Positions 1 to 64,000 of a stretch of 64,000 nucleotides of DNA are shown in pieces. The notes beneath the pieces were generated by a model. That model did no database searches. It saw only the letters and a list, made by a program, of their open reading frames with translations, and had not been told where the DNA came from. The stretch lies in the NCBI RefSeq assembly GCF_014698845.1, contig NZ_JACJTV010000018.1:1-64000 (forward strand), in the 5' to 3' direction. Every line of letters begins with the position of its first letter. The first letter of the stretch is position 1. Source of the DNA: Coleofasciculus sp. FACHB-1120 (GTDB lineage Bacteria > Cyanobacteriota > Cyanobacteriia > Cyanobacteriales > FACHB-T130). The position numbers and the translations under genes were made by a program.

Positions 1-61
1 TGACCCCTGCCACAATCCCACTGTGGTCAATATCTTGTACTCTAATCTCAGATGCACTCAT
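1..61 (-). CDS. IS transposase N-terminus (DUF4277 / IS1634-like), cut by window edge
   Basis: Reading leftwards from an ATG at 61, the frame gives about 20 residues and then leaves the window. They read MSASEIRVQDIDHSGIVAGV, which resembles the start of DUF4277-containing transposases of the IS1634 group that are common in cyanobacteria (pattern I-x-V-x-x-I/L-D-H-x-G-I-V-A-G). Only the first 20 codons are visible, so completeness, family and activity cannot be judged. If it is an insertion sequence, its outer terminal repeat should lie in the roughly 100 bases to the right of the ATG. The assignment rests on recalled family consensus over a short stretch. Confidence 0.55.
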   Translation of the reverse strand, partial: MSASEIRVQDIDHSGIVAGV

Positions 62-295
62 GCATCAAAAATACAATAACTCCATGCCAAAACCTGCGGA
101 ATATGGGTTATAGCTAATTTCCCGGATAGGGAAAAGCCAAGGCGATCGCTTTCTTGGTAACTGCATACTACAAAGGATTTTACAAGGGTAGGATTACACA
201 AATTTGGTAATTCTGGGCACACAGATGAAATCAACACCGTCTCAGTGTGGAACAACACATTTTCGGGTTATTTGTTGTTTGCCAGTATACTTAAA

Positions 296-1363
296 ATGAA
301 AAATAAGCAAATTTCCGCTAAGGTTTTCACGGCACTGGCGATAGTGGCAACGATTGGTATTTCTGCAATGCCGAGGTCTCAAGCCGTATCTCAGCCACCT
401 ATCACTCCAATCTCCACCTTAACTGCTCAAGCACCCACCAACACTTGGCAAAATGTGCGACCGATTCGCAGCGTAGAGGCACATTCAGGGAGCGTAGGAG
501 CGATCGCGATCGCTGGCAATGGACAGGTAATGGCGAGTGGAAGCGATGATGGCACAATCAAAGTATGGAATCCGCAAACGGGCCAGCTAATTCGCGCCCT
601 AACAGGGCATACTGACACCATTTGGGGGCTGGCGATTAGCCCGAATGGACAAACCCTCGCCAGCAGTAGCGCCACCAATGATGGATCGCTAAAACTATGG
701 AATTTAAAAACTGGCAAGGTAATTCGGACTATCAAGCGGGATTTATATGTTAAATCTCTCGCCTTTAGCCCAGATGGAGAACGCCTTGCAATTGGTAGCT
801 GGAACCCGACTGCGCGAAACGCAGAGATTGAAGTGTGGAATGCACGCACGGGTAAATCAATCTATAGCTTCCAGGGATCTCCTCAGTCGAATTTAATGGT
901 CGCCTTCAGCCCGGATGGAAAAACTCTCGTCAGTGGGAATGAAGACAGTACCATCCAAATATGGGATCTTAGGACAGGCAAACCCATTCGCACCCTCAAT
1001 AATGGAGAGGCTGTCAGAGCGATCGCTTTTGGTCAGGATAACAAAACCCTCATCAGCGAAAGTTATAACCAAATCGTCAAAATCTGGAATCTGCAAACCG
1101 GCGAACTCATCTCTACACCGATTAAAGATTCAGGCACCGTTTTTGTGAATGCTGTGGCTTTGCATCCGAATGGTCGGGTACTGGCGAGTGCATTAGGCGG
1201 ATTAGAGGGCACTCTAAACTTATTTGATTTGCAAACTGGCAATGTAATCAATCCTCTTATCGGGTCTTTTAACGTCGTCTCCTCACTCGCTTTCGCCCCA
1301 AACGGTCAGACTCTTATTAGTGGGAATTTTGACGGAACAATTACCTTCTGGGAACCCCAGTAA
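296..1363 (+). CDS. secreted seven-bladed WD40 repeat protein
   Basis: A 355-residue protein made almost entirely of WD40 repeats. The in-frame ATG at 296 is preferred to the TTG/GTG-type start at 245 because it gives a clean signal peptide: charged MKNK, a hydrophobic stretch, and an SQA-like cleavage region near residue 29. Seven blade endings are visible (GTIKVWN, GSLKLWN, EIEVWN, STIQIWD, QIVKIWN, GTLNLFD, GTITFWE), enough for one closed propeller. No enzymatic domain is fused. Such proteins are usually binding scaffolds; the partner is unknown, and export to periplasm or outside is inferred from the signal. A second WD40 protein of the same blade count, but lipid-anchored, lies at 17452-18510. 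Confidence 0.85.
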   Translation: MKNKQISAKVFTALAIVATIGISAMPRSQAVSQPPITPISTLTAQAPTNTWQNVRPIRSVEAHSGSVGAIAIAGNGQVMASGSDDGTIKVWNPQTGQLIRALTGHTDTIWGLAISPNGQTLASSSATNDGSLKLWNLKTGKVIRTIKRDLYVKSLAFSPDGERLAIGSWNPTARNAEIEVWNARTGKSIYSFQGSPQSNLMVAFSPDGKTLVSGNEDSTIQIWDLRTGKPIRTLNNGEAVRAIAFGQDNKTLISESYNQIVKIWNLQTGELISTPIKDSGTVFVNAVALHPNGRVLASALGGLEGTLNLFDLQTGNVINPLIGSFNVVSSLAFAPNGQTLISGNFDGTITFWEPQ

Positions 1364-1532
1364 TTATATTTTTTCACCTTTACCAGTATGAAGATTGGAA
1401 TCCCTCTAGACTTCAGGATATTTATTCTTGAGGCCGCAAAATCTAACTTCCCAGATGGCTACTTCTTTCTTCTCAATTCATGGGAGGCGGAGGGATCAAA
1501 ATGTAAGCAAATCACGTTAGATCCCTCCTCCC

Positions 1533-1740
1533 CCAATAAATGGCTACCGTCTACACACAAGTCTTCTAATGTTTCTTCACAATGTTTTGATCCCCCCAAC
1601 CCCCCTTAAAAAGGGGGGAAATCCAATCAAAGTCCCCCTTTTTACTAGCGTAGCGGCGCTCTCTTCGTGGGGATGCAAGGGGGATCGGACAGCGTTTCGC
1701 ATTCTGTACGAGATATGTGTACACGGTAGCCAATAAATGG
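1533..1740. mobile_element. MITE-like element with terminal inverted repeats and 11-bp target duplication
   Basis: Two perfect copies of the 11-mer CCAATAAATGG lie at 1533-1543 and 1730-1740. Immediately inside them are inverted ends, CTACCGTCTACACACA at 1544-1559 and TGTGTACACGGTAG at 1716-1729, matching over 14 bases with one mismatch. The 186-bp body (1544-1729) has no coding capacity. It contains C-rich and G-rich blocks that pair with each other (around 1590-1620, 1637-1646 and 1677-1684) of the type scattered in many cyanobacterial genomes. This is the structure of a non-autonomous transposable element; the mobilising transposase is not identified. Confidence 0.7.
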
Positions 1741-1754
1741 GGGAGAGAAACTCC

Positions 1755-4175
1755 CTATCTTTGCATTTGCTGTTCCAACAGTTTTTGCGCCCTTGGCTTG
1801 TAAATTAAGTAAAACAACGCCTCAATGTAACGCAGTAAATCCTCGCGGTTTTCCTTAGAGGTATAATTCCAGAAACCGTAAATCCGAGCTAAAGATAGCA
1901 GTTTGGTTGTGTGAATCTTCCACGTATAGGTACTATAAACTCGGTCGATAGCTCGCGTGGAAATTTCATACCAGTAGTTAGGATTCTGGTCGCACTTAGA
2001 AACAAACTCCAGAATTTTTTCTGCCATCTCTTCAAGATTCGTTGGGTTAATATAGAACCCATTAAACTTATCCTGAATAATCTCTAAGGGACCACCAAAC
2101 TGAGTCGCGAATGTCGGTAAACCAGAAATCATCGCCTCCAAAATTGTCAAACCAAAAGCTTCAAACAGCGCTGGTTGAACAAAGACACCTTGGCGATCGG
2201 CAATTACACGATAAATTTCACCGGAATCAGTTTTAGAAAGGCGTACACCCAGCCAGCGAATTTTGCCTTGTAGATTGTACTGTTCAATGATTTGGTAAAG
2301 CTTGACAATTTCATCTTTTTCTTCGTTATCGGTTGATTCCTCAACGCGCAACTTCCCGGCAACTAAAATTAAGTTGCAATGTTCTTGTAACGCTTCGTTT
2401 TTACCAAAACACTCAGCCAAGCCGGTGAGGTTTTTAATTCGGTCAAGACGTGCCATTGAGAAGAGGGGACGCTTGCTGGGGTCGTCCAATTTCCCAAATA
2501 TCTGAGATGGATCTTCGAGGGTAAAGAGCATCTCATCGATCCGGGCGCGATCGCTCGGTGTGCGCTCTTCGGTACGCGAATAGGGAAAATAAGCTTTCTC
2601 ATTTACTCCCGGCGGCACCACGTTGAATTTGGGGCTAAACAGCTCAACTCCACTCACGACATGGTACAAATCCGGCATTGTGAAACACTTATAAGATTCA
2701 TACTGTCCTACACTATCCGGTGTTCCGACAATTTCTTGATAAGTGCTGCTAATGATGAAATTCGCCGCATTCATTGCAATTAAATCAGCGGTGAATTGCA
2801 GAGAGAAATGATACTTGTCTTCCAAGTCGTTCCAGTAGAGGTTACTGAAAAGATATTTAGATTTTTCTAAAGCGTGGGCAATGTTGCACTGAGTCACCTT
2901 CAAGCGACGTGCCAGTAAAAATGCTACCAAATTACCGTCAGAATAATTTCCGACAATTAAGTCGGGCTTCCCTTGAAATTCTGCCAGTAGTTCTTTTTCC
3001 GAATCCAAGGCATAACTTTCTAGATAAGGCCAAAACTCAAATCGCGAGATCCAGTTTTGAGTCACAGTGGGATTAAACTCGCGCAAAGGCACCCGCAAAA
3101 TCCAGGCATTTTCTGTACCGTGGACTTTTTCTAAGCGTTGGTTACACAAAGTGCCATCGCTATTAGGAATTAGGCGAGAAAGAATAATCACCTTCGGCTC
3201 AACACCCAAGATATCCAACCCAGCTAGCGAGAGGTCTTCTTGCATTTGCTGTTCGAGACTCTTGGCTTGGTCGAGGACGTAAACGACCTGTCCACCAGTA
3301 TCTGGACGTCCTAAAACGCCTTCTTGCCCAAACCAACCGTGGGGAGAGACTAGGACAATCCGGAAGACCATTGGAATCCGGGAAAGAAAGGCTTCTAGAG
3401 TCTGGTGATCGGGGGAGTCAAGGAGTTCATCAAGAATTTCCAAGGTTTCCCGCACCCGTCCGGCGGTGTTCCCCCACCCAGGCTCAAAGCCCATTGCTTG
3501 CAAATCATACCGAAATTCATCGTAGCTTTGCTCTGAAGGACGGTTGCCTAAAAATGTCAAAGCTTGCTTAACCCGGTTAGAAAGTTCCTGCTGCGATTGA
3601 ATTCGCCCGTTGATCAGCAGTTGTAGATTGTTGTAGGAGTGAACGCTTAAAAATTGAAACAAGCTCTCCAGCCATTGTCCGGGGTCTTGAAAGAGTTTGC
3701 TCGATAAATAACGGTTGAGATATTGCACCCCCTTCCCAATATTTTTAGGATCGCGAATGGTCGGGGTATAGTCGTAAAACGGCTGAAAATCAAGTTCTAA
3801 GATGTCGCCTTCTTGGGGATGGAAGCGATTCACCAGGCGATCGCGTACATCCAACAGTTCTTGTACCGTCATTGGTTCGACAAGCAAATCTTCCGTCAAC
3901 CGATAGATTTCTTGAGAAGCAATGGTTGGGCGGACGATCAAACAGATGTTTCCATCCTCTCGAATAATTTCTTGAGTGTAGTAAATTAATTTTCCTAAAT
4001 GGGAGGATTGATCAAAATGTTCAGGCTTCTGGTGATTCGTACAATATTCGGAAAAAGCGTTGAGAATGTCGTTTCTCAGTAAATATGCTTTATCTTGTTG
4101 ACGTAACTCACTAACAAATTGGCGCAGATCGATTTTTTCATCACTCTGTAAAACAGCCTGAATCAGATCGGACAT
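1755..4175 (-). CDS. susA: sucrose synthase
   Basis: An 806-residue sucrose synthase, the usual length for the cyanobacterial and plant enzyme. It interconverts sucrose plus a nucleoside diphosphate with fructose plus nucleotide-glucose in the cytoplasm, which links sucrose breakdown to glycogen synthesis. The N-terminal half is the Sus-specific region. A GT-B catalytic half follows with the sucrose-synthase loop near residue 280 (HGWFGQEGVLGRPDTGGQ) and the GT4 E-x7-E motif at Glu672 and Glu680 (EAFGLTILE). The ATG at 4175 is followed by MSDLIQAVLQSDEK, as in known cyanobacterial homologues. The gene stands alone on the minus strand; glgC and glgA occur elsewhere in the window. Nitrogen or salt control is known in other species, but I see no clear site here. 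Confidence 0.95.
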   Translation of the reverse strand: MSDLIQAVLQSDEKIDLRQFVSELRQQDKAYLLRNDILNAFSEYCTNHQKPEHFDQSSHLGKLIYYTQEIIREDGNICLIVRPTIASQEIYRLTEDLLVEPMTVQELLDVRDRLVNRFHPQEGDILELDFQPFYDYTPTIRDPKNIGKGVQYLNRYLSSKLFQDPGQWLESLFQFLSVHSYNNLQLLINGRIQSQQELSNRVKQALTFLGNRPSEQSYDEFRYDLQAMGFEPGWGNTAGRVRETLEILDELLDSPDHQTLEAFLSRIPMVFRIVLVSPHGWFGQEGVLGRPDTGGQVVYVLDQAKSLEQQMQEDLSLAGLDILGVEPKVIILSRLIPNSDGTLCNQRLEKVHGTENAWILRVPLREFNPTVTQNWISRFEFWPYLESYALDSEKELLAEFQGKPDLIVGNYSDGNLVAFLLARRLKVTQCNIAHALEKSKYLFSNLYWNDLEDKYHFSLQFTADLIAMNAANFIISSTYQEIVGTPDSVGQYESYKCFTMPDLYHVVSGVELFSPKFNVVPPGVNEKAYFPYSRTEERTPSDRARIDEMLFTLEDPSQIFGKLDDPSKRPLFSMARLDRIKNLTGLAECFGKNEALQEHCNLILVAGKLRVEESTDNEEKDEIVKLYQIIEQYNLQGKIRWLGVRLSKTDSGEIYRVIADRQGVFVQPALFEAFGLTILEAMISGLPTFATQFGGPLEIIQDKFNGFYINPTNLEEMAEKILEFVSKCDQNPNYWYEISTRAIDRVYSTYTWKIHTTKLLSLARIYGFWNYTSKENREDLLRYIEALFYLIYKPRAQKLLEQQMQR

Positions 4176-4359
4176 GACAACTCCCTAAATTAATTCAATT
4201 ACATTCACAAAGACTAAATTACAAAATGTTTTTACTGGTGACGCCCTTCGGAAGGTGGAAGGAGTAAGTTGCAAGGCAAAATTAATCCGCCATTCATCTT
4301 TCTTAAGAGTGAATCGGCTAGGTTATGCCTAGCCTAACTTCTTTTGACGCCCTTGTGTA

Positions 4360-5883
4360 TCACAAAGCGTAAATTTCTCCGTATTTTTGCTGAATATAAC
4401 GAATGAAGGGATTAATGCTCAAACAATTGCCAGTGACACGCTCGATAATTTCAGCGGCGGTATACTTCTGTCCATGCTGGTAAATATTCTCTCTCAGCCA
4501 ATTATGTAGAGTGCTGAACTTCCCTTGCTCTATTTCGGCAGGAATTTGGGGATTCGCTTTGAGTGCAGCTTCAAAAAACTGGGCGCTCATCATGTTGCCA
4601 AGAGTGTATCCCTGAAACATTCCGCCGATGTTGCCAGTGTACCAATGGACATCCTGCATGACCCCAACACTGTCGCTAGAGGGGACAACACCCAAGTCTG
4701 ATTTGTAGCGTTCGTTCCAAGCTTCCGGGAGATCGCGCACTGCCAGCTTGCCTTCGAGTAGCGCCAATTCCAAGTCAAAGCGAATCATGACGTGCAGGTT
4801 GTAGGTGACTTCGTCGGCATCGGTGCGGATGAGCGATCGCTCGACTTTATTAATCCCTCGGTAGAATGTCTCCAGCGGTACATTACTGAGTTGATTTGGG
4901 AAAGCTGCTTGCAGTTGCGGATAGCAGAATTTCCAGAAGTTGCGGCTGCGTCCCACCTGATTTTCCCACAGCCGTGATTGGCTTTCATGCACGCCCGATG
5001 AGGTGCCACTGGCTAAAGGCGTCCCTTCATATTCTGGGTTAATTCCTTGCTCATACAAGGCGTGTCCCATCTCGTGAATGGTGCTAAACAGTGCCTCATT
5101 TAGATCGTTCTCTCTGACGCGGGTAGTAATTCGCACATCCCCAATCGAGAAATTGGTCATAAATGGGTGCAGTGTTTTATCTTGCCGTCCCCGTTGAAAG
5201 TCATACCCAATCTGTTCGATGACCTTTAAGCTAAATGCTAGCTGTTCGGCTTCTGGGAAGGTTTGGTGTAAGCAAGTATCATCGGCAATCGGTTGGGAAG
5301 CGATCGCATTTACAATTGGAACCAGTTCTTGACGGAGTTCCGCAAAGAGCGATCGCACGGTTGAAGCCTTCATCCCATAATCGGCACCGTCAATCAGCGG
5401 ATCTGCAATATGCTCGTAGCTAGAGAAAAAGCTGGCATAGTCGCGGCACAGATCCAGCGTTTTTTCCAGATAAGGCTGCACAGCGGCAAAGTTATTTTCC
5501 GGACGCGCTTTTGCCCAAGCACCATAAGACTGAGTTCGGTGGAGAGACATTTTTGCCATAAAATCTGCTGGCACCCGCACCGCGCGGTCGTAGCTGCGTC
5601 TGGTGACACGAATGAGGCTGGCTTCATCAGAGTCATAAGACAAACTTTCCTCATAGGGGCGCAAATCTTCCAACAGTTGCGCGATCGCTGGATCGCTAAA
5701 CTTAGTATGAGCAATTTGCCGCAGAGTTGCCATCTGCCGCCCTCTCGCCGCTGCACCCCCAGGAGGCATATAGGTTGCTTGATCCCAGTAGAGTAAGGAC
5801 GACGCTGCATTAATGTCGTCGATTTCGGTGAGGCGGGTTTTGAGTTCTTGAAGTTTGGGGTGAGTCTTGTCCAGAGTCTGCAT
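4360..5883 (-). CDS. M32 family metallocarboxypeptidase (carboxypeptidase Taq)
   Basis: A zinc-dependent carboxypeptidase that trims peptides from the C-terminus, probably in the cytoplasm because no signal peptide is seen. The zinc site is intact: HEMGH at residues 270-274 and the third ligand Glu300 in the family motif HESQSRLWE. The ATG at 5883 (MQTLDKTHPKL) gives 507 residues, matching the roughly 500 typical of M32. The longer frame back to 5931 adds 16 residues that run into the decayed toxin fragment upstream, so it is not preferred. It is monocistronic, with susA 185 bases downstream on the same strand. General peptide turnover is the likely role. Confidence 0.92.
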   Translation of the reverse strand: MQTLDKTHPKLQELKTRLTEIDDINAASSLLYWDQATYMPPGGAAARGRQMATLRQIAHTKFSDPAIAQLLEDLRPYEESLSYDSDEASLIRVTRRSYDRAVRVPADFMAKMSLHRTQSYGAWAKARPENNFAAVQPYLEKTLDLCRDYASFFSSYEHIADPLIDGADYGMKASTVRSLFAELRQELVPIVNAIASQPIADDTCLHQTFPEAEQLAFSLKVIEQIGYDFQRGRQDKTLHPFMTNFSIGDVRITTRVRENDLNEALFSTIHEMGHALYEQGINPEYEGTPLASGTSSGVHESQSRLWENQVGRSRNFWKFCYPQLQAAFPNQLSNVPLETFYRGINKVERSLIRTDADEVTYNLHVMIRFDLELALLEGKLAVRDLPEAWNERYKSDLGVVPSSDSVGVMQDVHWYTGNIGGMFQGYTLGNMMSAQFFEAALKANPQIPAEIEQGKFSTLHNWLRENIYQHGQKYTAAEIIERVTGNCLSINPFIRYIQQKYGEIYAL

Positions 5884-5962
5884 GATTCGCTGTTGATACT
5901 CGTTTCCTATAGTGTGGCGCAGGACGAGCAAATATCAGTCTAACCACTGTTCGCGATATGTC

Positions 5963-6202
5963 ACTTTCCCCAGCTTGCTCAAGAGCAAAAGTGACGACCG
6001 TTTCCCTCAGTCGGATACTTCTATTTCTCATGCGTTCAATCGCTTGCTGCATTGAAACTAGATACCCTTCCCGCTTGGCACGCAGCAAAATGCCGATGGA
6101 ATCTGTTAGAGAAAGACCGCTTAATCTAGAAATCCGCCTACGAACAACTGTGTCGATGCAGACGGTTTGGATACCTTCATTCGTTGCCAATTGAATGACA
6201 GC
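5963..6202 (-). pseudogene. remnant of DUF3368 / PIN-like toxin (C-terminal part only)
   Basis: Reading on the minus strand, residues such as ATNEGIQTVCID, SLTDSIGILLRAKREG and ALEQAGES match the C-terminal half of the DUF3368 PIN-like family, which is often the toxin of a UPF0175-type toxin-antitoxin pair. The N-terminal half with the first PIN acidic residue is missing: a TAA at 6203-6205 precedes the conserved part. The frame also runs on past the usual end and into the start of the carboxypeptidase gene. It is therefore a decayed fragment of about 80 codons. No intact antitoxin gene is seen beside it. Confidence 0.6.
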
Positions 6203-6594
6203 TTAGAGCAATACGATAACTGTAGTGTTCAGCTAAGCAGAGATGTCTGCTGCTGTCGTCCGCTTGGCACATTTATGACGCTAGGATGCGCCAAGAAGAA
6301 GATAGTGGGGTGTCTTTGGACGACTTTGAGGAAATGGTGAATTAACTACTGAGGCGAACAGGTAATCCTAGAAAACAAGCTGTGGCGGTTGGAGAATGCA
6401 CCTGTAATCAAACCCAAAGTAGACGATATAGGATACTTAACGTCCTTCACATGGTCGGAGATAGCGGCAAGACCTTATACAGTAAAAGCAATTGGTAGCG
6501 ATCGCTAAAGAATACCGCGCTCCAATAGATGTAGGTAGGGTGGAGGGGTCTGTCTCCAACCCTACATTGAAAGGGAATGAGCAATAAAACTGGA
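6203..6594. other. intergenic stretch with gene debris and a small inverted repeat
   Basis: No intact gene is seen. A plus-strand frame open from 6353 to 6508 (51 codons, ending TVKAIGSDR) has no start codon and looks like the tail of a lost gene that I do not recognise. Another short plus-strand frame ends at 6345 (DDFEEMVN). An imperfect inverted repeat, GTAGGGTGGAG at 6535-6545 against CTCCAACCCTAC at 6554-6565, lies just after the stop side of the TPR gene and may act as a terminator or be a dispersed repeat. Together with the toxin remnant this marks a small decayed accessory patch. Confidence 0.5.
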
Positions 6595-7536
6595 TCAAAA
6601 CCTGGGTGCTTCCAGCATCGCCTCAAACAAATCCCGATCGCGAACCGCGTCAAAATCTGGGTCGTATTTCGCCATTTCCAGATATTTTTCCGGACTCAGA
6701 CGAATCGCTTGTTGCAAGTTATGGACTGTCTGCTCGACATTACCCAGCAAAGCATAGTAGCAAGCTTTGTTATACCAAGCGGTGGGGTATTCAGACTGAA
6801 GTTCTAACGCCTTATCGCAAGCAGCGATCGCTTCTTCGTAGCGAGCTAATTTCCCTAGCGCGATCGCCTGGTTAAACCAAGCTTTGTGGTATTCCGAATT
6901 AATTTCCAGACTTCTCTGGAAACTGGAAATTGCCTTCTCATAAAGACCGCAGTCATTTAGGGTAATGCCCCGGTTGTACCAAGCATTGCAGGAATCTGGT
7001 TTAAACTCAATCGCTCGGTCATAGCTGTGAATCGCCTGTTCGTAATGATTGAGTTGGGCAAGAGCATTGCCTCGGTTGTACCATGCCCAGTAGGCGTCTG
7101 GACGCAGCTTCAGGGTACGGTCAAAGCTGGCAACCGCTTTTTCATATAAACCCCAGTCAATCAAGGTAATGCCCCGGTTGTGCCACGCAGCGGAAGCATC
7201 CGGGTTAAATTCAATGGCGCGATCAAAGCTATTAAGCGCCTGTTCGTAGCGACATAATTTCCCCAGCGCAATCCCCCGGTTGAACCAAACCCAAGAAGCA
7301 TCGGGTTGAATTAACAAGGCGTTGTCGAAACTGGCGATCGCTTCTTCGTGGCGACCTAAATTTCCTAGGGCAAAACCCCGCTGCGATAGGGCATCGGGGT
7401 AATTGGGTTCGCACTTGAGGGCGTTGTCTAAACAAGCGATCGCCGCTTCATATTTTGCCGACTGAAGCTGGCGTAGTCCTTGCTGGAAAAAGAATTCTGC
7501 TTCGAGAGTAATAGTGTGACCCATAGAATTTTGCAT
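6595..7536 (-). CDS. tetratricopeptide repeat protein
   Basis: A 313-residue protein consisting of about eight consecutive TPR units of 34 residues, recognisable by repeated patterns such as AWYNRG, ALxxLxxYEQAI and SYDRAIEFKPD. TPR arrays form a right-handed helical groove that binds peptides or partner proteins. There is no signal peptide, no membrane segment and no catalytic domain. The start MQNSMGHTITLEAEFF at 7536 is used; an internal Met at residue 5 is equally possible. The last 40 residues (SPEKYLEMAKYDPDFDAVRDRDLFEAML) are typical of the capping region of cyanobacterial TPR proteins. The partner is unknown. Confidence 0.88.
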   Translation of the reverse strand: MQNSMGHTITLEAEFFFQQGLRQLQSAKYEAAIACLDNALKCEPNYPDALSQRGFALGNLGRHEEAIASFDNALLIQPDASWVWFNRGIALGKLCRYEQALNSFDRAIEFNPDASAAWHNRGITLIDWGLYEKAVASFDRTLKLRPDAYWAWYNRGNALAQLNHYEQAIHSYDRAIEFKPDSCNAWYNRGITLNDCGLYEKAISSFQRSLEINSEYHKAWFNQAIALGKLARYEEAIAACDKALELQSEYPTAWYNKACYYALLGNVEQTVHNLQQAIRLSPEKYLEMAKYDPDFDAVRDRDLFEAMLEAPRF

Positions 7537-8089
7537 CTGGCTTTAGGAGTATCTTGTATTTAAGATTCCCAAAACAATAACATAACTCAACATCAAGACG
7601 GTAAATCCCTTCCTAAAATAGATCCACAGCAAGAACAATAAATTCCAGATAACTGCTGTGTAAGGCATTCAGCCGCTGTAGGCAATAAAAAATTTCTTTG
7701 AGCAGTTGGTACGGTAATCCTTATTTAACCTCTGTCTAAGCCACTTGGTGCCAAGGGAGGGGTAATAAATATCCTCTTCTAGAAAAAATTGACTCCACTT
7801 CCCTCTCTCTTAGGGCAGGATTAGGAACCCTGGGCAGGGGTTATCCCATTTTAGATTTGGGATTTCAGATTCTGGATGACACCAGTCTTGTCAGTAGACA
7901 CTTCCAACAATTTATTTGTGCCGACCTTTAAGTGAAATGGTATTTAGGCGGATCTTTTCTCAGAAGGATTGCGCCGGTATTACGTAATTCTTCTGAGAAA
8001 AGAATGCTGCCAAATCTGAAGCCTGACTCATCGAATCCCCCAGCTAGACATGGGATGATCTCATCTAAAAGAATCCATCGACAACTAAC
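7537..8089. other. non-coding stretch upstream of aspA
   Basis: About 550 bases without a convincing gene, between the divergent TPR and aspA genes, so it should carry promoters for both. I see a long inverted repeat near its right end (listed separately). I see no tRNA or riboswitch. Confidence 0.6.
7953..8003. repeat. 14-bp perfect inverted repeat upstream of aspA
   Basis: TCTTTTCTCAGAAG at 7953-7966 is the exact reverse complement of CTTCTGAGAAAAGA at 7990-8003. The 23-base loop contains the palindrome TTACGTAA. The hairpin ends 86 bases before the aspA start, so it could lie in the aspA 5' leader or be a regulator site; there is no T-run after it. Confidence 0.6.
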
Positions 8090-9517
8090 ATGACTGAACA
8101 GATAGGTAGAACCTACCGCATCGAACGCGATTCAATGGGCGATCGCCAAATCTTAGATAACGTTTACTACGGGATTCAGACGCTACGGGCGATTGAAAAT
8201 TTCCCGATTAGCGGAATTAAGCCGTTACCCACTTATATTGATGCTTGCGTGCTGATTAAGAAAGCAGCAGCGATCGCAAATGGGGAACTTGGCTGCATTC
8301 CCCAAGAAATCAGTCAGGTGATTGTCCAGGCGACGGATGAAGTGCTTTCCGGGAAGTTTCGCGATCAGTTTGTCGTGGATGTCTACCAGGCGGGTGCGGG
8401 GACTTCGCACCACATGAATATCAACGAAGTGTTGGCTAATCGGGCGCTGGAACTGCTGGGCGATCAAAAAGGCAATTACAAGCGCGTCAGTCCCAACGAT
8501 CATGTTAATTACGGTCAATCGACGAACGATGTAATTCCCACGGCGATTCGGATTGGGGCGCTGGTGGCGCTGGAGAGGACGCTGTACCCAGCTTTATCCG
8601 ATGCGATCGCTACTTTGGATAACAAGGCTGAGGAATTTCAGGATGTCGTCAAATCTGGAAGAACCCATCTGCAAGACGCCGTACCTGTACGGCTGGGTGA
8701 AAACTTCCGCGCTTGGGGGCAAATTCTCGCAGAACACATGATTCGCATCGAGAGGGCGTCTGAAGATTTAATGGCGCTGGGCTTGGGTGGAAGTGCGGCG
8801 GGAACTGGGTTAAATACTCATCCTCAATATTGCGATCGCGTTGCCCAATTATTATCAGAATTAATCGATCAGCCCTTGCGCCCAGCCCCTCATCTGATGG
8901 CGGCAATGCAGAGTATGGCACCTTTTGTCAGCGTTTCCGGTAGCCTGCGGAACTTAGCGCAGGATTGTGTCAAGATATCCCATGACTTACGGCTGATGGA
9001 TTCGGGGCCAAAAACAGGTTTAAAGGAAATTCAGCTACCGCCAGTACAGCCTGGATCGTCGATTATGCCAGGGAAATATAACCCAGTGATGGCAGAGATG
9101 ACTTCGATGGTGTGTTTTCAGGTAATGGGGTACGATTCGGCAATCGCTTTAGCCGCCCAAGCGGGACAGCTAGAGTTAAATGTGATGATGCCGCTGATTG
9201 CCTATAACTTGATTCACAGTATTGAAATTTTGGGCAATACCTTAAGCGCACTGACGCAGCGTTGTTTGGAGGGAATTACCGCCAACCGCGATCGCTGTCT
9301 TGCCTATGCAGAAGGAAGCCTCGCCCTCGTCACCGCCCTCAATCCCCACATCGGCTATCTCAATGCGGCTGCTGTTGCCAAAGAATCTCTCGAAACTGGC
9401 AAATCCTTGCGGCAAATTGTCCTAGAACGAGGGTTGATGAGTTCCGAAGAACTAGCCAAAGTCTTAGACTTGGAAGAAATGAGTGCGATGTCAGGGGTGC
9501 AGCGTCCGGAGTTGTAG
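8090..9517 (+). CDS. aspA: aspartate ammonia-lyase
   Basis: A 475-residue member of the aspartase/fumarase superfamily that releases ammonia from L-aspartate to give fumarate in the cytoplasm. The superfamily signature is present as GSSIMPGKYNP starting at residue 322, and the conserved substrate-loop context GRTHLQDAVP is at about 195. The N-terminus (RIERDSMGD, YYGIQTLRA, NFPISG) is characteristic of aspartase rather than class II fumarase. The signature has Tyr where most family members have Val, which is minor. A 100-residue unknown gene follows 66 bases downstream on the same strand. A long inverted repeat precedes it. Confidence 0.9.
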   Translation: MTEQIGRTYRIERDSMGDRQILDNVYYGIQTLRAIENFPISGIKPLPTYIDACVLIKKAAAIANGELGCIPQEISQVIVQATDEVLSGKFRDQFVVDVYQAGAGTSHHMNINEVLANRALELLGDQKGNYKRVSPNDHVNYGQSTNDVIPTAIRIGALVALERTLYPALSDAIATLDNKAEEFQDVVKSGRTHLQDAVPVRLGENFRAWGQILAEHMIRIERASEDLMALGLGGSAAGTGLNTHPQYCDRVAQLLSELIDQPLRPAPHLMAAMQSMAPFVSVSGSLRNLAQDCVKISHDLRLMDSGPKTGLKEIQLPPVQPGSSIMPGKYNPVMAEMTSMVCFQVMGYDSAIALAAQAGQLELNVMMPLIAYNLIHSIEILGNTLSALTQRCLEGITANRDRCLAYAEGSLALVTALNPHIGYLNAAAVAKESLETGKSLRQIVLERGLMSSEELAKVLDLEEMSAMSGVQRPEL

Positions 9518-9583
9518 ATACACCAAAATTTGCATCTATCCAAAACTCAAAACTCAAAACTTTCTAACCAGGAGTCTCTTTCA

Positions 9584-9886
9584 ATGCATAGTCATGATGG
9601 TTTGACCCAGTTGACTTTTCACTATATTGATGGGCACACAGAATCTTTTACCGTCTATGAATCAGTAGAGGAAGGCTTAGAAACGAAGCAGGAAATTCGG
9701 CAAGAAATCCGTCGGCTTTTAGATAAATCCTGGTGGATTCTCCACTTACCTGAAGAAACGGTTTTTATTAACACCTCCAATATTGCCAAAGTTGAGGTAA
9801 AGCCCCCGATTCCCCACCTCCAGGGAGAAGATGTCTTCTCGAATGCCCAGCGGGTAACTGCCTTGACTCGTGGCAGCAATCGCTGA
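9584..9886 (+). CDS. conserved cyanobacterial hypothetical protein, 100 residues
   Basis: I do not recognise a named family. The start at 9584 is chosen because a good ribosome site (CAGGAG) lies 8-9 bases upstream; the longer frame from 9530 begins in simple AAACTC repeats and is unlikely. The protein begins MHSHDGLTQLTFHYIDGH, is soluble and acidic, and contains a Trp-Trp pair (KSWWILHLPEE) followed by a proline-rich tail. It is probably co-transcribed with aspA, whose stop is 66 bases upstream. Predicted to be cytoplasmic; no function can be offered. Confidence 0.75.
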   Translation: MHSHDGLTQLTFHYIDGHTESFTVYESVEEGLETKQEIRQEIRRLLDKSWWILHLPEETVFINTSNIAKVEVKPPIPHLQGEDVFSNAQRVTALTRGSNR

Positions 9887-9907
9887 GAATTTGAGGTTTT
9901 AGATTAG

Positions 9908-9948
9908 GAATTGCCAGGTCTTCATAGAGAATTGGAGACTGGCAATTC
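9908..9948. terminator. possible terminator hairpin after the aspA unit
   Basis: GAATTGCCAG (9908-9917) pairs perfectly with CTGGCAATTC (9939-9948) around a 21-base loop, 22 bases after the preceding stop. It is followed by only a weak T-rich tract, so it may be a terminator or an RNA-stabilising hairpin. Confidence 0.5.
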
Positions 9949-10007
9949 TCGCTTTAATTGATTCAAAATTCTTGTCTTGACTCAATCCTTAATCCCAAAT
10001 ATAGAAT

Positions 10008-10970
10008 ATGAAACCTTCCGTTAGTTTAATTCGTGCGAATTCCTACAATCGGCAATTATTGCGAGAATCGGTGGAAAGTTTGCTGGAACCGTTGGGAGGA
10101 ATCAAAGCTTTTGTCAAAGCAGGCGATCGCGTTCTCCTTAAGCCCAATTTACTCACTGGTGGGCATCCGAGTAAAGAATGCGTCACCCGTCCCGAACTGG
10201 TTCACTGTGTTGCCAAACTGGTACAAGAAGCCGGTGGAAAGCCTTTCCTGGGAGACAGTCCCGCGTTTGGCAGCGCGATGGGTGTGGCAAAGGCAAATGG
10301 TTATCTTCCCCTCATGGAAGAACTCAATTTGCCGCTAGTGGAATTTACAGGGAAGCGTTACGAAACCGTTAGCGAAGGGTTCAACCATCTGTTGTTGTGC
10401 AAAGAAGCAATGGATGCAGATGTAGTAATCAACCTGCCTAAACTGAAATCCCACTGTCAGCTAACGATGACAATGGGGGTCAAAAACTTATTCGGTTGCG
10501 TACCGGGAAAAATGAAAGCCTGGTGGCACATGGAAGCGGGGAAAGATAGTGCCCGATTTGGGGAAATGTTAGTAGAAACTGCAAGGGCAATTAATCCTAC
10601 CCTAACGATTTTAGATGCAATTATCGGGCATGAAGGGAACGGCCCTAGCGGTGGCGAACCTCGCTTCCTAGGAATTTTAGCGGCATCGGCTGATGTATTT
10701 GCCCTGGATCGGGCGATTGTGGAAATTCTCAATGTAGATCCTCTCAACGTCCCTACTATGGCGGCTTCGATGAGGTTAGGACTATGCACAAATGTGGAGG
10801 AAATTGACTTTCCCCAACTGCATCCGGATGATCTAAAGGTGCTGGATTGGCAACTTCCTACTAACATGATGCCTATCGACTTTGCAATGCCTCGCGTGAT
10901 TAAGTCTACGTTTAGGCATCTTTATATCCGGTTTATCAAGGAACCGATGAATGCTTACGCAGGACGGTAA
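10008..10970 (+). CDS. DUF362 domain-containing protein
   Basis: A 320-residue protein of the DUF362 family. Recognisable family segments are the N-terminal GDRVLLKPNLLTG, the glycine-rich FLGDSPAFGS, NLPKLKSHCQ, GVKNLFGCVPG and GHEGNGPSGG. Many relatives carry a ferredoxin-type iron-sulfur region, but no four-cysteine 4Fe-4S motif is seen here, so this is the cofactor-free short form. The start at ATG 10008 begins MKPSVSLIRANSYN. It is soluble with no signal peptide. The biochemical role of this short form is not established. It stands alone, followed by the candidate small RNA unit. Confidence 0.85.
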   Translation: MKPSVSLIRANSYNRQLLRESVESLLEPLGGIKAFVKAGDRVLLKPNLLTGGHPSKECVTRPELVHCVAKLVQEAGGKPFLGDSPAFGSAMGVAKANGYLPLMEELNLPLVEFTGKRYETVSEGFNHLLLCKEAMDADVVINLPKLKSHCQLTMTMGVKNLFGCVPGKMKAWWHMEAGKDSARFGEMLVETARAINPTLTILDAIIGHEGNGPSGGEPRFLGILAASADVFALDRAIVEILNVDPLNVPTMAASMRLGLCTNVEEIDFPQLHPDDLKVLDWQLPTNMMPIDFAMPRVIKSTFRHLYIRFIKEPMNAYAGR

Positions 10971-11051
10971 GAGTTTATCGATAAAAAAACTTGGTTTTTA
11001 TCAAAACTGGGTTTGGAAAGCTATCAAATAAACAACTTTGAGGCAGATTCG

Positions 11052-11094
11052 GTAAATTCTGTTACAGTAGGATACAAAATCATCAGCGTAATCT
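11052..11094 (+). promoter_or_regulatory. NtcA-activated type promoter
   Basis: The palindromic NtcA consensus GTA-N8-TAC occurs at 11052-11065 (GTAAATTCTGTTAC). It is followed after 23 bases by a -10 box of the TAN3T form (TAATCT, 11089-11094), which is the published architecture of NtcA-activated promoters. Transcription would start near 11101. There is no protein-coding start downstream, only a short stretch ending in a strong terminator. Confidence 0.7.
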
Positions 11095-11100
11095 ATTATC

Positions 11101-11155
11101 TACCCTCCGATTGCTTAGGAAGACCGCCCTGACTCATGCTAGAGGCGGTTTTTTT
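11101..11155 (+). ncRNA. nsiR4: candidate NtcA-dependent small RNA, probably NsiR4
   Basis: From the predicted start near 11101 to the end of the T-run at 11155 is about 55 bases with no open frame. The 5' part is C/T-rich (CCCTCCGATTGC) and the 3' part is an intrinsic terminator hairpin. An NtcA box with a correctly spaced -10 lies directly upstream. This layout (NtcA promoter, short RNA, terminator with ACCGCC/GGCGGT stem) matches what I recall of NsiR4, the nitrogen-stress RNA that represses the glutamine synthetase inactivating factor IF7. The architecture is seen directly; the name is from memory of the family and should be treated as probable. The 5' end is estimated. Confidence 0.6.
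11123..11155 (+). terminator. intrinsic terminator of the candidate small RNA
   Basis: ACCGCC (11123-11128) pairs with GGCGGT (11144-11149) around a 15-base loop and runs straight into seven T residues (11149-11155). No gene stop lies close upstream: the DUF362 stop is 150 bases away. Confidence 0.85.
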
Positions 11156-11234
11156 CTGTCTGCCAAATGATGGAGTGTTAGCAGCGCTGCGCGGACGGTA
11201 TATTTTTAAAAACGAGTCTGATGTGTTTTCTAGA

Positions 11235-11480
11235 TTAAAGATCGAAATAACGCCGGAACCGAGGATCTAAATGGTTGGTTTTGCGCTGGTTACAGGGGAG
11301 ACAGAGGGTTTGTAGGTTGCTAATGTCATTGGAACCGCCACGAGAGAGCGGTATGATGTGGTCAATCGTGAGGTTTGCTTCTAGTGCCGTTTTGCCGCAA
11401 CTTTGGCACTGACAGCGATCGCGCTGGAATACATACTTCCTCACTTCTGGCGGGATGCGAATTCTGGGCGTTTTAGTCAT
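11235..11480 (-). CDS. HNH endonuclease family protein
   Basis: An 81-residue HNH protein. The metal and active-site motif is clear: CQSCG near the centre, DHIIPLSRGG with the catalytic His, N-x-x-N in SNDISNLQTLC, and a second Cys pair LCLPCN, forming the zinc-ribbon-supported HNH fold. The ATG at 11480 (MTKTPRIRIPPEVR) is preferred to the upstream start at 11507 because RIRIPPEVRKYVFQRD is the usual start region of this small family. It is likely a DNA or RNA nicking enzyme, but free-standing short HNH proteins are common in cyanobacteria and their substrates are mostly unknown. It is divergent from the next gene, 33 bases away. Confidence 0.85.
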   Translation of the reverse strand: MTKTPRIRIPPEVRKYVFQRDRCQCQSCGKTALEANLTIDHIIPLSRGGSNDISNLQTLCLPCNQRKTNHLDPRFRRYFDL

Positions 11481-11513
11481 AAAATGCTCTTGTAAACACG
11501 ATCCCACGCTGCA

Positions 11514-11807
11514 ATGACTTCAGAGAATCAAACAACTACAGGCGCTGATGCGATTGATGTAGCGATCGCGCAGGGAATTGATTTTGACGGTTCCCCAATT
11601 CCGACACCCAAACTAGAATTATACACAAAAGTAATGGGGCTGGAAGCTGGACGGCAGCGCAGCGGTGTATCCAATACTATGCGTTCTAGAATTGTTCGCA
11701 TCGGCGCTAAGCATATTTCCCAAGAAGAACTCAACCAGATGTTGCTTGATGCCGACTTTGCACCACTGAAAGATAAAGAAATTGCTTTTTACTATAGCGG
11801 AAAGTAG
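11514..11807 (+). CDS. conserved hypothetical protein, 97 residues
   Basis: I do not recognise the family by name. The protein starts MTSENQTTTGADAID and has a soluble N-terminal segment mentioning PTPKLELYTKVMGLE. A basic patch follows (GRQRSGVSNTMRSRIVRIG), then an acidic C-terminal helix (SQEELNQMLLDADFAPLKDKEIAFYY). The composition and the conserved-looking blocks suggest a real small cyanobacterial protein, perhaps nucleic-acid or protein binding. It is divergent from the HNH gene with only 33 bases between starts and is followed by a strong terminator, so it is a single-gene unit. Confidence 0.75.
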   Translation: MTSENQTTTGADAIDVAIAQGIDFDGSPIPTPKLELYTKVMGLEAGRQRSGVSNTMRSRIVRIGAKHISQEELNQMLLDADFAPLKDKEIAFYYSGK

Positions 11808-11825
11808 TCTTAGTAATTTTAAACT

Positions 11826-11860
11826 TCCCCTAGATTAATGAAACTCTAGGGGATTTTTTT
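11826..11860 (+). terminator. intrinsic terminator
   Basis: TCCCCTAGA (11826-11834) pairs with TCTAGGGGA (11845-11853), followed by seven T residues. It lies 18 bases after the stop at 11807 and probably serves both this gene and, from the other side, the convergent KGK gene. Confidence 0.9.
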
Positions 11861-11867
11861 ATAAATT

Positions 11868-12293
11868 TTATTGCTTATTTTCTTGGTGTCTTATCTTACG
11901 GATCTCATCGAGTGGTGACCCGGTTTGGAGTATTTCTGATTCATCACTTGCTGGTTCTTCTGAAATTTCTGGCTCATCAGCTATAAACTCTACAGTGAGT
12001 TTCAGCTTAATTTTTCCTTTTTGCCAGCCCTTCGCACCAATTCTTAGAATTTCACAATCTTTACCTTCTTGAAACCACTTCCTATTAGCCTTATATGCGG
12101 CACCTCTATTGGGAACTTCATACATATGTGCATCTGTTATTCCATAGGCTTCTAGCGATTCAATTATTGCCTCTGCTACTTTTTCTATTGACGATGCGAA
12201 TCCAGGCTTTACTTTACCAATTTTGTAAAGTCCAGACCCGAATGATATAACATCATTGTCGTCGCAATTTTCCAGATAAGAGTCATATTCCAT
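11868..12293 (-). CDS. KGK domain protein
   Basis: A 141-residue protein ending in the KGK-domain signature GWQKGKIKLKLTVEF followed by the acidic DEPE tail, a family found mainly in cyanobacteria and of unknown biochemical function. The N-terminus MEYDSYLENCDDNDVISFGSG also fits the family. The segment between contains a helical region (EKVAEAIIESLEAYG) and a basic patch. The C-terminal 30 residues are low-complexity and acidic. There is no signal peptide. Expression is monocistronic on the minus strand, converging with the preceding gene. Confidence 0.75.
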   Translation of the reverse strand: MEYDSYLENCDDNDVISFGSGLYKIGKVKPGFASSIEKVAEAIIESLEAYGITDAHMYEVPNRGAAYKANRKWFQEGKDCEILRIGAKGWQKGKIKLKLTVEFIADEPEISEEPASDESEILQTGSPLDEIRKIRHQENKQ

Positions 12294-12625
12294 GTCACTT
12301 TCTATCCTTGGAATGTTATTATGAATAATTTTACAGTTTGCCTTCCCCTATCCTGCCTTGATCAAGTTGAATACAGGATAGCCCTCTTCTGTCACTCTCC
12401 GAAAACATTTGCCATTTCTGAACTCTAGAGCCTTTGTATACGAAGCGATCGCTAGGTTTTTTCTAACAACAAATACAGCTACCAACTTTTTCTAATAGGA
12501 TAGCTTGTATTGATTGACTGATAAGGCTTCTGGAGATTGCCTTCCCGGAGAGTGACAGAAGAGGGATAGGGGGAAGGCAGTTGCCGAAGCACCTGCAAAC
12601 TGTTGGCAAATTAGTAATAATAACT
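12294..12625. other. non-coding stretch dominated by a nested inverted repeat
   Basis: No gene is supported; the 63-residue minus-strand frame here has no family resemblance and overlaps the repeat arms. The main content is the 12340-12578 inverted repeat listed separately. Confidence 0.55.
12340..12578. repeat. long inverted repeat, possible MITE
   Basis: CCCTCTTCTGTCACTCTCCG at 12382-12401 is the exact reverse complement of 12546-12565. An outer pair, GCCTTCCCCTATCC at 12340-12353 against GGATAGGGGGAAGGC at 12564-12578, matches with one extra G. The two left-arm blocks are separated by 28 bases that the right arm lacks; with their borders these bases form a nested hairpin (CTATCCTG / CAGGATAG). 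The interior has no coding frame. It could be a miniature transposable element or a large RNA hairpin; no target duplication was found. Confidence 0.6.
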
Positions 12626-13204
12626 CTAAAACTTCGTTCCATCCAAGTCTGCACCAGCTAGGTCTATACCGCTTAAAATTGCACCAATCAAGGTTGCTCC
12701 ACTAAGGTTCGCACTACTGAAATCTGCTCGATTAAGGTCTGCACTGCTTAGGTTTGCTTTACTTAGGTTTGCATTACTTAAATCTGCTTGGCTAAGAACC
12801 GATCCGCTCAAATTAGCCTTACTCATATCTGCTCCATTAAGCTCAGCTTTTGTTAGATTTGCACCGTTGAGAATTGCTTTACTCAAATTTGCATTATCTA
12901 GATGTGCCTCGCTTAGATTAGCCCCAGATAAGTCGGCTCCACTCAAGTTAGCACCACCTAAATTCGCACCCTTTAAATTTGCATGGCTGAGTTTTGCCTT
13001 ACTTAAATCCGCATAATTTAAATCTGCTTCACTAAGATTAGCTCCGTTCATATTTGCCCAACTAAGATTAGCTGAAGCCAAGTTAGAATTAGCAAAATTA
13101 ATTTCAGTTAAATCAATTTTACTGAAGTCTGCATCACTTAAATCTTTGGAGCTAAAATCTCTTTGTCCTGAATTGTACTTTTTTTTAACTTCATCAGCTT
13201 CCAT
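12626..13204 (-). CDS. pentapeptide repeat protein
   Basis: A 192-residue protein. After about 30 residues (MEADEVKKKYNSGQRDFSSK) almost all of it is consecutive A(N/D)LxxA-type pentapeptides, roughly 30 units, with the centre residue usually Leu and once Met. Such arrays fold as a right-handed quadrilateral beta-helix. There is no signal peptide, so it is predicted cytoplasmic. Cyanobacteria encode many of these and for most no partner is known; the DNA-gyrase mimic role of the Qnr subgroup should not be assumed. The repeat structure is visible in the DNA as a 15-base periodicity, which makes unit number prone to change. Confidence 0.88.
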   Translation of the reverse strand: MEADEVKKKYNSGQRDFSSKDLSDADFSKIDLTEINFANSNLASANLSWANMNGANLSEADLNYADLSKAKLSHANLKGANLGGANLSGADLSGANLSEAHLDNANLSKAILNGANLTKAELNGADMSKANLSGSVLSQADLSNANLSKANLSSADLNRADFSSANLSGATLIGAILSGIDLAGADLDGTKF

Positions 13205-13272
13205 ATCATTCTCTCTTCTTAGTAGTACATAATTTTACTGTTATCTCTTTCTCAGGCTCCAGTGTGGAAAAC

Positions 13273-13350
13273 TCCAGCCTCTCGCTCAGCTTGGACTGGA
13301 GGCTGGAACCTCCTAAATTGTTCCCAGGCTCAAGCTGGGAACAATTTAGG
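13273..13350. repeat. tandem perfect hairpins (dispersed palindromic repeat)
   Basis: There are two hairpins. TCCAGCCTC (13273-13281) pairs with GAGGCTGGA (13299-13307). CCTAAATTGTTCCCAG (13312-13327) pairs perfectly over 16 bases with 13335-13350 around the loop GCTCAAG. They lie between two minus-strand genes, 26 bases past the downstream gene's stop. The second could terminate or stabilise transcripts of the 13376-13768 gene. Similar CCCAGG...CTGGG repeats are dispersed in many cyanobacterial genomes. Confidence 0.75.
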
Positions 13351-13375
13351 TTGACAGGTATCAGATAGGGTCATT

Positions 13376-13768
13376 TTAACCTAGCTCGAATTCTTCTGGC
13401 TCACGTAGAGGTGTAAAATCAGCAATGACAGGCAGTTGACGAGCGTACAATCCTATTGCCTGCAAACAACTGTTGATACTTTTAACCGCAGAGTTATAAG
13501 CAGAATTTTTTTGCTCAACTGTACTTTTTCGCCGACGATTATTAGCAATTTTATCCTCAACTTCTTGTTCTAGTGTTTGCTCTAAATAAGCACGAGCTTG
13601 AGTGTAATGCTGCAACATTTCATCAGCTTTATGGGCTGCCATTGTCAATAAATTAGTCGTAAAAATTTGATTAACGGTTACCGGAAAACCGATACTAATT
13701 GCAGCCTTCACTTTTGGCTCAAAAGCTAACTTCAACAACTGACGAATTGCAGGTTCTGCTGCTACCAT
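13376..13768 (-). CDS. hypothetical protein, 130 residues, helical
   Basis: I do not recognise a family. The protein is soluble and largely helical, with a charged segment rich in Glu, Arg and Lys in the middle (EQTLEQEVEDKIANNRRRK) that could form a short coiled coil, and an acidic C-terminus. It begins MVAAEPAIRQLLK at an ATG. Neighbours on the same strand are a pentapeptide repeat gene downstream and an RmlD-like reductase upstream, which gives no clear functional link. Coding status is supported mainly by length and by the absence of a better frame in this stretch. Confidence 0.6.
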   Translation of the reverse strand: MVAAEPAIRQLLKLAFEPKVKAAISIGFPVTVNQIFTTNLLTMAAHKADEMLQHYTQARAYLEQTLEQEVEDKIANNRRRKSTVEQKNSAYNSAVKSINSCLQAIGLYARQLPVIADFTPLREPEEFELG

Positions 13769-13837
13769 ACTTTACAATCGTAGCTTTGGGAAGTTCGCAA
13801 CAACGTTTGCCGGAATTGATAGATTGAGAACGTAACC

Positions 13838-14701
13838 CTACAATGCCGCTAATTCTTTTCGCATAGATAAAGGCGAATATCCTAATTCAAAAGCTTTTGA
13901 ACTATCTAAAGACACATCCGCTGGTCTTGGCGCAGCCATTTTTACATCTTCTTGTCGGCAAGATTTAAGCCCAGCTCCGGGAAGTTGCAGCACTTCAACT
14001 AATAATCGTCCAAACTCATAGCGCGATATCCGCTCTTTTCCGCCCAAATGGATGCGTCCGTTTACTTTTTCTAATGCTAATAAAAGTCCTCGTGCTGCCG
14101 TTGTTCCGCTAACTGGCGTTCGGAATTCATCGATGAATAAACTTAGCTCTTTTTCCTCTCTCAATATTTGGATAAAGGGCTGCATGAAACTTGTAGCCGT
14201 AGGCGTTGCCATCCCAAACATTAAAGGCATTCGGCAAACAGCGGTCATAGGATAACGCTCCAACATCCCTTCCTCCGCCATCACTTTTTGCTCTCCATAA
14301 ACATTGACAGGAGACACGGGATCTGTTTCCCGATAGGGAGGGTTTAAACCATCGAAAACTAAATCAGTTGAAGTGAAAACGCAAGGAATCGAAGCATCCG
14401 CACACAGCCCAGCAATATTACCTGATGCAGTAACATTTATGGGGAAAGATTCATCAGGATATTTCTGGCAAAAATTAGGTTGCGATCGCGCGGCGGTATG
14501 AATCACTCCATCTGGCTGAATTTCTTGGAACAGATGCTTGAGTTCCTGAAAATCTTTTAAGTCAACTTTCAGCAAATTTACGCCAGGAATCGCTAGAGAA
14601 TGAGAAAAATAAGTTCCATAAACGTCCCATTCTTGTTGTGCTAACTGGCAAAGATGCCATCCTAAAAAACCGCTGGCACCTGTAACTAAGAGTTTTTTCA
14701 T
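13838..14701 (-). CDS. NAD(P)-dependent sugar-nucleotide reductase, RmlD-like
   Basis: A 287-residue extended short-chain dehydrogenase of the RmlD substrate-binding type (dTDP-4-dehydrorhamnose reductase-like). The dinucleotide-binding glycines are G8-A-S-G11-F-L-G14. The catalytic Tyr-x3-Lys is seen in VYGEQK, and the conserved FDGLNPPYRETDPVSPVN matches the RmlD substrate loop. RmlD itself makes dTDP-rhamnose, but no rmlA, rmlB or rmlC lies nearby, so the real substrate is uncertain; relatives act on other nucleotide sugars or are dTDP-independent. No signal peptide or membrane segment is present. The ATG at 14701 gives a normal N-terminal beta strand. Confidence 0.85.
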   Translation of the reverse strand: MKKLLVTGASGFLGWHLCQLAQQEWDVYGTYFSHSLAIPGVNLLKVDLKDFQELKHLFQEIQPDGVIHTAARSQPNFCQKYPDESFPINVTASGNIAGLCADASIPCVFTSTDLVFDGLNPPYRETDPVSPVNVYGEQKVMAEEGMLERYPMTAVCRMPLMFGMATPTATSFMQPFIQILREEKELSLFIDEFRTPVSGTTAARGLLLALEKVNGRIHLGGKERISRYEFGRLLVEVLQLPGAGLKSCRQEDVKMAAPRPADVSLDSSKAFELGYSPLSMRKELAAL

Positions 14702-14949
14702 CAGAAATTCCCCAAACCTCTCAGATAAGCCCGCAGACTTCAGCTAGGGGCTAAGTAAACTAATCCTGCCGCCGCTGGCGAAAATCTCCTGAAGCTGTAA
14801 CAGCAGCCAAAGTCCGCCAAAGCTGCACCTTTGAGAGTGACGGCTGCTAACTCAAAACAAAAGTATCGTAACTCATCCCTTAAGATACTAAGGGCAGTTT
14901 TGTAGAACCTGACCCTAAGTGTATCGTTCATCACTTGTGAGTACGCGCT

Positions 14950-16566
14950 ATGCAGTGGCTAAGCGAGCGATCGCTCATGGCAGTCCCGACAGTCACAGGC
15001 AGCGAGAATCAGGGAAATGTTGCTGAATTAGTCATTTTTCTGATCGTCTTGTTGTTGGTTGCCACGGGAGTTGCCTTACTATCTCGACGATTTCGGATTC
15101 CCTACATTACAGGGCTAGTGTTGGCAGGATTAGCGATTACTGAGCTTTTGCCAGGTCGCATCCGTCTCGATTCCTCCTTGATTTTTAATCTTTTTTTGCC
15201 GATTCTACTCTTTGAATCGGCAATTAATACCGATATCAGTCGCCTACGCAGCACGTTTAAACCCATTGCCTTGCTAGCAGGCGTGGGCTTTCCCCTCTGC
15301 GCTGCCATCACCTCAGTCTTGCTGAAACTAGAACTGGGGTTAGAGTGGGTGCCTGCCTTGCTAGTTGGGGTCATTTTGTCAATTACGGATACCGCCTTGG
15401 TGATTGCGGTTTTCAAGGAAGTATCTGTTCCCCACCGACTGATTACCCTCGTAGAAGGTGAAAGCTTAGTCAACGATGATGTGGCGCTGGTTTTATTTAG
15501 CCTGATCTTGACTGCAAATTCAACCGGATCGTTAACGCCCCTCGATGTCGTACAGGCATTTTTGTTCGTGATTGTCGGCGGAATCTTAGTTGGCTTAGCT
15601 TTGGGCTATCTCAGTATTGGTTTATTTAGCCAAGCAGACGATCCTCTCAGCGTGATTTTACTCACGGTTGCCGTCGCGCTGGGAGCTTTCCAATTAGGCG
15701 AATTTTTCCACGTATCCGGCGTGGTTGCCGTCGTGGTGGCAGGACTGATTGTGGGCAACCTGGGGGTTTCTCGCAGTACCTCTGCTTCCACTCAAGTCAC
15801 CTTGTTTAGTTTCTGGGAATTTGCCGGGTTTGGTGTCAATACCTTTATTTTCTTACTCATCGGCTTAGAGATTAATCTCATCACCCTTTGGCAGACGCTT
15901 CCAGCCGTTCTTCTCGCACTGATTGCCTACCAAGTCGGGAGGGCGCTCACCGTTTATCCACTCTTGGACTTGGTGCGTTTTTTTGATAAACCCATTCCTT
16001 TGAAATGGCGGCACGTTCTCTTTCTGGGCAATATTAAAGGCTCGCTTTCAACCGCCTTAGCGTTAAGCTTACCGGCTAATTTGCCAGGGCGAGATAAGTT
16101 GGTTGTCATTGTCTTAGGGATTGTGCTGCTATCGTTGGTGGGACAGGGAGTAAGTTTACCTGGATTTGTAAGACGTTTAAAACTCGATCAGCATTCAAAA
16201 TCACGGCAGCAGATCGAAGAATTGCAAGCTCAATTAATGACTGCCAAAGCAGCGCAGGATGAATTAGAGAGTCTTCTGAAATCAGGAGTTTTACCCAAAT
16301 CAATCTACGAAGAGATGCGAGCCGCTTATCAGGTGCGAGTGGCAGCTTCTGAAAGAACCTTGCGGGAGATATATAATCAGCGTCCCGAAGATGCTGCTGA
16401 TGAAAGTAGCGATCGCCTAAAATTAGACCCGATTCGTCGGCAATTACTATTGGCAGAAAAGCAGGTACTCAATGACGCCCTCCGCAGGCGAATTCTCTCA
16501 GAAGAAGTAGTGCAAGAACGCATCAAAACCATTAACGAGCAACTTCTAAGTTTGGAAGATGACTAG
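14950..16566 (+). CDS. cation:proton antiporter, CPA1 (NhaP-like)
   Basis: A 538-residue integral membrane exchanger. About 12 hydrophobic segments span residues 25-415. The ion-site region SITDTALVIAVFKEV and the following ESLVNDDVAL are typical of NhaP-type Na+/H+ antiporters, which swap cytoplasmic sodium or potassium for protons. The last 120 residues form a charged helical, probably coiled-coil tail, where ligand or pH control is often exerted in this family. The start MQWLSERSLMAV at 14950 is used; Met10 is an alternative. The last 35 bases overlap the 3' end of the convergent TrkA-N gene, which could be a regulatory partner or simply compact packing. Confidence 0.9.
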   Translation: MQWLSERSLMAVPTVTGSENQGNVAELVIFLIVLLLVATGVALLSRRFRIPYITGLVLAGLAITELLPGRIRLDSSLIFNLFLPILLFESAINTDISRLRSTFKPIALLAGVGFPLCAAITSVLLKLELGLEWVPALLVGVILSITDTALVIAVFKEVSVPHRLITLVEGESLVNDDVALVLFSLILTANSTGSLTPLDVVQAFLFVIVGGILVGLALGYLSIGLFSQADDPLSVILLTVAVALGAFQLGEFFHVSGVVAVVVAGLIVGNLGVSRSTSASTQVTLFSFWEFAGFGVNTFIFLLIGLEINLITLWQTLPAVLLALIAYQVGRALTVYPLLDLVRFFDKPIPLKWRHVLFLGNIKGSLSTALALSLPANLPGRDKLVVIVLGIVLLSLVGQGVSLPGFVRRLKLDQHSKSRQQIEELQAQLMTAKAAQDELESLLKSGVLPKSIYEEMRAAYQVRVAASERTLREIYNQRPEDAADESSDRLKLDPIRRQLLLAEKQVLNDALRRRILSEEVVQERIKTINEQLLSLEDD

Positions 16567-17239
16567 AACACAACCCTAGGAAATCAATCACCTGATGTAA
16601 CTTTTCCGATTTCGTGACGACTAGCACGGTTGCTCCCGCCTCTAGCACTGTCTTTCCATTGGGAATGACGAGATCAGTTTGAGAATGGGATTGATAGCCA
16701 ATAATTAAAGAACCACTGGGAAACCGGGAATCCTGAGCGACTTGGGACACGGTATGCCCCGCAATGTCAGACTCCGGTGGCACTTTGAGTTTGAAGACTT
16801 CTACCTGACCCTGCTCAAAATGCATCATCGATTCTACTTGGGGATATTCGACAGCATTCACCATTGTGGTCACGGCTAAGTCAACCGTACTGATGACATG
16901 ATGCGCTCCAGCAATTCGATAAGGTTCGGCAAAATCACTTTGGCGCATCCGAGTCACGATATGGGAGACGCCATAGTGCTTGGCAAGTGTCACCATTGCC
17001 AAATTTAAAGCATCATTGCGGAGGGCAGCAACAACCGCATCTGCCTTACGAATTCCTGCTTCCATTAGCACTTGTGTACTGACGGCACTGCCTTCAAAAG
17101 CCATCGCTCCGACTTGTTCGCGAGCATAGCCGCAGGCGGTGGGATTGGTATCGATGACGGCAACCGTGTGTCCCAATTCTACTAATTGTTGGGCTAAGTT
17201 CAGCCCGACCAGTCCTGCTCCACCAATCAATACGTACAT
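16532..17239 (-). CDS. TrkA-N / RCK domain NAD-binding protein
   Basis: A 235-residue soluble potassium-channel-regulator type protein. An N-terminal Rossmann fold begins immediately (G7-A-G9-L-V-G12) with the acidic residue that ends strand 2 (VAVIDTNP). A C-terminal TrkA-C-like domain follows (about residues 150-220: EVFKLKVPPESDIAGHTVSQV, ending in TVLVVTKSE). Such subunits sense NAD(H) or nucleotides and gate Trk/Ktr channels or K+ antiporters. It faces the CPA1 antiporter tail to tail with overlapping ends. No channel subunit gene is adjacent. Regulation of the antiporter is only an inference from position. Confidence 0.85.
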   Translation of the reverse strand: MYVLIGGAGLVGLNLAQQLVELGHTVAVIDTNPTACGYAREQVGAMAFEGSAVSTQVLMEAGIRKADAVVAALRNDALNLAMVTLAKHYGVSHIVTRMRQSDFAEPYRIAGAHHVISTVDLAVTTMVNAVEYPQVESMMHFEQGQVEVFKLKVPPESDIAGHTVSQVAQDSRFPSGSLIIGYQSHSQTDLVIPNGKTVLEAGATVLVVTKSEKLHQVIDFLGLCSSHLPNLEVAR

Positions 17240-17451
17240 GACTCACCTCTGTTGCAGGTATTTACGTCTGACCCTCAAAATCTACAGTGTAGTTGCTGGC
17301 GATGAGAGCCGTAAATTATCCAATAAATTATCCAAATTGTTACTCAGGGCGATCGCTTCTTTGAATTAGAACCGCAAAGGATAACGGAGCAACCGTGTCA
17401 AAAATAAGCACGTTAGCCAGTTGAAATTTTTAATCTGAAAAACTTTCCTTG

Positions 17452-18510
17452 TCATTCTTGAGCAGGCACCTGCCAAATCTTAATGCTGCCATCATGACTG
17501 CCACTGGCTAAAGTTTGTCCATCGGGATTGAAAGCGAAGGAATTTACTTGGCTGTCATCTCCGGCTAGGGTGCTTTTGAGTTCGCCAGTGCGGGGATTCC
17601 ACAGCTGAATCGTATTGTCCAAACTGCCGCTGGCGATTGTCTGTCCCTTGGGGCTGAAAGCAACGGAATTAATTAAAGTGGCATTTCCCTTCAAAGTAGC
17701 GATCGCTTCCCCGTTGCGATGATTCCACAGCTTGATGGTGCCGTCATTACTGCCACTAGCGAGGAGTTTTCCATCGGGACTGAAGGCGACGGAATTCACC
17801 CAGTCAGAATGCCCTTCTAGGGTGCGGATGCGGATGCCCGTACGCGGATTCCATAGCTGGATGGAGCGATCGGCGCTACCACTCGCTAAGGTTTGTCCAT
17901 CCGGGCTAAAGGTAACGCAATTCACAGCATCTAAATTCCCTGTCAGGGTGTGGGTGAGTTCCCCATTACTAAGCTGCCAAAGCTTGATTGTCTTGTCTAA
18001 ACCAGCACTGGCTAAAGTTTTGCCATCGGGACTGATGGCAATGGATAAAACTGAGGTGGAATCCCCGCTAAGGGTGTGGATGAGTTCCCCGTTACTGAGT
18101 TGCCATATCTTGATAGTGCCGTCATAACTGCCACTGGCGACAAGTTTTTTATCCCGACTAATGGCAACGGCATGAATGGGTTTGATATGTCCTTCTAAGG
18201 TACGGATGCGGATACCTTTGGGTAAATTCCACAACTTGATAGTGCCATCTTCACCGCCACTGGCAAGAATCTGCCCATCGGTACTGATGGCGATCGCTTG
18301 CACATAGTTAGAATGCCCTGTAAGCGTGTTGAGCGGTTGGCCTGACTGGGATGCTGTAGTTAATGTAGATGCTAAGGTTAAATCCTCAGTTAAATCCTCC
18401 CCTTTTACAGGGTTGGCAGAAGATTCGAGCGAACTGCATCCAGTCAAAGTCGTCACTGCACCCAAAGCGATCACCACGAAAAATTTTCCGAACTTTGATG
18501 GATGTGTCAT
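17452..18510 (-). CDS. WD40 repeat lipoprotein
   Basis: A 352-residue seven-bladed WD40 protein with a lipoprotein signal: basic start MTHPSKFGK, hydrophobic core, and lipobox L22-T-G-C25, so it should be lipid-anchored and face the periplasm or thylakoid lumen. After a 40-residue linker rich in Ser/Thr, seven blades end in clear WD-type motifs (GTIKLWNLPKG, GTIKIWQLSNG, KTIKLWQ, RSIQLWN, GTIKLWNHRNG, NTIQLWN, GSIKIWQ). Blades are highly similar to each other, suggesting recent internal duplication. It is divergent from der with 93 bases between starts. No enzymatic domain is present, so it is probably a binding scaffold. Confidence 0.88.
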   Translation of the reverse strand: MTHPSKFGKFFVVIALGAVTTLTGCSSLESSANPVKGEDLTEDLTLASTLTTASQSGQPLNTLTGHSNYVQAIAISTDGQILASGGEDGTIKLWNLPKGIRIRTLEGHIKPIHAVAISRDKKLVASGSYDGTIKIWQLSNGELIHTLSGDSTSVLSIAISPDGKTLASAGLDKTIKLWQLSNGELTHTLTGNLDAVNCVTFSPDGQTLASGSADRSIQLWNPRTGIRIRTLEGHSDWVNSVAFSPDGKLLASGSNDGTIKLWNHRNGEAIATLKGNATLINSVAFSPKGQTIASGSLDNTIQLWNPRTGELKSTLAGDDSQVNSFAFNPDGQTLASGSHDGSIKIWQVPAQE

Positions 18511-18603
18511 AGATAGTCACCGCAGAAAACATCACGTCTATCCAGGATGGATACAATATAAATTTGGAGCTGTCATCATCCAGTCGGATGAGCATATCTG
18601 GTT

Positions 18604-19968
18604 ATGTCCCTGCCTGTTGTCGCTATTATCGGTCGCCCAAATGTGGGCAAATCTACTCTTGTCAATCGCTTGGCAGGTGTACAAGACGCCATTGTGCATG
18701 ATGAACCTGGAGTCACGCGCGATCGCACCTATCGTTCTGCCTTCTGGGAAGACCGGGAGTTTGTCATCGTCGATACCGGCGGCTTGGTGTTTAATGATGA
18801 CACCGAGTTTTTACCCCTGATTCGGGAACAGGCAATGTTGGCACTCTCAGAAGCGAGTGCAGCAATCTTTGTCGTCGATGGTCAAAGTGGGTTAACAGCA
18901 GCGGATGAAACGATCGCCGACTGGTTGCGTCAACAACCCGTGCCCGTCCTGCTAGCTGTCAATAAATGCGAATCCTCCGAACAAGGTCTCACCCAAGCAA
19001 TTGAGTTTTGGGAACTGGGATTGGGCGAACCCTTCCCCGTCTCAGGCATTCATGGGAGTGGCACCGGCGAATTGCTCGATGCCCTGATTACCTATATCGT
19101 GCCAGCGGAAGAAATTCCCCAAACTGAAGAAATTAAAGTCGCCATTGTGGGACGCCCCAATGTCGGTAAATCCAGCTTGTTGAACGCCTTTGTCGGCGAA
19201 AACCGTTCTATCGTTAGCCCCATCTCTGGCACGACTCGCGATGCTATCGATATGCTTGTAGAACGCAACGGCAAAACTTACCGATTGATTGATACCGCTG
19301 GGATTCGCAAAAAGAAAAACGTTGAATACGGCCCAGAATTTTTTGGAATTAATCGCGCCTTTAAAGCGATTCGTCGTGCCGACGTAGTTTTATTAGTCAT
19401 CGACGCAGTCGATGGCATCACCGAACAAGACCAAAAACTGGCTGGGCGGATTGATGAAGAAGGTCGCGCTTGTGTAATCGTCATCAATAAGTGGGATGCT
19501 GTTGAGAAGGATTCCTACACCATCTATGAGTTTGAACGCAACTTTAAAGGACGGTTGAACTTTATCGATTGGGCAGAAACGATTTTTGTCAGCGCTCAAA
19601 CAGGTCAGCGGGTGGAAAAAATTCTGGATTTAGTGAATACAGCCGCCGAACAACACAAACGCCGCGTCACGACTGCTGTAATTAATGAAGTGCTACAAGA
19701 AGCAATTTCTTGGGTTTCCCCGCCCACGACCCGCCAAGGGCGTCAGGGCAAGATTTATTACGGCACCCAAGTGAGCAGCCAACCCCCAGCGATCGCGCTA
19801 TTTGTCAACGACCCCAAACGATTCAATGACAACTATCGCCGCTACATCGAAGGTCAATTCCGAAAACAGTTGGGTTTTACTGGAACTCCAGTGCGCTTAT
19901 TCTGGAGAGGGAAAAAAGTCCGCGAGATGGAAGCGGGCAGTCGTAGTAACCGAGCCACTCGCGTTTAA
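18604..19968 (+). CDS. der: ribosome-assembly GTPase Der (EngA)
   Basis: A 454-residue protein with two GTPase domains in tandem, the defining feature of Der, which acts in maturation of the 50S ribosomal subunit. P-loops are at residues 10-18 and 183-191 (both GRPNVGKS). Each domain also shows a DTGG or DTAG switch II and an NKCE or NKWD specificity motif. A C-terminal KH-like domain (about 360-440) ends in the basic tail SRSNRATRV. The ATG at 18604 starts [10 protein letters not shown]. An ecfT-like gene and a pabB/trpE-like gene follow on the same strand after a 70-base AT-rich spacer and may be co-transcribed. Confidence 0.97.
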
Positions 19969-20039
19969 TCAATTAAAAATTAAAAATGTAAAATAAATTT
20001 TTGCATTTTTAATTTTTAATGTTTAATTTTTAATTTTCT

Positions 20040-21005
20040 ATGGATTTACTGCGATCGCTACCGCTGGGGCTGTACCTTGAACAACCAATCACTTGGCTGC
20101 ATCACCTCGACCCCAGGGTGAAAATAGCTTGGTTGATGAGCTTTCTCATTGCTCCAGTCCTGGCAAATCCCATCTGGCGCATCGCCCTGGCGGTGCTGCT
20201 AGTTGCTATTACTTTGACGGCGGCGATTCCATTGCGCGTGTGGAAGCAACAAATGGGTTGGCTGTTAATGCTGTGCTTTTTTGTCTTCATCCTGAGCATG
20301 GTTGCCCCCGATGGACTTGGATCGGACTCTCAGCCCCGTCTCCCAGCCGATGAGATATCTTTTCAACAACCCCCCCCTACTCCGAAACCAGGAGTTGTTA
20401 AAGAATCCGCTTCAACTCAAAAACCAAAGGCGACAAAACCAGTCCCGACTGAAAACCCTTCAAAATACCGCTACGTCCTATTTAATCAAGGGCCAGTCAA
20501 AATTACTCGCAAGTCCTTGGATCTTGCAATTAACGTCAGTACCTTACTATTTACCTTAATTTACAGCACCAACCTGTTTTTGCTGACCACAGCTCCAGAG
20601 GAAATTACTGCGGGGATCGAGAGTTTGATGCGACCGCTGCGAGCATTCAAATTTCCCGTGACAGAAGTTGCTCTAACCTTAACTTTATCGCTGCGCTTTA
20701 TTCCTCTGGTTTTAGAAGAAGTGCAGAATTTAGTTCGTTCCGTGCGGACACGGGCAATCAACTGGAAAAAATTGGGCATCCGAAAAAGCCTGCAACTTTG
20801 GTTGATGGTCGCCGAACGGTTGCTCGAAAATCTCCTTTTAAGAGCCGAGCAAATTGCGAGCGCTATGAAGGTTCGCGGCTTTACCAGTCCCGATCGCCAT
20901 CGCGTTCAATGGCACCAGTTGCGTCTCAAGAAGAGCGACTGGGCGGGGCTAGTGAGTTTAGTTGTACTTTGGGGGGCACGGCTGATCTGGGGATGGGAGA
21001 CTTAA
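20040..21005 (+). CDS. energy-coupling factor transporter transmembrane protein (EcfT/CbiQ-like)
   Basis: A 321-residue membrane protein of the CbiQ/EcfT family, the scaffold subunit of ECF vitamin or metal uptake transporters. The start LYLEQPITWLHHLDPRVK carries the family's conserved DPR. Membrane segments lie near residues 30-70, 75-95 and 160-190, and the coupling-helix region (ARG-type motifs: RTRAINW, MKVRGF) that contacts the ATPases is present. A Pro/Thr/Lys-rich insertion of about 45 residues (around 98-143) between two membrane parts is unusual. No ATPase or substrate-binding S component is adjacent, so the substrate is unknown. It sits between der and a chorismate-utilising enzyme. 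Confidence 0.85.
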   Translation: MDLLRSLPLGLYLEQPITWLHHLDPRVKIAWLMSFLIAPVLANPIWRIALAVLLVAITLTAAIPLRVWKQQMGWLLMLCFFVFILSMVAPDGLGSDSQPRLPADEISFQQPPPTPKPGVVKESASTQKPKATKPVPTENPSKYRYVLFNQGPVKITRKSLDLAINVSTLLFTLIYSTNLFLLTTAPEEITAGIESLMRPLRAFKFPVTEVALTLTLSLRFIPLVLEEVQNLVRSVRTRAINWKKLGIRKSLQLWLMVAERLLENLLLRAEQIASAMKVRGFTSPDRHRVQWHQLRLKKSDWAGLVSLVVLWGARLIWGWET

Positions 21006-21020
21006 AAATTAAAAATTAAT

Positions 21021-22463
21021 ATGAAACCTTGGTTTTGGCGATCGCTTCCTCTTCAACATCGAACTGGCTCAGAAGTATTCGCCGCTCTGTTTCTGGACGC
21101 CGGTAAAATTGCCACCCTACTCGAAAGCCCCTACAATCCGCTCCTTCAACACTCACCTGAAGCCAAGAATGCGATCGCCAGATATTCGATTTGTGCCGGT
21201 GCGCCGCGCTTTATAGATGGCGTGCAGGCAGTATGGACTCCACCCGTTGGCGAGATCCTCCCCTTCCTAAGTCGCTTGCGGCAACGTTCTGCCTTCAGGG
21301 ATGAGTCTCTACAGCCCTCAGACCTGCCTTTCACTGGCGGCTGGCTAGGATGGCTGGGTTATGACCTGGCTTGGGAGATTGAGCAGCTACCCCATTTAAA
21401 CTCTGACCCCCTACCATTCCCGGTTGCTTATTGGTATGAACCGGCATCCTTTGCCGTCCTCGATCACTGGGAACAAACCCTATGGCTAGCCGCTAGCGAT
21501 GAAGCCGAACTCGATTCCTTGCAAAACCTGCTAGAAAGCCGAACGCAGGACGAAGTCGTAGAAGAGCCAGTAGAGTCTTCAATCCAAAATCAAAAATCCC
21601 CTCATTTCCATTTTTGGACGCCCCAAACTGATTACGAAGATGCGGTGCGGCAAGCGAAAAAGTATATCCAAGCTGGAGATATCTTTCAAGCAAATCTTTC
21701 CCTACGCTTTGAAAGCCGTGTAACTGCCCGTCCTTGGGCAATTTATCAAGCGTTACACCAAATCAATCCTTCTCCCTTTGCTAGCTATTGGCAGACCCCG
21801 TGGGGGGCACTCATCAGCTGTTCTCCAGAAAGATTGGTTCAGATGCAAAGAGATGGAGATGCGAAATTTTGTGTCTCTACGCGACCGATTGCAGGAACGC
21901 GATCGCGCGGCAGCACCCCCGCCCTCGACGAGCATCTGGCGCAAGACTTGATTGCCAATTCCAAAGAAAGAGCGGAACACATTATGTTGGTGGATTTAGA
22001 GCGGAACGACTTGGGGCGTGTGTGCGAGTGGGGTTCTGTAGAAGTCAACGAACTTTTCACCGTTGAGCGCTACAGCCATGTCATGCACCTCGTGAGCAAC
22101 GTCATCGGCAAAATTCGCCCAAACTACGACGCTGTTGACCTGATTCGCGCCTTCTTCCCCGGCGGTACTATCACTGGCTGTCCGAAAGTCCGTTGCATGG
22201 AAATCATTGAAGAACTCGAACCCGTGCGTCGCAATTTGTTCTATGGTTCCTGTGGCTTTCTCGATTGGCGCGGGCACCTAGATTTAAATATCCTGATCCG
22301 CACCCTCCTCTATCCCAATCATGCCGATGCAGCGATGATTTATGGGCAAGTCGGGGCGGGAATCGTTGCCGATAGCGATCCAGAGCGAGAATGGCATGAG
22401 TCTCTACACAAAGCTCAAGCTCTCCTGGCAGCCCTGGGAAGTTTTAATGTTATTAGTGATTAG
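21021..22463 (+). CDS. anthranilate / aminodeoxychorismate synthase component I
   Basis: A 480-residue chorismate-utilising enzyme of the TrpE/PabB family. The C-terminal chorismate-binding domain is complete (SCSPERLVQ, PIAGTRSRG, MLVDLERNDLGR, FPGGTITGCPK). The later part (MEIIEELEPVRRNLFYGS, then GHLDLNILIRT) looks more like PabB, which aminates chorismate for folate. However, the motif residue 291 is Ala (PIAGT) as in TrpE, where E. coli PabB has the catalytic Lys (PIKGT), so the product cannot be settled by eye. No glutamine amidotransferase partner is adjacent. It starts 15 bases after the ecfT-like gene, consistent with co-transcription. Confidence 0.85.
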   Translation: MKPWFWRSLPLQHRTGSEVFAALFLDAGKIATLLESPYNPLLQHSPEAKNAIARYSICAGAPRFIDGVQAVWTPPVGEILPFLSRLRQRSAFRDESLQPSDLPFTGGWLGWLGYDLAWEIEQLPHLNSDPLPFPVAYWYEPASFAVLDHWEQTLWLAASDEAELDSLQNLLESRTQDEVVEEPVESSIQNQKSPHFHFWTPQTDYEDAVRQAKKYIQAGDIFQANLSLRFESRVTARPWAIYQALHQINPSPFASYWQTPWGALISCSPERLVQMQRDGDAKFCVSTRPIAGTRSRGSTPALDEHLAQDLIANSKERAEHIMLVDLERNDLGRVCEWGSVEVNELFTVERYSHVMHLVSNVIGKIRPNYDAVDLIRAFFPGGTITGCPKVRCMEIIEELEPVRRNLFYGSCGFLDWRGHLDLNILIRTLLYPNHADAAMIYGQVGAGIVADSDPEREWHESLHKAQALLAALGSFNVISD

Positions 22464-22548
22464 TTCTGGGTCATCAGTCAAGTGCCATTGGCGAGTGGCT
22501 GTCAGGCAGGGTTTTGAAGAGCCACTCTTATGAGCAACTAGCAACAGA

Positions 22549-22941
22549 ATGATTCGGCTGGGAACGGATATTGTTTATATGCCTCGGATTAAAGCCGCTG
22601 TTGAACGCTTTGGCGATCGCTTCTTGCAGCGCGTCTATACTTTTGATGAACAACAAGATTGCGGCTACACTCAGGATGATAGCAGTCGCCTCTCTATCAA
22701 CCAGCTAGCAGGGCGCTGGGCGGCAAAAGAAGCCGTTGCTAAAGCACTGGGAACTGGATGGCGGGGAGTCAGCTACACCGATATTGAAATTCGACGTTTA
22801 CCTACAGGTGCGCCGCAAGTGTTTCTCCATCATTCAGCCGCCGCCCAGACAGCAGGCTGGGGAGATTGTCAGTGGCAACTAAGCATCAGCCATGATGGCG
22901 ATTATTCAGTAGCCACCGCTATCCTCGTTTGCTCACCCTGA
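22549..22941 (+). CDS. acpS: holo-[acyl-carrier-protein] synthase
   Basis: A 130-residue phosphopantetheinyl transferase of the AcpS type, which loads the 4'-phosphopantetheine arm from coenzyme A onto acyl carrier protein. The N-terminal magnesium-binding motif GTDIV (Asp7) and the signature AAKEAVAKALGTG, with its conserved Lys-Glu, are present, as is the C-terminal SISHDGDYSVATAI. Length fits the family (about 120-135). It lies 86 bases after the chorismate enzyme and 190 bases before pipX on the same strand. Cyanobacteria usually also carry an Sfp-type enzyme; that is not in this window. Confidence 0.92.
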   Translation: MIRLGTDIVYMPRIKAAVERFGDRFLQRVYTFDEQQDCGYTQDDSSRLSINQLAGRWAAKEAVAKALGTGWRGVSYTDIEIRRLPTGAPQVFLHHSAAAQTAGWGDCQWQLSISHDGDYSVATAILVCSP

Positions 22942-23131
22942 AAAACGTCGCCAATTCCCAAACATTCTCTCTGAGGTGCCCGAATACAAGCTATCATCTG
23001 CATAGTTTGAACTAGAGTGAAACATCTTGGGTTTCAACAGAGAGCGGCTGGCGTGAGTCGCACTGCCGCTTAAACTCTTCGACTTTTCCCAATCCCTCCC
23101 TTAGGGATGGGCATTCTTCGCGTGGATGTTA

Positions 23132-23401
23132 ATGAGCAGCGAAACCTATTTAAATCACCCTACATTTGGCTTACTTTACAGAGTATGTCTGCTTGAGGAC
23201 AGCCAGGAACTATTTACGACCCTTTATGCCCAACGTCTCTTCTTTTTGGTGAATACCAGTCCTACGGGCATCACGTTTGAACCGATTACCCGCAGTGATG
23301 GTCGCCTCATGGTGGAAAACCGTTTGCGGATGCTCCGTCGCAACGGTCAAATGGAGGAGTACACCCAACTTCAGGCTATTCATAAGCGAACATTTCAATA
23401 G
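23132..23401 (+). CDS. pipX: PipX, co-activator of NtcA
   Basis: An 89-residue PipX, the small cyanobacterial protein that swaps between the PII signalling protein and the nitrogen regulator NtcA and so links 2-oxoglutarate level to NtcA-dependent transcription. The Tudor-like N-terminal domain (YLNHPTFGLLYRVC, YAQRLFFLV, FEPI) and the two C-terminal helices (NRLRMLRRNG, EEYTQLQAIHKRTF) match the known protein closely. The ATG at 23132 gives exactly the usual 89 residues; the start at 23126 would add two. pipY follows 85 bases downstream, the conserved arrangement. An NtcA-type small RNA promoter occurs elsewhere in the window (11052). Confidence 0.93.
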   Translation: MSSETYLNHPTFGLLYRVCLLEDSQELFTTLYAQRLFFLVNTSPTGITFEPITRSDGRLMVENRLRMLRRNGQMEEYTQLQAIHKRTFQ

Positions 23402-23486
23402 GGGTAAGCGATTAAAAATTAAAAAATCCTTTTTAATGCAAGCATTTTTAATTTTTGCTTCCCTGCCTATTTTCAAGTGAAGTTAA

Positions 23487-24158
23487 ATGACTGGAGCGAT
23501 CGCCCAACGCCTTTCTGAAATTCGTCAGCAACTGCCGGAATCTGTCCGCCTCATCGCCGTCACGAAACAGGTTTCCCCTGAAGCCATGCGCGAAGCTTAT
23601 GCAGCGGGAGTAAGGGATTTCGGTGAAAGTCGCATCTCTGAAGCTGAACTCAAACAAGCGCAACTGCAAGATTTACCAGACATCACCTGGCACCTGATTG
23701 GACACCTCCAGAGTAATAAAGCTCGAAAAGCCCTAGAACAATTTCAGTGGATTCACTCGATAGATAGTTTAAAATTAGCCCAACGATTAAACGAACTGGC
23801 GCTTGAGCTGTCGCGCTCGCCCTTCATCTGCCTCCAAGTGAAACTGCTGCCAGATCCCAATAAGTACGGGTGGACAGTTCCTCAACTGCTTGCCGATTTA
23901 CCAGCCCTGAATGAGTGCTACAATCTGCAAATTCAAGGTTTGATGACAATCCCGCCTTTCGATCTCAAGGCTTCTGAAATCCTGTCAGTTTTCGATAGAA
24001 CCCGCAAACTAGCCGATGAGATCAGACAGCAAAACTGGTCAAATATTCAAATGCAGCAGCTATCAATGGGAATGTCAGGTGATTACCCACTAGCTGTGCA
24101 ATCTGGGGCAACAATGATACGTTTGGGGCGAATTCTTTTTGGAGAACGGGCATCCTGA
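23487..24158 (+). CDS. pipY: PipY, YggS-family PLP-binding protein
   Basis: A 223-residue single-domain pyridoxal-phosphate-binding protein (YggS/PLPBP/COG0325). The PLP-lysine lies in LIAVTKQVSPE near residue 29. Family blocks follow: FGESRISEAE, WHLIGHLQSNKA, HSIDS, GLMTIPPF, LSMGMSGDYPLA and the phosphate loop GATMIRLGRILFG. It has no known catalytic activity and works in vitamin B6 and amino/keto-acid homeostasis. In cyanobacteria it is the functional partner of PipX, immediately upstream here. Soluble and cytoplasmic. The intergenic region after it contains a 19-base palindrome before sepF. Confidence 0.93.
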   Translation: MTGAIAQRLSEIRQQLPESVRLIAVTKQVSPEAMREAYAAGVRDFGESRISEAELKQAQLQDLPDITWHLIGHLQSNKARKALEQFQWIHSIDSLKLAQRLNELALELSRSPFICLQVKLLPDPNKYGWTVPQLLADLPALNECYNLQIQGLMTIPPFDLKASEILSVFDRTRKLADEIRQQNWSNIQMQQLSMGMSGDYPLAVQSGATMIRLGRILFGERAS

Positions 24159-24186
24159 AAAGCCCCACTCCGCTTACAGATGTCAA

Positions 24187-24205
24187 CATCTATTCCGAAT
24201 AGATG
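24187..24205. repeat. 19-base palindrome between pipY and sepF
   Basis: CATCTATTC and GAATAGATG are exact reverse complements separated by one C. The site lies 28 bases after the pipY stop and 150 bases before sepF. No T-run follows, so a regulator-binding site is as plausible as an RNA hairpin. Confidence 0.5.
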
Positions 24206-24355
24206 AGTAGGGTAATTAAGAGGCATCGGATATTATATTGCCAGCACGACTATATGATTGTTATTGTCGTTTCCTTAAACTAGGACTGCTGCCTCAAGGG
24301 TGCCCTGCGATCCCAGCCCCAAAGTCTAACCTTAAATCGTGATGGAGCGTGAACT

Positions 24356-24946
24356 GTGAATAATATTTTTTCTAAGCTACGAGATTTCGTGGGCCTCAAT
24401 GAGCCAGCTCACTACGAGTATGACGAGTACGAAGAAGCCGAGGGAGAAGAGTACCAAAATCTCTATCAAGAACAGCATCCTCAACCGACGACAGCAGAAG
24501 AAGAACGTCGCCAGAGCCGTCGGGCGCGGACAAGCACACCTGTTGCACGAGAAATAGAAATGGGGACAACAATGAATAATGTAATTGGGATGCCCGGTTC
24601 GGTGAATGGTATTTCAGAAGTGGTTGTGATGGAGCCACGTTCTTTTGAAGAAATGCCCCAAGCGATTCAAGCTTTGCGCGAGCGGAAGTCAGTCGTGCTA
24701 AACCTGACGATTATGGACCCAGATCAGGCGCAACGGGCTGTAGACTTTGTTGCCGGTGGCACTTATGCGATCGATGGGCACCAAGAGCGAATCGGCGAAA
24801 GTATCTTTCTGTTTACACCGAGCTGTGTTCAAGTCAGTACCCAGACTGGCGTGGTTCACGAAGTGCCTCAACCACAAGTCCGGATTCCCCGTCCCTCTGC
24901 CCCTTCCCCAGCTTGGTCAAACGAACCGACCCGGATGGCGCAGTAA
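24356..24946 (+). CDS. sepF: cell division protein SepF
   Basis: A 196-residue SepF (Cdv2 in cyanobacteria), which tethers FtsZ to the membrane and aligns the division ring. The N-terminus is the amphipathic membrane-binding helix ([13 protein letters not shown]). An acidic low-complexity linker follows (about residues 18-60). The C-terminal SepF fold, which dimerises and binds FtsZ, spans about 85-165 ([45 protein letters not shown]). A proline-rich tail follows. The start is GTG at 24356, with a GGAG about ten bases upstream. It sits between pipY and proC, a neighbourhood shared with Gram-positive yggS-sepF clusters. Confidence 0.94.
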
Positions 24947-25055
24947 AATTTCTGAATCGAGACGCTTGTTAGCGGTCAATGGTCAGTCGTAACGACGAAA
25001 AACAACTGACCGCCGACAACTGACTTTTCATGCTGATAGGGATTGGGGGACGAGG

Positions 25056-25868
25056 TTGGCTACTAAATTCGGCATGATTGGTGGCGGGGTAATGGGAGAA
25101 GCTCTATTATCCCGCCTGATGCAAAAACAGCTTTATGCCACAGAAGAAGTCTTGGTGAGTGAGCCGCAAAGAGAGCGGCGAGACTTTTTGGCGCAGCAGT
25201 ACGGCATCCAGGTGACGGCAGAGAATCGGGCGGTAGCGGCGGCAAAGGAGGTGCTGTTACTGGCGATTAAACCTCAAGTGTTTGCAGCGGTGGCGGCAGA
25301 CTTGGAGAAGGAAATTTCTGCCCAAGCGTCGCCGCCGGTGGTGATTTCGATTATGGCGGGTGTTTCTTTGAGTCAACTGGAAGCAGCTTTTCCCCAAGCT
25401 CCAGTGATTCGGGCGATGCCGAACACCCCAGCGACGGTAGGGGCCGGAATGAGTGCGATCGCGCTGGGTCAGTACGCTACCCAGCAGCACCTAGAACAGG
25501 CAAAGGAGATCTTCCAGGCGGTGGGAGAGGTCGTTGAGGTGCCAGAATCCTTAATGGATGCGGTGACAGGACTTTCGGGTTCGGGTCCCGCCTATGTGGC
25601 GCTGATGGTGGAAGCACTTGCAGATGGTGGGGTGGCGTCTGGATTGCCAAGAGCGATCGCGTCTTCGTTAGCCCTACAAACTGTCTTGGGGACTGCCCAT
25701 CTGTTGCACGAATCGGGAATGCATCCCGCTCAACTCAAAGACCGCGTGACTAGCCCTGGAGGTACAACTATCGCTGGGATTGCCCAGTTAGAGCGGGCTG
25801 GTTTCCGCTCAGCTTTGATTGAAGCAGTGGTGGCGGCTTCTCAGCGCTCTCAGGAGCTGGGTCGTTGA
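25056..25868 (+). CDS. proC: pyrroline-5-carboxylate reductase
   Basis: A 270-residue ProC, which reduces pyrroline-5-carboxylate to proline with NAD(P)H. The N-terminal Rossmann motif (GMIGGGVMGEALL), the middle ISIMAGVSLSQLEAAF and IRAMPNTPATVGAGM, and the C-terminal family signature (SPGGTTIAGIAQLERAGFR) are all present. The start appears to be TTG at 25056 with a purine-rich GGGGGACGAGG just before it; the first in-frame ATG is at 25074 and would cut into the first beta strand. It is the last gene of the pipX-pipY-sepF-proC run and lies 110 bases after sepF. Confidence 0.95.
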   Translation: MATKFGMIGGGVMGEALLSRLMQKQLYATEEVLVSEPQRERRDFLAQQYGIQVTAENRAVAAAKEVLLLAIKPQVFAAVAADLEKEISAQASPPVVISIMAGVSLSQLEAAFPQAPVIRAMPNTPATVGAGMSAIALGQYATQQHLEQAKEIFQAVGEVVEVPESLMDAVTGLSGSGPAYVALMVEALADGGVASGLPRAIASSLALQTVLGTAHLLHESGMHPAQLKDRVTSPGGTTIAGIAQLERAGFRSALIEAVVAASQRSQELGR

Positions 25869-25941
25869 TAGGTAGTCTTGATGGGCAAGTAAATGTTTTA
25901 TTCCTGCTGCCAGAAGTAAAATGATTTATTAACAATACTTT

Positions 25942-27468
25942 ATGTGGCAAAAATGGGCGAATAGAGTCTTTATTTTTAGCCTTTTACTGATACTAGCTGT
26001 TACACTCTTTCCTTATGATTTTGCCTTTAAAGAGAATGCTAGTAAAATAAACTATCGCTTTCTCACTTCAGAATTTTTTAAATTAAGAAATTTTTACGAC
26101 TTAATCATTAACGTTTTATTATTTTTCCCCTTTGGTTTTACCTTTTCCTGTTTGACACAGCGAAAAAGATTTCCAGAATTAAAGACACTTGGTTTCACCT
26201 TATTAATTTCTTTTTGTTTAAGTTTTATAATCGAGGTTTTGCAATTATTTATCCCTTCCCGAAGTTCCTCCCTATTTGATATTGGTTCCAGTATTTTAGG
26301 TGCTTTTATCGGCTTTCTATGCTTTCGTGTGGGGAAAGAGAAAATCCAGGAAGCAACCTTAAATCTTGTTAGAAGCAATAAGAGCTTTCTTTCAATCAAA
26401 AAGTTAACGGCTGCTTTTATTGGATATATTCTATTAATTTTTATAATGACCCTTGTTTGGCAAGATGCTGGAAACCTCAGCGGTTGGAATCAAACTTTCC
26501 CGCTGAGTCTTGGCAACGAACCAACAGGAACTAGACCTTGGAAAGGCTATATTTCCGAGCTATATATCGCGAATAAAGCAGTTTCAGACCAAGAAGCAGA
26601 GTCCGCCTTTTCCTCGGAAGTTCCATTTTCTGCAATCAAAAAAGACCTAGTAGCTGTATATCAATTGACAGGTACAGGCAGTTATCCCGATTTAACGGGG
26701 CACCTTCCAGATTTATCTTGGCGAGAAAACTCTCCAACCACTCAGGATCAAAGGGGTGTTTCTCTCGATTCCAATCATTGGCTAGAGACAAAAAGCTCTG
26801 TAGCTTTGATTACACAAAAGATTGCCGCAACTTCTGAATTTACGCTAGGTGCCGTTGTCGCTACTGCTGACACAATGCAGCATGGTCCTGCCCGGATTAT
26901 TTCACTTTCAGCAGATGATGAAAACCGCAATTTTACCCTTGGACAAAAGGGAGCAAATTTGGTGTTTCGAGTGCGAACTCCAGCCACTGGCAAAAACGCC
27001 ACAAGTTATCAACTAAATGTTCCAGATGTTTTTGGAGACACCAACAATCATCAGCTGCTTCTCACCTATAAAGGGTCAATTCTTCAAATTTACATAGATG
27101 GAGTAAAACAACCCTACTCCCTGAAACTGATTCCAGAAGTGATGACTTTTCAGCTATTACCTTTTGATGCTAATAGTATCAATCTAGGAATCTACAAGAT
27201 TTTGTATTATGGATTAATCTTTATCCCTCTGGGTTTATGTTTAGCACTCATTCGTGCCAAAGCCAGGGGAAAAGTTATTTTTTATGCCTTGTTGCTTTGT
27301 GGAGGGATTTTAGTCCCCGCTTTAATATTGGAAGTCATGTTAGCAACTGGAACCCAGCGAGCAATTAGGCTAGAGAATCTACTTTTTAGCATGGCACTTG
27401 CTGTTAGCACCATGCTAATCGTGAAAAGGTGGGCTGAATCTTGGTTACGAGGCGAGATAGCAGCATAA
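25942..27468 (+). CDS. VanZ-like membrane protein with inserted LamG-type domain
   Basis: A 508-residue protein of mixed architecture. Residues 1-125 form a VanZ-like membrane domain (several hydrophobic segments; FFPFGFTFSC, FIIEVLQLFIPSRSSSLFDIGS). A further membrane helix lies near 155. Residues about 170-405 form a concanavalin/LamG-like extracytoplasmic domain (WKGYISELYIANKAVSDQEAESAF, FTLGAVVATAD, NNHQLLLTYKGSILQIYIDG). Two or three membrane helices follow (VanZ-like C-terminal part, FIPLGLCLALIR). The LamG part suggests carbohydrate or surface binding. The base composition is more AT-rich than the neighbouring proC. Role unknown; exopolysaccharide or cell envelope function is inference. 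Confidence 0.8.
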   Translation: MWQKWANRVFIFSLLLILAVTLFPYDFAFKENASKINYRFLTSEFFKLRNFYDLIINVLLFFPFGFTFSCLTQRKRFPELKTLGFTLLISFCLSFIIEVLQLFIPSRSSSLFDIGSSILGAFIGFLCFRVGKEKIQEATLNLVRSNKSFLSIKKLTAAFIGYILLIFIMTLVWQDAGNLSGWNQTFPLSLGNEPTGTRPWKGYISELYIANKAVSDQEAESAFSSEVPFSAIKKDLVAVYQLTGTGSYPDLTGHLPDLSWRENSPTTQDQRGVSLDSNHWLETKSSVALITQKIAATSEFTLGAVVATADTMQHGPARIISLSADDENRNFTLGQKGANLVFRVRTPATGKNATSYQLNVPDVFGDTNNHQLLLTYKGSILQIYIDGVKQPYSLKLIPEVMTFQLLPFDANSINLGIYKILYYGLIFIPLGLCLALIRAKARGKVIFYALLLCGGILVPALILEVMLATGTQRAIRLENLLFSMALAVSTMLIVKRWAESWLRGEIAA

Positions 27469-27525
27469 AAACGAGCAGAGACGCGAAATGGCATTGAGTA
27501 CCAGAACGCTTACGCATCTCTACTC

Positions 27526-28200
27526 TTAGGAATTTTGTTCGGGTTCTGTTGATAATTTTTGACCGATTTGGGGTTCGGTACCGGCAAGTAAACGCTCAAT
27601 GTTGCTGCGGTGTCGCCAGACGACGTAGACACCGCCAGCGATCGCAAATAGTAGATAAGGTAACGGCTGCTGAAAAATCAGCATTAAAATAGAAACCGCG
27701 ATCGCACCCGCAATCGAGCCGAGAGAGACAATTCGAGAAACGGCGACAACCACGCCAAACACTACCGCCGTTCCCAACGCTACAGGTAAGGACATGGCGA
27801 ATAAAACGCCTAGGCTCGTGGCAACTGATTTCCCACCCGTGAAGTTCAACCAGACAGATTTACTGTGACCGATGCTGGCAGCGAAGCCGGTGCCAGCGAC
27901 TAACCAAGATTGCCAGGTGGCAGGCAGGACAAGAGTTGGCGCAAAGGTTGGTGCAAAGATATACAAAGCATAAACCAAAGCGATCGCGCCGACTCCTTTA
28001 AACAGATCGATCAGTAACACCCCGATGGCTGGCCCTTTTCCCAAGGTTCTGAGAACATTAGTGGCACCCGTAGAACCAGATCCCTGCTCTCGAATATCAA
28101 TCCCTTTGAGCCAGCGTCCTGCCAAATAACCCGTAGGAATCGAGCCTAAGAGGTAGGCTGCGATTAACAATGCCCCACTTAAAGCCAGTTGTAGACCCAT
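27526..28200 (-). CDS. plsY: glycerol-3-phosphate acyltransferase PlsY
   Basis: A 224-residue membrane acyltransferase that transfers an acyl group from acyl-phosphate to glycerol-3-phosphate, the first step of phosphatidate synthesis. Family motifs are present: GSIPTGYLAGRW near the N-terminus, the GSTGATNVLRTLG loop, the conserved LNFTGGKSVATSLG, and VWRHRSNIERLLAGTEP near the end. Five membrane helices can be placed. It lies downstream of a DUF3086 gene on the same strand with a 36-base gap, part of a minus-strand run with an MlaE-type lipid permease, which suggests a membrane-lipid context. Confidence 0.95.
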   Translation of the reverse strand: MGLQLALSGALLIAAYLLGSIPTGYLAGRWLKGIDIREQGSGSTGATNVLRTLGKGPAIGVLLIDLFKGVGAIALVYALYIFAPTFAPTLVLPATWQSWLVAGTGFAASIGHSKSVWLNFTGGKSVATSLGVLFAMSLPVALGTAVVFGVVVAVSRIVSLGSIAGAIAVSILMLIFQQPLPYLLFAIAGGVYVVWRHRSNIERLLAGTEPQIGQKLSTEPEQNS

Positions 28201-28236
28201 CTAACGCCTCTTGCTTGTAGCTCAATTAGTCTGTCG

Positions 28237-29544
28237 CTAATATCTCATATCAGCGGACATCTGCTGAGGATCGGGTGCAAAAGCTAACCACAAGGGAAAT
28301 TGCAGCAGCGATAGATTAATCTGATCTTCTGTCTCATCAATGATAATCAGCGGCATCTGGCGTTCCTTGACGAGACGCTCTGCCTTTTGCACAACTGCTT
28401 CTGAAGATTCAAACAAAACAATTCCCTGTTCTGGCCCAAAATCAGAGCGGGAAATCCCCAGACAGTCTTGCAAACCCCGCCGCCATTCGCCAAGTCGTTC
28501 TGGGGAGTTGGCGAGAATCAGGGCGCGAACGCGATCGCCATACAGTGTGCTTAATACCGAGATGACGGAAGAAGAAATCAGGATATTTTGCAGGCGACTG
28601 CCCATCGTCCGCAAAGCGCCTCTTCCCCCTTGCGTGAAAAACCAGTTCGCGACTCGCTCCGCATGAACTGGCTCAAAGGTACGACGCAATTGCCAGGGCG
28701 GGCCATAATAGTCAGGTCGCGTCCGGTACTGGTCTAAAATACTGCGAATTTGTTTTGCAGTTGATTGAAAGCTCTGTTCTGTAAATTTGGGGTTTACAGG
28801 CGATGCAGCCTTCGACTCTTCCACGACTGGAACTGCCTTTGGGGGTTCTGGTTCCTTCTGGAGTTGCAATTCTTCTGCTGCTACCACCAAATCTTGTAAG
28901 CTACCGACCAAATAATCTTTAAAGCCTTGCACCCGAATGGCTAATTCTTGGGAGGTACCAGCAAAGGTTCTTCGCATTTCCTCTCGGATGCGTTCCCGTC
29001 GTCGTTCCAGCTGTTCAACGGAAATTTGTAGTGTTTGTCTGCGTTGTTCCAGCTCGTTCAAAGACTCCTGCACCAGGCGATTTAAAGCCGCTTGAGTTTG
29101 GGCCATCTGGTCTTGCAGGATTTTATTATGAGAAGCTTGCAGGGCGGCAATTTCCTGAATTAATGCCTCTTCCTGCTGTTGTAAATCAGCCACCCGTTGC
29201 TCTAAAACAGAGACGGAATTTTCCACCGCTAAAGTAACATTTGGCTCCTCAGGCTCCTCAGAATTCTCTGATTCCTCAACAACGGAGACTAAAGTTACAT
29301 TTAGCTCCTCAGGCTCCTCAGAATTCTCTGATTCCTCAACAACGGCGGCAATTTCCGCTTCTGAATCATCAAATGCCTCCACAACAGCGGCAATTTGTAA
29401 TGCTACAAGATTGTCTGAGGCTGGATCGGCAGTTACAGTTTCCTCTTCTGGCGCTTCTAAATTGTCCGATGCTTCAACAACTGGCTGTTGCTTTTGTTCT
29501 TGCTCTTGTTCTTGTTCTTGGGTTTGAGGTTCGTCTGAATTCAT
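28237..29544 (-). CDS. DUF3086 domain-containing protein
   Basis: A 435-residue cyanobacterial protein. Residues 1-110 are acidic low-complexity sequence (EQEQEQEQKQQ; repeated EESENSEEPEE) with an internal DNA duplication. Residues about 112-215 form a long coiled coil (EQRVADLQQQEEALIQEIAALQ, ERRRERIREEMRRTF). The C-terminal 190 residues are the DUF3086 domain (SILDQYRTRPDYYGPPWQLRRTFEP, RVANWFFTQGGRGALRTMGSRLQNILI, ending in a possible nucleotide- or DNA-binding fold). There is no signal peptide. Function unknown. It is followed closely by plsY and preceded by a DUF3119 gene, an arrangement suggesting a conserved transcription unit. Confidence 0.85.
   Translation of the reverse strand: MNSDEPQTQEQEQEQEQKQQPVVEASDNLEAPEEETVTADPASDNLVALQIAAVVEAFDDSEAEIAAVVEESENSEEPEELNVTLVSVVEESENSEEPEEPNVTLAVENSVSVLEQRVADLQQQEEALIQEIAALQASHNKILQDQMAQTQAALNRLVQESLNELEQRRQTLQISVEQLERRRERIREEMRRTFAGTSQELAIRVQGFKDYLVGSLQDLVVAAEELQLQKEPEPPKAVPVVEESKAASPVNPKFTEQSFQSTAKQIRSILDQYRTRPDYYGPPWQLRRTFEPVHAERVANWFFTQGGRGALRTMGSRLQNILISSSVISVLSTLYGDRVRALILANSPERLGEWRRGLQDCLGISRSDFGPEQGIVLFESSEAVVQKAERLVKERQMPLIIIDETEDQINLSLLQFPLWLAFAPDPQQMSADMRY
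29231..29350. repeat. 60-bp tandem duplication inside the DUF3086 gene
   Basis: A 60-base unit (AAAGTNACATTTNGCTCCTC...) is repeated head to tail at 29231-29290 and 29291-29350, with about 55 of 60 positions alike. Being a multiple of three, it duplicates 20 residues of the acidic region (EESENSEEPEE...NVTL) without a frameshift. Confidence 0.85.
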
Positions 29545-29546
29545 CT

Positions 29547-29577
29547 AACAATTAACAATTAACAACTAACAATTAAC
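29547..29577. repeat. heptanucleotide tandem repeat
   Basis: AACAATT, AACAATT, AACAACT, AACAATT and AAC run in tandem just upstream of the DUF3086 start codon. This is the short tandemly repeated type well known in filamentous cyanobacteria; copy number may vary. Confidence 0.85.
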
Positions 29578-29610
29578 TACTCATCTGTAGGGACGCGCAT
29601 CTGGGTATCC

Positions 29611-30009
29611 CTACGCACTTGCTTTTGGACAGCGTTGCTCCAGGCAAGTTTTTAGCATTTTGGGATCGAAGAGAACCGGCAAAAAGTGAATGCTTTTGAC
29701 TTCTTTGAAGTAAAACAGAATCGGCACTGGAGTCCAGAATATCTGCCAATTTTGCCATTCCTGATAAGGAAAACGCCGAATTAAGCTTTGGGAGCGATAA
29801 ACATCTAATGCTGTTTCGGTGAATTGTAGGCGAATCGTTGCCGCCTGAAACAGTAGGAACAACCCAAATGCAGCGATCGCTAAACTCACCCAAGGTTGAA
29901 CGAATAACAGCCCAATCGAAGCCGCCACTAACACCAAAGGAATTGCGTAGCTGGGTGCCAGTTCAACAGTTTGTGACGGTAAAGAAGACGTAGTAGTAGT
30001 CACAGGCAT
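29611..30009 (-). CDS. DUF3119 family membrane protein
   Basis: A 132-residue protein. The ATG at 30009 (MPVTTTTSSLPSQTVEL) is chosen because the longer frame from 30105 adds residues without family resemblance. Two adjacent hydrophobic segments (about residues 20-60: YAIPLVLVAASIGLLFV, VSLAIAAFGLFLLF) form a hairpin. A PH-like beta-rich domain follows (LQFTETALDVYRSQSLIRRFPYQEWQNWQIFW, PVLFYFKE-type), ending KTCLEQRC. This is the DUF3119 pattern of cyanobacteria and plastids. It lies between the MlaE-type permease gene (137 bases upstream) and the DUF3086 gene on the same strand. Its function is not established; a link to lipid transport is inferred from the neighbours. Confidence 0.82.
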   Translation of the reverse strand: MPVTTTTSSLPSQTVELAPSYAIPLVLVAASIGLLFVQPWVSLAIAAFGLFLLFQAATIRLQFTETALDVYRSQSLIRRFPYQEWQNWQIFWTPVPILFYFKEVKSIHFLPVLFDPKMLKTCLEQRCPKASA

Positions 30010-30146
30010 AAACCCGATATTGTAAACTATCGTACTAGACCTACCCACTTTCTTAGCGTTCAAGCTGAAGTGGGGCGGCAGTTCAAATCCTGATTCGAGA
30101 TTCAAGCTCAGGATTGCAACTTTATTTATTTTAAAGGTTTTCCGCC

Positions 30147-30944
30147 TCAGACCCCTTTAAGTACGGCACTGCCCGTTCCCTGAAACATCAACCACGATAA
30201 GAAAAAGTTAGAAATAAAGATAGCTAACAAAGCTGTGACGACTGCTGTGGTGGTCGATTGTCCAACACCTTTTGCTCCCCCAGTGGTTGTTAAGCCCCAA
30301 CTGCAACCAATTACGGCAATCAGCGCCCCAAAGAAAAATGCCTTAATTAAGGCACTACACAAATCCCAGACTTGCAGGAAATTTCGGGCAGACTCTAAAA
30401 ATACATTTGGGGCAATTCCGTAGAGATTTCTGGCAATGAGCAATCCCCCTGCCATGCCAGTGAGGATAGACAAAATGGTTAAAACTGGCAGCATTAAGCA
30501 GCAGGCGATCGCGCGGGGAATCACTAGGTAATCAATCGGGTCGGTTTTCAGCATATAGAGGGCGTCTATTTGCTCGGTGACGCGCATCGTGCCAATTTCA
30601 GCGGCAAACGCCGAACCGACTCGTCCCGCCAAAATTACGGCAGTCAGGACAGGGCCAAGTTCGCGGCATAAAGAAAGGGCTAGGACTCCGCCCACAGCAC
30701 TGCCCGCACCCAAGTTGACAAATTCTCGCGCCACTTGAATGGTGAATACCATGCCGACAAAACCGGCTGTGACTAGAGCAATCAAGAGCGATTCTGGGCC
30801 AACCATCGCCATTTGGTCGAGGGTGTTGCGCCGATGGATTTTTTTTGTCAGGAGGTGAACCACCACCTGCCCACCCAACAAAATCGCCGCCAGCAACCGC
30901 TGACCCCATAACTCTAAGCTGGAACCGGAAGAAGTCTCGCTCAA
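30147..30944 (-). CDS. MlaE-type lipid ABC transporter permease
   Basis: A 265-residue inner-membrane permease of the MlaE/YrbE family (plastid TGD1 relatives), part of ABC systems that move phospholipids between inner and outer envelope membranes. About five membrane segments are seen. Family motifs include FTIQVAREFVNLGAGSAVGG, LCRELGPVLTAVILAGRVGSAFAAEIGTM and VTEQIDALYMLKTDPIDYLV, the EQIDAL motif being diagnostic. The partner ATPase and MCE substrate-binding protein are not in the window, as is common in cyanobacteria where these genes are dispersed. Start: ATG at 30944 (MSETSSGSSLELWGQ); the frame from 30963 is shadow. Confidence 0.93.
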   Translation of the reverse strand: MSETSSGSSLELWGQRLLAAILLGGQVVVHLLTKKIHRRNTLDQMAMVGPESLLIALVTAGFVGMVFTIQVAREFVNLGAGSAVGGVLALSLCRELGPVLTAVILAGRVGSAFAAEIGTMRVTEQIDALYMLKTDPIDYLVIPRAIACCLMLPVLTILSILTGMAGGLLIARNLYGIAPNVFLESARNFLQVWDLCSALIKAFFFGALIAVIGCSWGLTTTGGAKGVGQSTTTAVVTALLAIFISNFFLSWLMFQGTGSAVLKGV

Positions 30945-31424
30945 GGTTGCCCTGCTGACTCAATGACTGTATAAAGCATAGATGTGTAAAGCATAGCTGA
31001 TGAGCGGCGAGCTACAAGAATCTCTTTTGTACTATATTATGTTGTGCTGATTTGTGTTGTGACTCAGCATTCTAGGGCTACCGTACACACACAAGTGACT
31101 TATTTCGCCCAACAATTTTGCTTAACAGAATTCCCAGACCGAACCCCTAGCCCCGTAGAAAAAGCTACCGCATACACACAAGCCTGCCTTGTCAAGGGTT
31201 TCGTCGCTTCTAAGGGACTCCTCTAGAAGCAATATAAGGGACTCCTCTAGAAGGACTGAATGAATTTCTGAGATATGTTTACGGACTTTAAACAAGATTT
31301 TTAAGGTTTATTTAAGATTTCTGACAGATCGGGATAGTGTGAGCGATCGCTTCTATTGTATATAGAGGTTGTAAAGTATCCTTCCCGATTCCACGCTCGG
31401 CAGTTCATTCACACTCACAGTTTC
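30945..31424. other. non-coding stretch with several repeats
   Basis: No gene is supported in about 480 bases. It holds two TIR-like sequences similar to the ends of the 1544-1729 element (GGCTACCGTACACACACAAG at 31076-31095 and GCTACCG-CATACACACAAG at 31164-31182), both in the same orientation. It also has a 19-base direct repeat, TAAGGGACTCCTCTAGAAG, at 31211-31229 and 31235-31253, and the first copy sits in a small CTTCTA/TAGAAG hairpin. The promoters of the divergent genes at 30944 and 31425 must also lie here. Confidence 0.65.
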
Positions 31425-31718
31425 ATGAACATTTTCCCTAACTATTTCCGTTCCCTAATCCTGACGAGTTTTCTCAGCTTCACTGCCCCGATACTCCTGT
31501 TCGCGAGTGTGTTGGCAAGCCTGTCCATACTGGGTTACATTCCCCTCCTCGAAGCAGTCAGTCAGTGTGGCAGAGCGGTAATTTTGGAGTTTCTCACCGT
31601 CTTCGGCAGCGGATGTTCCATCGAAGGTCTCTTAGTAATTGGCTTGACCTGTAGCGTTGCCGGAGCCATGTTTGACACCTACGCTTTTTATCGTTACCAA
31701 AATTTACGTGGAAATTAA
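31425..31718 (+). CDS. small membrane protein, 97 residues, unknown
   Basis: I do not recognise a named family. The ATG at 31425 (MNIFPNYFRSLILTS) is preferred to 31356 because it gives a typical N-terminal membrane helix. Two hydrophobic segments (about 10-40 and 65-88) flank a short loop with two Cys residues (SQCGRAVILEFL, SGCSIEGLL). The C-terminus is YRYQNLRGN. It resembles small conserved cyanobacterial membrane proteins in style. It is monocistronic, followed after 200 bases by the convergent glgA gene. No functional statement is possible. Confidence 0.65.
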   Translation: MNIFPNYFRSLILTSFLSFTAPILLFASVLASLSILGYIPLLEAVSQCGRAVILEFLTVFGSGCSIEGLLVIGLTCSVAGAMFDTYAFYRYQNLRGN

Positions 31719-31917
31719 TCTTCCGCGATCGCTTTCGTCGTTGCCAAATCCCTAAGCATCAACAAGGCATCAACAAGAGTTCTGTTGCGCGATCGCAGTT
31801 CTGACAGAATTTGTTAGAGAATGCCGTCTGCACCCAAGTTAGGTAAGATTGTGCCCCTAAAAGCGAGGCACAACCGCAAAAGACTTACTTCAAGATTCCA
31901 GCGACCACAATTTCGCT

Positions 31918-33390
31918 TCACGTGTGTCGGATCTGGTCGTAAATCTTCAAATATTCCGCCCCTGGATTTTTCCACGAGTAGTCATACTCCATACCCTGAA
32001 GGACAAGCTGGCGAAACTCTTCGGGATGGTTGTACCACAGCTTAAAAGCCCGCTCCATTGCTGACTCAAACGCAGGCTCATCACTGTGATCGAACACAAA
32101 GCCATTCCGTTTTTCCGGAGGCTTCGTTTGGTCGTAGTCTCGGTCAAATACAGTATTTACCAGTCCGCCGACTGCCCGCACAACTGGCACCGTGCCGTAC
32201 TTTAAGCCAATCATCTGAGTCAGTCCGCAGGGTTCGTAGTTGCTAGGGACGATAATCATATCCGCCCCTGCATAGATCAGGTGGGATAACTCTTCATTAA
32301 AGCCAAGTTCTAGATGAACGTCAGGATTATCGTTCAAAAAGCCTTTTTCGTGCTGGAAATGGGCATTAATTCCCGGTTCCGTTGCCGAACCCAACAGTAC
32401 AAATTGCGCCCCATTGTTAAGCGCATAGTACATAGCATGATGAACGAGATGAACGCCTTTTTGAGCGTCTAAGCGACCGATGTAGGCAACGATGGGTTTA
32501 TCAACGTCGCGGAGCAAAAGTCTCTCCCGGAGAGCTTTTTTAGTCTCGGCTTTCCCTTCTAAGTTCTCTTTGCTGTAGTGAGCCGGTATATAGCGATCGC
32601 TTTCGGGATTCCAAAAATCATGATCGATGCCGTTGAGTACGCCAGTAAATTTATCCTGGTGCAGATGTAAGGTATGACCTAAACCAGAGCCAATCTCGGT
32701 GCAGCGGGCTTCCCAAGCATGATGGGGCGAAACGGTCGTCACAGCGTTGGCGTAAACAATCCCCCCTTTCATAAAGTTCAAGGCAAAAGGGTTGAAGTTA
32801 TCTTGCAGGCGATCGTAAGTGAAGTAGTAAGATTCGTTATTCAGCCCGGTTGCCCACAGGGTCTCTTGACCGCCCATCCCTTGGTGTTTGAAATTGTGAA
32901 TGGTGTAGCAAACCCGCTGAAGACCCATCTCATACTTGTAATTCTCGAAGAGCATGACTGGAATTAAGCCGGTCTGCCAGTCATGGCAATGAATGATATC
33001 GGGTCGCTTGTTGCTTTGAAGGAGAAATTCTAAAGCGGCTTTGCTGAAGAACGCAAACCGCATATTGTCGTCGTTGCACCCGTAATAACAGCCTCGATTG
33101 AAGAAATTATCTTCAGAGTGGGGTTCGATAAAGAAACACACCCGCCCGTGTACCCAACCACAATAAACAGAACAGTGGACTTTACCGCCATACCAGGGCA
33201 CCCACAAGTCGCGGTAAGCATCGTGGAGTCCCCAGATGTGGTCGTACCTCATGCAATCGTACTTAGGCAGAATCAGCTCGACGCAATTTCCCTGATTTTC
33301 TAGCTCCCGACTCAGCCCGTAAACGACATCTCCCAAACCACCAGCTTTGATGACCGGAGCGCATTCAGAGGCAATTTGTACGATGTACAT
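31918..33390 (-). CDS. glgA: glycogen (starch) synthase, GlgA2-like
   Basis: A 490-residue GT5 glycogen synthase that extends alpha-1,4-glucan chains from ADP-glucose. The ADP-glucose-binding K15-x-G-G-L motif (IKAGGLGDV) is at the N-terminus. The C-terminal GT-B half carries YIGRLDAQKGV and the conserved VPSNYEPCGLTQMIGLKYG. The sequence is close to the second cyanobacterial isoform as I recall it from Synechocystis (sll1393), including the start MYIVQIASECAPV, so a paralogue may exist elsewhere in the genome. The ADP-glucose supplier glgC is 16 kb away on the other strand. A good ribosome site (AGGAGG, on the minus strand) precedes the ATG. Confidence 0.95.
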   Translation of the reverse strand: MYIVQIASECAPVIKAGGLGDVVYGLSRELENQGNCVELILPKYDCMRYDHIWGLHDAYRDLWVPWYGGKVHCSVYCGWVHGRVCFFIEPHSEDNFFNRGCYYGCNDDNMRFAFFSKAALEFLLQSNKRPDIIHCHDWQTGLIPVMLFENYKYEMGLQRVCYTIHNFKHQGMGGQETLWATGLNNESYYFTYDRLQDNFNPFALNFMKGGIVYANAVTTVSPHHAWEARCTEIGSGLGHTLHLHQDKFTGVLNGIDHDFWNPESDRYIPAHYSKENLEGKAETKKALRERLLLRDVDKPIVAYIGRLDAQKGVHLVHHAMYYALNNGAQFVLLGSATEPGINAHFQHEKGFLNDNPDVHLELGFNEELSHLIYAGADMIIVPSNYEPCGLTQMIGLKYGTVPVVRAVGGLVNTVFDRDYDQTKPPEKRNGFVFDHSDEPAFESAMERAFKLWYNHPEEFRQLVLQGMEYDYSWKNPGAEYLKIYDQIRHT

Positions 33391-33604
33391 CCTTACTCCT
33401 CCTGAGATAGAAATCTATTTTCTTAATTTCACAAAAGTATATATACACCTCAGCAATAACGACCCCGTCATTCGGTATAAACAACAGAACTGTCATGGGA
33501 AGATAAGCGAGCGCATAGCGTATGCCACTCTTAGTGGCTTTTCGCGCCTTTGTCCGTTCGAGTTATGCAGATCGCCTGGTAGTTCAGATTCTATTCAAGG
33601 TGGA

Positions 33605-33946
33605 CTAGGCGATCGCAAACTCGGTCAGCGATCGCTTACTCGGATGTTGAAATCCTAAAACAATATCCTCATGGGGAACCCCTGCTTCTAGCAAGTCATT
33701 TACAATTCCCTGCTTTGTCCAATCTTCCTCAACCCAAATCTTCTCATCTCGAATTCGCAAGTAAACCATTACTCCTTGAACTCTGCACTTGCCATCCCAA
33801 CCAATGTGAAACCAAAAGTAATGATCTCGAACCTCATCAAATGCCAAGCATTCCTCGACGCCATCTTTAGGCGCATTAGATGCCCACTCAGAGTATTCTG
33901 TTAAGATTTTTTTGATTAAATTGCGATAGTAATTTAGTCTTTACAT
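33605..33946 (-). pseudogene. xisI: xisI-like gene with a stop at codon 2
   Basis: An in-frame stretch of 113 codons matches XisI, the small protein that with XisH controls excision of the fdxN element in Anabaena. Examples are NYYRNLIKKILTEY at the N-terminus, FDEVRDHYFWFHIGWDG in the middle, and EAGVPHEDIVLGFQHPSKRSLTEFAIA at the end. The expected ATG is at 33946-33944, but the next codon is TAA (33943-33941), where relatives have an acidic codon. The first usable start after it is TTG at 33847, which would give an 80-residue product lacking the first helix. No xisH lies upstream. Many genomes carry orphan xisI copies of unknown role. Confidence 0.75.
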
Positions 33947-34139
33947 CGAACTATTATCTTTTTTTAGATATTTACAACCACAGTGAAAAACTGTTGCCTT
34001 CAACTACATTTCAAATATGTTTATTTCAGAATTTCTCTGCTTTTATATTATAATTTGTTACCAAGTATTTGCAATCAATTTTTGATAGGCTAAATTAGTT
34101 AGCTTCACTTGTTTTATACACGGTTAAGGAGGATGAATC

Positions 34140-35177
34140 TTGCAAGAAAACACGAATAACATAAGAAATACGAAAGCCGAATCATTTCGCACAACATTAA
34201 TTATTTTCGGTTGTAGCTTACTATTTTTTGCTTTTTTGACTACGATAAGCCTTATTAAGAGAAATGAACCTATTGGTTCCTGGTTTCCACATCCAATTCA
34301 ATACCCCTATAGTTTTTCAATGACCCTTTTTGTTGCTCTTTCCTGTAGTGCTGCTACTATATGGACTTTGAGATATGGAAAACAAGATATTAACCTAGCA
34401 CTGGTGATGCCAAGCATATTAGTAGGATGTTTATTAGATTTGTATCTAATAACACATATTGATATGGCTTTTGCCATACTTGTATTACCTTTTTGGTGGA
34501 TTGTTATAATTTTTCTTATTCTTGGGATAGTTGGAGTAAGTGTATTAATTTCTAAGGTGATTTTTCCTTTATTTCATAAATATCCTAACTTTTCATTATT
34601 TCAAGCTTTCCTGCTATCGACAGTAGCTACCCTTGGGATACCTCTATATCCTTTGTTAAAAGGTGTCCCAATTTTATTTTCTTTCTTATTCCTTTACCTA
34701 TCTTGTTCGGTAACAAAACATAAGCCACCTTCTCTTTTTCGGAGAACTACTTATTTAATTTTAACTATAACAATAATTTTAATGCCATACTTCTTTGCTG
34801 TAATTACTAAGCATACACCAGGATTAATTGTTCCAGCTTCGGTTCGTAATGATTGGGGACATAAGAGCTTAGGATATTTTTATGAGGATGTTGTAGATAG
34901 ACTTAAGAACTGCCAAAAACTAAAAGCTCATATTGGAGTAATCCGAGCAACAGCCCTTGCCGAAGGTGAACAATCATCAACCTGGGATATTGGTGCGGGA
35001 GGTGATTTTGCTCAGTTGACTGTTGAGGTAGTAGGTGAAAAAGGTACTGCCATTGTTAAAAGTTGTTATTTTCAAGGGTGTCTTCCATCAGCTTTCAAAC
35101 AACCATTTGATTCAGGAGCTTTGATATATACAAAATCAGGTGTAAAAAACTTAGCCTTGGGGGATATATGTCCTTAA
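34140..35177 (+). CDS. AT-rich gene for a polytopic membrane protein with soluble C-terminal domain
   Basis: I do not recognise the family with confidence. The 345-residue product has about six hydrophobic helices in the first 230 residues and a soluble domain from about 235 to 345 (FYEDVVDRLKNCQKLKAHIG, GAGGDFAQLTVEVVGEKGTAIVKSC). The last part weakly recalls Coa1-type domains. The start is TTG at 34140, supported by a strong AAGGAGG seven bases upstream; an ATG overlapping that site opens only an eight-codon frame. The gene is clearly more AT-rich than its neighbours, which suggests recent transfer. It adjoins the damaged xisI copy. Confidence 0.75.
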   Translation: MQENTNNIRNTKAESFRTTLIIFGCSLLFFAFLTTISLIKRNEPIGSWFPHPIQYPYSFSMTLFVALSCSAATIWTLRYGKQDINLALVMPSILVGCLLDLYLITHIDMAFAILVLPFWWIVIIFLILGIVGVSVLISKVIFPLFHKYPNFSLFQAFLLSTVATLGIPLYPLLKGVPILFSFLFLYLSCSVTKHKPPSLFRRTTYLILTITIILMPYFFAVITKHTPGLIVPASVRNDWGHKSLGYFYEDVVDRLKNCQKLKAHIGVIRATALAEGEQSSTWDIGAGGDFAQLTVEVVGEKGTAIVKSCYFQGCLPSAFKQPFDSGALIYTKSGVKNLALGDICP

Positions 35178-35316
35178 TCAACTACCTCATGTGAAATGAG
35201 TTCGGTTTATTTAATATGCATAAGCCCTAAAGCTAGACTTTAGACTAAGACAAATTAACAGCATTTTTTCATTAAACTTTACTCTCCTTTTAGGATTAGG
35301 GTGGAGAGGCGATCAC

Positions 35317-35772
35317 TTATTCTGGCAAAAATTTAGAATTTAAAACTTCTGTGGATGTGTAGGGACATAATTGCGGAAATGTCTCTAATGGCAGTTCAGT
35401 TTCAGCACTTGCCTGTTCAACTGCATCTAAATAACATTTAACAAACACTTCTTCAAGATAAGGCTTGAGGCTAGGAGAATCTTTGAGAGCTTCACGAATG
35501 CGTCTGCGATGTTCAACGATACTACCTTTCCAGCTACCGCTTCTAAATTCTGGCTGAAATTGCCATTTAAGTAAGTGAGTCAGGACAATAATAAGATTAC
35601 TCTTTAGACTCCGGCGCTCACTTCGTCCCATGTCCTCGATTTCTTCAATTAGATTTTCCCATTCGATATTAGGGTAGTCTCCAACCCGCAACTTTTCTAC
35701 AGTAGTTTGAATCCATTTCAGGTAGTCTGTCTCGTACAAACTCTGTCGGTTAGTTTCTAGCTCTCTTGTCAT
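35317..35772 (-). CDS. DUF29 domain-containing protein
   Basis: A 151-residue protein of the DUF29 family, widespread and often multicopy in cyanobacteria. Family blocks are LYETDYLKWIQTTVEKLR, WENLIEEIEDMGRSERRSLKSNL, LTHLLKWQFQPEFRSGSWKGSI and the helical C-terminus. The ATG at 35772 is preferred to 35778 because the ribosome site AAGAGGA is then seven bases away instead of one. The fold is all-helical; no catalytic function is known, though relatives are frequently near mobile or defence-type genes. It lies downstream of the Hsp70-like gene on the same strand after 120 bases. Confidence 0.9.
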   Translation of the reverse strand: MTRELETNRQSLYETDYLKWIQTTVEKLRVGDYPNIEWENLIEEIEDMGRSERRSLKSNLIIVLTHLLKWQFQPEFRSGSWKGSIVEHRRRIREALKDSPSLKPYLEEVFVKCYLDAVEQASAETELPLETFPQLCPYTSTEVLNSKFLPE

Positions 35773-35898
35773 AACCATTTCCTCTTAAAGTCCCGAACTA
35801 GCTGACACAAGACTTCTCCCAATGGATTGTCAGTAATATTGTAGCGATCGCTCTCACCCAATCAAATTATAAGCAGCGAGGAAAGCGCGATCGCATCC

Positions 35899-37821
35899 TT
35901 ACTGAATGAGAATTACTGCCTCTTCCGCCTTAGTATTTAGAGCTTTTTTCAATTCTTGACCAACTTTCCCAATCAATTTGTCAAAAGCTTCCTGATTCTC
36001 TGTTAGTTGTTGTCTAAAAACCTTCTCTAACTCAGGTTTCATTTGCTCGCAAGTAGAGTCGATCTTGCTATCGCTCAGAAGCAGAGAACGAGTCCAACTT
36101 GGAACATCTACCTTTGTCTTAATTGCTTCTTGAGTTTTGCTGCGAGTGATCTCCACTCCTGCGGCAAGAACTGAGGCACCATAGATTAGCACGATGGGCC
36201 AGGTCAAATGTCCAGTTAAAATTAGAGCAATAATGCTCCCGACAGTCCCTCCACCAATCACCACATTGACAATAAACCCCACCGTTTCGGCAAGAATCGT
36301 GTCTCCAATCGATAGGTCTGGACTAACCACATCGGGGTCGATACTTTCCTCAAACCTTAAGCTACTTCTGGGTATCTGAAACTTTTGACAAATGGGGTCG
36401 GTTTCTTCAGCTAATTCGGGTTGGATCTTACTGTTAAACCAAGTGGCACATTGAGTATTGACAATTTGTCGAGCGCCAGGACTTTCAATCCACTGCTCCG
36501 CCTGCTTTTTCATAGACTCTTCCAAATCAGCCAAAGTGCGTATTTTGTTGTTTTGCCAGTTTTTTAAACTTGGTTGAATTGTGCTTTCAATCAAGCCTTC
36601 TGATAGTGGCTTACTCAACAGTTCGATTAACTCTGGAATATGTTTTTTGACCAAGTCTTTTAACTTCTTGGAATCAAATAGTGTATTGACCTCTTCTTTA
36701 AAAGCAGCAGCACGCAGATCCCATCTTCCTACCCGTGCTAGACCTAAGGCAATACAGCGTTCGGGTTCTGGATCGGGGCGAACTTGAGTGTCAGGTTCCG
36801 GGAAGATTTCCTCGCAAATCTGGCGCGTAAATTTCATCCGGGATGCACCACCAGTCATCAGCAAAAGTTGGGGTACAAAACCTTGTTTTTCAAGCCTTTC
36901 TTTCGCCTCGTTCACTGATTCCCGGAACGAATGAAGCCAACTCTTGCCACCCAATTCTGGCAAAGGTTGATTCAAGATTTCATCCATAACCCCTTTATTC
37001 ACTTGAGGCACAAAGTAAATCTGTTCGTTGATCGACTCAAAGCCGCGTGCAAAGGATTGAGGATTGCTATATACCTGTTCGTTAGAAAAGTAATCTTCCT
37101 TGGCTTTGCGGCAAGCAAGTTCGCAACGCGCTTGGTGATGAGGATATGCCTCAAATACTCGTTCCAGTAACGCTTTTTCCTCATGGTTAGCGAGAGTCTG
37201 GGCAAAAATTGCTTTATCAATTAGAGAAGCTCCCAGAGCATTACTTCCGAAATCTATCGGGATTTCGTGCAAACTTTTAACCAGAGTAAAATCTGTAGTC
37301 GAAGAGCCAATATCAACAATTAGCACCGACGATTTAAGTTTGTCATAAGAAAGCTTCCCGGCTTCCTTAGCTTGCATGAAAGCCGCCCGCGACTCTGGGA
37401 CAACGCTGACTAAAGGAATACCAGATTCCTTGAGTAACTTTTGGTATTCTTCTCGTTCATCAACAGACCATCCTGAAGGGCATCCGACGTAAAATTGGCT
37501 AGTTTCTCCACCTTCAATTTGTTTACTTTCTTTCAAAAGGCGGTAGTAAGTTTCTAGAAACTTGCTAATTGTTTCCCGATAAGTTGGGTCAGTATTGGGT
37601 TTTTGTTTGAAAGCGATTTTGAGCTGAGTAACGCCAGCTTGGATTAATGCTTGTTCTCCAATCAGATAACCGATATCGGGATGCCAAGCTAGTGCTGTGA
37701 TTTGAACCTTTTTATTATTAACTTCAAGCATCCCTGGAGGCTCGATACTCTCCACTCTCGCCTGAGCGACAGCGGTTTCACCGTGCCCCAGATCGAATCC
37801 GATAGTTTCTAAAACTTCCAT
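35899..37821 (-). CDS. Hsp70-like ATPase with C-terminal membrane hairpin
   Basis: A 640-residue protein whose first 370 residues are an Hsp70/actin-type ATPase: phosphate-1 loop near residues 8-16 (GFDLGHGET), phosphate-2 loop at 168-178 (VDIGSSTTDFT, Asp170), and adenosine motif at 323-329 (TGGASRM). Unlike DnaK it has no recognisable peptide-binding beta-sandwich. Residues 380-500 are helical. Residues about 514-558 form two glycine-rich hydrophobic segments, likely a membrane hairpin, and the final 80 residues are helical. The ATPase would face the cytoplasm. The upstream same-strand gene encodes a GrpE-like membrane protein, a plausible nucleotide-exchange partner. Substrate unknown. Confidence 0.85.
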   Translation of the reverse strand: MEVLETIGFDLGHGETAVAQARVESIEPPGMLEVNNKKVQITALAWHPDIGYLIGEQALIQAGVTQLKIAFKQKPNTDPTYRETISKFLETYYRLLKESKQIEGGETSQFYVGCPSGWSVDEREEYQKLLKESGIPLVSVVPESRAAFMQAKEAGKLSYDKLKSSVLIVDIGSSTTDFTLVKSLHEIPIDFGSNALGASLIDKAIFAQTLANHEEKALLERVFEAYPHHQARCELACRKAKEDYFSNEQVYSNPQSFARGFESINEQIYFVPQVNKGVMDEILNQPLPELGGKSWLHSFRESVNEAKERLEKQGFVPQLLLMTGGASRMKFTRQICEEIFPEPDTQVRPDPEPERCIALGLARVGRWDLRAAAFKEEVNTLFDSKKLKDLVKKHIPELIELLSKPLSEGLIESTIQPSLKNWQNNKIRTLADLEESMKKQAEQWIESPGARQIVNTQCATWFNSKIQPELAEETDPICQKFQIPRSSLRFEESIDPDVVSPDLSIGDTILAETVGFIVNVVIGGGTVGSIIALILTGHLTWPIVLIYGASVLAAGVEITRSKTQEAIKTKVDVPSWTRSLLLSDSKIDSTCEQMKPELEKVFRQQLTENQEAFDKLIGKVGQELKKALNTKAEEAVILIQ

Positions 37822-38016
37822 TTTTATACTTTCCGCTAATCAACCAGGTACAAATTTCCGAATAATTCCCCTATTTTTAAGGAGGGCTAGGGGGACTTCT
37901 ATTGTTCGTTGAGATTTTTGATCCCCCAAACCCCCTTGGAGAGGGGCTACGAAACAAGGAAAATACTGTCTAAATGAAGACTTTACGACTACACACAGCT
38001 ACGATGACAAGACATC

Positions 38017-38919
38017 TTACTCTCTAGCCTCAGAGTATGCTGGCTCAATCACTCGACCGCGTCGGAGCAAGCGATCGCCTTTAAACAAAGCGGGAGTGAT
38101 CGTGACATACTCTTTGGCGGCAGGATCGATACTTGGCTCGAAATCAAAATACTCGCGATGCGTATCGTCCCCTTGGTAAATCTGCACCCGAATTCCCTGC
38201 TCCATTAAAATCTGTGGCAGCAGTTTGGTGAGTTGAAGCGACATCTGGGGTTTCTCCAGAATTGACGCACCCATAAGTCTCTGAAGCAGATTCAACAGTT
38301 CTGGTAGCTCTTCTATTCCACTAGCATCCAGCGGTTTTTTCACTTCCTGAGTCCGGGCGACTGCCAAATCAATGGTGTTCAGCGCATCGGTAAGGTTGTC
38401 CAGAAAGACTTGGCTATCGACGCGAACGATCGGCTGGGGCGCTTCTACAGGTTGAAGAGAAACTGAACGATTGGCGCGATCGCGTTTATCGATTTGGGAC
38501 ACTACTTCTAGTCCAACCAGCAGAGACACCAGCAAGATATCCATCCAAGCTCCTGGCGCATCTGAAGCCAAGGAGAATAGAGAATCTAAAATGCCTATGC
38601 AGATGAGTCCCTGTAGCACTTTCAGGATTATGGTTTTGGGAGAAACCCTTCTAACTGGGTTAGCACTCTGCTGAGGCTCTATCGCTGAAACTTTCGCCTC
38701 ATTGGCAGCGGTAAGAGTCCCCAAGGACTGCCGCAAAGTGTCCAGGAATAAAGAAGCCAGACGTACCTGAGCGACGCTTAACTCGCCAACGTAACTGCTC
38801 TGAATATTATCGAGTCGCTTTTGAACCAGCTTAACGACCTGCTCCGGGCTAGTTGCCTTATCGATCTCTGTCTGAACTTCGCTGCGTTCTTTGGTAAAAA
38901 GTGTATATAGTGTTTTCAT
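38017..38919 (-). CDS. membrane protein with GrpE-like C-terminal domain
   Basis: A 300-residue protein: an N-terminal helical region (1-75), two hydrophobic helices (about 96-118 and 124-141), then a cytoplasmic part. The latter has a helical segment (FLDNLTDALNTIDLAVARTQ) and a final beta-rich stretch (EYVTITPALFKGDRLLRRGRVIEP) that recalls the GrpE dimer-helix and head domain, which exchange nucleotide on Hsp70. The resemblance is moderate and by eye only. The gene lies 195 bases upstream of the Hsp70-like gene in the same direction; the spacer contains C- and G-rich dispersed repeat sequence. A role as exchange factor for that ATPase is inference. Confidence 0.6.
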   Translation of the reverse strand: MKTLYTLFTKERSEVQTEIDKATSPEQVVKLVQKRLDNIQSSYVGELSVAQVRLASLFLDTLRQSLGTLTAANEAKVSAIEPQQSANPVRRVSPKTIILKVLQGLICIGILDSLFSLASDAPGAWMDILLVSLLVGLEVVSQIDKRDRANRSVSLQPVEAPQPIVRVDSQVFLDNLTDALNTIDLAVARTQEVKKPLDASGIEELPELLNLLQRLMGASILEKPQMSLQLTKLLPQILMEQGIRVQIYQGDDTHREYFDFEPSIDPAAKEYVTITPALFKGDRLLRRGRVIEPAYSEARE

Positions 38920-39450
38920 CGCAAATTAAGAATTCAGCGTTGCTAAAATATTGAACAATCGGTTATTTTACTAAAATTTTCTATAAATGCTAAAGCTAGT
39001 TTTACAAACTAACTTTTATAAAGCATTTTTTAGTTTAGAAAGCTTATCAATAGTTTTTTTAAAATGTCATTATTTTAATTTACTTAAAAAGGGACAAATT
39101 TAATCTAAAACTTTCTGTCCACCTTGATACTTTATCTATAATAACTCGGTAAGGGATATTGCTATTTTTCTTGCCGGTCAAAAGTCCTGAGAAGAGCTTC
39201 CTGTACGGTACTTAACTATAAAGATAACTTTTACGGCTGATTCCAACTTCTACCCTAAGGAACAGCGCGATCGCGCTCAGGAGACTTGGCGCAATTGAAG
39301 CATTCGCAAACCTTGACTTTTGAGCGTAAACAGAAAAGCTCCCCATTGATTTACTTAAAGAGGCTACTATCGCAATCCTATTTGAGTTGCGATAGTAGCC
39401 TCTTTAGATCCCCAAATTCTTAAATGAGCCGCGGATCTGGCATTCACGAA
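38920..39450. other. AT-rich non-coding stretch with a strong hairpin
   Basis: About 530 bases with no supported gene, between two minus-strand genes. The left half is strongly AT-rich and should contain the promoter of the GrpE-like gene. Towards the right end lies the 19-bp-stem hairpin listed separately. No small RNA promoter or riboswitch motif was recognised. Confidence 0.6.
39357..39405. terminator. strong hairpin with 19-bp perfect stem downstream of ppx
   Basis: AAAGAGGCTACTATCGCAA (39357-39375) is the exact reverse complement of 39387-39405, with an 11-base loop. It lies 46 bases past the stop of the Ppx/GppA gene. In either direction the stem is followed by only a few T residues, so it may terminate transcription or protect the 3' end. 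Confidence 0.65.
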
Positions 39451-41124
39451 TTATTGAGGACTGTTATTGTTAATTGGAACAGCAGGAGCGTTCAAAACCG
39501 GCAGTAGTTTAATGCCGTATTCTGCCTCAACAACGTCTTTTTTATAATCTAAACTCCAGATTTCCAAGGCACAATCATCATCTGGCTGAGTGGGTTTTAT
39601 GTGGAGCTGAAGTTCTTTAGTTTCCGCGTTGTATTCGCACTGCACTTGCTGAACTGCCCCAATTTGTCTCCGGTCGAGAGCAACTGCCAATCTGAGCAAG
39701 GCACTCAACTGAGAAACGATCTGTCGGTGCTGTTTAGTCGGCAGATTTTGATAGTTCTCGTGCTTTTTCTTCGGCGCAGTCTTGCGGTGATAGCGGGCTA
39801 AATTCGCAATCACATCAATTTCGGCTTCCGTATAGCCTAAAAGTTCACCGTTGCGAATTAAGTAAAAAGAGTGTTTGTGGTGGGAAGAATGACTGACATG
39901 GTGTCCGCAATTGTGTAAAATTGCGGCTCCCCAAAGTAGTTCCCGTTCTTCTGAACCCCAGTGGTGGAGGATGCCTTGAGTTTGGTCAAATAAGCTAAGG
40001 ACAAATTCTGCGACTCGCTGAGAGTATTCCAGATTAACGCCATATTTACGGGCGGTTTTGATTACATTACGTTCGCGTACAGAACTTTGGTAGCGCAGCT
40101 TGTCTTCGATTAAGCCATGAGCGAGCATCCAATCAACGATGACTCCTTCTCGGAGACTGCGTTCGCAGACTGTTAGCGATTCAACACCCAGCAGCGTCAT
40201 CGCTTCTTGTAAAATAACCGCCCCAGCAACAATAATTTCTGACCGCCGTTCTGACATTCCGGGTATGGCGGCGCGTTCTAAGTAATTGAGCCTTCGCAAG
40301 CGATTAATTAAATCTCTAAGGTCATTGAGACTCAGCTGGTAGCCATTTAGCGAAAAGGGATTGGTACCCAGTTTTTCTCGCGCGTGCATTGTCACTAGCG
40401 TCTCAATCGTCCCGGACGTTCCCACTAAACGCGGCTGTTCACCCGGTTGGAGAACTGCCCGCAATTCATCAACGGCGCGTTCTATCTGTCCGCGCACATA
40501 AGCTTGTAGGTACTGAAATTCACCAATGCTGATGGGATCTGTAGTAATCAATTCTGCGGTTAGTCGGACGGCACCGACTTTAGTGCTGCTGAGCGATCGC
40601 GGTTCGTGGCTATCCCCTAAAATTAACTCGGTCGAACCGCCGCCAATGTCAATAATGATGTGGGGTTGGTTGTTTAATTCCATCCCCGACAGCACGCCTA
40701 AGTAAATTCTTCGGGCTTCTTCTTGACCGGAAATCAGGCTGACCAATAAGCCCAAGTCTGATTCTACTTGTTTTAAAAAGTCTCGCCCGTTGGGGGCTTC
40801 CCTGACCGCGCTGGTTGCCACGGCAATTATTTGTTCGGCGTTGAGACTTTTGGCAATTCCCTGGAAGCGGCGCAGAGCTGCGATCGCTCGTTCCATTGCC
40901 GCTGGTGTCAGATTGCCCGTCTTTTTATCGCGATCGCCCAGTCTCACCGTGTCTTTTTCTCTAGCAATAATCGAAAAAGCAGGCAGCTTTGGTTGAATTT
41001 GCACGACCACCATGTGCAGGGAATTTGTACCCAAGTCAATCGCAGCAAGAATCCGATCTCGATCCATGCTAGGAGTTGAAACACCCGCAGAATTATCTTT
41101 AGCGTTGGCAACTAAATTGACCAT
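39451..41124 (-). CDS. ppx: Ppx/GppA phosphatase family protein (exopolyphosphatase)
   Basis: A 557-residue protein with an N-terminal Ppx/GppA ASKHA phosphatase domain (AAIDLGTNSLHMVVV near residue 30; EEARRIYLGV; IDIGGGSTELILG; GTSGTIETL) and a C-terminal HD-type helical domain from about residue 330 (HHWGSEERELLWGAAILHNCGHHVSHSSHHKHS). It removes terminal phosphates from polyphosphate, and relatives also hydrolyse pppGpp. The length fits the long form. The first 25 residues are a variable leader. It is divergent from the prenyltransferase gene, 109 bases away. ppk1, which makes polyphosphate, is 6 kb away in this window. Confidence 0.93.
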   Translation of the reverse strand: MVNLVANAKDNSAGVSTPSMDRDRILAAIDLGTNSLHMVVVQIQPKLPAFSIIAREKDTVRLGDRDKKTGNLTPAAMERAIAALRRFQGIAKSLNAEQIIAVATSAVREAPNGRDFLKQVESDLGLLVSLISGQEEARRIYLGVLSGMELNNQPHIIIDIGGGSTELILGDSHEPRSLSSTKVGAVRLTAELITTDPISIGEFQYLQAYVRGQIERAVDELRAVLQPGEQPRLVGTSGTIETLVTMHAREKLGTNPFSLNGYQLSLNDLRDLINRLRRLNYLERAAIPGMSERRSEIIVAGAVILQEAMTLLGVESLTVCERSLREGVIVDWMLAHGLIEDKLRYQSSVRERNVIKTARKYGVNLEYSQRVAEFVLSLFDQTQGILHHWGSEERELLWGAAILHNCGHHVSHSSHHKHSFYLIRNGELLGYTEAEIDVIANLARYHRKTAPKKKHENYQNLPTKQHRQIVSQLSALLRLAVALDRRQIGAVQQVQCEYNAETKELQLHIKPTQPDDDCALEIWSLDYKKDVVEAEYGIKLLPVLNAPAVPINNNSPQ

Positions 41125-41233
41125 TTCGATGTATCCAGGGTTGCAGAACCAGCCGAGATTTGATGAATAAGGATATTCTATAGGGGATAAAGATGTGATT
41201 AATGATATTTCTGGATACTCATTTTTCTAGACC

Positions 41234-42118
41234 ATGCTGACCCAGCAAGAACACAAAGAAACAGAACCTACCTGGCTGACGGTTGTCCGGCTTTTGAGAT
41301 GGGATAAGCCAGCAGGACGCCTGATATTGATGATTCCGGCACTATGGGCGGTCTTTCTGGCAGCAGCAGGAAAGCCACCGTTGCCGCTGGTAGGCGTGAT
41401 TGTACTGGGTACTTTAGCGACCAGTGCTGCCGGGTGCGTTGTCAATGATTTGTGGGATCGGGATATCGATCCGCAAGTAGAGAGAACGCGATCGCGTCCC
41501 CTCGCTTCTCGCGCTTTGTCGGTCAAAACCGGCATCGTCGTCGCCTTGATAGCGATGAGTTGCGCTGGGGTTCTCGCACTCTATCTCAATCCCCTCACGT
41601 TCGGGTTGTGCGTGGCGGCAGTTCCCGTGATTATTTTCTACCCTACCGCCAAGCGCGTCTTTCCAGTGCCTCAGCTAGTGCTGTCGATTGCTTGGGGTTT
41701 TGGCGTCCTGATTAGCTGGAGTGCTTTAACTGCCAAGCTAGAAGAACCCACCTGGATTTTATGGGGCGCGACGGTACTCTGGACACTCGGATTTGATACC
41801 GTTTATGCCATGTCAGATCGGGAAGATGACCGGCGGATTGGCATTAATTCCAGCGCTTTATTTTTTGGAAATTATGCGGCTGAAGCGGTTGGTGTCTTCT
41901 TTACTGGCACGGCTATTTTACTTGAATGGCTGGGAATTGTGATGGATCTAAACCTAAGCTTTTGGTTGGCTTTGAGTTTTGCAACGTTAGCTTGGATTTG
42001 GCAATATTCGCGACTCAGCCAAAAAGATATCCCGACGCCAGTATATGGGGAAACTTTTCGCCAAAATGTTTGGATTGGTTTTATTTTACTGGCTGGAATG
42101 ATTGCTGGTTCTCTGTAG
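41234..42118 (+). CDS. UbiA-family 4-hydroxybenzoate polyprenyltransferase
   Basis: A 294-residue membrane prenyltransferase with eight or nine helices. Both Asp-rich magnesium-diphosphate motifs are present: N71-D72-L-W-D75-R-D77-I-D79 and the second YAMSDREDD near residue 195. In cyanobacteria this enzyme attaches the solanesyl chain to 4-hydroxybenzoate on the way to plastoquinone, needed for photosynthetic and respiratory electron flow. The start MLTQQEHKETEPTW at 41234 is an ATG. It is divergent from ppx. A short GGGCGACC/GGTCGCCC hairpin (42133-42153) lies between its stop and that of the convergent HEAT gene. Confidence 0.93.
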   Translation: MLTQQEHKETEPTWLTVVRLLRWDKPAGRLILMIPALWAVFLAAAGKPPLPLVGVIVLGTLATSAAGCVVNDLWDRDIDPQVERTRSRPLASRALSVKTGIVVALIAMSCAGVLALYLNPLTFGLCVAAVPVIIFYPTAKRVFPVPQLVLSIAWGFGVLISWSALTAKLEEPTWILWGATVLWTLGFDTVYAMSDREDDRRIGINSSALFFGNYAAEAVGVFFTGTAILLEWLGIVMDLNLSFWLALSFATLAWIWQYSRLSQKDIPTPVYGETFRQNVWIGFILLAGMIAGSL

Positions 42119-42132
42119 TTTTGAGTTTGTAG

Positions 42133-42153
42133 GGGCGACCACAAGGGTCGCCC
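42133..42153. terminator. GC-rich hairpin between convergent genes
   Basis: GGGCGACC (42133-42140) pairs with GGTCGCCC (42146-42153) around a five-base loop. It lies between the convergent prenyltransferase and HEAT-repeat genes. No T-run follows; the motif also resembles a dispersed cyanobacterial hairpin repeat. Confidence 0.55.
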
Positions 42154-42166
42154 TGGCAAGTTTGGG

Positions 42167-43993
42167 TTAATTGTGCCAAGCTTTGTAGAAATCTGGATAA
42201 GTCATATTTTGGCTACAATGCCAAATGATGCGATCGCAAGCTTCAAAGCGATAAAAACAGTTTTTGAAAACCTGTTCGTCTAGATAATCCTTTAAGGCTG
42301 TAACGACTTCCATTAATTGGCTGGTTTGGGAAATTCTCTTGAAGCTGTCAGCTAGACGCCGGAGGAAGTATTCATCTTCATTCTCATCCTGAACCGTTTG
42401 AATGAACTGGATGAGGGTTGCAACTGCCGTTTCATCGCTTGCATGAATTTCCCCTAAACTACAAGCTGCTTGCCTACGCCAATAAGTTTCCTCAGAAGTT
42501 TGAACGAGTTTAAGTAAGGTAGCGATCGCTATTTTATTACCTGGGTCAATTCGCCCTAAGCTTTCAGCCGCAGCCCAGATATTAGATTCATTCTGAGTGG
42601 TCTGGATTAAATGAATTAAGGCAGCTATCGCCTCTTCATTTCCTGCACCAATTCGTCCTAAGCAATCAATAGATTCCCAAAGCCAAGAATTAGGCTGATT
42701 TTGAATTAGATGAACCAAGGCATTAATCGCGAGATCATGACTAGGATCAATGCTCTCCAAGCTATCGGCTGCTCGCAGAGAAGGGTAATCTTTTGGAGAG
42801 GTTTGAACTAATTCAAATAGAGCATCGAGCGCGAGTTGATGGCGATCGCCAGTTCGTACTAGACTGTCAGATGCTCTCCAACGGATAGTTTCATCCTCGG
42901 TGGTTTCAAGTATCTGGGATAGAGTAGCGATCGCATCTGCATTACCTGGATCGATCTTCAATAAACTGGCAGCGGCACTACAACGGATCGCTACATCCTG
43001 AGTAGTTTCAAGTATCTGGGATAGAGCAGCAATGGCAGTTTGATTACCAATGGCAATTTTTCCCAAAGCCTCAACCACTTCCCAAGAGATGTAACGCTGA
43101 TTTGGGTAAATAGTATCTGGACGAAACTGAACTTTCTGCATCAGTTGGATCAAAGCCGCGATCGCGCTTTCAGTGCCTGCGCCTATTTTCCCTAAATTCC
43201 TCGCTGCATACGCATGAATGAATTCATCATAATGGCGATTCTGTTGTTCAGGAATAAACCGATCTTCTGCGATCTGCATCAGCTGGATCAAGGCAGCGAT
43301 CGCCATTTCATTACCTGCGCCAACTTCCCCTATCCCCTCAGCCGCATCTCGAAGTATCTGCACTTGGGCTGGAGTAGTCTGAGTCAGCTTCACTAGAGCC
43401 GGGATTAAGATGGGATTGCCTGGATCGATTTCGCTCAGGTTAAGAATGACCTTCAAGAGCGTCGATTCATTCTGTGTCACTTGCATCAGCAACACTAAGG
43501 CAGCGATCGCAGTTTTATTTCCCGGATCGAGTCTTCCCAATCGAACAGCCGCGTGTCGGAGAGTAAGCCGACTCTCAGTCGTATGCAATAGCTGGACAAA
43601 GGCAGCAATTACCCGTTCTCTGTCCGTCGTTTCCAGTTTTTTTCTTGCTGTTTCAGCCAGCAGATCGGGAAGTTTTTTCCAGTCTTGCTTTTCCTGGTTG
43701 AAATAGACATAGCTCCATTTGAGCAACTGTCCGACAATCGCATCCCCCAAGCTACACTCCTTGAAGTGAGCGATCGCATCTGCTGCTAGGAAATATGCGC
43801 GATATCGATAAAAATCTCCGCATCCGTCGTCAAAATCTATCAGAGCATTGATAAACTCTTCTTTTTGCTCCTTTGCCACATCCTTTTGACCAAACCAGTG
43901 CAGAATCTCTGCTTTCCACTGCGGCTCAAAGATGCGGTAAGTGCCTTCTTCTAGATTGTGAGAGTGGTGAAAGAAATAGTGCCAATCATGCAT
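42167..43993 (-). CDS. HEAT-repeat protein
   Basis: A 608-residue protein. Residues 1-110 are a non-repeat N-terminal region (WHYFFHHSHNLEEGTYRIFEP, FRYR-type DFDDGCGDFYRYRAYFLAADAI). From about 130 to 560 come some eleven to twelve HEAT-type helical pairs, recognisable by recurrent phrases such as IDPGNxxAIAALxxLxQTTxxE and AAESLGRI. The last 50 residues form a distinct helical cap with several Cys. Such solenoids are protein-interaction scaffolds. An AGGAGG site precedes the ATG. No signal peptide is seen. Related proteins exist as multicopy families in large cyanobacterial genomes; the partner is unknown. Confidence 0.85.
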   Translation of the reverse strand: MHDWHYFFHHSHNLEEGTYRIFEPQWKAEILHWFGQKDVAKEQKEEFINALIDFDDGCGDFYRYRAYFLAADAIAHFKECSLGDAIVGQLLKWSYVYFNQEKQDWKKLPDLLAETARKKLETTDRERVIAAFVQLLHTTESRLTLRHAAVRLGRLDPGNKTAIAALVLLMQVTQNESTLLKVILNLSEIDPGNPILIPALVKLTQTTPAQVQILRDAAEGIGEVGAGNEMAIAALIQLMQIAEDRFIPEQQNRHYDEFIHAYAARNLGKIGAGTESAIAALIQLMQKVQFRPDTIYPNQRYISWEVVEALGKIAIGNQTAIAALSQILETTQDVAIRCSAAASLLKIDPGNADAIATLSQILETTEDETIRWRASDSLVRTGDRHQLALDALFELVQTSPKDYPSLRAADSLESIDPSHDLAINALVHLIQNQPNSWLWESIDCLGRIGAGNEEAIAALIHLIQTTQNESNIWAAAESLGRIDPGNKIAIATLLKLVQTSEETYWRRQAACSLGEIHASDETAVATLIQFIQTVQDENEDEYFLRRLADSFKRISQTSQLMEVVTALKDYLDEQVFKNCFYRFEACDRIIWHCSQNMTYPDFYKAWHN

Positions 43994-44167
43994 TGCCTCC
44001 TACCCACCAAAGATGTGGGACGAAAGAATTTAAGAGCTGCTACATCACTTTGCTATGAAGTTTGTTTGATATAGCCTAGTTGCAATAGTAACTTAAAATT
44101 TCACTTTGCGGGTTGGGCACTGCCTCTTACCGACAACGTTAAAGCTAATGGCGAAAAGCTAATCTGC

Positions 44168-44662
44168 ATGAAAAAAATTATAATTGGTGTCATGGGACCA
44201 GGAGCAAACGCTACAGAAACCGACTTAGAAAATGCTTATGAACTCGGACAATTAATTGCCAAAGAGGGATGGGTTTTGCTGACTGGCGGCAGAAATGCTG
44301 GTGTGATGGAGGCGGCGAGTAAAGGGGCAAAACTTGCTAATGGTTTAACAATTGGGATTCTTCCCACTAACGATACCAGCGCGGTTTCTGATTCAGTAGA
44401 TATTGCGATTTTTACGGATATGGGAAATGCGAGAAATAATATTAATGTTCTTTCTTCTGATGTTGTGATTGCTTGTGGCATGGGTGCGGGAACCGCTTCG
44501 GAAATTGCTCTGGCGTTGAAGAACCATAAAAAAGTGATTTTGTTAACGAATCATCCAGAAAGTAAAGCCTTTTTCCAAAGCTTGTCTGAAGACTCTATTT
44601 TGATTGCCAATACTCCAGCAGCGGCAATCGAAATGGTTAGAGGAGTTTTGAGCCACTATTAA
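44168..44662 (+). CDS. TIGR00725-type LOG-like protein
   Basis: A 164-residue Rossmann-like protein of the group related to lysine-decarboxylase-like LOG proteins (cytokinin-nucleoside phosphoribohydrolases) and DprA. Visible motifs are the N-terminal IIIGVMGPGANAT, GWVLLTGGRNAGVMEAASKGAK and ARNNINVLSSDVVIACGMGAGTASEIALALK. The classic LOG motif PGGxGTxxE is replaced by GMGAGTASE, so nucleotide-binding is likely but the hydrolase activity is uncertain. Soluble. It is monocistronic, with the start ATG at 44168 (MKKIIIGVMGP), followed by the sodB promoter region. Confidence 0.82.
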   Translation: MKKIIIGVMGPGANATETDLENAYELGQLIAKEGWVLLTGGRNAGVMEAASKGAKLANGLTIGILPTNDTSAVSDSVDIAIFTDMGNARNNINVLSSDVVIACGMGAGTASEIALALKNHKKVILLTNHPESKAFFQSLSEDSILIANTPAAAIEMVRGVLSHY

Positions 44663-44890
44663 TTATCCCTTTGGATAGATGCAATCTAGAGAAATTAGTG
44701 GGAAGTATCGTTTAAATTGCCAGAAAGCGTTGATTTTGGCTGTCTCTTGACTTTTAAGGTACAATCCAGTGGTTAAGTTTTATATCGATCAGCGATCGAG
44801 GTTGCGATCGCGCGAGACTTTGATCCTTAAGAAGAAAAAACTTCTCCCTTAGTTTTAAGCTAGAAAGCAGTTAGTAGAGGATTGAACACA

Positions 44891-45496
44891 ATGGCATTTG
44901 AATTACCCCCTTTACCTTACGCTCAAGACGCTTTAGAGTCGTCAGGTATGTCGGCGCGGACACTTGAGTTCCATTACGGCAAGCATCACGCTGCTTACGT
45001 GAACACTCTCAACAACCTGGTTAAGGACACGGAACTAGCCGACAAGTCCCTTGAAGAAATCATCAAGGCAACCTACAAAGCTTCAGACAAAGCTGCTATC
45101 TTCAACAACGCTGCTCAGGTGTGGAATCATACCTTCTATTGGAATGGCATCAAGCCAAATGGAGGCGGCAATCCAAGTGGCGAACTAGCGGAAAAAATTA
45201 ACGCCAGTTTCGGTAGCCTCGACAAATTCAAAGAAGAGTTCAAAACTGCTGGCGGCACCCAATTCGGTAGCGGCTGGGCTTGGTTGATCAAGGATGGTGA
45301 CACCCTGAAAGTAGCCAAGTCTCCGAACGCAGAAAACCCGATTGCTTACGGACAAACTCCCTTGCTAACGATGGATGTTTGGGAACACGCCTACTATCTG
45401 GATTACCAGAATAGCCGTCCAAACTTCATGCAGAACTATGTTGACCACTTGATCAACTGGGACTTTGTTGCCCAAAATTTATCGGCTGCTGCTTAA
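44891..45496 (+). CDS. sodB: iron superoxide dismutase
   Basis: A 201-residue Fe-SOD that converts superoxide to oxygen and hydrogen peroxide in the cytoplasm. The ATG at 44891 (MAFELPPLPYAQDAL) is chosen over the TTG at 44882. Metal ligands are His28 (FHYGKHH), the His of WNHTFYWNG, and Asp and His in MDVWEHAYYLDY. The Gln in NNAAQVWNH, in the N-terminal half, marks the iron rather than manganese type. There is no signal peptide. A likely -10 box TACAAT occurs at 44760-44765 with no good -35. A strong intrinsic terminator follows the stop, so it is a single-gene unit. Confidence 0.97.
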   Translation: MAFELPPLPYAQDALESSGMSARTLEFHYGKHHAAYVNTLNNLVKDTELADKSLEEIIKATYKASDKAAIFNNAAQVWNHTFYWNGIKPNGGGNPSGELAEKINASFGSLDKFKEEFKTAGGTQFGSGWAWLIKDGDTLKVAKSPNAENPIAYGQTPLLTMDVWEHAYYLDYQNSRPNFMQNYVDHLINWDFVAQNLSAAA

Positions 45497-45540
45497 ATAA
45501 CTGCTGATGTTTAAGCTACGTCAAATTTAATCGTCTTGAA

Positions 45541-45573
45541 AACAGTCACCTTTTAAGTAGTGGCTGTTTTTTT
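45541..45573 (+). terminator. sodB intrinsic terminator
   Basis: AACAGTCAC (45541-45549) pairs with GTGGCTGTT (45560-45568) with one G-T wobble, followed by a T-run to 45573. It lies 44 bases after the sodB stop. Confidence 0.9.
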
Positions 45574-45811
45574 ATGATTATCTGTATTTGGTTGCCTTGC
45601 GGGAAGCGAAAGTAATTCAAAAAACTATATTTAAGCGTGATATTACGTAAGCAGCAAGTTGAGATTCCTTGCATACATAACCTTTGAACCGTTGTCCCTA
45701 CCGATAACCTTATCCACAACACTGACCAACTTTGCCAGGCGGCTTCAACTAGGTTGTTATGCCGCTTGGAGCGGATTTCCTACTACCTTAAACGTTACTA
45801 TAAATCAGTTT

Positions 45812-45865
45812 TGTCAAGTATAGCTTGACAAACAGGCGGGTGAATATGTAAAGTAATACTTGACA
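45812..45865 (+). promoter_or_regulatory. promoter with palindromic operator for the XRE-ClpN gene
   Basis: TGTCAAG-TATAG-CTTGACA (45812-45830) is a perfect 7-bp inverted repeat, and a third half-site CTTGACA follows at 45859-45865. The right half contains a consensus -35 (TTGACA, 45825-45830), followed after 18 bases by TAAAGT (45849-45854) as -10. Binding of a repressor dimer would block the -35 box. The third half-site overlaps the expected transcription start. Autoregulation by the adjacent XRE-type regulator is inference. Confidence 0.65.
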
Positions 45866-45881
45866 GAGAACAGACAAAGCC

Positions 45882-46571
45882 ATGAAAAACCGACTGAAAG
45901 AACTTCGACAACTGCACCAGTGGTCACAATCTGACCTTGCTAGGGAATTAGGAGTCAGTCGTCAGGCTGTCAATGGTTTTGAATCTGGCAAGTTTGACCC
46001 CAGCCTAGATATGGCTTTTAAAATTGCTAGTCTGTTCAACGTTGCACTTGAAGACGTTTTCATCTACGAAGTAAAAAATTCTATGCAAACACTGGTTGAG
46101 CGATTCAAAAATTATTTTGGTTTCGAGTTTGGTTTCGAGAGGTTTACTGAAAAGGCAATCAACGCGATTAAGTTTGCACGAAATGAGGCAACACATTCGC
46201 AGAAATCACAAGTCGAGCCAGAACATCTGCTTGCTGGCTTGCTGGCTGATCCGACCACAACAAGTGCTCGTTTACTTCGAGCCAATGGCTGCCAAGCGGA
46301 CATCGACACTCATGAAAATTCTTTTGAATCCCATGAGAATCCAAGATTTAGCCCACAGAGTAAGTTTGTTCTAGAGCTTGCCTTGCAAGTCGTTCGTCTT
46401 CAGGGTAATAAGTCTATTGGGACTGAACATCTCTTGTGGGGTTTAGTCCGTCTAGCAGAAACAGACAGGACTACTCTGAGTGACCTGTTTCAAAGATACG
46501 AAATTGATCTTAATGCTCTAAATAATCAACTAGCAGAAACGGTTTATAGCAATTCTCAGTTGCCTAGATGA
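45882..46571 (+). CDS. XRE-type HTH regulator fused to a Clp N-terminal domain
   Basis: A 229-residue two-domain protein. Residues 1-65 are a helix-turn-helix of the XRE type, close to the short YozG-like regulators (RLKELRQLHQWSQSDLARELGVSRQAV, ESGKFDPSLDMAFKIASLF). Residues about 80-225 match the double-repeat N-domain of ClpC/ClpA: first repeat TEKAINAIKFARNEAT with EPEHLLAGLL, second SKFVLELALQVVRLQGN with GTEHLLWGLVRLAE. There is no ATPase. ClpC N-domains bind adaptors and substrates, so the fusion could tie DNA binding to proteolysis signals; this is inference. The ATG at 45882 is preceded by the palindromic operator region. Confidence 0.82.
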   Translation: MKNRLKELRQLHQWSQSDLARELGVSRQAVNGFESGKFDPSLDMAFKIASLFNVALEDVFIYEVKNSMQTLVERFKNYFGFEFGFERFTEKAINAIKFARNEATHSQKSQVEPEHLLAGLLADPTTTSARLLRANGCQADIDTHENSFESHENPRFSPQSKFVLELALQVVRLQGNKSIGTEHLLWGLVRLAETDRTTLSDLFQRYEIDLNALNNQLAETVYSNSQLPR

Positions 46572-46575
46572 CACT

Positions 46576-46604
46576 GTAGGGACACGGCAATGCCGTGTCC
46601 CTAC
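46576..46604. repeat. perfect 14-bp-stem hairpin after the XRE-ClpN gene
   Basis: GTAGGGACACGGCA and TGCCGTGTCCCTAC are exact reverse complements with one A between them, four bases after the stop codon. It is a dispersed GTAGGGACACGGCA-type repeat of cyanobacteria and may act as a terminator, though no T-run follows. Confidence 0.75.
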
Positions 46605-46758
46605 GAACATTCATCTTACACCCAGTTGAGAACCGCTATAAATTCAGGACAGAAACTGGCTGAGGCTACCTAGTTTCACACTTATTCATGGAATTGACAT
46701 TCACTTTTTCAGGTGCAAGATATAAGTTTAAAGAAAGTAAAATTACCACCAGCTAATC

Positions 46759-46968
46759 ATGGATAGTAAAGAACTAGCGCAATACATCGAAGCAACAGAT
46801 AGCATCTCCAAGCCTTGGCTATTAGTGCAATTGCGGCTAAAGAAACTCCAAGAACGCCGCTCAACGATTTCCCCAGAGGAATATGCCAAAGAATTAGCAG
46901 ATATTCATCAGGATTTAATGAATCTGGGTGAGTGGTGGCGAGGTAGAGAAGAGGAGGTATTTGGTTGA
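46759..46968 (+). CDS. small hypothetical protein, 69 residues
   Basis: I do not recognise a family. The product is soluble, charged and helical (MDSKELAQYIEATDSISKP, LVQLRLKKLQERR, SPEEYAKELADIHQDLMNLG) with a C-terminal WWRGREEEV. The sequence looks natural in composition and is not a shadow of another gene, but no Shine-Dalgarno is evident. It stands alone between the XRE-ClpN gene and ppk1. Coding status is probable rather than proven. Confidence 0.6.
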   Translation: MDSKELAQYIEATDSISKPWLLVQLRLKKLQERRSTISPEEYAKELADIHQDLMNLGEWWRGREEEVFG

Positions 46969-47300
46969 AAAAAGCTCATCGAATGACTATCGTCCGATAG
47001 GCATAGGCTTAGCGACCAGTCTTAGCGACCAGTGTTGGTGAAGTCTAAGGCAAAAGAAAGGCATAGCGATCGCTAACTGGAACTCGATCTCACTCTGCTT
47101 AACGCCTTTCTGTGGATAGGGTTGCGGTCGTCTAAGTCAAGATACGATGAATTTATAACACAGCCAGAATTAAGATGAGCGCATTTTAAAAATGAGTGGT
47201 AAAGCAATCAGCGCGAATCAGCAATCAATTCAGATTGAATTAACTGGTTGGAGTTGCAAGTAACCATGAATACCTGCCTGTCTGCCTCCCAGTAGAATAT
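46969..47300. other. non-coding stretch upstream of ppk1
   Basis: No gene is supported in about 330 bases. It contains a perfect head-to-tail duplication of CTTAGCGACCAGT (47008-47020 and 47021-47033). A ten-codon open frame begins at an ATG 36 bases before ppk1. No clear Pho-box-like repeat array was recognised, although ppk1 is phosphate-responsive in other bacteria. Confidence 0.5.
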
Positions 47301-49469
47301 ATGTCAAAAGCGAAAAAGACCGCGCCAACATCACATAATATTGACCTAAACCATCCGCAGTACTATTTCAACCGAGAACTCAGCTGGTTGGAATTTAACA
47401 ATCGAGTTTTGCATGAAGCGATCGATCCTCGGACGCCGCTACTAGAACGCCTAAAATTCATGGGAATTTTCAGCGCCAACTTCGATGAATACTTTATGGT
47501 GCGCGTCGCTGCTCTTAAGCAACAGGTAGACGCAAAAGTAGACCTGCTGACGCCCGATGGTCGAACGCCGACCGAACAGCTAGAAGAGATTAGCTTGGCA
47601 GCGCGACCCCTGGTAACGCAACAGCATCAACACTTTGAGAAAGCATTGCGACCCTTGATGACCGCGCAAGGCATTCATCTTCTAGACTACGTGGATCTGA
47701 ACCAGGAACAGCGGGCTTACCTGCAAAACTATTTTGAAGAGCAAATTTTCCCCGTTCTCACCCCCTTGGCTGTCGATCCCAGCCATCCTTTTCCTTATAT
47801 GTCCAACCTCAGCCTGAATTTGGCTGTGGTAGTGAAAGACCCGGACACGGGTGAAGAACTGTTTGCCAGGGTGAAAGTCCCAAAAGTTTTACCTCGATTT
47901 TTGCCCTTACGGTTGGAGTCTAGGCTGGGAAGTCAATCGTCCGCCCTCGAAGAGGAACGATTCCGGAACGAACGACTGATTTGGATGGGTGTGCCTCTAG
48001 AACAGGTGATTGCCCATAATCTAGAGTCGCTGTTTCCGGGGATGAATATCCAGGAATATCACCCCTTCCGAATCACCCGCAATGCAGATTTGGAGGTAGA
48101 AGAAGATGAAGCCGACGATCTGATGCTGGCGATTGAGCAAGAACTGCGTAAGCGTCGAGTGGGTGGTTCGGCAGTCCGCATGGAAATTCAAGCTTCTATG
48201 CCCGAATCGGTGAAAAAGATGCTGCTGCGGGAACTGGGGCTATTGGAGCGGGATGTTTACGAGGTGGACGGGCTATTGGGTCTGGCAGATTTGATGTACT
48301 TCATGCAATTGCCACTCCCGGAACTGAAAGACCCGGCATGGACGCCAGGGATACCCCCACGCCTGCGACGGCTCAGCGAACCGGATCTGGATGAGGGAGA
48401 AGATATTTTCTCGGTCATTCGCACCGCAGATTTAATGGTTCACCATCCTTATCAATCTTTTGGGGGGACGGTACAGCGCTTCATCACCCAAGCGGCAATC
48501 GATCCAAATGTGCTGGCGATTAAAATGACCCTCTACCGAACATCGGGGGATTCGCCGATTCTGAATGCGCTGATTACAGCGGCTGAGCATGGCAAGCAGG
48601 TGGCGGTTCTAGTAGAGCTGAAAGCCCGTTTTGATGAAGAGAATAATATCAACTGGGCACGCAAGTTAGAACAAGCCGGGGTTCATGTGGTCTATGGCTT
48701 GGTAGGTTTAAAAACGCACACCAAAGTAGTTTTGGTGGTACGGCGGGAAGAAAACCAGATTCGCCGGTATGTCCACATTGGCACAGGTAACTATAATCCC
48801 AAAACCGCTCGGATTTATACAGATGTGGGGCTATTAAGCTGCCGCGAAGACTTGGGGGCGGATTTGACGGATTTGTTTAATTACTTGACGGGTTACTCGC
48901 GACAGCGGTCTTACCGCAAGCTGTTGGTGTCGCCAGTGAACTGCCGCGATCGCTTTCTGAGTTTGATCCGCCGCGAGATAGAACATTGCCATCATGGCAG
49001 AAGCGGTCGAATTGTCGCCAAAATGAATTCACTGACAGATCCCCAAATCATCGCGACGCTTTACGAAGCTAGCATCGCCGGAGTCAAAATCGATTTGATT
49101 ATCCGGGGAATTTGCTGTCTGCGACCCGGTTTGGAAGGGGTGAGTGAAAATATCCAGGTAATCAGCATTGTCGGGCGCTTTCTAGAACACTCGCGGATTT
49201 TTTACTTTCAAAATGCTGGCAGTGAGGAAGTTTATATTGGCAGTGCAGATTGGATGCGCCGCAACTTAGATCGACGGGTAGAAGCGATCGCGCCAATAGA
49301 AGATCCCGAAATTTCTAAAGATTTACAAGAAATCTTAGGGATTATGCTTGCAGATAACCGTCAAGCTTGGGATTTACAACCCGATGGTCGTTACATCCAA
49401 CGCCGTCTTGGTGACAAGGAAAGAGAACAAAGTGCCCAGAAAATTTTGATGGAGATGGCACAGCAATAA
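47301..49469 (+). CDS. ppk1: polyphosphate kinase 1
   Basis: A 722-residue PPK1 that polymerises the gamma-phosphate of ATP into polyphosphate and can work in reverse. The N-terminal domain begins with the family motif YFNRELSWLEFNNRVL. The middle covers the head domain (HPFPYMSNLSLNLAV, FRITRNADLEVEEDE). The C-terminal phospholipase-D-like domains hold VELKARFDEENNINWARKLEQAGVHVVYG and the phospho-acceptor His in RYVHIGTGNYNPKTA. The ATG at 47301 (MSKAKKTAPTSHN) is used. ppx and glgC are in the same window. An inverted repeat lies between its stop and glgC. Confidence 0.97.
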   Translation: MSKAKKTAPTSHNIDLNHPQYYFNRELSWLEFNNRVLHEAIDPRTPLLERLKFMGIFSANFDEYFMVRVAALKQQVDAKVDLLTPDGRTPTEQLEEISLAARPLVTQQHQHFEKALRPLMTAQGIHLLDYVDLNQEQRAYLQNYFEEQIFPVLTPLAVDPSHPFPYMSNLSLNLAVVVKDPDTGEELFARVKVPKVLPRFLPLRLESRLGSQSSALEEERFRNERLIWMGVPLEQVIAHNLESLFPGMNIQEYHPFRITRNADLEVEEDEADDLMLAIEQELRKRRVGGSAVRMEIQASMPESVKKMLLRELGLLERDVYEVDGLLGLADLMYFMQLPLPELKDPAWTPGIPPRLRRLSEPDLDEGEDIFSVIRTADLMVHHPYQSFGGTVQRFITQAAIDPNVLAIKMTLYRTSGDSPILNALITAAEHGKQVAVLVELKARFDEENNINWARKLEQAGVHVVYGLVGLKTHTKVVLVVRREENQIRRYVHIGTGNYNPKTARIYTDVGLLSCREDLGADLTDLFNYLTGYSRQRSYRKLLVSPVNCRDRFLSLIRREIEHCHHGRSGRIVAKMNSLTDPQIIATLYEASIAGVKIDLIIRGICCLRPGLEGVSENIQVISIVGRFLEHSRIFYFQNAGSEEVYIGSADWMRRNLDRRVEAIAPIEDPEISKDLQEILGIMLADNRQAWDLQPDGRYIQRRLGDKEREQSAQKILMEMAQQ

Positions 49470-49486
49470 GGTAGTGGGGAATGAGC

Positions 49487-49548
49487 GTGTTGAGTTTTGA
49501 ATTTTGAGTTTTGAATAAAAGAACTCTGTTTAATTCAAAACTCAACAC
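49487..49548. repeat. 17-bp inverted repeat between ppk1 and glgC
   Basis: GTGTTGAGTTTTGAATT (49487-49503) is the exact reverse complement of 49532-49548, 18 bases after the ppk1 stop. The core GTTTTGAATT recurs in the repeat after glgC (51041-51074). It could terminate ppk1 transcription. Confidence 0.7.
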
Positions 49549-49675
49549 TCATTACTTCAAACTTTTTCCCAATTATCCATAACCCCTAACATCGATTCCC
49601 CCTCCCCCCCTTGCCAACTGCTCCAGACCGTCCGACACTGGTTTTGGGAGTTGACTGGCAATCGAGAGGTTTGAA

Positions 49676-50965
49676 GTGAAAAAAGTTCTAAGCATCATTC
49701 TCGGAGGTGGCGCAGGCACCCGCCTTTACCCGCTGACCAAGCTGCGAGCTAAACCAGCCGTGCCTCTGGCAGGAAAGTATCGCCTGATCGATATTCCCGT
49801 CAGTAATTGCATTAACTCAGAGATTTACAAAATCTACGTCCTGACCCAATTCAACTCAGCTTCCCTCAACCGCCATATTGCCCGCGCCTACAGTTTCGCT
49901 GGGTTCACAGAAGGGTTTGTGGAGGTGCTAGCTGCCCAGCAAACGCCAGAAAACCCCAACTGGTTCCAAGGCACTGCCGATGCTGTCCGCCAGTATCTTT
50001 GGCTGTTGGATGAGTGGGACGTTGATGAGTACCTGATTTTGTCAGGAGATCATCTCTACCGCATGGACTATCGTCAGTTCGTGCAACGCCACCGCGACAC
50101 TAATGCCGATATCACCCTCTCCGTTGTGCCAATGGATGAGCGACGAGCGTCTGATTTTGGCTTAATGAAAATTGATGACACCGGACGGGTGGTAGATTTC
50201 AGCGAAAAGCCTAAAGGCGATGCTCTGAGGGAAATGCAGGTCGATACGACGACGCTGGGATTAAGCCCGGAGCAAGCGAAGAAAAATCCCTACATCGCCT
50301 CAATGGGGATTTATGTCTTCAAAAAAGAGGTGCTGATGGAGCTGCTGCAAACTAACCAAGATCGAACCGATTTTGGGAAGGAGATTATTCCAGCTTCGGC
50401 GCAGGATTTTAACGTCCAAGCTTATTTATTTAATGACTACTGGGAAGATATTGGAACGATGGAGTCGTTCTACGAGGCGAACCTGGCTCTCACCAGGCAA
50501 CCGCAGCCGCCTTTTAGTTTCTACGATGAGGAGGCTCCGATTTACACTCGCGCTCGTTACTTACCGCCCAGTAAGCTATTAGATTGCCAAATTACCGAGT
50601 CGATTATTGGGGAAGGCTGCATCCTGAAAGAATGCCGGATTGAGCATTCTGTTTTGGGAGTGCGATCGCGCATTGAATCGGGTTCCTTAATTGAAGACTC
50701 CCTCGTCATGGGTGCCGACTTATACCAACCCTTCGCCGAACGACAAGCTCACTGTGAAGACGGTAAAGTTCCCTTGGGCATTGGTTCAGATACCCGGATT
50801 CGCCGCGCCATCATCGACAAAAATGCTCACATTGGTTGCAATGTGCAAATCATCAACAAAGACAGAGTGGAAGAAGCTGAGCGCGAAAGCGAAGGCTTCT
50901 ACATCCGTAGCGGCATTGTTGTGATCCTGAAAAATGCCGTGATTCCGGATGGAACCGTCATTTAG
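49676..50965 (+). CDS. glgC: glucose-1-phosphate adenylyltransferase (ADP-glucose pyrophosphorylase)
   Basis: A 429-residue enzyme, the usual cyanobacterial length, that makes ADP-glucose from glucose-1-phosphate and ATP and controls flux into glycogen. The nucleotide motif [20 protein letters not shown] is at the N-terminus. The active-site and substrate segments [13 protein letters not shown] and VDFSEKPKG follow, and a left-handed beta-helix carrying the 3-phosphoglycerate and phosphate effector site forms the C-terminal third ([34 protein letters not shown]). The start is GTG at 49676, giving the expected [12 protein letters not shown]. It follows ppk1 on the same strand by 206 bases. Confidence 0.96.
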
Positions 50966-51040
50966 GGTAGAAATTAGTCCGGGGAATTACTAATTGGGAA
51001 AAAGTTTGAAGTAGAGACGCGATCTCGCGTTTGAATTTGG

Positions 51041-51074
51041 GTTTTGAATTAAAGAGAGTTCTTTAATTCAAAAC
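51041..51074. repeat. inverted repeat after glgC
   Basis: GTTTTGAATTAAAGA (51041-51055) is the exact reverse complement of 51060-51074, with a four-base loop, 75 bases after the glgC stop. It shares its core with the repeat before glgC; a terminator role is possible. Confidence 0.65.
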
Positions 51075-51116
51075 TCAAAACTTAAAACTCGAATTACTAA
51101 CTCCCAACACCGAAAC

Positions 51117-51632
51117 ATGACTCGATTAATTCTCCTAATTGGGTTGCCCGGTAGCGGCAAATCTTCTCTGGCAAAACAGCTCGTAGCAGAATGCCCTCAG
51201 CATCGGCTGATTGCCACAGACGCGATCCGGGAACAACTGTTTGGGGATGAAGCGATTCAAGGGTCGTGGCTGTTGGTGTGGAGCGAGGTACAGCGCCAAT
51301 TAAGCCAAGCATTTAAGGAGAAAAGACAAGCAATTTTTGACGCGACGAATGCAGCTCGTAAACATCGACGGGAAGCGATCGCGACTTCTCGCGATCGCGG
51401 TTTTACCCACATTACCGGCTTGTGGCTGGATACGCCAGTGCAAGAATGTCTAGAAAGAAATCGATTAAGACTCCGCCAAGTTCCAGAAGAAGTTATTTTA
51501 CAGATGCACCGCCAACTGGTAGACGCTCCGCCCACCCTTGCTGATGGACTCGATCGTTTAATCCGTTATTCAGCAGCAAGTACGGAAATCGCGATCGCAC
51601 CAGTGCGGACAAACCGAACTTATATCCATTGA
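51117..51632 (+). CDS. P-loop ATP-binding kinase (AAA_33-type)
   Basis: A 171-residue P-loop protein. The Walker A motif GLPGSGKSS is at residues 9-17, followed by ATDAIREQLFG, a Walker-B-like AIFDATNAARKHRREAI, and the C-terminal lid-type arginines (CLERNRLRLRQVPEEV). This pattern is shared by small-molecule and polynucleotide kinases and by zeta-toxin-like proteins. The substrate cannot be told by eye. No partner phosphatase or antitoxin gene is adjacent. Soluble, cytoplasmic. The ATG at 51117 is immediately followed by the first beta strand. Confidence 0.85.
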   Translation: MTRLILLIGLPGSGKSSLAKQLVAECPQHRLIATDAIREQLFGDEAIQGSWLLVWSEVQRQLSQAFKEKRQAIFDATNAARKHRREAIATSRDRGFTHITGLWLDTPVQECLERNRLRLRQVPEEVILQMHRQLVDAPPTLADGLDRLIRYSAASTEIAIAPVRTNRTYIH

Positions 51633-51708
51633 CTGATTTGATACCCTATCTCTGAGAAGGTAAAAAATAAAACTTAAACTAAATTTTTAGACGAGAGGAG
51701 GCAGGTTG

Positions 51709-52719
51709 ATGGCTGCGACCGATTTTAAAGACTATTACGCCATCCTGGGAGTCACTAAAACCGCTAGTGCCGATGAAATCAAAAAAGTCTACCGGCGATT
51801 GGCACGAAAGTACCACCCCGACATGAACCCGGGCAATAAAGAAGCTGAAGCTCGCTTCAAGGAAGTCAGCGAAGCCTACGAAGTGCTATCCGACCCAGAA
51901 AAACGTAAAAAGTACGATCAGTTCGGACAGTACTGGAAACAAGTCGGTGAAGGATCGTCGCCCTATCCAGGTGGAGTGAACGTCGATTTTGGCGGCTTTG
52001 ACTTTAGTCAATACGGCAGTTTTGATGAATTTGTCAACGAGCTTCTGGGCGGCTTAGGGGGTGCCAGTGCCCGCTCTGGCAGTCGTGGGGGACGCCGCAC
52101 GGCTTATCGTCCTTCCACAGGTTCCGCAGGGTATACAGACTTTGGCGGGTATTCTGGCTTCGATCCGCAAGCGGCAGGAGCCGCCGCCGATCGAGAAGCG
52201 GTCATCAAACTCAGCCTATCCGAGGCTTTCCAGGGCGTCCAGAAGCGTTTAGATTTAGGCAATGAAGCCATTGACGTTCGGATTCCCCCTGGCGCTAAAC
52301 AAGGCAGTCGCATTCGCGTCAAAGGCAAAGGCTCCGTCAGCCCCTACACTCAGCAACGGGGTGACTTGTACTTAAGCGTGGAGCTGCTTCCCCACTCGTT
52401 CTTCCAATTTGATGGCGATAATCTGGTCTGCGAAGTGCCGGTAACGCCAGATGAAGCCGTGTTGGGGGCACCCGTGGAAGTGCCGACGCCGGATGGTTCT
52501 GTCACCGTCAACGTTCCCCCTGGCGTCCGTTCGGGACAATCTCTGCGGTTGCGCGGCAAAGGTTGGCCCAACCCGAAAGGCGGACGTTCTGACCAACTGG
52601 TGAAGATTTTGATTGTGACGCCGAAAGAGCTGAGTCCTACCGAACGAGAATATTACGAGAAAATCCGGGACAGCCGTACCTTCAATCCTCGCAGTAATTT
52701 ACCGCAGGTACGGCTGTAG
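51709..52719 (+). CDS. DnaJ-type co-chaperone (CbpA-like, no zinc finger)
   Basis: A 336-residue J-protein of class II. The J domain (about residues 5-70) has the HPD motif in [12 protein letters not shown] Gly/Ser/Phe-rich linker follows (about 75-150). The C-terminal substrate-binding beta-domains carry [23 protein letters not shown] and [18 protein letters not shown]. The zinc-finger of class I DnaJ is absent. It should stimulate DnaK and deliver clients. The ATG at 51709 is used because GAGGAG lies eight bases upstream, rather than the TTG at 51706. It is convergent with the Ser/Thr kinase gene. Confidence 0.93.
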
Positions 52720-52799
52720 AGGTTTGAGCGTCTCCTCCAAACCCCACCCCCCTTGCTCTCCCACACTTGCTTTCTCGCAAAGGGGCAGGGGGGTTTCTT

Positions 52800-55049
52800 T
52801 TAAGGGGAAGGTCTGGTCGTTTCTGCCGATTCAGGGGAGGGAGTGGTCGTCTCAGACGGTGACGGGGAGGGAGCAGGAGGGTTTTCCACGCCGATATCCA
52901 GTTGATAATCAACGGGCTGGGAAGCTTCGGAAACAACGATGAATTCGTAGTAGCCTGATTGAGGCAGCGTTCCCGACCAAGTTTTTTCGGTGGAGTCTTC
53001 CAGGATTGCCGGAAACGTTGTGGTTGGGGGATAAACGGAAAGCCGCAATTTTGAACTACCGACAAAGTTAAGTGCCAATAATTGATCTTTTGCAAAGTTG
53101 CCGATGTAGGCTTTTCCTTCTCCTGGCTGGAGGGTGCCGCTGACTCGTTTGCCCACCGCCCCCGGAGCAAAGCGAATCGTTTCCAGCGCCTCTTTAGATT
53201 GCACTGCCTTGACTTTCTCCGCCGCGATCGCGTGCCAGATTTGACCGACCGGCTGATTTAGAAAATCTTTGCCCCGCTGTTCTGGAAATACTTGGAAAAA
53301 TGCTACATCTGCCAGATCGTAGAGGGCGCGACTGCTCAGGCGTTGCTGGTTGACTTGCCCTTTCCAGCGATCGCGATCCGCCGCACCATAGCTTCCCAAA
53401 CGCTGTCTCTCTGCGCCCGGTAATTTTGTCTGATCTAGCTTGTCGAGCAATTCAGTCGCGATCTTGTCCCATTGCTCTCGCAATTGCTCATTTTCTGACC
53501 CATTGCCTAGCGTGCGCCCTCGTTGATTGGGATTCTGAGTCCAGAAAACTTCATTCACCCAGTTGACATAGAAATTGTAGTTAACACCGAGACTCTGACG
53601 GCGATCGCGCAGCTGTTGCTTGCGTGCCTGTTCCTCAGGCGAGAACTGCGGCGAAGGATTCTCTTGATCGACTGGCGGCGAAGAACTGGGGGACGGTGTG
53701 GTGTCGGAGGTTTCTTCCCCCGGCTTCGACAGGGATTCTATCCAAAGATTGCCAGCCCACCAGCCGATTCCAGTCGCACCTGTAATCAGCAGCGACACGA
53801 GTAAAGTTTTTCCGACTAAGCCAAGAAAGGGGGATTGAGGCTTGGGGGTTGCCGTTTGCGGGTTGGAAATTTGCGGGTTGGAAATTTGCGGGTTGGACGT
53901 TTGCGGGTTAGAAATTGGCTGCGGTAATGGATTGGCAGCCGGGATGGGCTGGGGAGAATTGGGGATTGCCTGTGGGGGGTTGGCGATTGGCTGCGGAGGC
54001 GGGGGAACTTGGGCACGAGCCACTACCATTGTCGGTGCCATTGGGGGCTTGGTGGGCGGCTGAAGGGAAGGAAGATTGGGCGCTGGGGTAGGCGGGTGGG
54101 CAGAGGAGAGGCTCTCTAAAACAGCGCTGGCAGATTGATAGCGATCGCCCGGTCGTCGTGAAAGCATTTTATCCAACACTGCCCCCAGCAGGGGACTCAG
54201 GTTGACTTCCCGCCGCCAATTCCACGAAAGCGTTTCGTCGTCGATTAGCTCTTGCGGCTGTTTACCTGTGAGCAGCACCAACATTGTTGCCGCCAAAGCA
54301 TATAAATCGCTATGAGGAAACACAATTCCTCGTTGCATCTGCTCATCGGGAGCATATCCGGGCTTCCCTAGCCGAGTATGGATGGTTGCTGTTTCCATCC
54401 CTGGTGTTTCGCTAAACTCCGACTCCACTGTGGCGGCGACTTCCTTGACGCCGCCAAAGTCAATCAAGATGGGCAATTGGTCAGAAGCTCGCAAAATCAT
54501 GTTATCTGGGGAAATATCGCGGTGAATGACCCCCAGTGAATGGATATATTCTAGAACAGGTAAGATTTGCAGCAGGATCTGCCGTACCTCTGGTTCGCTA
54601 AATCGCGATCGCTGCGATTTCCGCATATCGAGCAAAGCGCGATAGGTGTGACCTTCCACATAGTCTTGTACTAAAAACAGGCGTCCGTTGCCTTGCTGGT
54701 TCACCCGAAATAACTCTCGAAAGTTGGGAATTTGTGGGTGTTTCAGCTTGTAAAGAACCCCGGCTTCTCGCTCAAACAGTTCGGAAGCTTTCTGCAAAGC
54801 GTAAGTACCTTGCACCTTGGGGGCAAATTCCTTTAAAACGCAGGGTTCGTTGAAGCGGTTGAGGTCTTCAGCCAGATAGGTGCGTCCAAAGCCACCATGC
54901 CCCAATTCGCGGACAATTCGATAGCGATCGCCCAGCGTCATCCCCGGCAAAATACTATTACTGACCACGGAAGGCAGCGGTTCGCCACAATGCTGGCAAA
55001 AGCGACCATCGATGGGATTCTCGTGTCCTTTGGTGCAATAGAGGGGCAT
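52800..55049 (-). CDS. membrane-anchored serine/threonine protein kinase
   Basis: A 749-residue Hanks-type kinase. Residues 5-21 hold a zinc-ribbon-like Cys/His set (C5, H9, C18, C21). The kinase domain (about 40-300) has the Gly loop LGHGGFGRTYLAED, the ATP Lys in CVLKEFAP, catalytic HRDISPDN and metal site DFGGVKE. A Pro/Gln/Ser-Asn-Pro linker (about 310-400, with visible DNA repeats of a 15-base unit near 53860-53920) leads to one membrane helix near 408-435. The extracytoplasmic part (about 470-740) ends in a PPC-like beta-domain and a Thr/Pro tail. Target unknown. It is divergent from the acyl-CoA-ligase-like gene. Confidence 0.92.
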   Translation of the reverse strand: MPLYCTKGHENPIDGRFCQHCGEPLPSVVSNSILPGMTLGDRYRIVRELGHGGFGRTYLAEDLNRFNEPCVLKEFAPKVQGTYALQKASELFEREAGVLYKLKHPQIPNFRELFRVNQQGNGRLFLVQDYVEGHTYRALLDMRKSQRSRFSEPEVRQILLQILPVLEYIHSLGVIHRDISPDNMILRASDQLPILIDFGGVKEVAATVESEFSETPGMETATIHTRLGKPGYAPDEQMQRGIVFPHSDLYALAATMLVLLTGKQPQELIDDETLSWNWRREVNLSPLLGAVLDKMLSRRPGDRYQSASAVLESLSSAHPPTPAPNLPSLQPPTKPPMAPTMVVARAQVPPPPQPIANPPQAIPNSPQPIPAANPLPQPISNPQTSNPQISNPQISNPQTATPKPQSPFLGLVGKTLLVSLLITGATGIGWWAGNLWIESLSKPGEETSDTTPSPSSSPPVDQENPSPQFSPEEQARKQQLRDRRQSLGVNYNFYVNWVNEVFWTQNPNQRGRTLGNGSENEQLREQWDKIATELLDKLDQTKLPGAERQRLGSYGAADRDRWKGQVNQQRLSSRALYDLADVAFFQVFPEQRGKDFLNQPVGQIWHAIAAEKVKAVQSKEALETIRFAPGAVGKRVSGTLQPGEGKAYIGNFAKDQLLALNFVGSSKLRLSVYPPTTTFPAILEDSTEKTWSGTLPQSGYYEFIVVSEASQPVDYQLDIGVENPPAPSPSPSETTTPSPESAETTRPSP

Positions 55050-55200
55050 GATTAACCTGGGGCAATTCTGTGGAAGATCCAGTAACGGTATAACAAATTG
55101 ACCGAGATTCTACCAAGTAATGCGATTGATGAAAGCGATTGAAAGCGATCGCCTTCCCTACGTTAGCCTGATCTTAATAACAAAACTGAGAGGGAGGACA

Positions 55201-56772
55201 ATGCTAGAAGAACAACGTCAACGGGTACTCACCGCTTTTCAATCGTTCCTCAATACTCCCCTCCAGTGGCGGCTGCAACAGTATCGCAGCACCTCCCCAG
55301 AAACCGCCACGATGCAATTATTTCACGAAGTTGCTGCGACTGTCCCCGCCTACCAAGCTTTTGTGAAGGAACAAGGTATCGATCCAGATTCGATACAAAC
55401 TTTTGAAGATTTCCAAAAACTTCCCTTCATTACCAAAGAAAATTACCTGTTGCGTCACTCGCTTGCAGACTTGTGCCGCAATGGACAATTAGAAGCGTGC
55501 GATACGATTGCTGTTTCCTCCGGTTCAACCGGAAAGCCGACATTTTGGCCTCGTTTCCTCACGGATGAACTGCAAATCGCCATTCGCTTTGAACAGATAT
55601 TTCATGATAGTTTTCAGGCTGATACCCGCCGCACCTTGGCTGTCATCTGCTTTAGCTTGGGGACTTGGGTTGGGGGAATCTACACAGCAAACTGCTGTCG
55701 GTATCTCGCTAGTAAAGGATACCCGATTACGGTGATTACTCCTGGCAATAATAAAGAAGAGATATTTCGAGTCGTGCAAGAACTGGGTTCTGCATTTGAG
55801 CAAGTGGTGCTGCTGGGATATCCGCCATTTCTAAAGGATGTCATTGATAGCGGCATCGCGCGGGGTGTGGAGTGGCAGCAATATCACATCAAAATGGTGT
55901 TTGCGGGAGAAGTCTTCAGCGAAGAATGGCGCAATCTTGTCGGAGAAAGAGTCGGTTCTCAAAATCCTTGTTATGATTCTGCTTCGCTTTATGGGACAGC
56001 CGATGCAGGCGTTTTGGGCAACGAAACCCCGCTGAGTATCCGCATCCGTCGGTTTCTGGCAGAACATCCAGATGCTGCTAAGGCATTATTTGGGGAATCT
56101 CGCTTGCCAACACTGGTACAGTATGACCCACTAAGTCGCTTTTTCGAGGTTCACGAGGGCACATTGCTGTTTTCCGGCGATAACGGAATTCCGCTGATCC
56201 GCTATCATATCTCCGATACGGGAGGCTTAATCCCTTACGATGAAATGCTCCAATTTTTAGCAGAATGGGACTTCGATCCAGTCGCGGCGTTGCAAGGTGA
56301 AAGTGCCATTCCTCATCCCGAAACCTCCGGCTTAGGGCTACCCGAACTCAATCCGGCGGCGCGGGCTACACAAAGAGGAATTCCTCCCTTACCGTTTGTT
56401 TATGTGTTTGGACGGTCTAATTTCACGGTTTCCTATTTCGGCGCAAATATTTACCCGGAAAATGTGACGGTGGGGTTAGAACAACCCACGATTCGAGAGT
56501 GGGTGACGGGTAAGTTTGTGATGCAGGTTCAGGAAGATGCAGATAAAAACCGCTTCCTGTCCGTGGTTGTGGAGTTAGCGCCCCAAGTGGAAGCCAGTAA
56601 GGACAAGCAGCAAGCGATCGCATCTTCGATTCTTTCCCAGCTACGACGCCTCAACAGCGAGTTTGCCAACTATGTCCCCCCAACCTACCAAATACCGCAA
56701 GTTACCTTAACTCCCAGCGGCGATCCAGAATATTTTCCGATTGGCGTGAAGCATCGCTACACCCGCAAATAA
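55201..56772 (+). CDS. phenylacetate-CoA-ligase-like adenylate-forming enzyme
   Basis: A 523-residue protein of the AMP-forming ligase superfamily, closest in style to phenylacetate-CoA ligases (PaaK). The phosphate loop is AVSSGSTGKPTFW. Further motifs are YGTADAGVLG, the hinge-region SDTGGLIPYD, and FGRSNFTVSYFGANIYPENV, with C-terminal segments of the ligase lid domain. The ATG at 55201 (MLEEQRQRVLTAF) is preferred to 55120, whose extra residues overlap a divergent promoter region. No other aromatic-degradation gene is near, so phenylacetate may not be the substrate. It is followed at three bases by the convergent HxlR gene. Confidence 0.8.
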   Translation: MLEEQRQRVLTAFQSFLNTPLQWRLQQYRSTSPETATMQLFHEVAATVPAYQAFVKEQGIDPDSIQTFEDFQKLPFITKENYLLRHSLADLCRNGQLEACDTIAVSSGSTGKPTFWPRFLTDELQIAIRFEQIFHDSFQADTRRTLAVICFSLGTWVGGIYTANCCRYLASKGYPITVITPGNNKEEIFRVVQELGSAFEQVVLLGYPPFLKDVIDSGIARGVEWQQYHIKMVFAGEVFSEEWRNLVGERVGSQNPCYDSASLYGTADAGVLGNETPLSIRIRRFLAEHPDAAKALFGESRLPTLVQYDPLSRFFEVHEGTLLFSGDNGIPLIRYHISDTGGLIPYDEMLQFLAEWDFDPVAALQGESAIPHPETSGLGLPELNPAARATQRGIPPLPFVYVFGRSNFTVSYFGANIYPENVTVGLEQPTIREWVTGKFVMQVQEDADKNRFLSVVVELAPQVEASKDKQQAIASSILSQLRRLNSEFANYVPPTYQIPQVTLTPSGDPEYFPIGVKHRYTRK

Positions 56773-56774
56773 TT

Positions 56775-57095
56775 CTATAATTGCGTGCCTAATTCGTGCA
56801 TTGCCTGGATAATCGGTTTCAAACTTTCCCCTAAAGGGGTCAAAGAATATTCCACTTTTGGGGGAATCTGCGGATAAACTTGGCGATGGATTATTCCGTC
56901 TTCCTCCATCTCTCTGAGTTGCTGCGTGAGCATCTTTTGGGTGATTCCTTCCAGCCCTCTTTGCAGTTCCCCAAATCGTTTAACGCCTGACCATAGTTCT
57001 GCCACAATCAAAAGCTTCCAGCGTCCGCTAATTGCTTTTAAAGTAGTTTCGGCTGGACAAGTCTTCCTTTCGAGATTCTCGCTTTTAGCTTCCAT
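56775..57095 (-). CDS. HxlR-family transcriptional regulator
   Basis: A 106-residue winged-helix regulator of the HxlR group. Family blocks are the N-terminal C13-P (KTCPAETTLKAISGRWKLLIVAEL), KRFGELQRGLEGITQKMLTQQLREMEEDG and the wing (RQVYPQIPPKVEYSLTPLGESL). In YodB, HypR and similar members the conserved N-terminal Cys senses quinones or oxidants; here the Cys is present. It is divergent from the CDGSH-pirin pair, with 116 bases between starts, so control of those genes and itself is likely. An inverted repeat overlaps its own start codon. It is convergent with the ligase gene. Confidence 0.9.
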   Translation of the reverse strand: MEAKSENLERKTCPAETTLKAISGRWKLLIVAELWSGVKRFGELQRGLEGITQKMLTQQLREMEEDGIIHRQVYPQIPPKVEYSLTPLGESLKPIIQAMHELGTQL

Positions 57096-57146
57096 AGTAT
57101 CTTTTTGGGTACTATCTTACTTTAAAGTGCATACTTTACACTTTAT
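57094..57146. promoter_or_regulatory. candidate HxlR operator region
   Basis: ATAGTA (57094-57099) and TACTAT (57110-57115) form an inverted repeat around a T-rich ten-base spacer, overlapping the hxlR start. A second weaker one, AAAGTG...CACTTT, lies at about 57123-57143. Position between divergent genes suits an autoregulatory operator; no binding data. Confidence 0.45.
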
Positions 57147-57211
57147 GGTTACATTTTTTAAACTATAAATATACAAAAATAAGGCACCAAAGAAAGCCAA
57201 GGATAACAAAA

Positions 57212-57448
57212 ATGAGTCAACCCGTTATTGTCGATACAAAACCTATCATTCTTGCGCTTGAACCGGGTACTTACTTTTGGTGCAGTTGCGGTCAATCTCA
57301 AAATCAACCTTATTGCGATGGTTCCCATCAAGGCACAGAATTTCTCCCTGTAAAGTTCGTACTCGAAGACAAAAAACAGGTAGCATTATGCCAGTGTAAA
57401 TACACCAGTAAGTCACCGTTTTGTGACGGTTCGCACAGTAAACTTTAG
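57212..57448 (+). CDS. CDGSH iron-sulfur domain protein, two repeats
   Basis: A 78-residue protein with two complete CDGSH motifs of the form C-x-C-x2-S/T-x3-P-x-C-D-G-S-H: ligands C24, C26, C35, H39 and C60, C62, C71, H75. Each should bind a 2Fe-2S cluster through three Cys and one His, as in mitoNEET relatives, and can act in electron or cluster transfer under redox stress. It is small, soluble and lacks a membrane anchor. It lies downstream of and divergent from the HxlR regulator; the pirin gene follows in the same direction after 169 bases. Stress-dependent control by HxlR is inference. Confidence 0.92.
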   Translation: MSQPVIVDTKPIILALEPGTYFWCSCGQSQNQPYCDGSHQGTEFLPVKFVLEDKKQVALCQCKYTSKSPFCDGSHSKL

Positions 57449-57617
57449 TATTTTTCACTACAAAAGCGCAGGCTATCCAAATAAAGTTTACTTGCACAAA
57501 CTGGCAATATATTCCATCTTCTTAACCTGCATAAGCAGACGAGATAAACCGCCTCTCTACAACCAGGATAACTCCAGGCTTTAGCCGCTGGAAATTTAAG
57601 TTAAATAGGAGCTAAAA

Positions 57618-58316
57618 ATGATTGCAATTCGGAAAGCAGAAGAACGCGGACACGCCGACCACGGTTGGCTCAATTCCTACCATTCATTCTCCTTCGCGAA
57701 CTATTACGATCCCCAGCACATGGGATTTAAAACTCTGCGCGTAATTAACGAAGATAGAGTGCAAGCGAACCAAGGATTCGGGACACATTCTCATCGAGAT
57801 ATGGAAATTATTTCCTACGTGCTAGAAGGGGCTTTGGAGCATAAGGATAGCATGGGAACCAGTTCTATCATCCTTCCGGGTGAAGTTCAAGTCATGAGCG
57901 CTGGTACAGGAGTTACTCACAGCGAATACAACCATTCTAAAACTGACTTAGTGCATTTTCTGCAAATTTGGATTACGCCAAATCAAAAAGGATTAGAACC
58001 TCGATATGAACAGAAAATGTATTCGGCTGAAGAAAAGCACGGAAATCTCCGTTTAATTGCTTCTCAAGATGGTCGAGATGGTTCTGTTACTATCCATCAA
58101 GATGCTAATCTCTATGCAAGTTTGCTTGATGCTGGACAGAAGGTTGATTATCAAATCAAACCTAACCGCCATGCTTGGCTACAAGTTATCAAAGGCAATA
58201 TCAGTTTGAATGGTAAGCCAATGGCTGCTGGAGATGGCGCTGCAATCAGTAATGAAAACCAGATTGCTATAGAAGCCAAAGATAACACAGAATTCCTGTT
58301 GTTTGATTTGGCATAA
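57618..58316 (+). CDS. pirin family protein (YhhW-type bicupin)
   Basis: A 232-residue bicupin of the pirin family. The metal-binding set in the N-terminal cupin is complete: H57 and H59 (GFGTHSHRD), H101 and E103 (GVTHSEYN), as in the E. coli quercetinase YhhW. Relatives oxidise flavonoids or act as redox-sensitive regulators. A good ribosome site (AGGAG) is ten bases before the ATG at 57618. It is soluble. It lies in the same direction as the CDGSH gene and opposite an HxlR regulator, a grouping that fits quinone or electrophile stress. A 42-base perfect palindrome follows 69 bases after the stop. Confidence 0.92.
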
Positions 58317-58385
58317 TAGCCGAAGGTTATATACCTTTTAGGCAAAGATGATGATTTGGTCATAGGTCTTAGCTAGGCAGTTCTT

Positions 58386-58427
58386 TAACTTAGAGAAATC
58401 AAGCGATCGCTTGATTTCTCTAAGTTA
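58386..58427. repeat. 42-bp perfect palindrome centred on a HIP1 site
   Basis: From 58386 to 58427 the sequence is its own exact reverse complement, with the HIP1 octamer GCGATCGC at the centre (58403-58410) and arms reading TAACTTAGAGAAATCAA outward. It lies between the pirin and VOC genes. With no loop it is a cruciform-type sequence in DNA and would fold as a 19-bp-stem RNA hairpin. Confidence 0.9.
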
Positions 58428-58499
58428 TTCTTTCGTTCAAAAAAGTTGTTTCTTTACAAGAGAAAAATGGTATAATAACGGGCAAAAGCATAACTATCA

Positions 58500-58859
58500 A
58501 TGCAGATTACTCAATGTCTCCATGCAGCCATTCTCGTTTCTGACTTGGAACGAGCCGAGCAATTTTACGGGAACGTGTTGGGATTATCGAAGGTGGATAG
58601 AGTGCTGAAATTTCCCGGTGCGTGGTATCAAGTCGGCGAGTTTCAAATTCATCTGATTGTTGCCGACTCTATACCATCAGATTTAGTCAATTCTGAGAAA
58701 TTAGGTCGAAATCGGCATTTAGCCTTCTTGGTCTCTAACTTAGACGCTGCTAAGGAGCAGCTTGTGGCTCACAACTACCCCATACAAATGAGCGCTTCTG
58801 GTCGCGCTGCACTATTTACTCAAGATCCAGATGGCAACATCATTGAGCTAGGTGAGTGA
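58500..58859 (+). CDS. VOC (glyoxalase/bleomycin-resistance) family protein
   Basis: A 119-residue single-domain vicinal-oxygen-chelate protein. The paired beta-alpha-beta modules are visible (HAAILVSDLERAEQFYGNVLGL and RHLAFLVSNLDAAKEQLVAH). Likely metal ligands are His8, the His in the second module (NRHLAF) and the terminal Glu (GNIIELGE). Family members include glyoxalase I, dioxygenases and antibiotic-binding proteins; the short form alone does not tell which. It starts at ATG 58500. Soluble. It follows the pirin gene after a palindrome and precedes the recombinase-like gene. Confidence 0.85.
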   Translation: MQITQCLHAAILVSDLERAEQFYGNVLGLSKVDRVLKFPGAWYQVGEFQIHLIVADSIPSDLVNSEKLGRNRHLAFLVSNLDAAKEQLVAHNYPIQMSASGRAALFTQDPDGNIIELGE

Positions 58860-59036
58860 GCTGTCAACAATGAATTCTAAAATGAATTCTAATCAGGGCA
58901 CTTTGGGAGCATCCCGCGAATTGCAAATACCTGCCCGCACACTAGAAGCGTGGGGCTACAGAAACGAAGCCTGCCGACGCAAGCTAAAATTAAACTCTTC
59001 AGGCTACCTCCGGCAGCTTAGCCCATTAATTCTGCA

Positions 59037-60311
59037 ATGAAAATCATTGCATATTCCTACACTGACCCGTTACTTGAAGTTGCGCCCGATCCCTTAATTT
59101 GGGGTTGGGAAATAGATAGTATTTATCAAGATTTGGGGGAACGTCAACAATTACGTCAGCTTTTAGAAGATTGTAAAGAAGAACCCGCTAATTATTTATT
59201 AATCCGACGACTGGCAGAACTGGGAGACTCGGTGGAAGAAGTATGCGATCGCATCCTGGATCTCGAATCCCTCGGCATTCAAATGATTACTACTGAGTCA
59301 GTCGCGTATCATCAGACACCCTTGCAACTCCTGCAAGAAATTCAGAGTCGGCAGCGCAGCGATCGCATCCGTCAAGGACACGCTCAGCGGCGGCTCAAAG
59401 CGTCACCAGCACCTGGAAAAGCCCCTTACGGCTACCGACGAGGTAAAGACCGCTATATCCTAGACCGCAGCGCCGCGCCGGTCGTCAAAGATTTTTTTGA
59501 ACAATTTCTGCTGTATGGTTCTTTACGCGGTGCGGTGCGCTATTTAGAAAAAAAATATGGCAAGAAAATTTCCGCGTCTACTGGACAACGCTGGCTAACG
59601 AACCCAGTCTATCGCGGTGACACTGCATATAAAAATGGTGAGATTCTCTCTGACACTCATGCTGCCATCGTAACTAGGGAAGAAGCCGCGCAAATTGACC
59701 GCTTGCTGCGCCGTAACCGCCGTTTGCCTCCTCGCACTGCTAGTGCAAATCGTTCTCTAGCGGGATTAGTGGTTTGTGGGGAGTGCCAGTCGCCAATGAC
59801 GATTACCCGCGTCACCGCTTCCCGCAAACAGGGAGAATATCTTTATCTGCGCCCAACCAAGTGCTTTAAACAGCCCAAATGTAAGGCTATTTCTTATCAG
59901 GAAGTATTAGAGCAAACGATTGAGAGAATCTGCCAAGATTTACCCCGTGCAGTAGCGGCGATGAATGCTCCTAATATGGATGGAATTAAGGGCACGATTA
60001 CCCATGAAATCGCCGCTAAGCAAGATATCTTAGCTCAGTTACCGACGCTTATAGAGAATGGCATTCTAGATTCAGAAACTGCCCAGTTACGCGCCTACAA
60101 GCTACGCACAGAAATTGCTCAATTGCAATCGCGGATAGCGAGTCTGCCACCAGTAGATTTACAAGCGATCGCGCAGGCTGTATCTATCTCCCAATTTTGG
60201 TTAGATTTGTCAGAATCGGAGCGACGATTCTACTTTCGAGAATTTATTCGTCAGATCGAGATTAACCGCCAGGATTCATCTTGGGAGATCGAGCTAGTTT
60301 TTATCTTTTAG
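59037..60311 (+). CDS. large serine recombinase-like protein lacking catalytic residues
   Basis: A 424-residue protein with the domain order of large serine recombinases: resolvase-like N-terminal domain (1-95), recombinase domain (about 110-230: APGKAPYGYRRGKDRYIL, RWLTNPVYRGDT), zinc ribbon (about 238-290: CGEC ... CFKQPKC) and a C-terminal coiled coil. The N-terminal catalytic set is replaced: the Y-x-R-V-S stretch is Y6-S-Y-T-D10, so Ser and Arg are gone, and L-D-R-L-G-R has become L59-A-E-L-G-D64. DNA binding may persist but strand exchange by the normal mechanism should not. The ATG at 59037 overlaps the stop of a doubtful 62-residue frame. Its role is unknown. Confidence 0.8.
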   Translation: MKIIAYSYTDPLLEVAPDPLIWGWEIDSIYQDLGERQQLRQLLEDCKEEPANYLLIRRLAELGDSVEEVCDRILDLESLGIQMITTESVAYHQTPLQLLQEIQSRQRSDRIRQGHAQRRLKASPAPGKAPYGYRRGKDRYILDRSAAPVVKDFFEQFLLYGSLRGAVRYLEKKYGKKISASTGQRWLTNPVYRGDTAYKNGEILSDTHAAIVTREEAAQIDRLLRRNRRLPPRTASANRSLAGLVVCGECQSPMTITRVTASRKQGEYLYLRPTKCFKQPKCKAISYQEVLEQTIERICQDLPRAVAAMNAPNMDGIKGTITHEIAAKQDILAQLPTLIENGILDSETAQLRAYKLRTEIAQLQSRIASLPPVDLQAIAQAVSISQFWLDLSESERRFYFREFIRQIEINRQDSSWEIELVFIF

Positions 60312-60914
60312 CGATTAACGATAAAGTGTTGCGATCGCAATCTTATTTGAGCTGTAAGCCAACACTTCAGATACCCGGCTTCTCCGAGAAGTCCGGTATC
60401 TCGCCTTCACGAATCCTTGAGGAGTGCGATCGCGTACAGCCCTTTGGGCATGAAAACAGCGAGGCTTTAGCCTAGCGCCGACCTGTCGGTTCGCTCTTCA
60501 CAAAGCCGCAACACGTACGCTAGCAACACTTACGCGAACAGAGTCAAGTCGGCGTTAGACTTTGCATAGCGATCCTAAATATGCCGATAGATGACTCAAA
60601 AAACTTTCCGTATGTCTTTCACTACTGGTATAAATTTTATAATTCGGAACGAAACGAGCGTCTAACCGCTGTAAAACTGAGTCTAAACGCTGCGAGTGTG
60701 TCCAACTCTGAGATTGTCCTACAGAGTTAGAGCAGGCATAGCGAGAGTTTTCCTCGGTCACTTTAAGATAGAAAATCCGGCTTTATTCTATAGAGTTCTG
60801 CAAACTTTATTAAGACATGGAAACTTACTTTGTGATTTTAGTCAGATGATTGAGTTAGATAAATCGCAAGTAATGAAGTTGGATTGCCGCTAAATACCAC
60901 GGGCTTTGTTAAAT
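60312..60914. other. non-coding stretch with repeats upstream of the GT39 gene
   Basis: About 600 bases without a convincing gene; short frames here show no family resemblance. A hairpin repeat is listed separately at 60369-60401. Several short AGTCTAAACGCT-like and TAGCG elements are scattered but form no clear array. Confidence 0.5.
60369..60401. repeat. dispersed hairpin repeat
   Basis: AGATACCCGG (60369-60378) faces CCGGTATCT (60393-60401), with an inner CTTCTC/GAGAAG pair, giving an almost complete hairpin. It lies 57 bases after the recombinase-like stop. AGATACCCG-CTTCT...-type hairpins are common dispersed repeats in cyanobacteria; a terminator role is possible. Confidence 0.6.
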
Positions 60915-62570
60915 ATGGATCGTCAAACTTTTGCGTGGGGTCGTTCAAAAAAGAAGATAGGAGGATCTGACAAATGGACGGAAAGGCTGTGGATCTTAGG
61001 GTTATTCCTAGCGGCTATCCTGCTATTTGGAATCAATCTGGGCGTACTGCCTTTACGGGATTGGGATGAAGGAACAGTTGCTCAGGTTGCTCGTGAGATT
61101 TGGCAGGCAAAGTTTGATTCTTTGAGATGGCTGTATCCGACGTTGGGAGGTACAGAGTATCTAAATAAACCGCCTTTAATGCATCTGCTGATTGCCGGTG
61201 CCTATGCAATTGGGGGTGTAAATGAGTGGACAACGCGCCTACCTGGGGCGCTGTTGAGTGCCGCTTGTGTGCCGCTTTTGTATGGCATTGGGCGGGAACT
61301 ATTCCGGCGACGCCTTCCAGCTCTTTTCTCGGCTTTGATTTACTTGACGTTATTGCCCGTTGTGCGTCATGGGCGTCTGGCGATGCTGGATGGGGCAGTG
61401 TTGTGCTTTTTCCTGTTCATGATGTGGTGCGTGTTGCGATCGCGTCGAAACTTGCGCTACGCTCTCGGTGCCGGTGTGGGGTTTGGGTTGATTTGCCTGA
61501 CCAAAGGCATGATGGGATTATTGCTTTTAAATATCGCTCTGGTGTTTTTAGCCTGGGATACTCCCAGACTTTTGACTTCCCTCTATTTCTGGATTGGTTT
61601 GCTCTTGGGCAGTGTGCCGGTTGCTGCTTGGTATGGTGCCCAATTTCTCCACTACGGGCAAACCTTCGTGGATACCGGCATTTTTAGTCAATCCTTGCAG
61701 CGGATTTGGGCACCTGTTGAGAATCACGCGGGTCCCCCCTGGTACTATCTGTTGGAAATTTTAAAGTACGGCTGGCCCTGGTTATTCTTGTTACCCCAAG
61801 GATTGCGCCTTGCTTGGGAAAATCGCAATATGAGCTGGGCAAAACTGGTACTGGTGTGGATGGGTGTTTATCTAGTAGCCATTTCGGTAATGGGAACCAA
61901 ACTTCCCTGGTATGTGCTGCCGATTTACCCAGCAGTGGCTTTAGTAGGAGGTGCCCAGCTAGCTGAAGTTTGGAATGCTCCGACTCAGAAATCCTATCCC
62001 CGCTCTTGGGTACCGCTTTTGACAGTCATGGGTTTAGTGGCGCTAAGCGGTAGTTTTTATTTTGCTGCATTTGGTCCCCAACCGAACTGGAATTTGCAAT
62101 TGGTGTTTGCATCGGCTGCTTTGACTTTATTGATAACGGCAGTTTTGATTTATCAAAAAGACCTGCAATTTATTCCACTGCTCTTTTGGGGTACGTATGT
62201 AACGCTGCTGATATTCATGACATCGCCACACTGGATTTGGGAACTCGCAGAAGCTTATCCGGTTAAACCCGTTGCCGCAATGATTAAGCGCAAAACTCCC
62301 ATCAATAAGCCAATCTACACATCCTACGATCATGGTCGTCCTTCTCTGAATTTTTATAGCGATCGCCAAGTCATCCCCGCAACGGATGCCGAACTCCAGC
62401 AACGTTGGAAAGGTGATGCTCAACCTTATTTTTTACTTGACCAACCCACCTTCAAGCAGCTGAATTTAAAGCCGGTGAAATCGCTTAATCAGGCTGAGGG
62501 TTGGTTGCTAATTACTAAACCGGCAGCCGTCAAACCAGTGAAGAGTCAGAAGCCACAGATTAAGAAGTAG
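60915..62570 (+). CDS. ArnT/PMT-type (GT39/GT83-like) membrane glycosyltransferase
   Basis: A 551-residue polytopic membrane protein with about 11-12 helices. It matches the dolichyl/undecaprenyl-phosphate-sugar transferases of the ArnT/PMT group. The first loop carries the acidic motif (LPLRDWDEGTVAQVAREIW), followed by YPTLGGTEYLNKPPLMHLL and TRLPGALLSAACVPLLYGIGRELF. A soluble C-terminal segment of about 100 residues follows the last helix. It should transfer a sugar from a lipid carrier to protein or lipid on the outer face of the membrane. The acceptor is unknown. The ATG at 60915 is preferred to the TTG at 60906. Confidence 0.88.
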   Translation: MDRQTFAWGRSKKKIGGSDKWTERLWILGLFLAAILLFGINLGVLPLRDWDEGTVAQVAREIWQAKFDSLRWLYPTLGGTEYLNKPPLMHLLIAGAYAIGGVNEWTTRLPGALLSAACVPLLYGIGRELFRRRLPALFSALIYLTLLPVVRHGRLAMLDGAVLCFFLFMMWCVLRSRRNLRYALGAGVGFGLICLTKGMMGLLLLNIALVFLAWDTPRLLTSLYFWIGLLLGSVPVAAWYGAQFLHYGQTFVDTGIFSQSLQRIWAPVENHAGPPWYYLLEILKYGWPWLFLLPQGLRLAWENRNMSWAKLVLVWMGVYLVAISVMGTKLPWYVLPIYPAVALVGGAQLAEVWNAPTQKSYPRSWVPLLTVMGLVALSGSFYFAAFGPQPNWNLQLVFASAALTLLITAVLIYQKDLQFIPLLFWGTYVTLLIFMTSPHWIWELAEAYPVKPVAAMIKRKTPINKPIYTSYDHGRPSLNFYSDRQVIPATDAELQQRWKGDAQPYFLLDQPTFKQLNLKPVKSLNQAEGWLLITKPAAVKPVKSQKPQIKK

Positions 62571-62999
62571 AAAGTAGGCATTAGCAAGTAAATTGTCAAT
62601 AGCCCAACTTTTTGCAAATATGGCAATTCTCTCTGGGATGCAGTTGGGTTTAAACCCACCCCTGTTCCTCCTGTAAACCCAGAGGGGTTCCCTATTTCCT
62701 TCTCTCTGTAAAGGTCGAGGGGTTAGGGGTGAGGTTCCTGTATATACTGCACTAAGAGTGAGAACCGCTATCTCTCTAGCGATCGCTATCGATAACAATT
62801 AAGCATTCAGACATCAAAGTTGCACATTGCCCAAATCATAAAACGGGCAAAATTCCGGATGCTCTGTTTATCCCGGCTAAAAACTCAAAATTTTCCCTAA
62901 TTGTTCGGCTTTTAAAGCTGCTAGCCAATCGGTCGCAGTTACAATGAAAATCATGAATAAAAATTAAGCTTTTTCTCATTTTTCCTGTTAACCCCATCA
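62571..62999. other. non-coding stretch before the CLC gene
   Basis: About 430 bases with no supported gene. It contains C-rich/G-rich blocks around 62650-62740 (AAACCCACCCCTGTTCCTCC and GGGGTTAGGGGTGAGGTTCC) that can pair, as in dispersed repeats elsewhere in the window. No fluoride riboswitch (crcB-type) motif was recognised although a halide-type transporter follows. Confidence 0.5.
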
Positions 63000-64000
63000 A
63001 TGAGCGCCACTCCATTGTCAGATGTGCTGTTGTCGGAATCATCCGCACCAACTTCTCCTGCTTCCCGTCTTACTAAAATTCTCAATCGACTCGAACCCTC
63101 ACCCGAAAGCGTCGTCCTGCTGTTGGCTGTATTAATTGGTACCGGCACTGGGATGGGCGTTGTCACGTTTCACTATTTAATCGAACTCATCCACAGCTTG
63201 ATGCTGGAAGGGGTGATGGGGATAATTGGAGGCTGGGGTGCCTGGACTTTAGCTTGTATTCCCATTTTGGGAGGATTAATCGTTGGTTTAATGCGTCTTG
63301 CTTGGCCCGATTTTGGGCCGAGTATTTCTTCGCTGATTGCCGCTGCCCAAGGCGTCCGAGAATTGCTACCCCTGCGGCCCGTCACCAAGATGGTTGCGGC
63401 GGCTGTTTCCCTTGGCAGTGGAGCCTCTTTAGGGCCAGAAGGACCGAGCGTGGAAATTGGCGGCAATTTTGGAATGCTGCTCGGTCAAGTGCTGCAAGTC
63501 TCTAGAGAAAGGCAGCAGTTACTCCTGGGTGCTGGAGCAGCGGCGGGTCTGGCGGCGGGTTTTAATGCCCCGATAGCCGGTGTTTTCTTCGCTTTAGAGG
63601 TAGTCTTGGGAACCACCTTTGCGACTTCAGCCGTGAGTGTCGTGTTGCTGGCAGCAGTTGTGGCGTCTTTGATTGCTCAGATTGGTTTGGGTGCCCAACC
63701 AGCTTTTACACTGCCTGTCTATGAAGTCCGCAGTCCTCTAGAATTACCGCTTTATCTGGGATTGGGGGTATTAGCGAGTTTGGTGTCGCTGACCTATACC
63801 CAGTCGATTCAACTGGCTCGTCGTTTCTTTCGCGGACAGATTGCCGGTTTTGAGTGGCTGGGAAAGGTACCGCGATCGCTTTGCCCGGTAATTGGCGGTG
63901 CCTGTTTGGGCTTGGTTGCTTTGCAGTGGCCCCAAATTCTGGGCATCGGTTACGAAACGATTGCTGCCATGCTTCAGGATGTGGATTTTCCGTTGGGGTT
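63000..64000 (+). CDS. CLC-family chloride channel/exchanger, 3' end outside window
   Basis: The frame from ATG 63000 stays open to the edge, giving the first 333 residues of a CLC protein (normally 430-900). The N-terminus is cytoplasmic (about 1-38), then helices begin. The CLC filter motif is seen as SGASLGPEGPS with external gate Glu147. The downstream AGVFFALEVV carries Glu200 and then Val201, where the E. coli exchanger has its internal proton Glu203. The loss of that residue is a channel-like trait. A CBS tail cannot be assessed because the gene is cut. Confidence 0.9.
   Translation, partial: MSATPLSDVLLSESSAPTSPASRLTKILNRLEPSPESVVLLLAVLIGTGTGMGVVTFHYLIELIHSLMLEGVMGIIGGWGAWTLACIPILGGLIVGLMRLAWPDFGPSISSLIAAAQGVRELLPLRPVTKMVAAAVSLGSGASLGPEGPSVEIGGNFGMLLGQVLQVSRERQQLLLGAGAAAGLAAGFNAPIAGVFFALEVVLGTTFATSAVSVVLLAAVVASLIAQIGLGAQPAFTLPVYEVRSPLELPLYLGLGVLASLVSLTYTQSIQLARRFFRGQIAGFEWLGKVPRSLCPVIGGACLGLVALQWPQILGIGYETIAAMLQDVDFPLG

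Follow-up and report, generated by a model that had tools for sequence, protein, structure and literature searches.

A predicted short-form nsiR4 gene behind an NtcA-type promoter in Coleofasciculus sp. FACHB-1120

The stretch of DNA analysed here (the window) comprises 64,000 nucleotides of Coleofasciculus sp. FACHB-1120 (contig NZ_JACJTV010000018.1, positions 1 to 64,000), and the locus under study lies at positions 11052-11155 of its plus strand. Upstream is a gene for a DUF362 protein (10008-10970, plus strand; PF04015, E 3.4e-61), which synteny identifies as a conserved neighbour, and downstream, tail to tail with the locus, is a lineage-specific gene with profile matches to HNH endonucleases (11235-11507, minus strand; PF14279, PF01844). 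The window also contains pipX, the gene for the NtcA co-activator (23132-23401, plus strand), which an earlier note, made from the letters alone, had named and which a profile match confirms (PF12058, E 4.8e-42), and a glgC-like gene for an ADP-glucose pyrophosphorylase (49676-50965, plus strand; PF00483, PF25247).

The locus begins with a perfect NtcA-binding box of the form GTA-N8-TAC (GTAAATTCTGTTAC, 11052-11065, plus strand), and exactly 23 bases past it stands the -10 box TAATCT (11089-11094, plus strand), which is found in the same place in the homologues; the promoter elements are thus those described in the earlier note. The centre of the NtcA box falls between 11058 and 11059, that is, at -41.5 for a transcription start at 11100, six bases past the -10 box. 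The accessible text of PMC6316151 places the NtcA motif of NsiR4 around -41.5 in all cases; as the start at 11100 or 11101 was deduced from promoter spacing, this fit is a consistency check. Nine GTA-N8-TAC boxes occur in the window against 5.4 in shuffled sequence, so that the box alone is little proof. The full pattern, with TAN3T at 22-23 bases from the box, has a single occurrence in the 64 kb on both strands; it appeared on average 0.28 times (maximum 3) in 60 dinucleotide shuffles of the window, and shuffling the intergenic region 3000 times produced it on the plus strand in 5 cases.

The predicted RNA of approximately 56 nt (11100-11155, plus strand; its end is set by the T run) would consist of an unpaired 5' part of 17 bases and a terminator hairpin (-17.4 kcal/mol, z -2.4; another fold of the site gave z -3.1). 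The 5' part is the conserved seed TACCCTCCGATTGCTTA (11101-11117, plus strand), predicted to be unpaired and to pair with targets, with a last base that may join the stem; the leader of about 30 bases proposed earlier is accordingly shortened to about 17. The GC stem and T7 run noted before hold up: the predicted intrinsic terminator (11118-11155, plus strand) has a core stem of 11123-11128 with 11144-11149 and a run of seven T at 11149-11155, and such a terminator at the 3' end is a feature by which NsiR4 members are recognized. A terminator scan of the window with a loop limit of 8 did not list the site, probably because its loop exceeds that limit. Covariation in the stem is almost nil (one of eight pairs changed on both sides, with 30 of 500 shuffles equally good), in a test that had no power. 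We considered a short coding frame at the locus and ruled it out, in agreement with the earlier note: no open reading frame of at least 60 aa overlaps the RNA, and of the three plus-strand frames of 11100-11160, read by eye, two hold a stop and the third is without ATG.

Searched at the Rfam gathering thresholds, the window yielded nothing. A permissive search of 10970-11234 returned RF02677 (NsiR4) at 11069-11151 with 31.1 bits (E 2.8e-5; gathering score 40) over all 65 model positions. In this alignment ACCCUCCGAUUGCUUA and the terminator match, while the start of the model comes to lie on promoter DNA and an insertion has to be allowed. Two mutually exclusive forms of NsiR4 that differ in length have been described (PMC6316151, in part), and the NtcA box is separated from the core by 37 bases here, but by 55 at the loci of Crocosphaera and Cyanothece. 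The window therefore carries the short form, which is without the approximately 20 bases between promoter and core, and the low Rfam score follows from their absence, as the start of the model is left to fall on promoter DNA. Apart from these bases, the long form (the Rfam consensus and genome G012) is alike in its core ACCCUCCGAUUGCU, its NtcA-type promoter and its complementarity to gifA, and in G012 also in the upstream DUF362 gene. NsiR4 of Nostoc and other short-form members share the core, the promoter spacing and the DUF362 neighbour with the window; they differ in that Nostocales loci often have GCA-N8-TAC (by eye) in place of the perfect GTA-N8-TAC seen here. In two genomes, G032 and G012 (loci L193/L047 and L195/L217), the sequence past the core is longer and different, and takes the place of the short GGCGG terminator.

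A covariance model built from 21 sequences, with the known members of the window's own family left out (R2), scored the locus at 59.5 bits (E 4.5e-14), with the runner-up in the window at 9.2. Model R1, which includes the window sequence and is to that extent circular, detected a single copy in the genome, at 64.8 bits, with the runner-up at 19.5 among 150 of 2868 candidates scored. All six family genomes examined carry NsiR4. In a set of 40 genomes, this one included, RF02677 gave matches at E <=0.1 in 21, eight of which pass the cut-off; the matches in G019 and G036 have neither the core nor the DUF362 gene and look like chance, and upon inspection of the sequences we accepted NsiR4 in 20 genomes, 19 by RF02677 and G032 by R1 alone. 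Eleven of these 19 genomes, again with this one, score below the Rfam cut-off, which misses real short-form genes.

The 16-base core ACCCTCCGATTGCTTA, present at the locus as in the Rfam consensus, was found in at least 115 contigs, at least 109 of them named cyanobacterial and at least 6 other. Chance alone would yield roughly 120 exact 16-base matches in the 257 Gb collection, so that the core by itself is weak evidence and has to be read together with its surroundings. Of the 109 cyanobacterial matches listed, 96 pass the promoter rule as short form and six as long form (one of the latter, L087, without a -10 box), one is a tie and six fail, and none of the six non-cyanobacterial matches listed passes. 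With a stricter rule (an NtcA-type box with at most one mismatch and TAN3T 22-23 bases on; 107-109 contigs counted per bin), the promoter lies 33-39 bases ahead of the core in 86 of the 109 cyanobacterial matches listed and 54-60 bases ahead in five, and each of twelve other distance bins holds 0 to 2.

The genomic context is similarly conserved. In 86 of the 109 cyanobacterial matches listed, the core has a DUF362 gene upstream within 700 bases and on its own strand; of the others, six are cut by the edge of the locus and 17 have no DUF362 gene in range. The earlier placement between DUF362 and HNH genes is correct for both flanks, and DUF362 is the conserved one; the HNH gene was rejected as a landmark, as it adjoins nsiR4 in just 5 of 134 loci, two of which (L003 and L108, the latter from Trichocoleus sp. 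FACHB-40) apparently represent one contig. In comparison with the Nostoc loci it is confined to close relatives of the window. The upstream DUF362 gene offers an easy way to locate nsiR4. We know of no function that accounts for this linkage. No publication naming DUF362 together with NsiR4 was found in the literature searched, which stops short of the founding paper PMC4653137; the linkage appears modestly new, though it may already be known. A fumarase-type lyase gene occurs in 58 of the 134 nsiR4 loci, and in Nostoc parmelioides FACHB-3921 (L053) the DUF362 gene has changed both side and strand relative to nsiR4, an arrangement such as a local inversion would leave. For Anabaena, PMC4734099 describes NsiR4 and alr3725 as lying tail to tail.

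Both the Rfam score and the position of the locus invite other readings. A score below the gathering threshold would be expected if this were a different NtcA-regulated small RNA, one that shares with NsiR4 only the type of terminator and a CCUCC stretch. However, the core is identical in the named cyanobacterial contigs, most of which have the promoter and locus in common, and the score of R2 was obtained without the window's known family members; a new RNA of the NtcA regulon, which the earlier note had held open, was ruled out on core identity and R2, and we give a different RNA next to no credence. It is scarcely more credible that the terminator belongs to the DUF362 gene and that a processed product of this gene's 3' UTR, as opposed to an independent transcript, makes up the RNA. 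That nsiR4 shares the strand of DUF362 and starts some 130 bases past its stop would suit such an origin, as would the upstream DUF362 gene in the majority of the cyanobacterial matches listed. Against it stand the NtcA-type promoter, which keeps a constant distance to the core in 86 of the 109 matches listed, and an A+T-rich inverted repeat just past the DUF362 stop (10980-11002, by eye), at which the DUF362 mRNA could end. We set the 3' UTR origin aside because the RNA has a promoter of its own, though the terminator may serve both the DUF362 mRNA and NsiR4.

On sequence grounds, then, the stretch 11052-11155 is the gene for NsiR4, the nitrogen-related small RNA already described in cyanobacteria. 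The earlier note's probable NsiR4 is borne out by R2, by the core and the promoter distance across cyanobacterial contigs and by predicted target pairing, with the Rfam score under its gathering value; the covariance match and the conservation in relatives, whose absence it had taken to speak against NsiR4, were both found. Our own results behind this explanation are the anatomy of the locus, homology, the one detected copy, the conserved promoter and locus, and the complementarity to targets; what we infer for this strain is the transcript and where it begins and stops, binding by NtcA, and the pairing together with what it brings about. Almost certainly, this is a short-form nsiR4 gene activated by NtcA, with an RNA of ~56 nt predicted to repress gifA and probably glpX, pgk and glgC as well.

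A search with Synechocystis IF7 as query located gifA in the genome. Its leader contains a GTA-N8-TAC box, as expected for an NtcA-repressed gene, and gaagcaauacggag ahead of the start. Pairing with the gifA 5' leader of the same genome, proposed in the earlier note as a check, is predicted over the ribosome-binding region (-23 to +1, -18.3 kcal/mol), and complementary sites also cover the ribosome-binding regions of glpX (-18.2 kcal/mol) and pgk (-15.8 kcal/mol). Of 105 background genes of this genome, each taken at its best-scoring start, 1, 1 and 4 do at least as well as gifA, glpX and pgk, respectively; the test is conservative, since the background comes in part from loci chosen for seed-like sequence. 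Fully shuffled seeds did as well in 0, 1 and 13 of 2000 cases, and seeds shuffled with CCCUCC kept in 1, 1 and 63 of 2000. The CCUCC of the seed pairs with any strong Shine-Dalgarno sequence, and the pairing reaches past that part (AAGCAGUUG, GCAAUU and GGCAAUCG). Both glpX and pgk are given as Nostoc targets of NsiR4 in PMC8491086 and PMC9196836, as far as these sources were accessible.

The glgC site was found blind. It is the strongest among the 105 background genes (-18.6 kcal/mol), the sole one to beat gifA and glpX, and lies at -20 to -6 of the GTG start of this candidate target (UGGCAAUCGAGAGGU); shuffled seeds do as well in 9 of 2000 cases, and in 1 of 2000 when CCCUCC is preserved. 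It speaks against this target that glycogen is usually built up during nitrogen starvation, so that glgC could be repressed only in part or at certain times. In Synechocystis, ADP-glucose pyrophosphorylase is among the targets of NsiR4 predicted in silico (PMC9196836), the one mention of an NsiR4-glgC link found in the literature available to us, in part as excerpts, and glgC is listed with the starvation-repressed transcripts (PMC12589917, in part).

Across relatives, genomes in which NsiR4 was detected have the stronger target sites for gifA (16 vs. 13 genomes, p 0.002), glpX (17 vs. 13, p 0.002), pgk (16 vs. 14, p 0.001) and glgC (19 vs. 10, p 0.011), using one fixed seed and one-sided rank tests; these p values are only indicative, as the genomes are related, the tests ignore shared ancestry, and the absence of NsiR4 is not proven. 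Sites are weak in some NsiR4 genomes: for gifA in three of 16 (G018, G021 and G030, the last at -7.8 with its own seed), for glpX in G008, for pgk in G018 and G021, and for glgC in G003, G018 and G027. Conversely, strong sites occur without detected NsiR4 in G020 (gifA), in G019, G023 and G024 (glpX and pgk) and in G013 (glpX and glgC). Such sites are among the reasons to consider that the gene is NsiR4 by descent while glpX, pgk and glgC go unregulated here, their complementarity being mainly a matter of Shine-Dalgarno sequence and shared ancestry. A reporter assay failed to confirm any of the glpX and pgk pairs of Synechocystis (PMC9196836, in part), and pgk has the weakest site, the one matched 63 times when CCCUCC was kept. 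On the other hand, the pairing extends beyond the Shine-Dalgarno part, glgC tops the background genes without having been sought, and the sites are stronger where NsiR4 is found. We regard unregulated carbon genes as a serious possibility that falls short of an even chance.

In the published mechanism, NtcA activates NsiR4 on nitrogen shortage and translation of gifA is repressed (PMC6316151, PMC9196836, both in part); our findings leave it unchanged. For the short-form gene described here, 2-oxoglutarate-loaded NtcA, helped by PipX, would bind 11052-11065 when nitrogen is scarce and activate the promoter. RNA polymerase would start at about 11100 and be halted by the terminator that ends at 11155, so that an RNA of ~56 nt results. 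Its unpaired seed, CCCUCCGAUUGCUUA, would pair with target mRNAs over the ribosome-binding region and block their translation. With gifA (glutamine synthetase inhibitor IF7) blocked, glutamine synthetase would stay active, and the carbon genes glpX, pgk and glgC would probably be repressed likewise. What is modestly new is the short form under the Rfam threshold, the linkage of nsiR4 to DUF362, and the presence outside Nostoc of sites in glpX, pgk and glgC, which lend sequence support to extending the Calvin-cycle targets of Nostoc and the glycogen-synthesis target predicted in Synechocystis to another lineage. A wider idea, which we put forward as speculation and hold to be rather doubtful, is that short-form NsiR4 in non-Nostoc filamentous cyanobacteria acts as a joint nitrogen and carbon switch (gifA, glpX, pgk and glgC, with leader sites that tend to be kept with the RNA), and that nsiR4 stays by DUF362 in most lineages seen since both work together.

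The target range of the short form may also be narrower in one respect. Removal of the first seven nucleotides of Synechocystis NsiR4 abolished repression of a pirA reporter (PMC13362535, in part), and the short form is without the 5' part needed for this repression; by analogy, pirA may not be a target here. Genome-wide, near-perfect complements of the seed number 61, against 21 for the pattern read backwards, and in 30 of the 61 loci none of them stood ahead of a gene start as an evident new target. A gene for a DUF4278 protein of 141 aa (L241, G000:C1:87036-87206, minus strand) has a strong complementary site of -17.1 kcal/mol at -19 to -8 of its start, and is by its sequence a possible extra target of NsiR4. 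PirA is presumably linked to DUF4278, and L241 could not be shown to be pirA. A 2018 review, available in part, ties DUF4278 to the N-terminus of IF17. Elsewhere in the genome, an 84-codon frame (G000:C10:117268-117510, plus strand) contains two weak IF7-like stretches in tandem.
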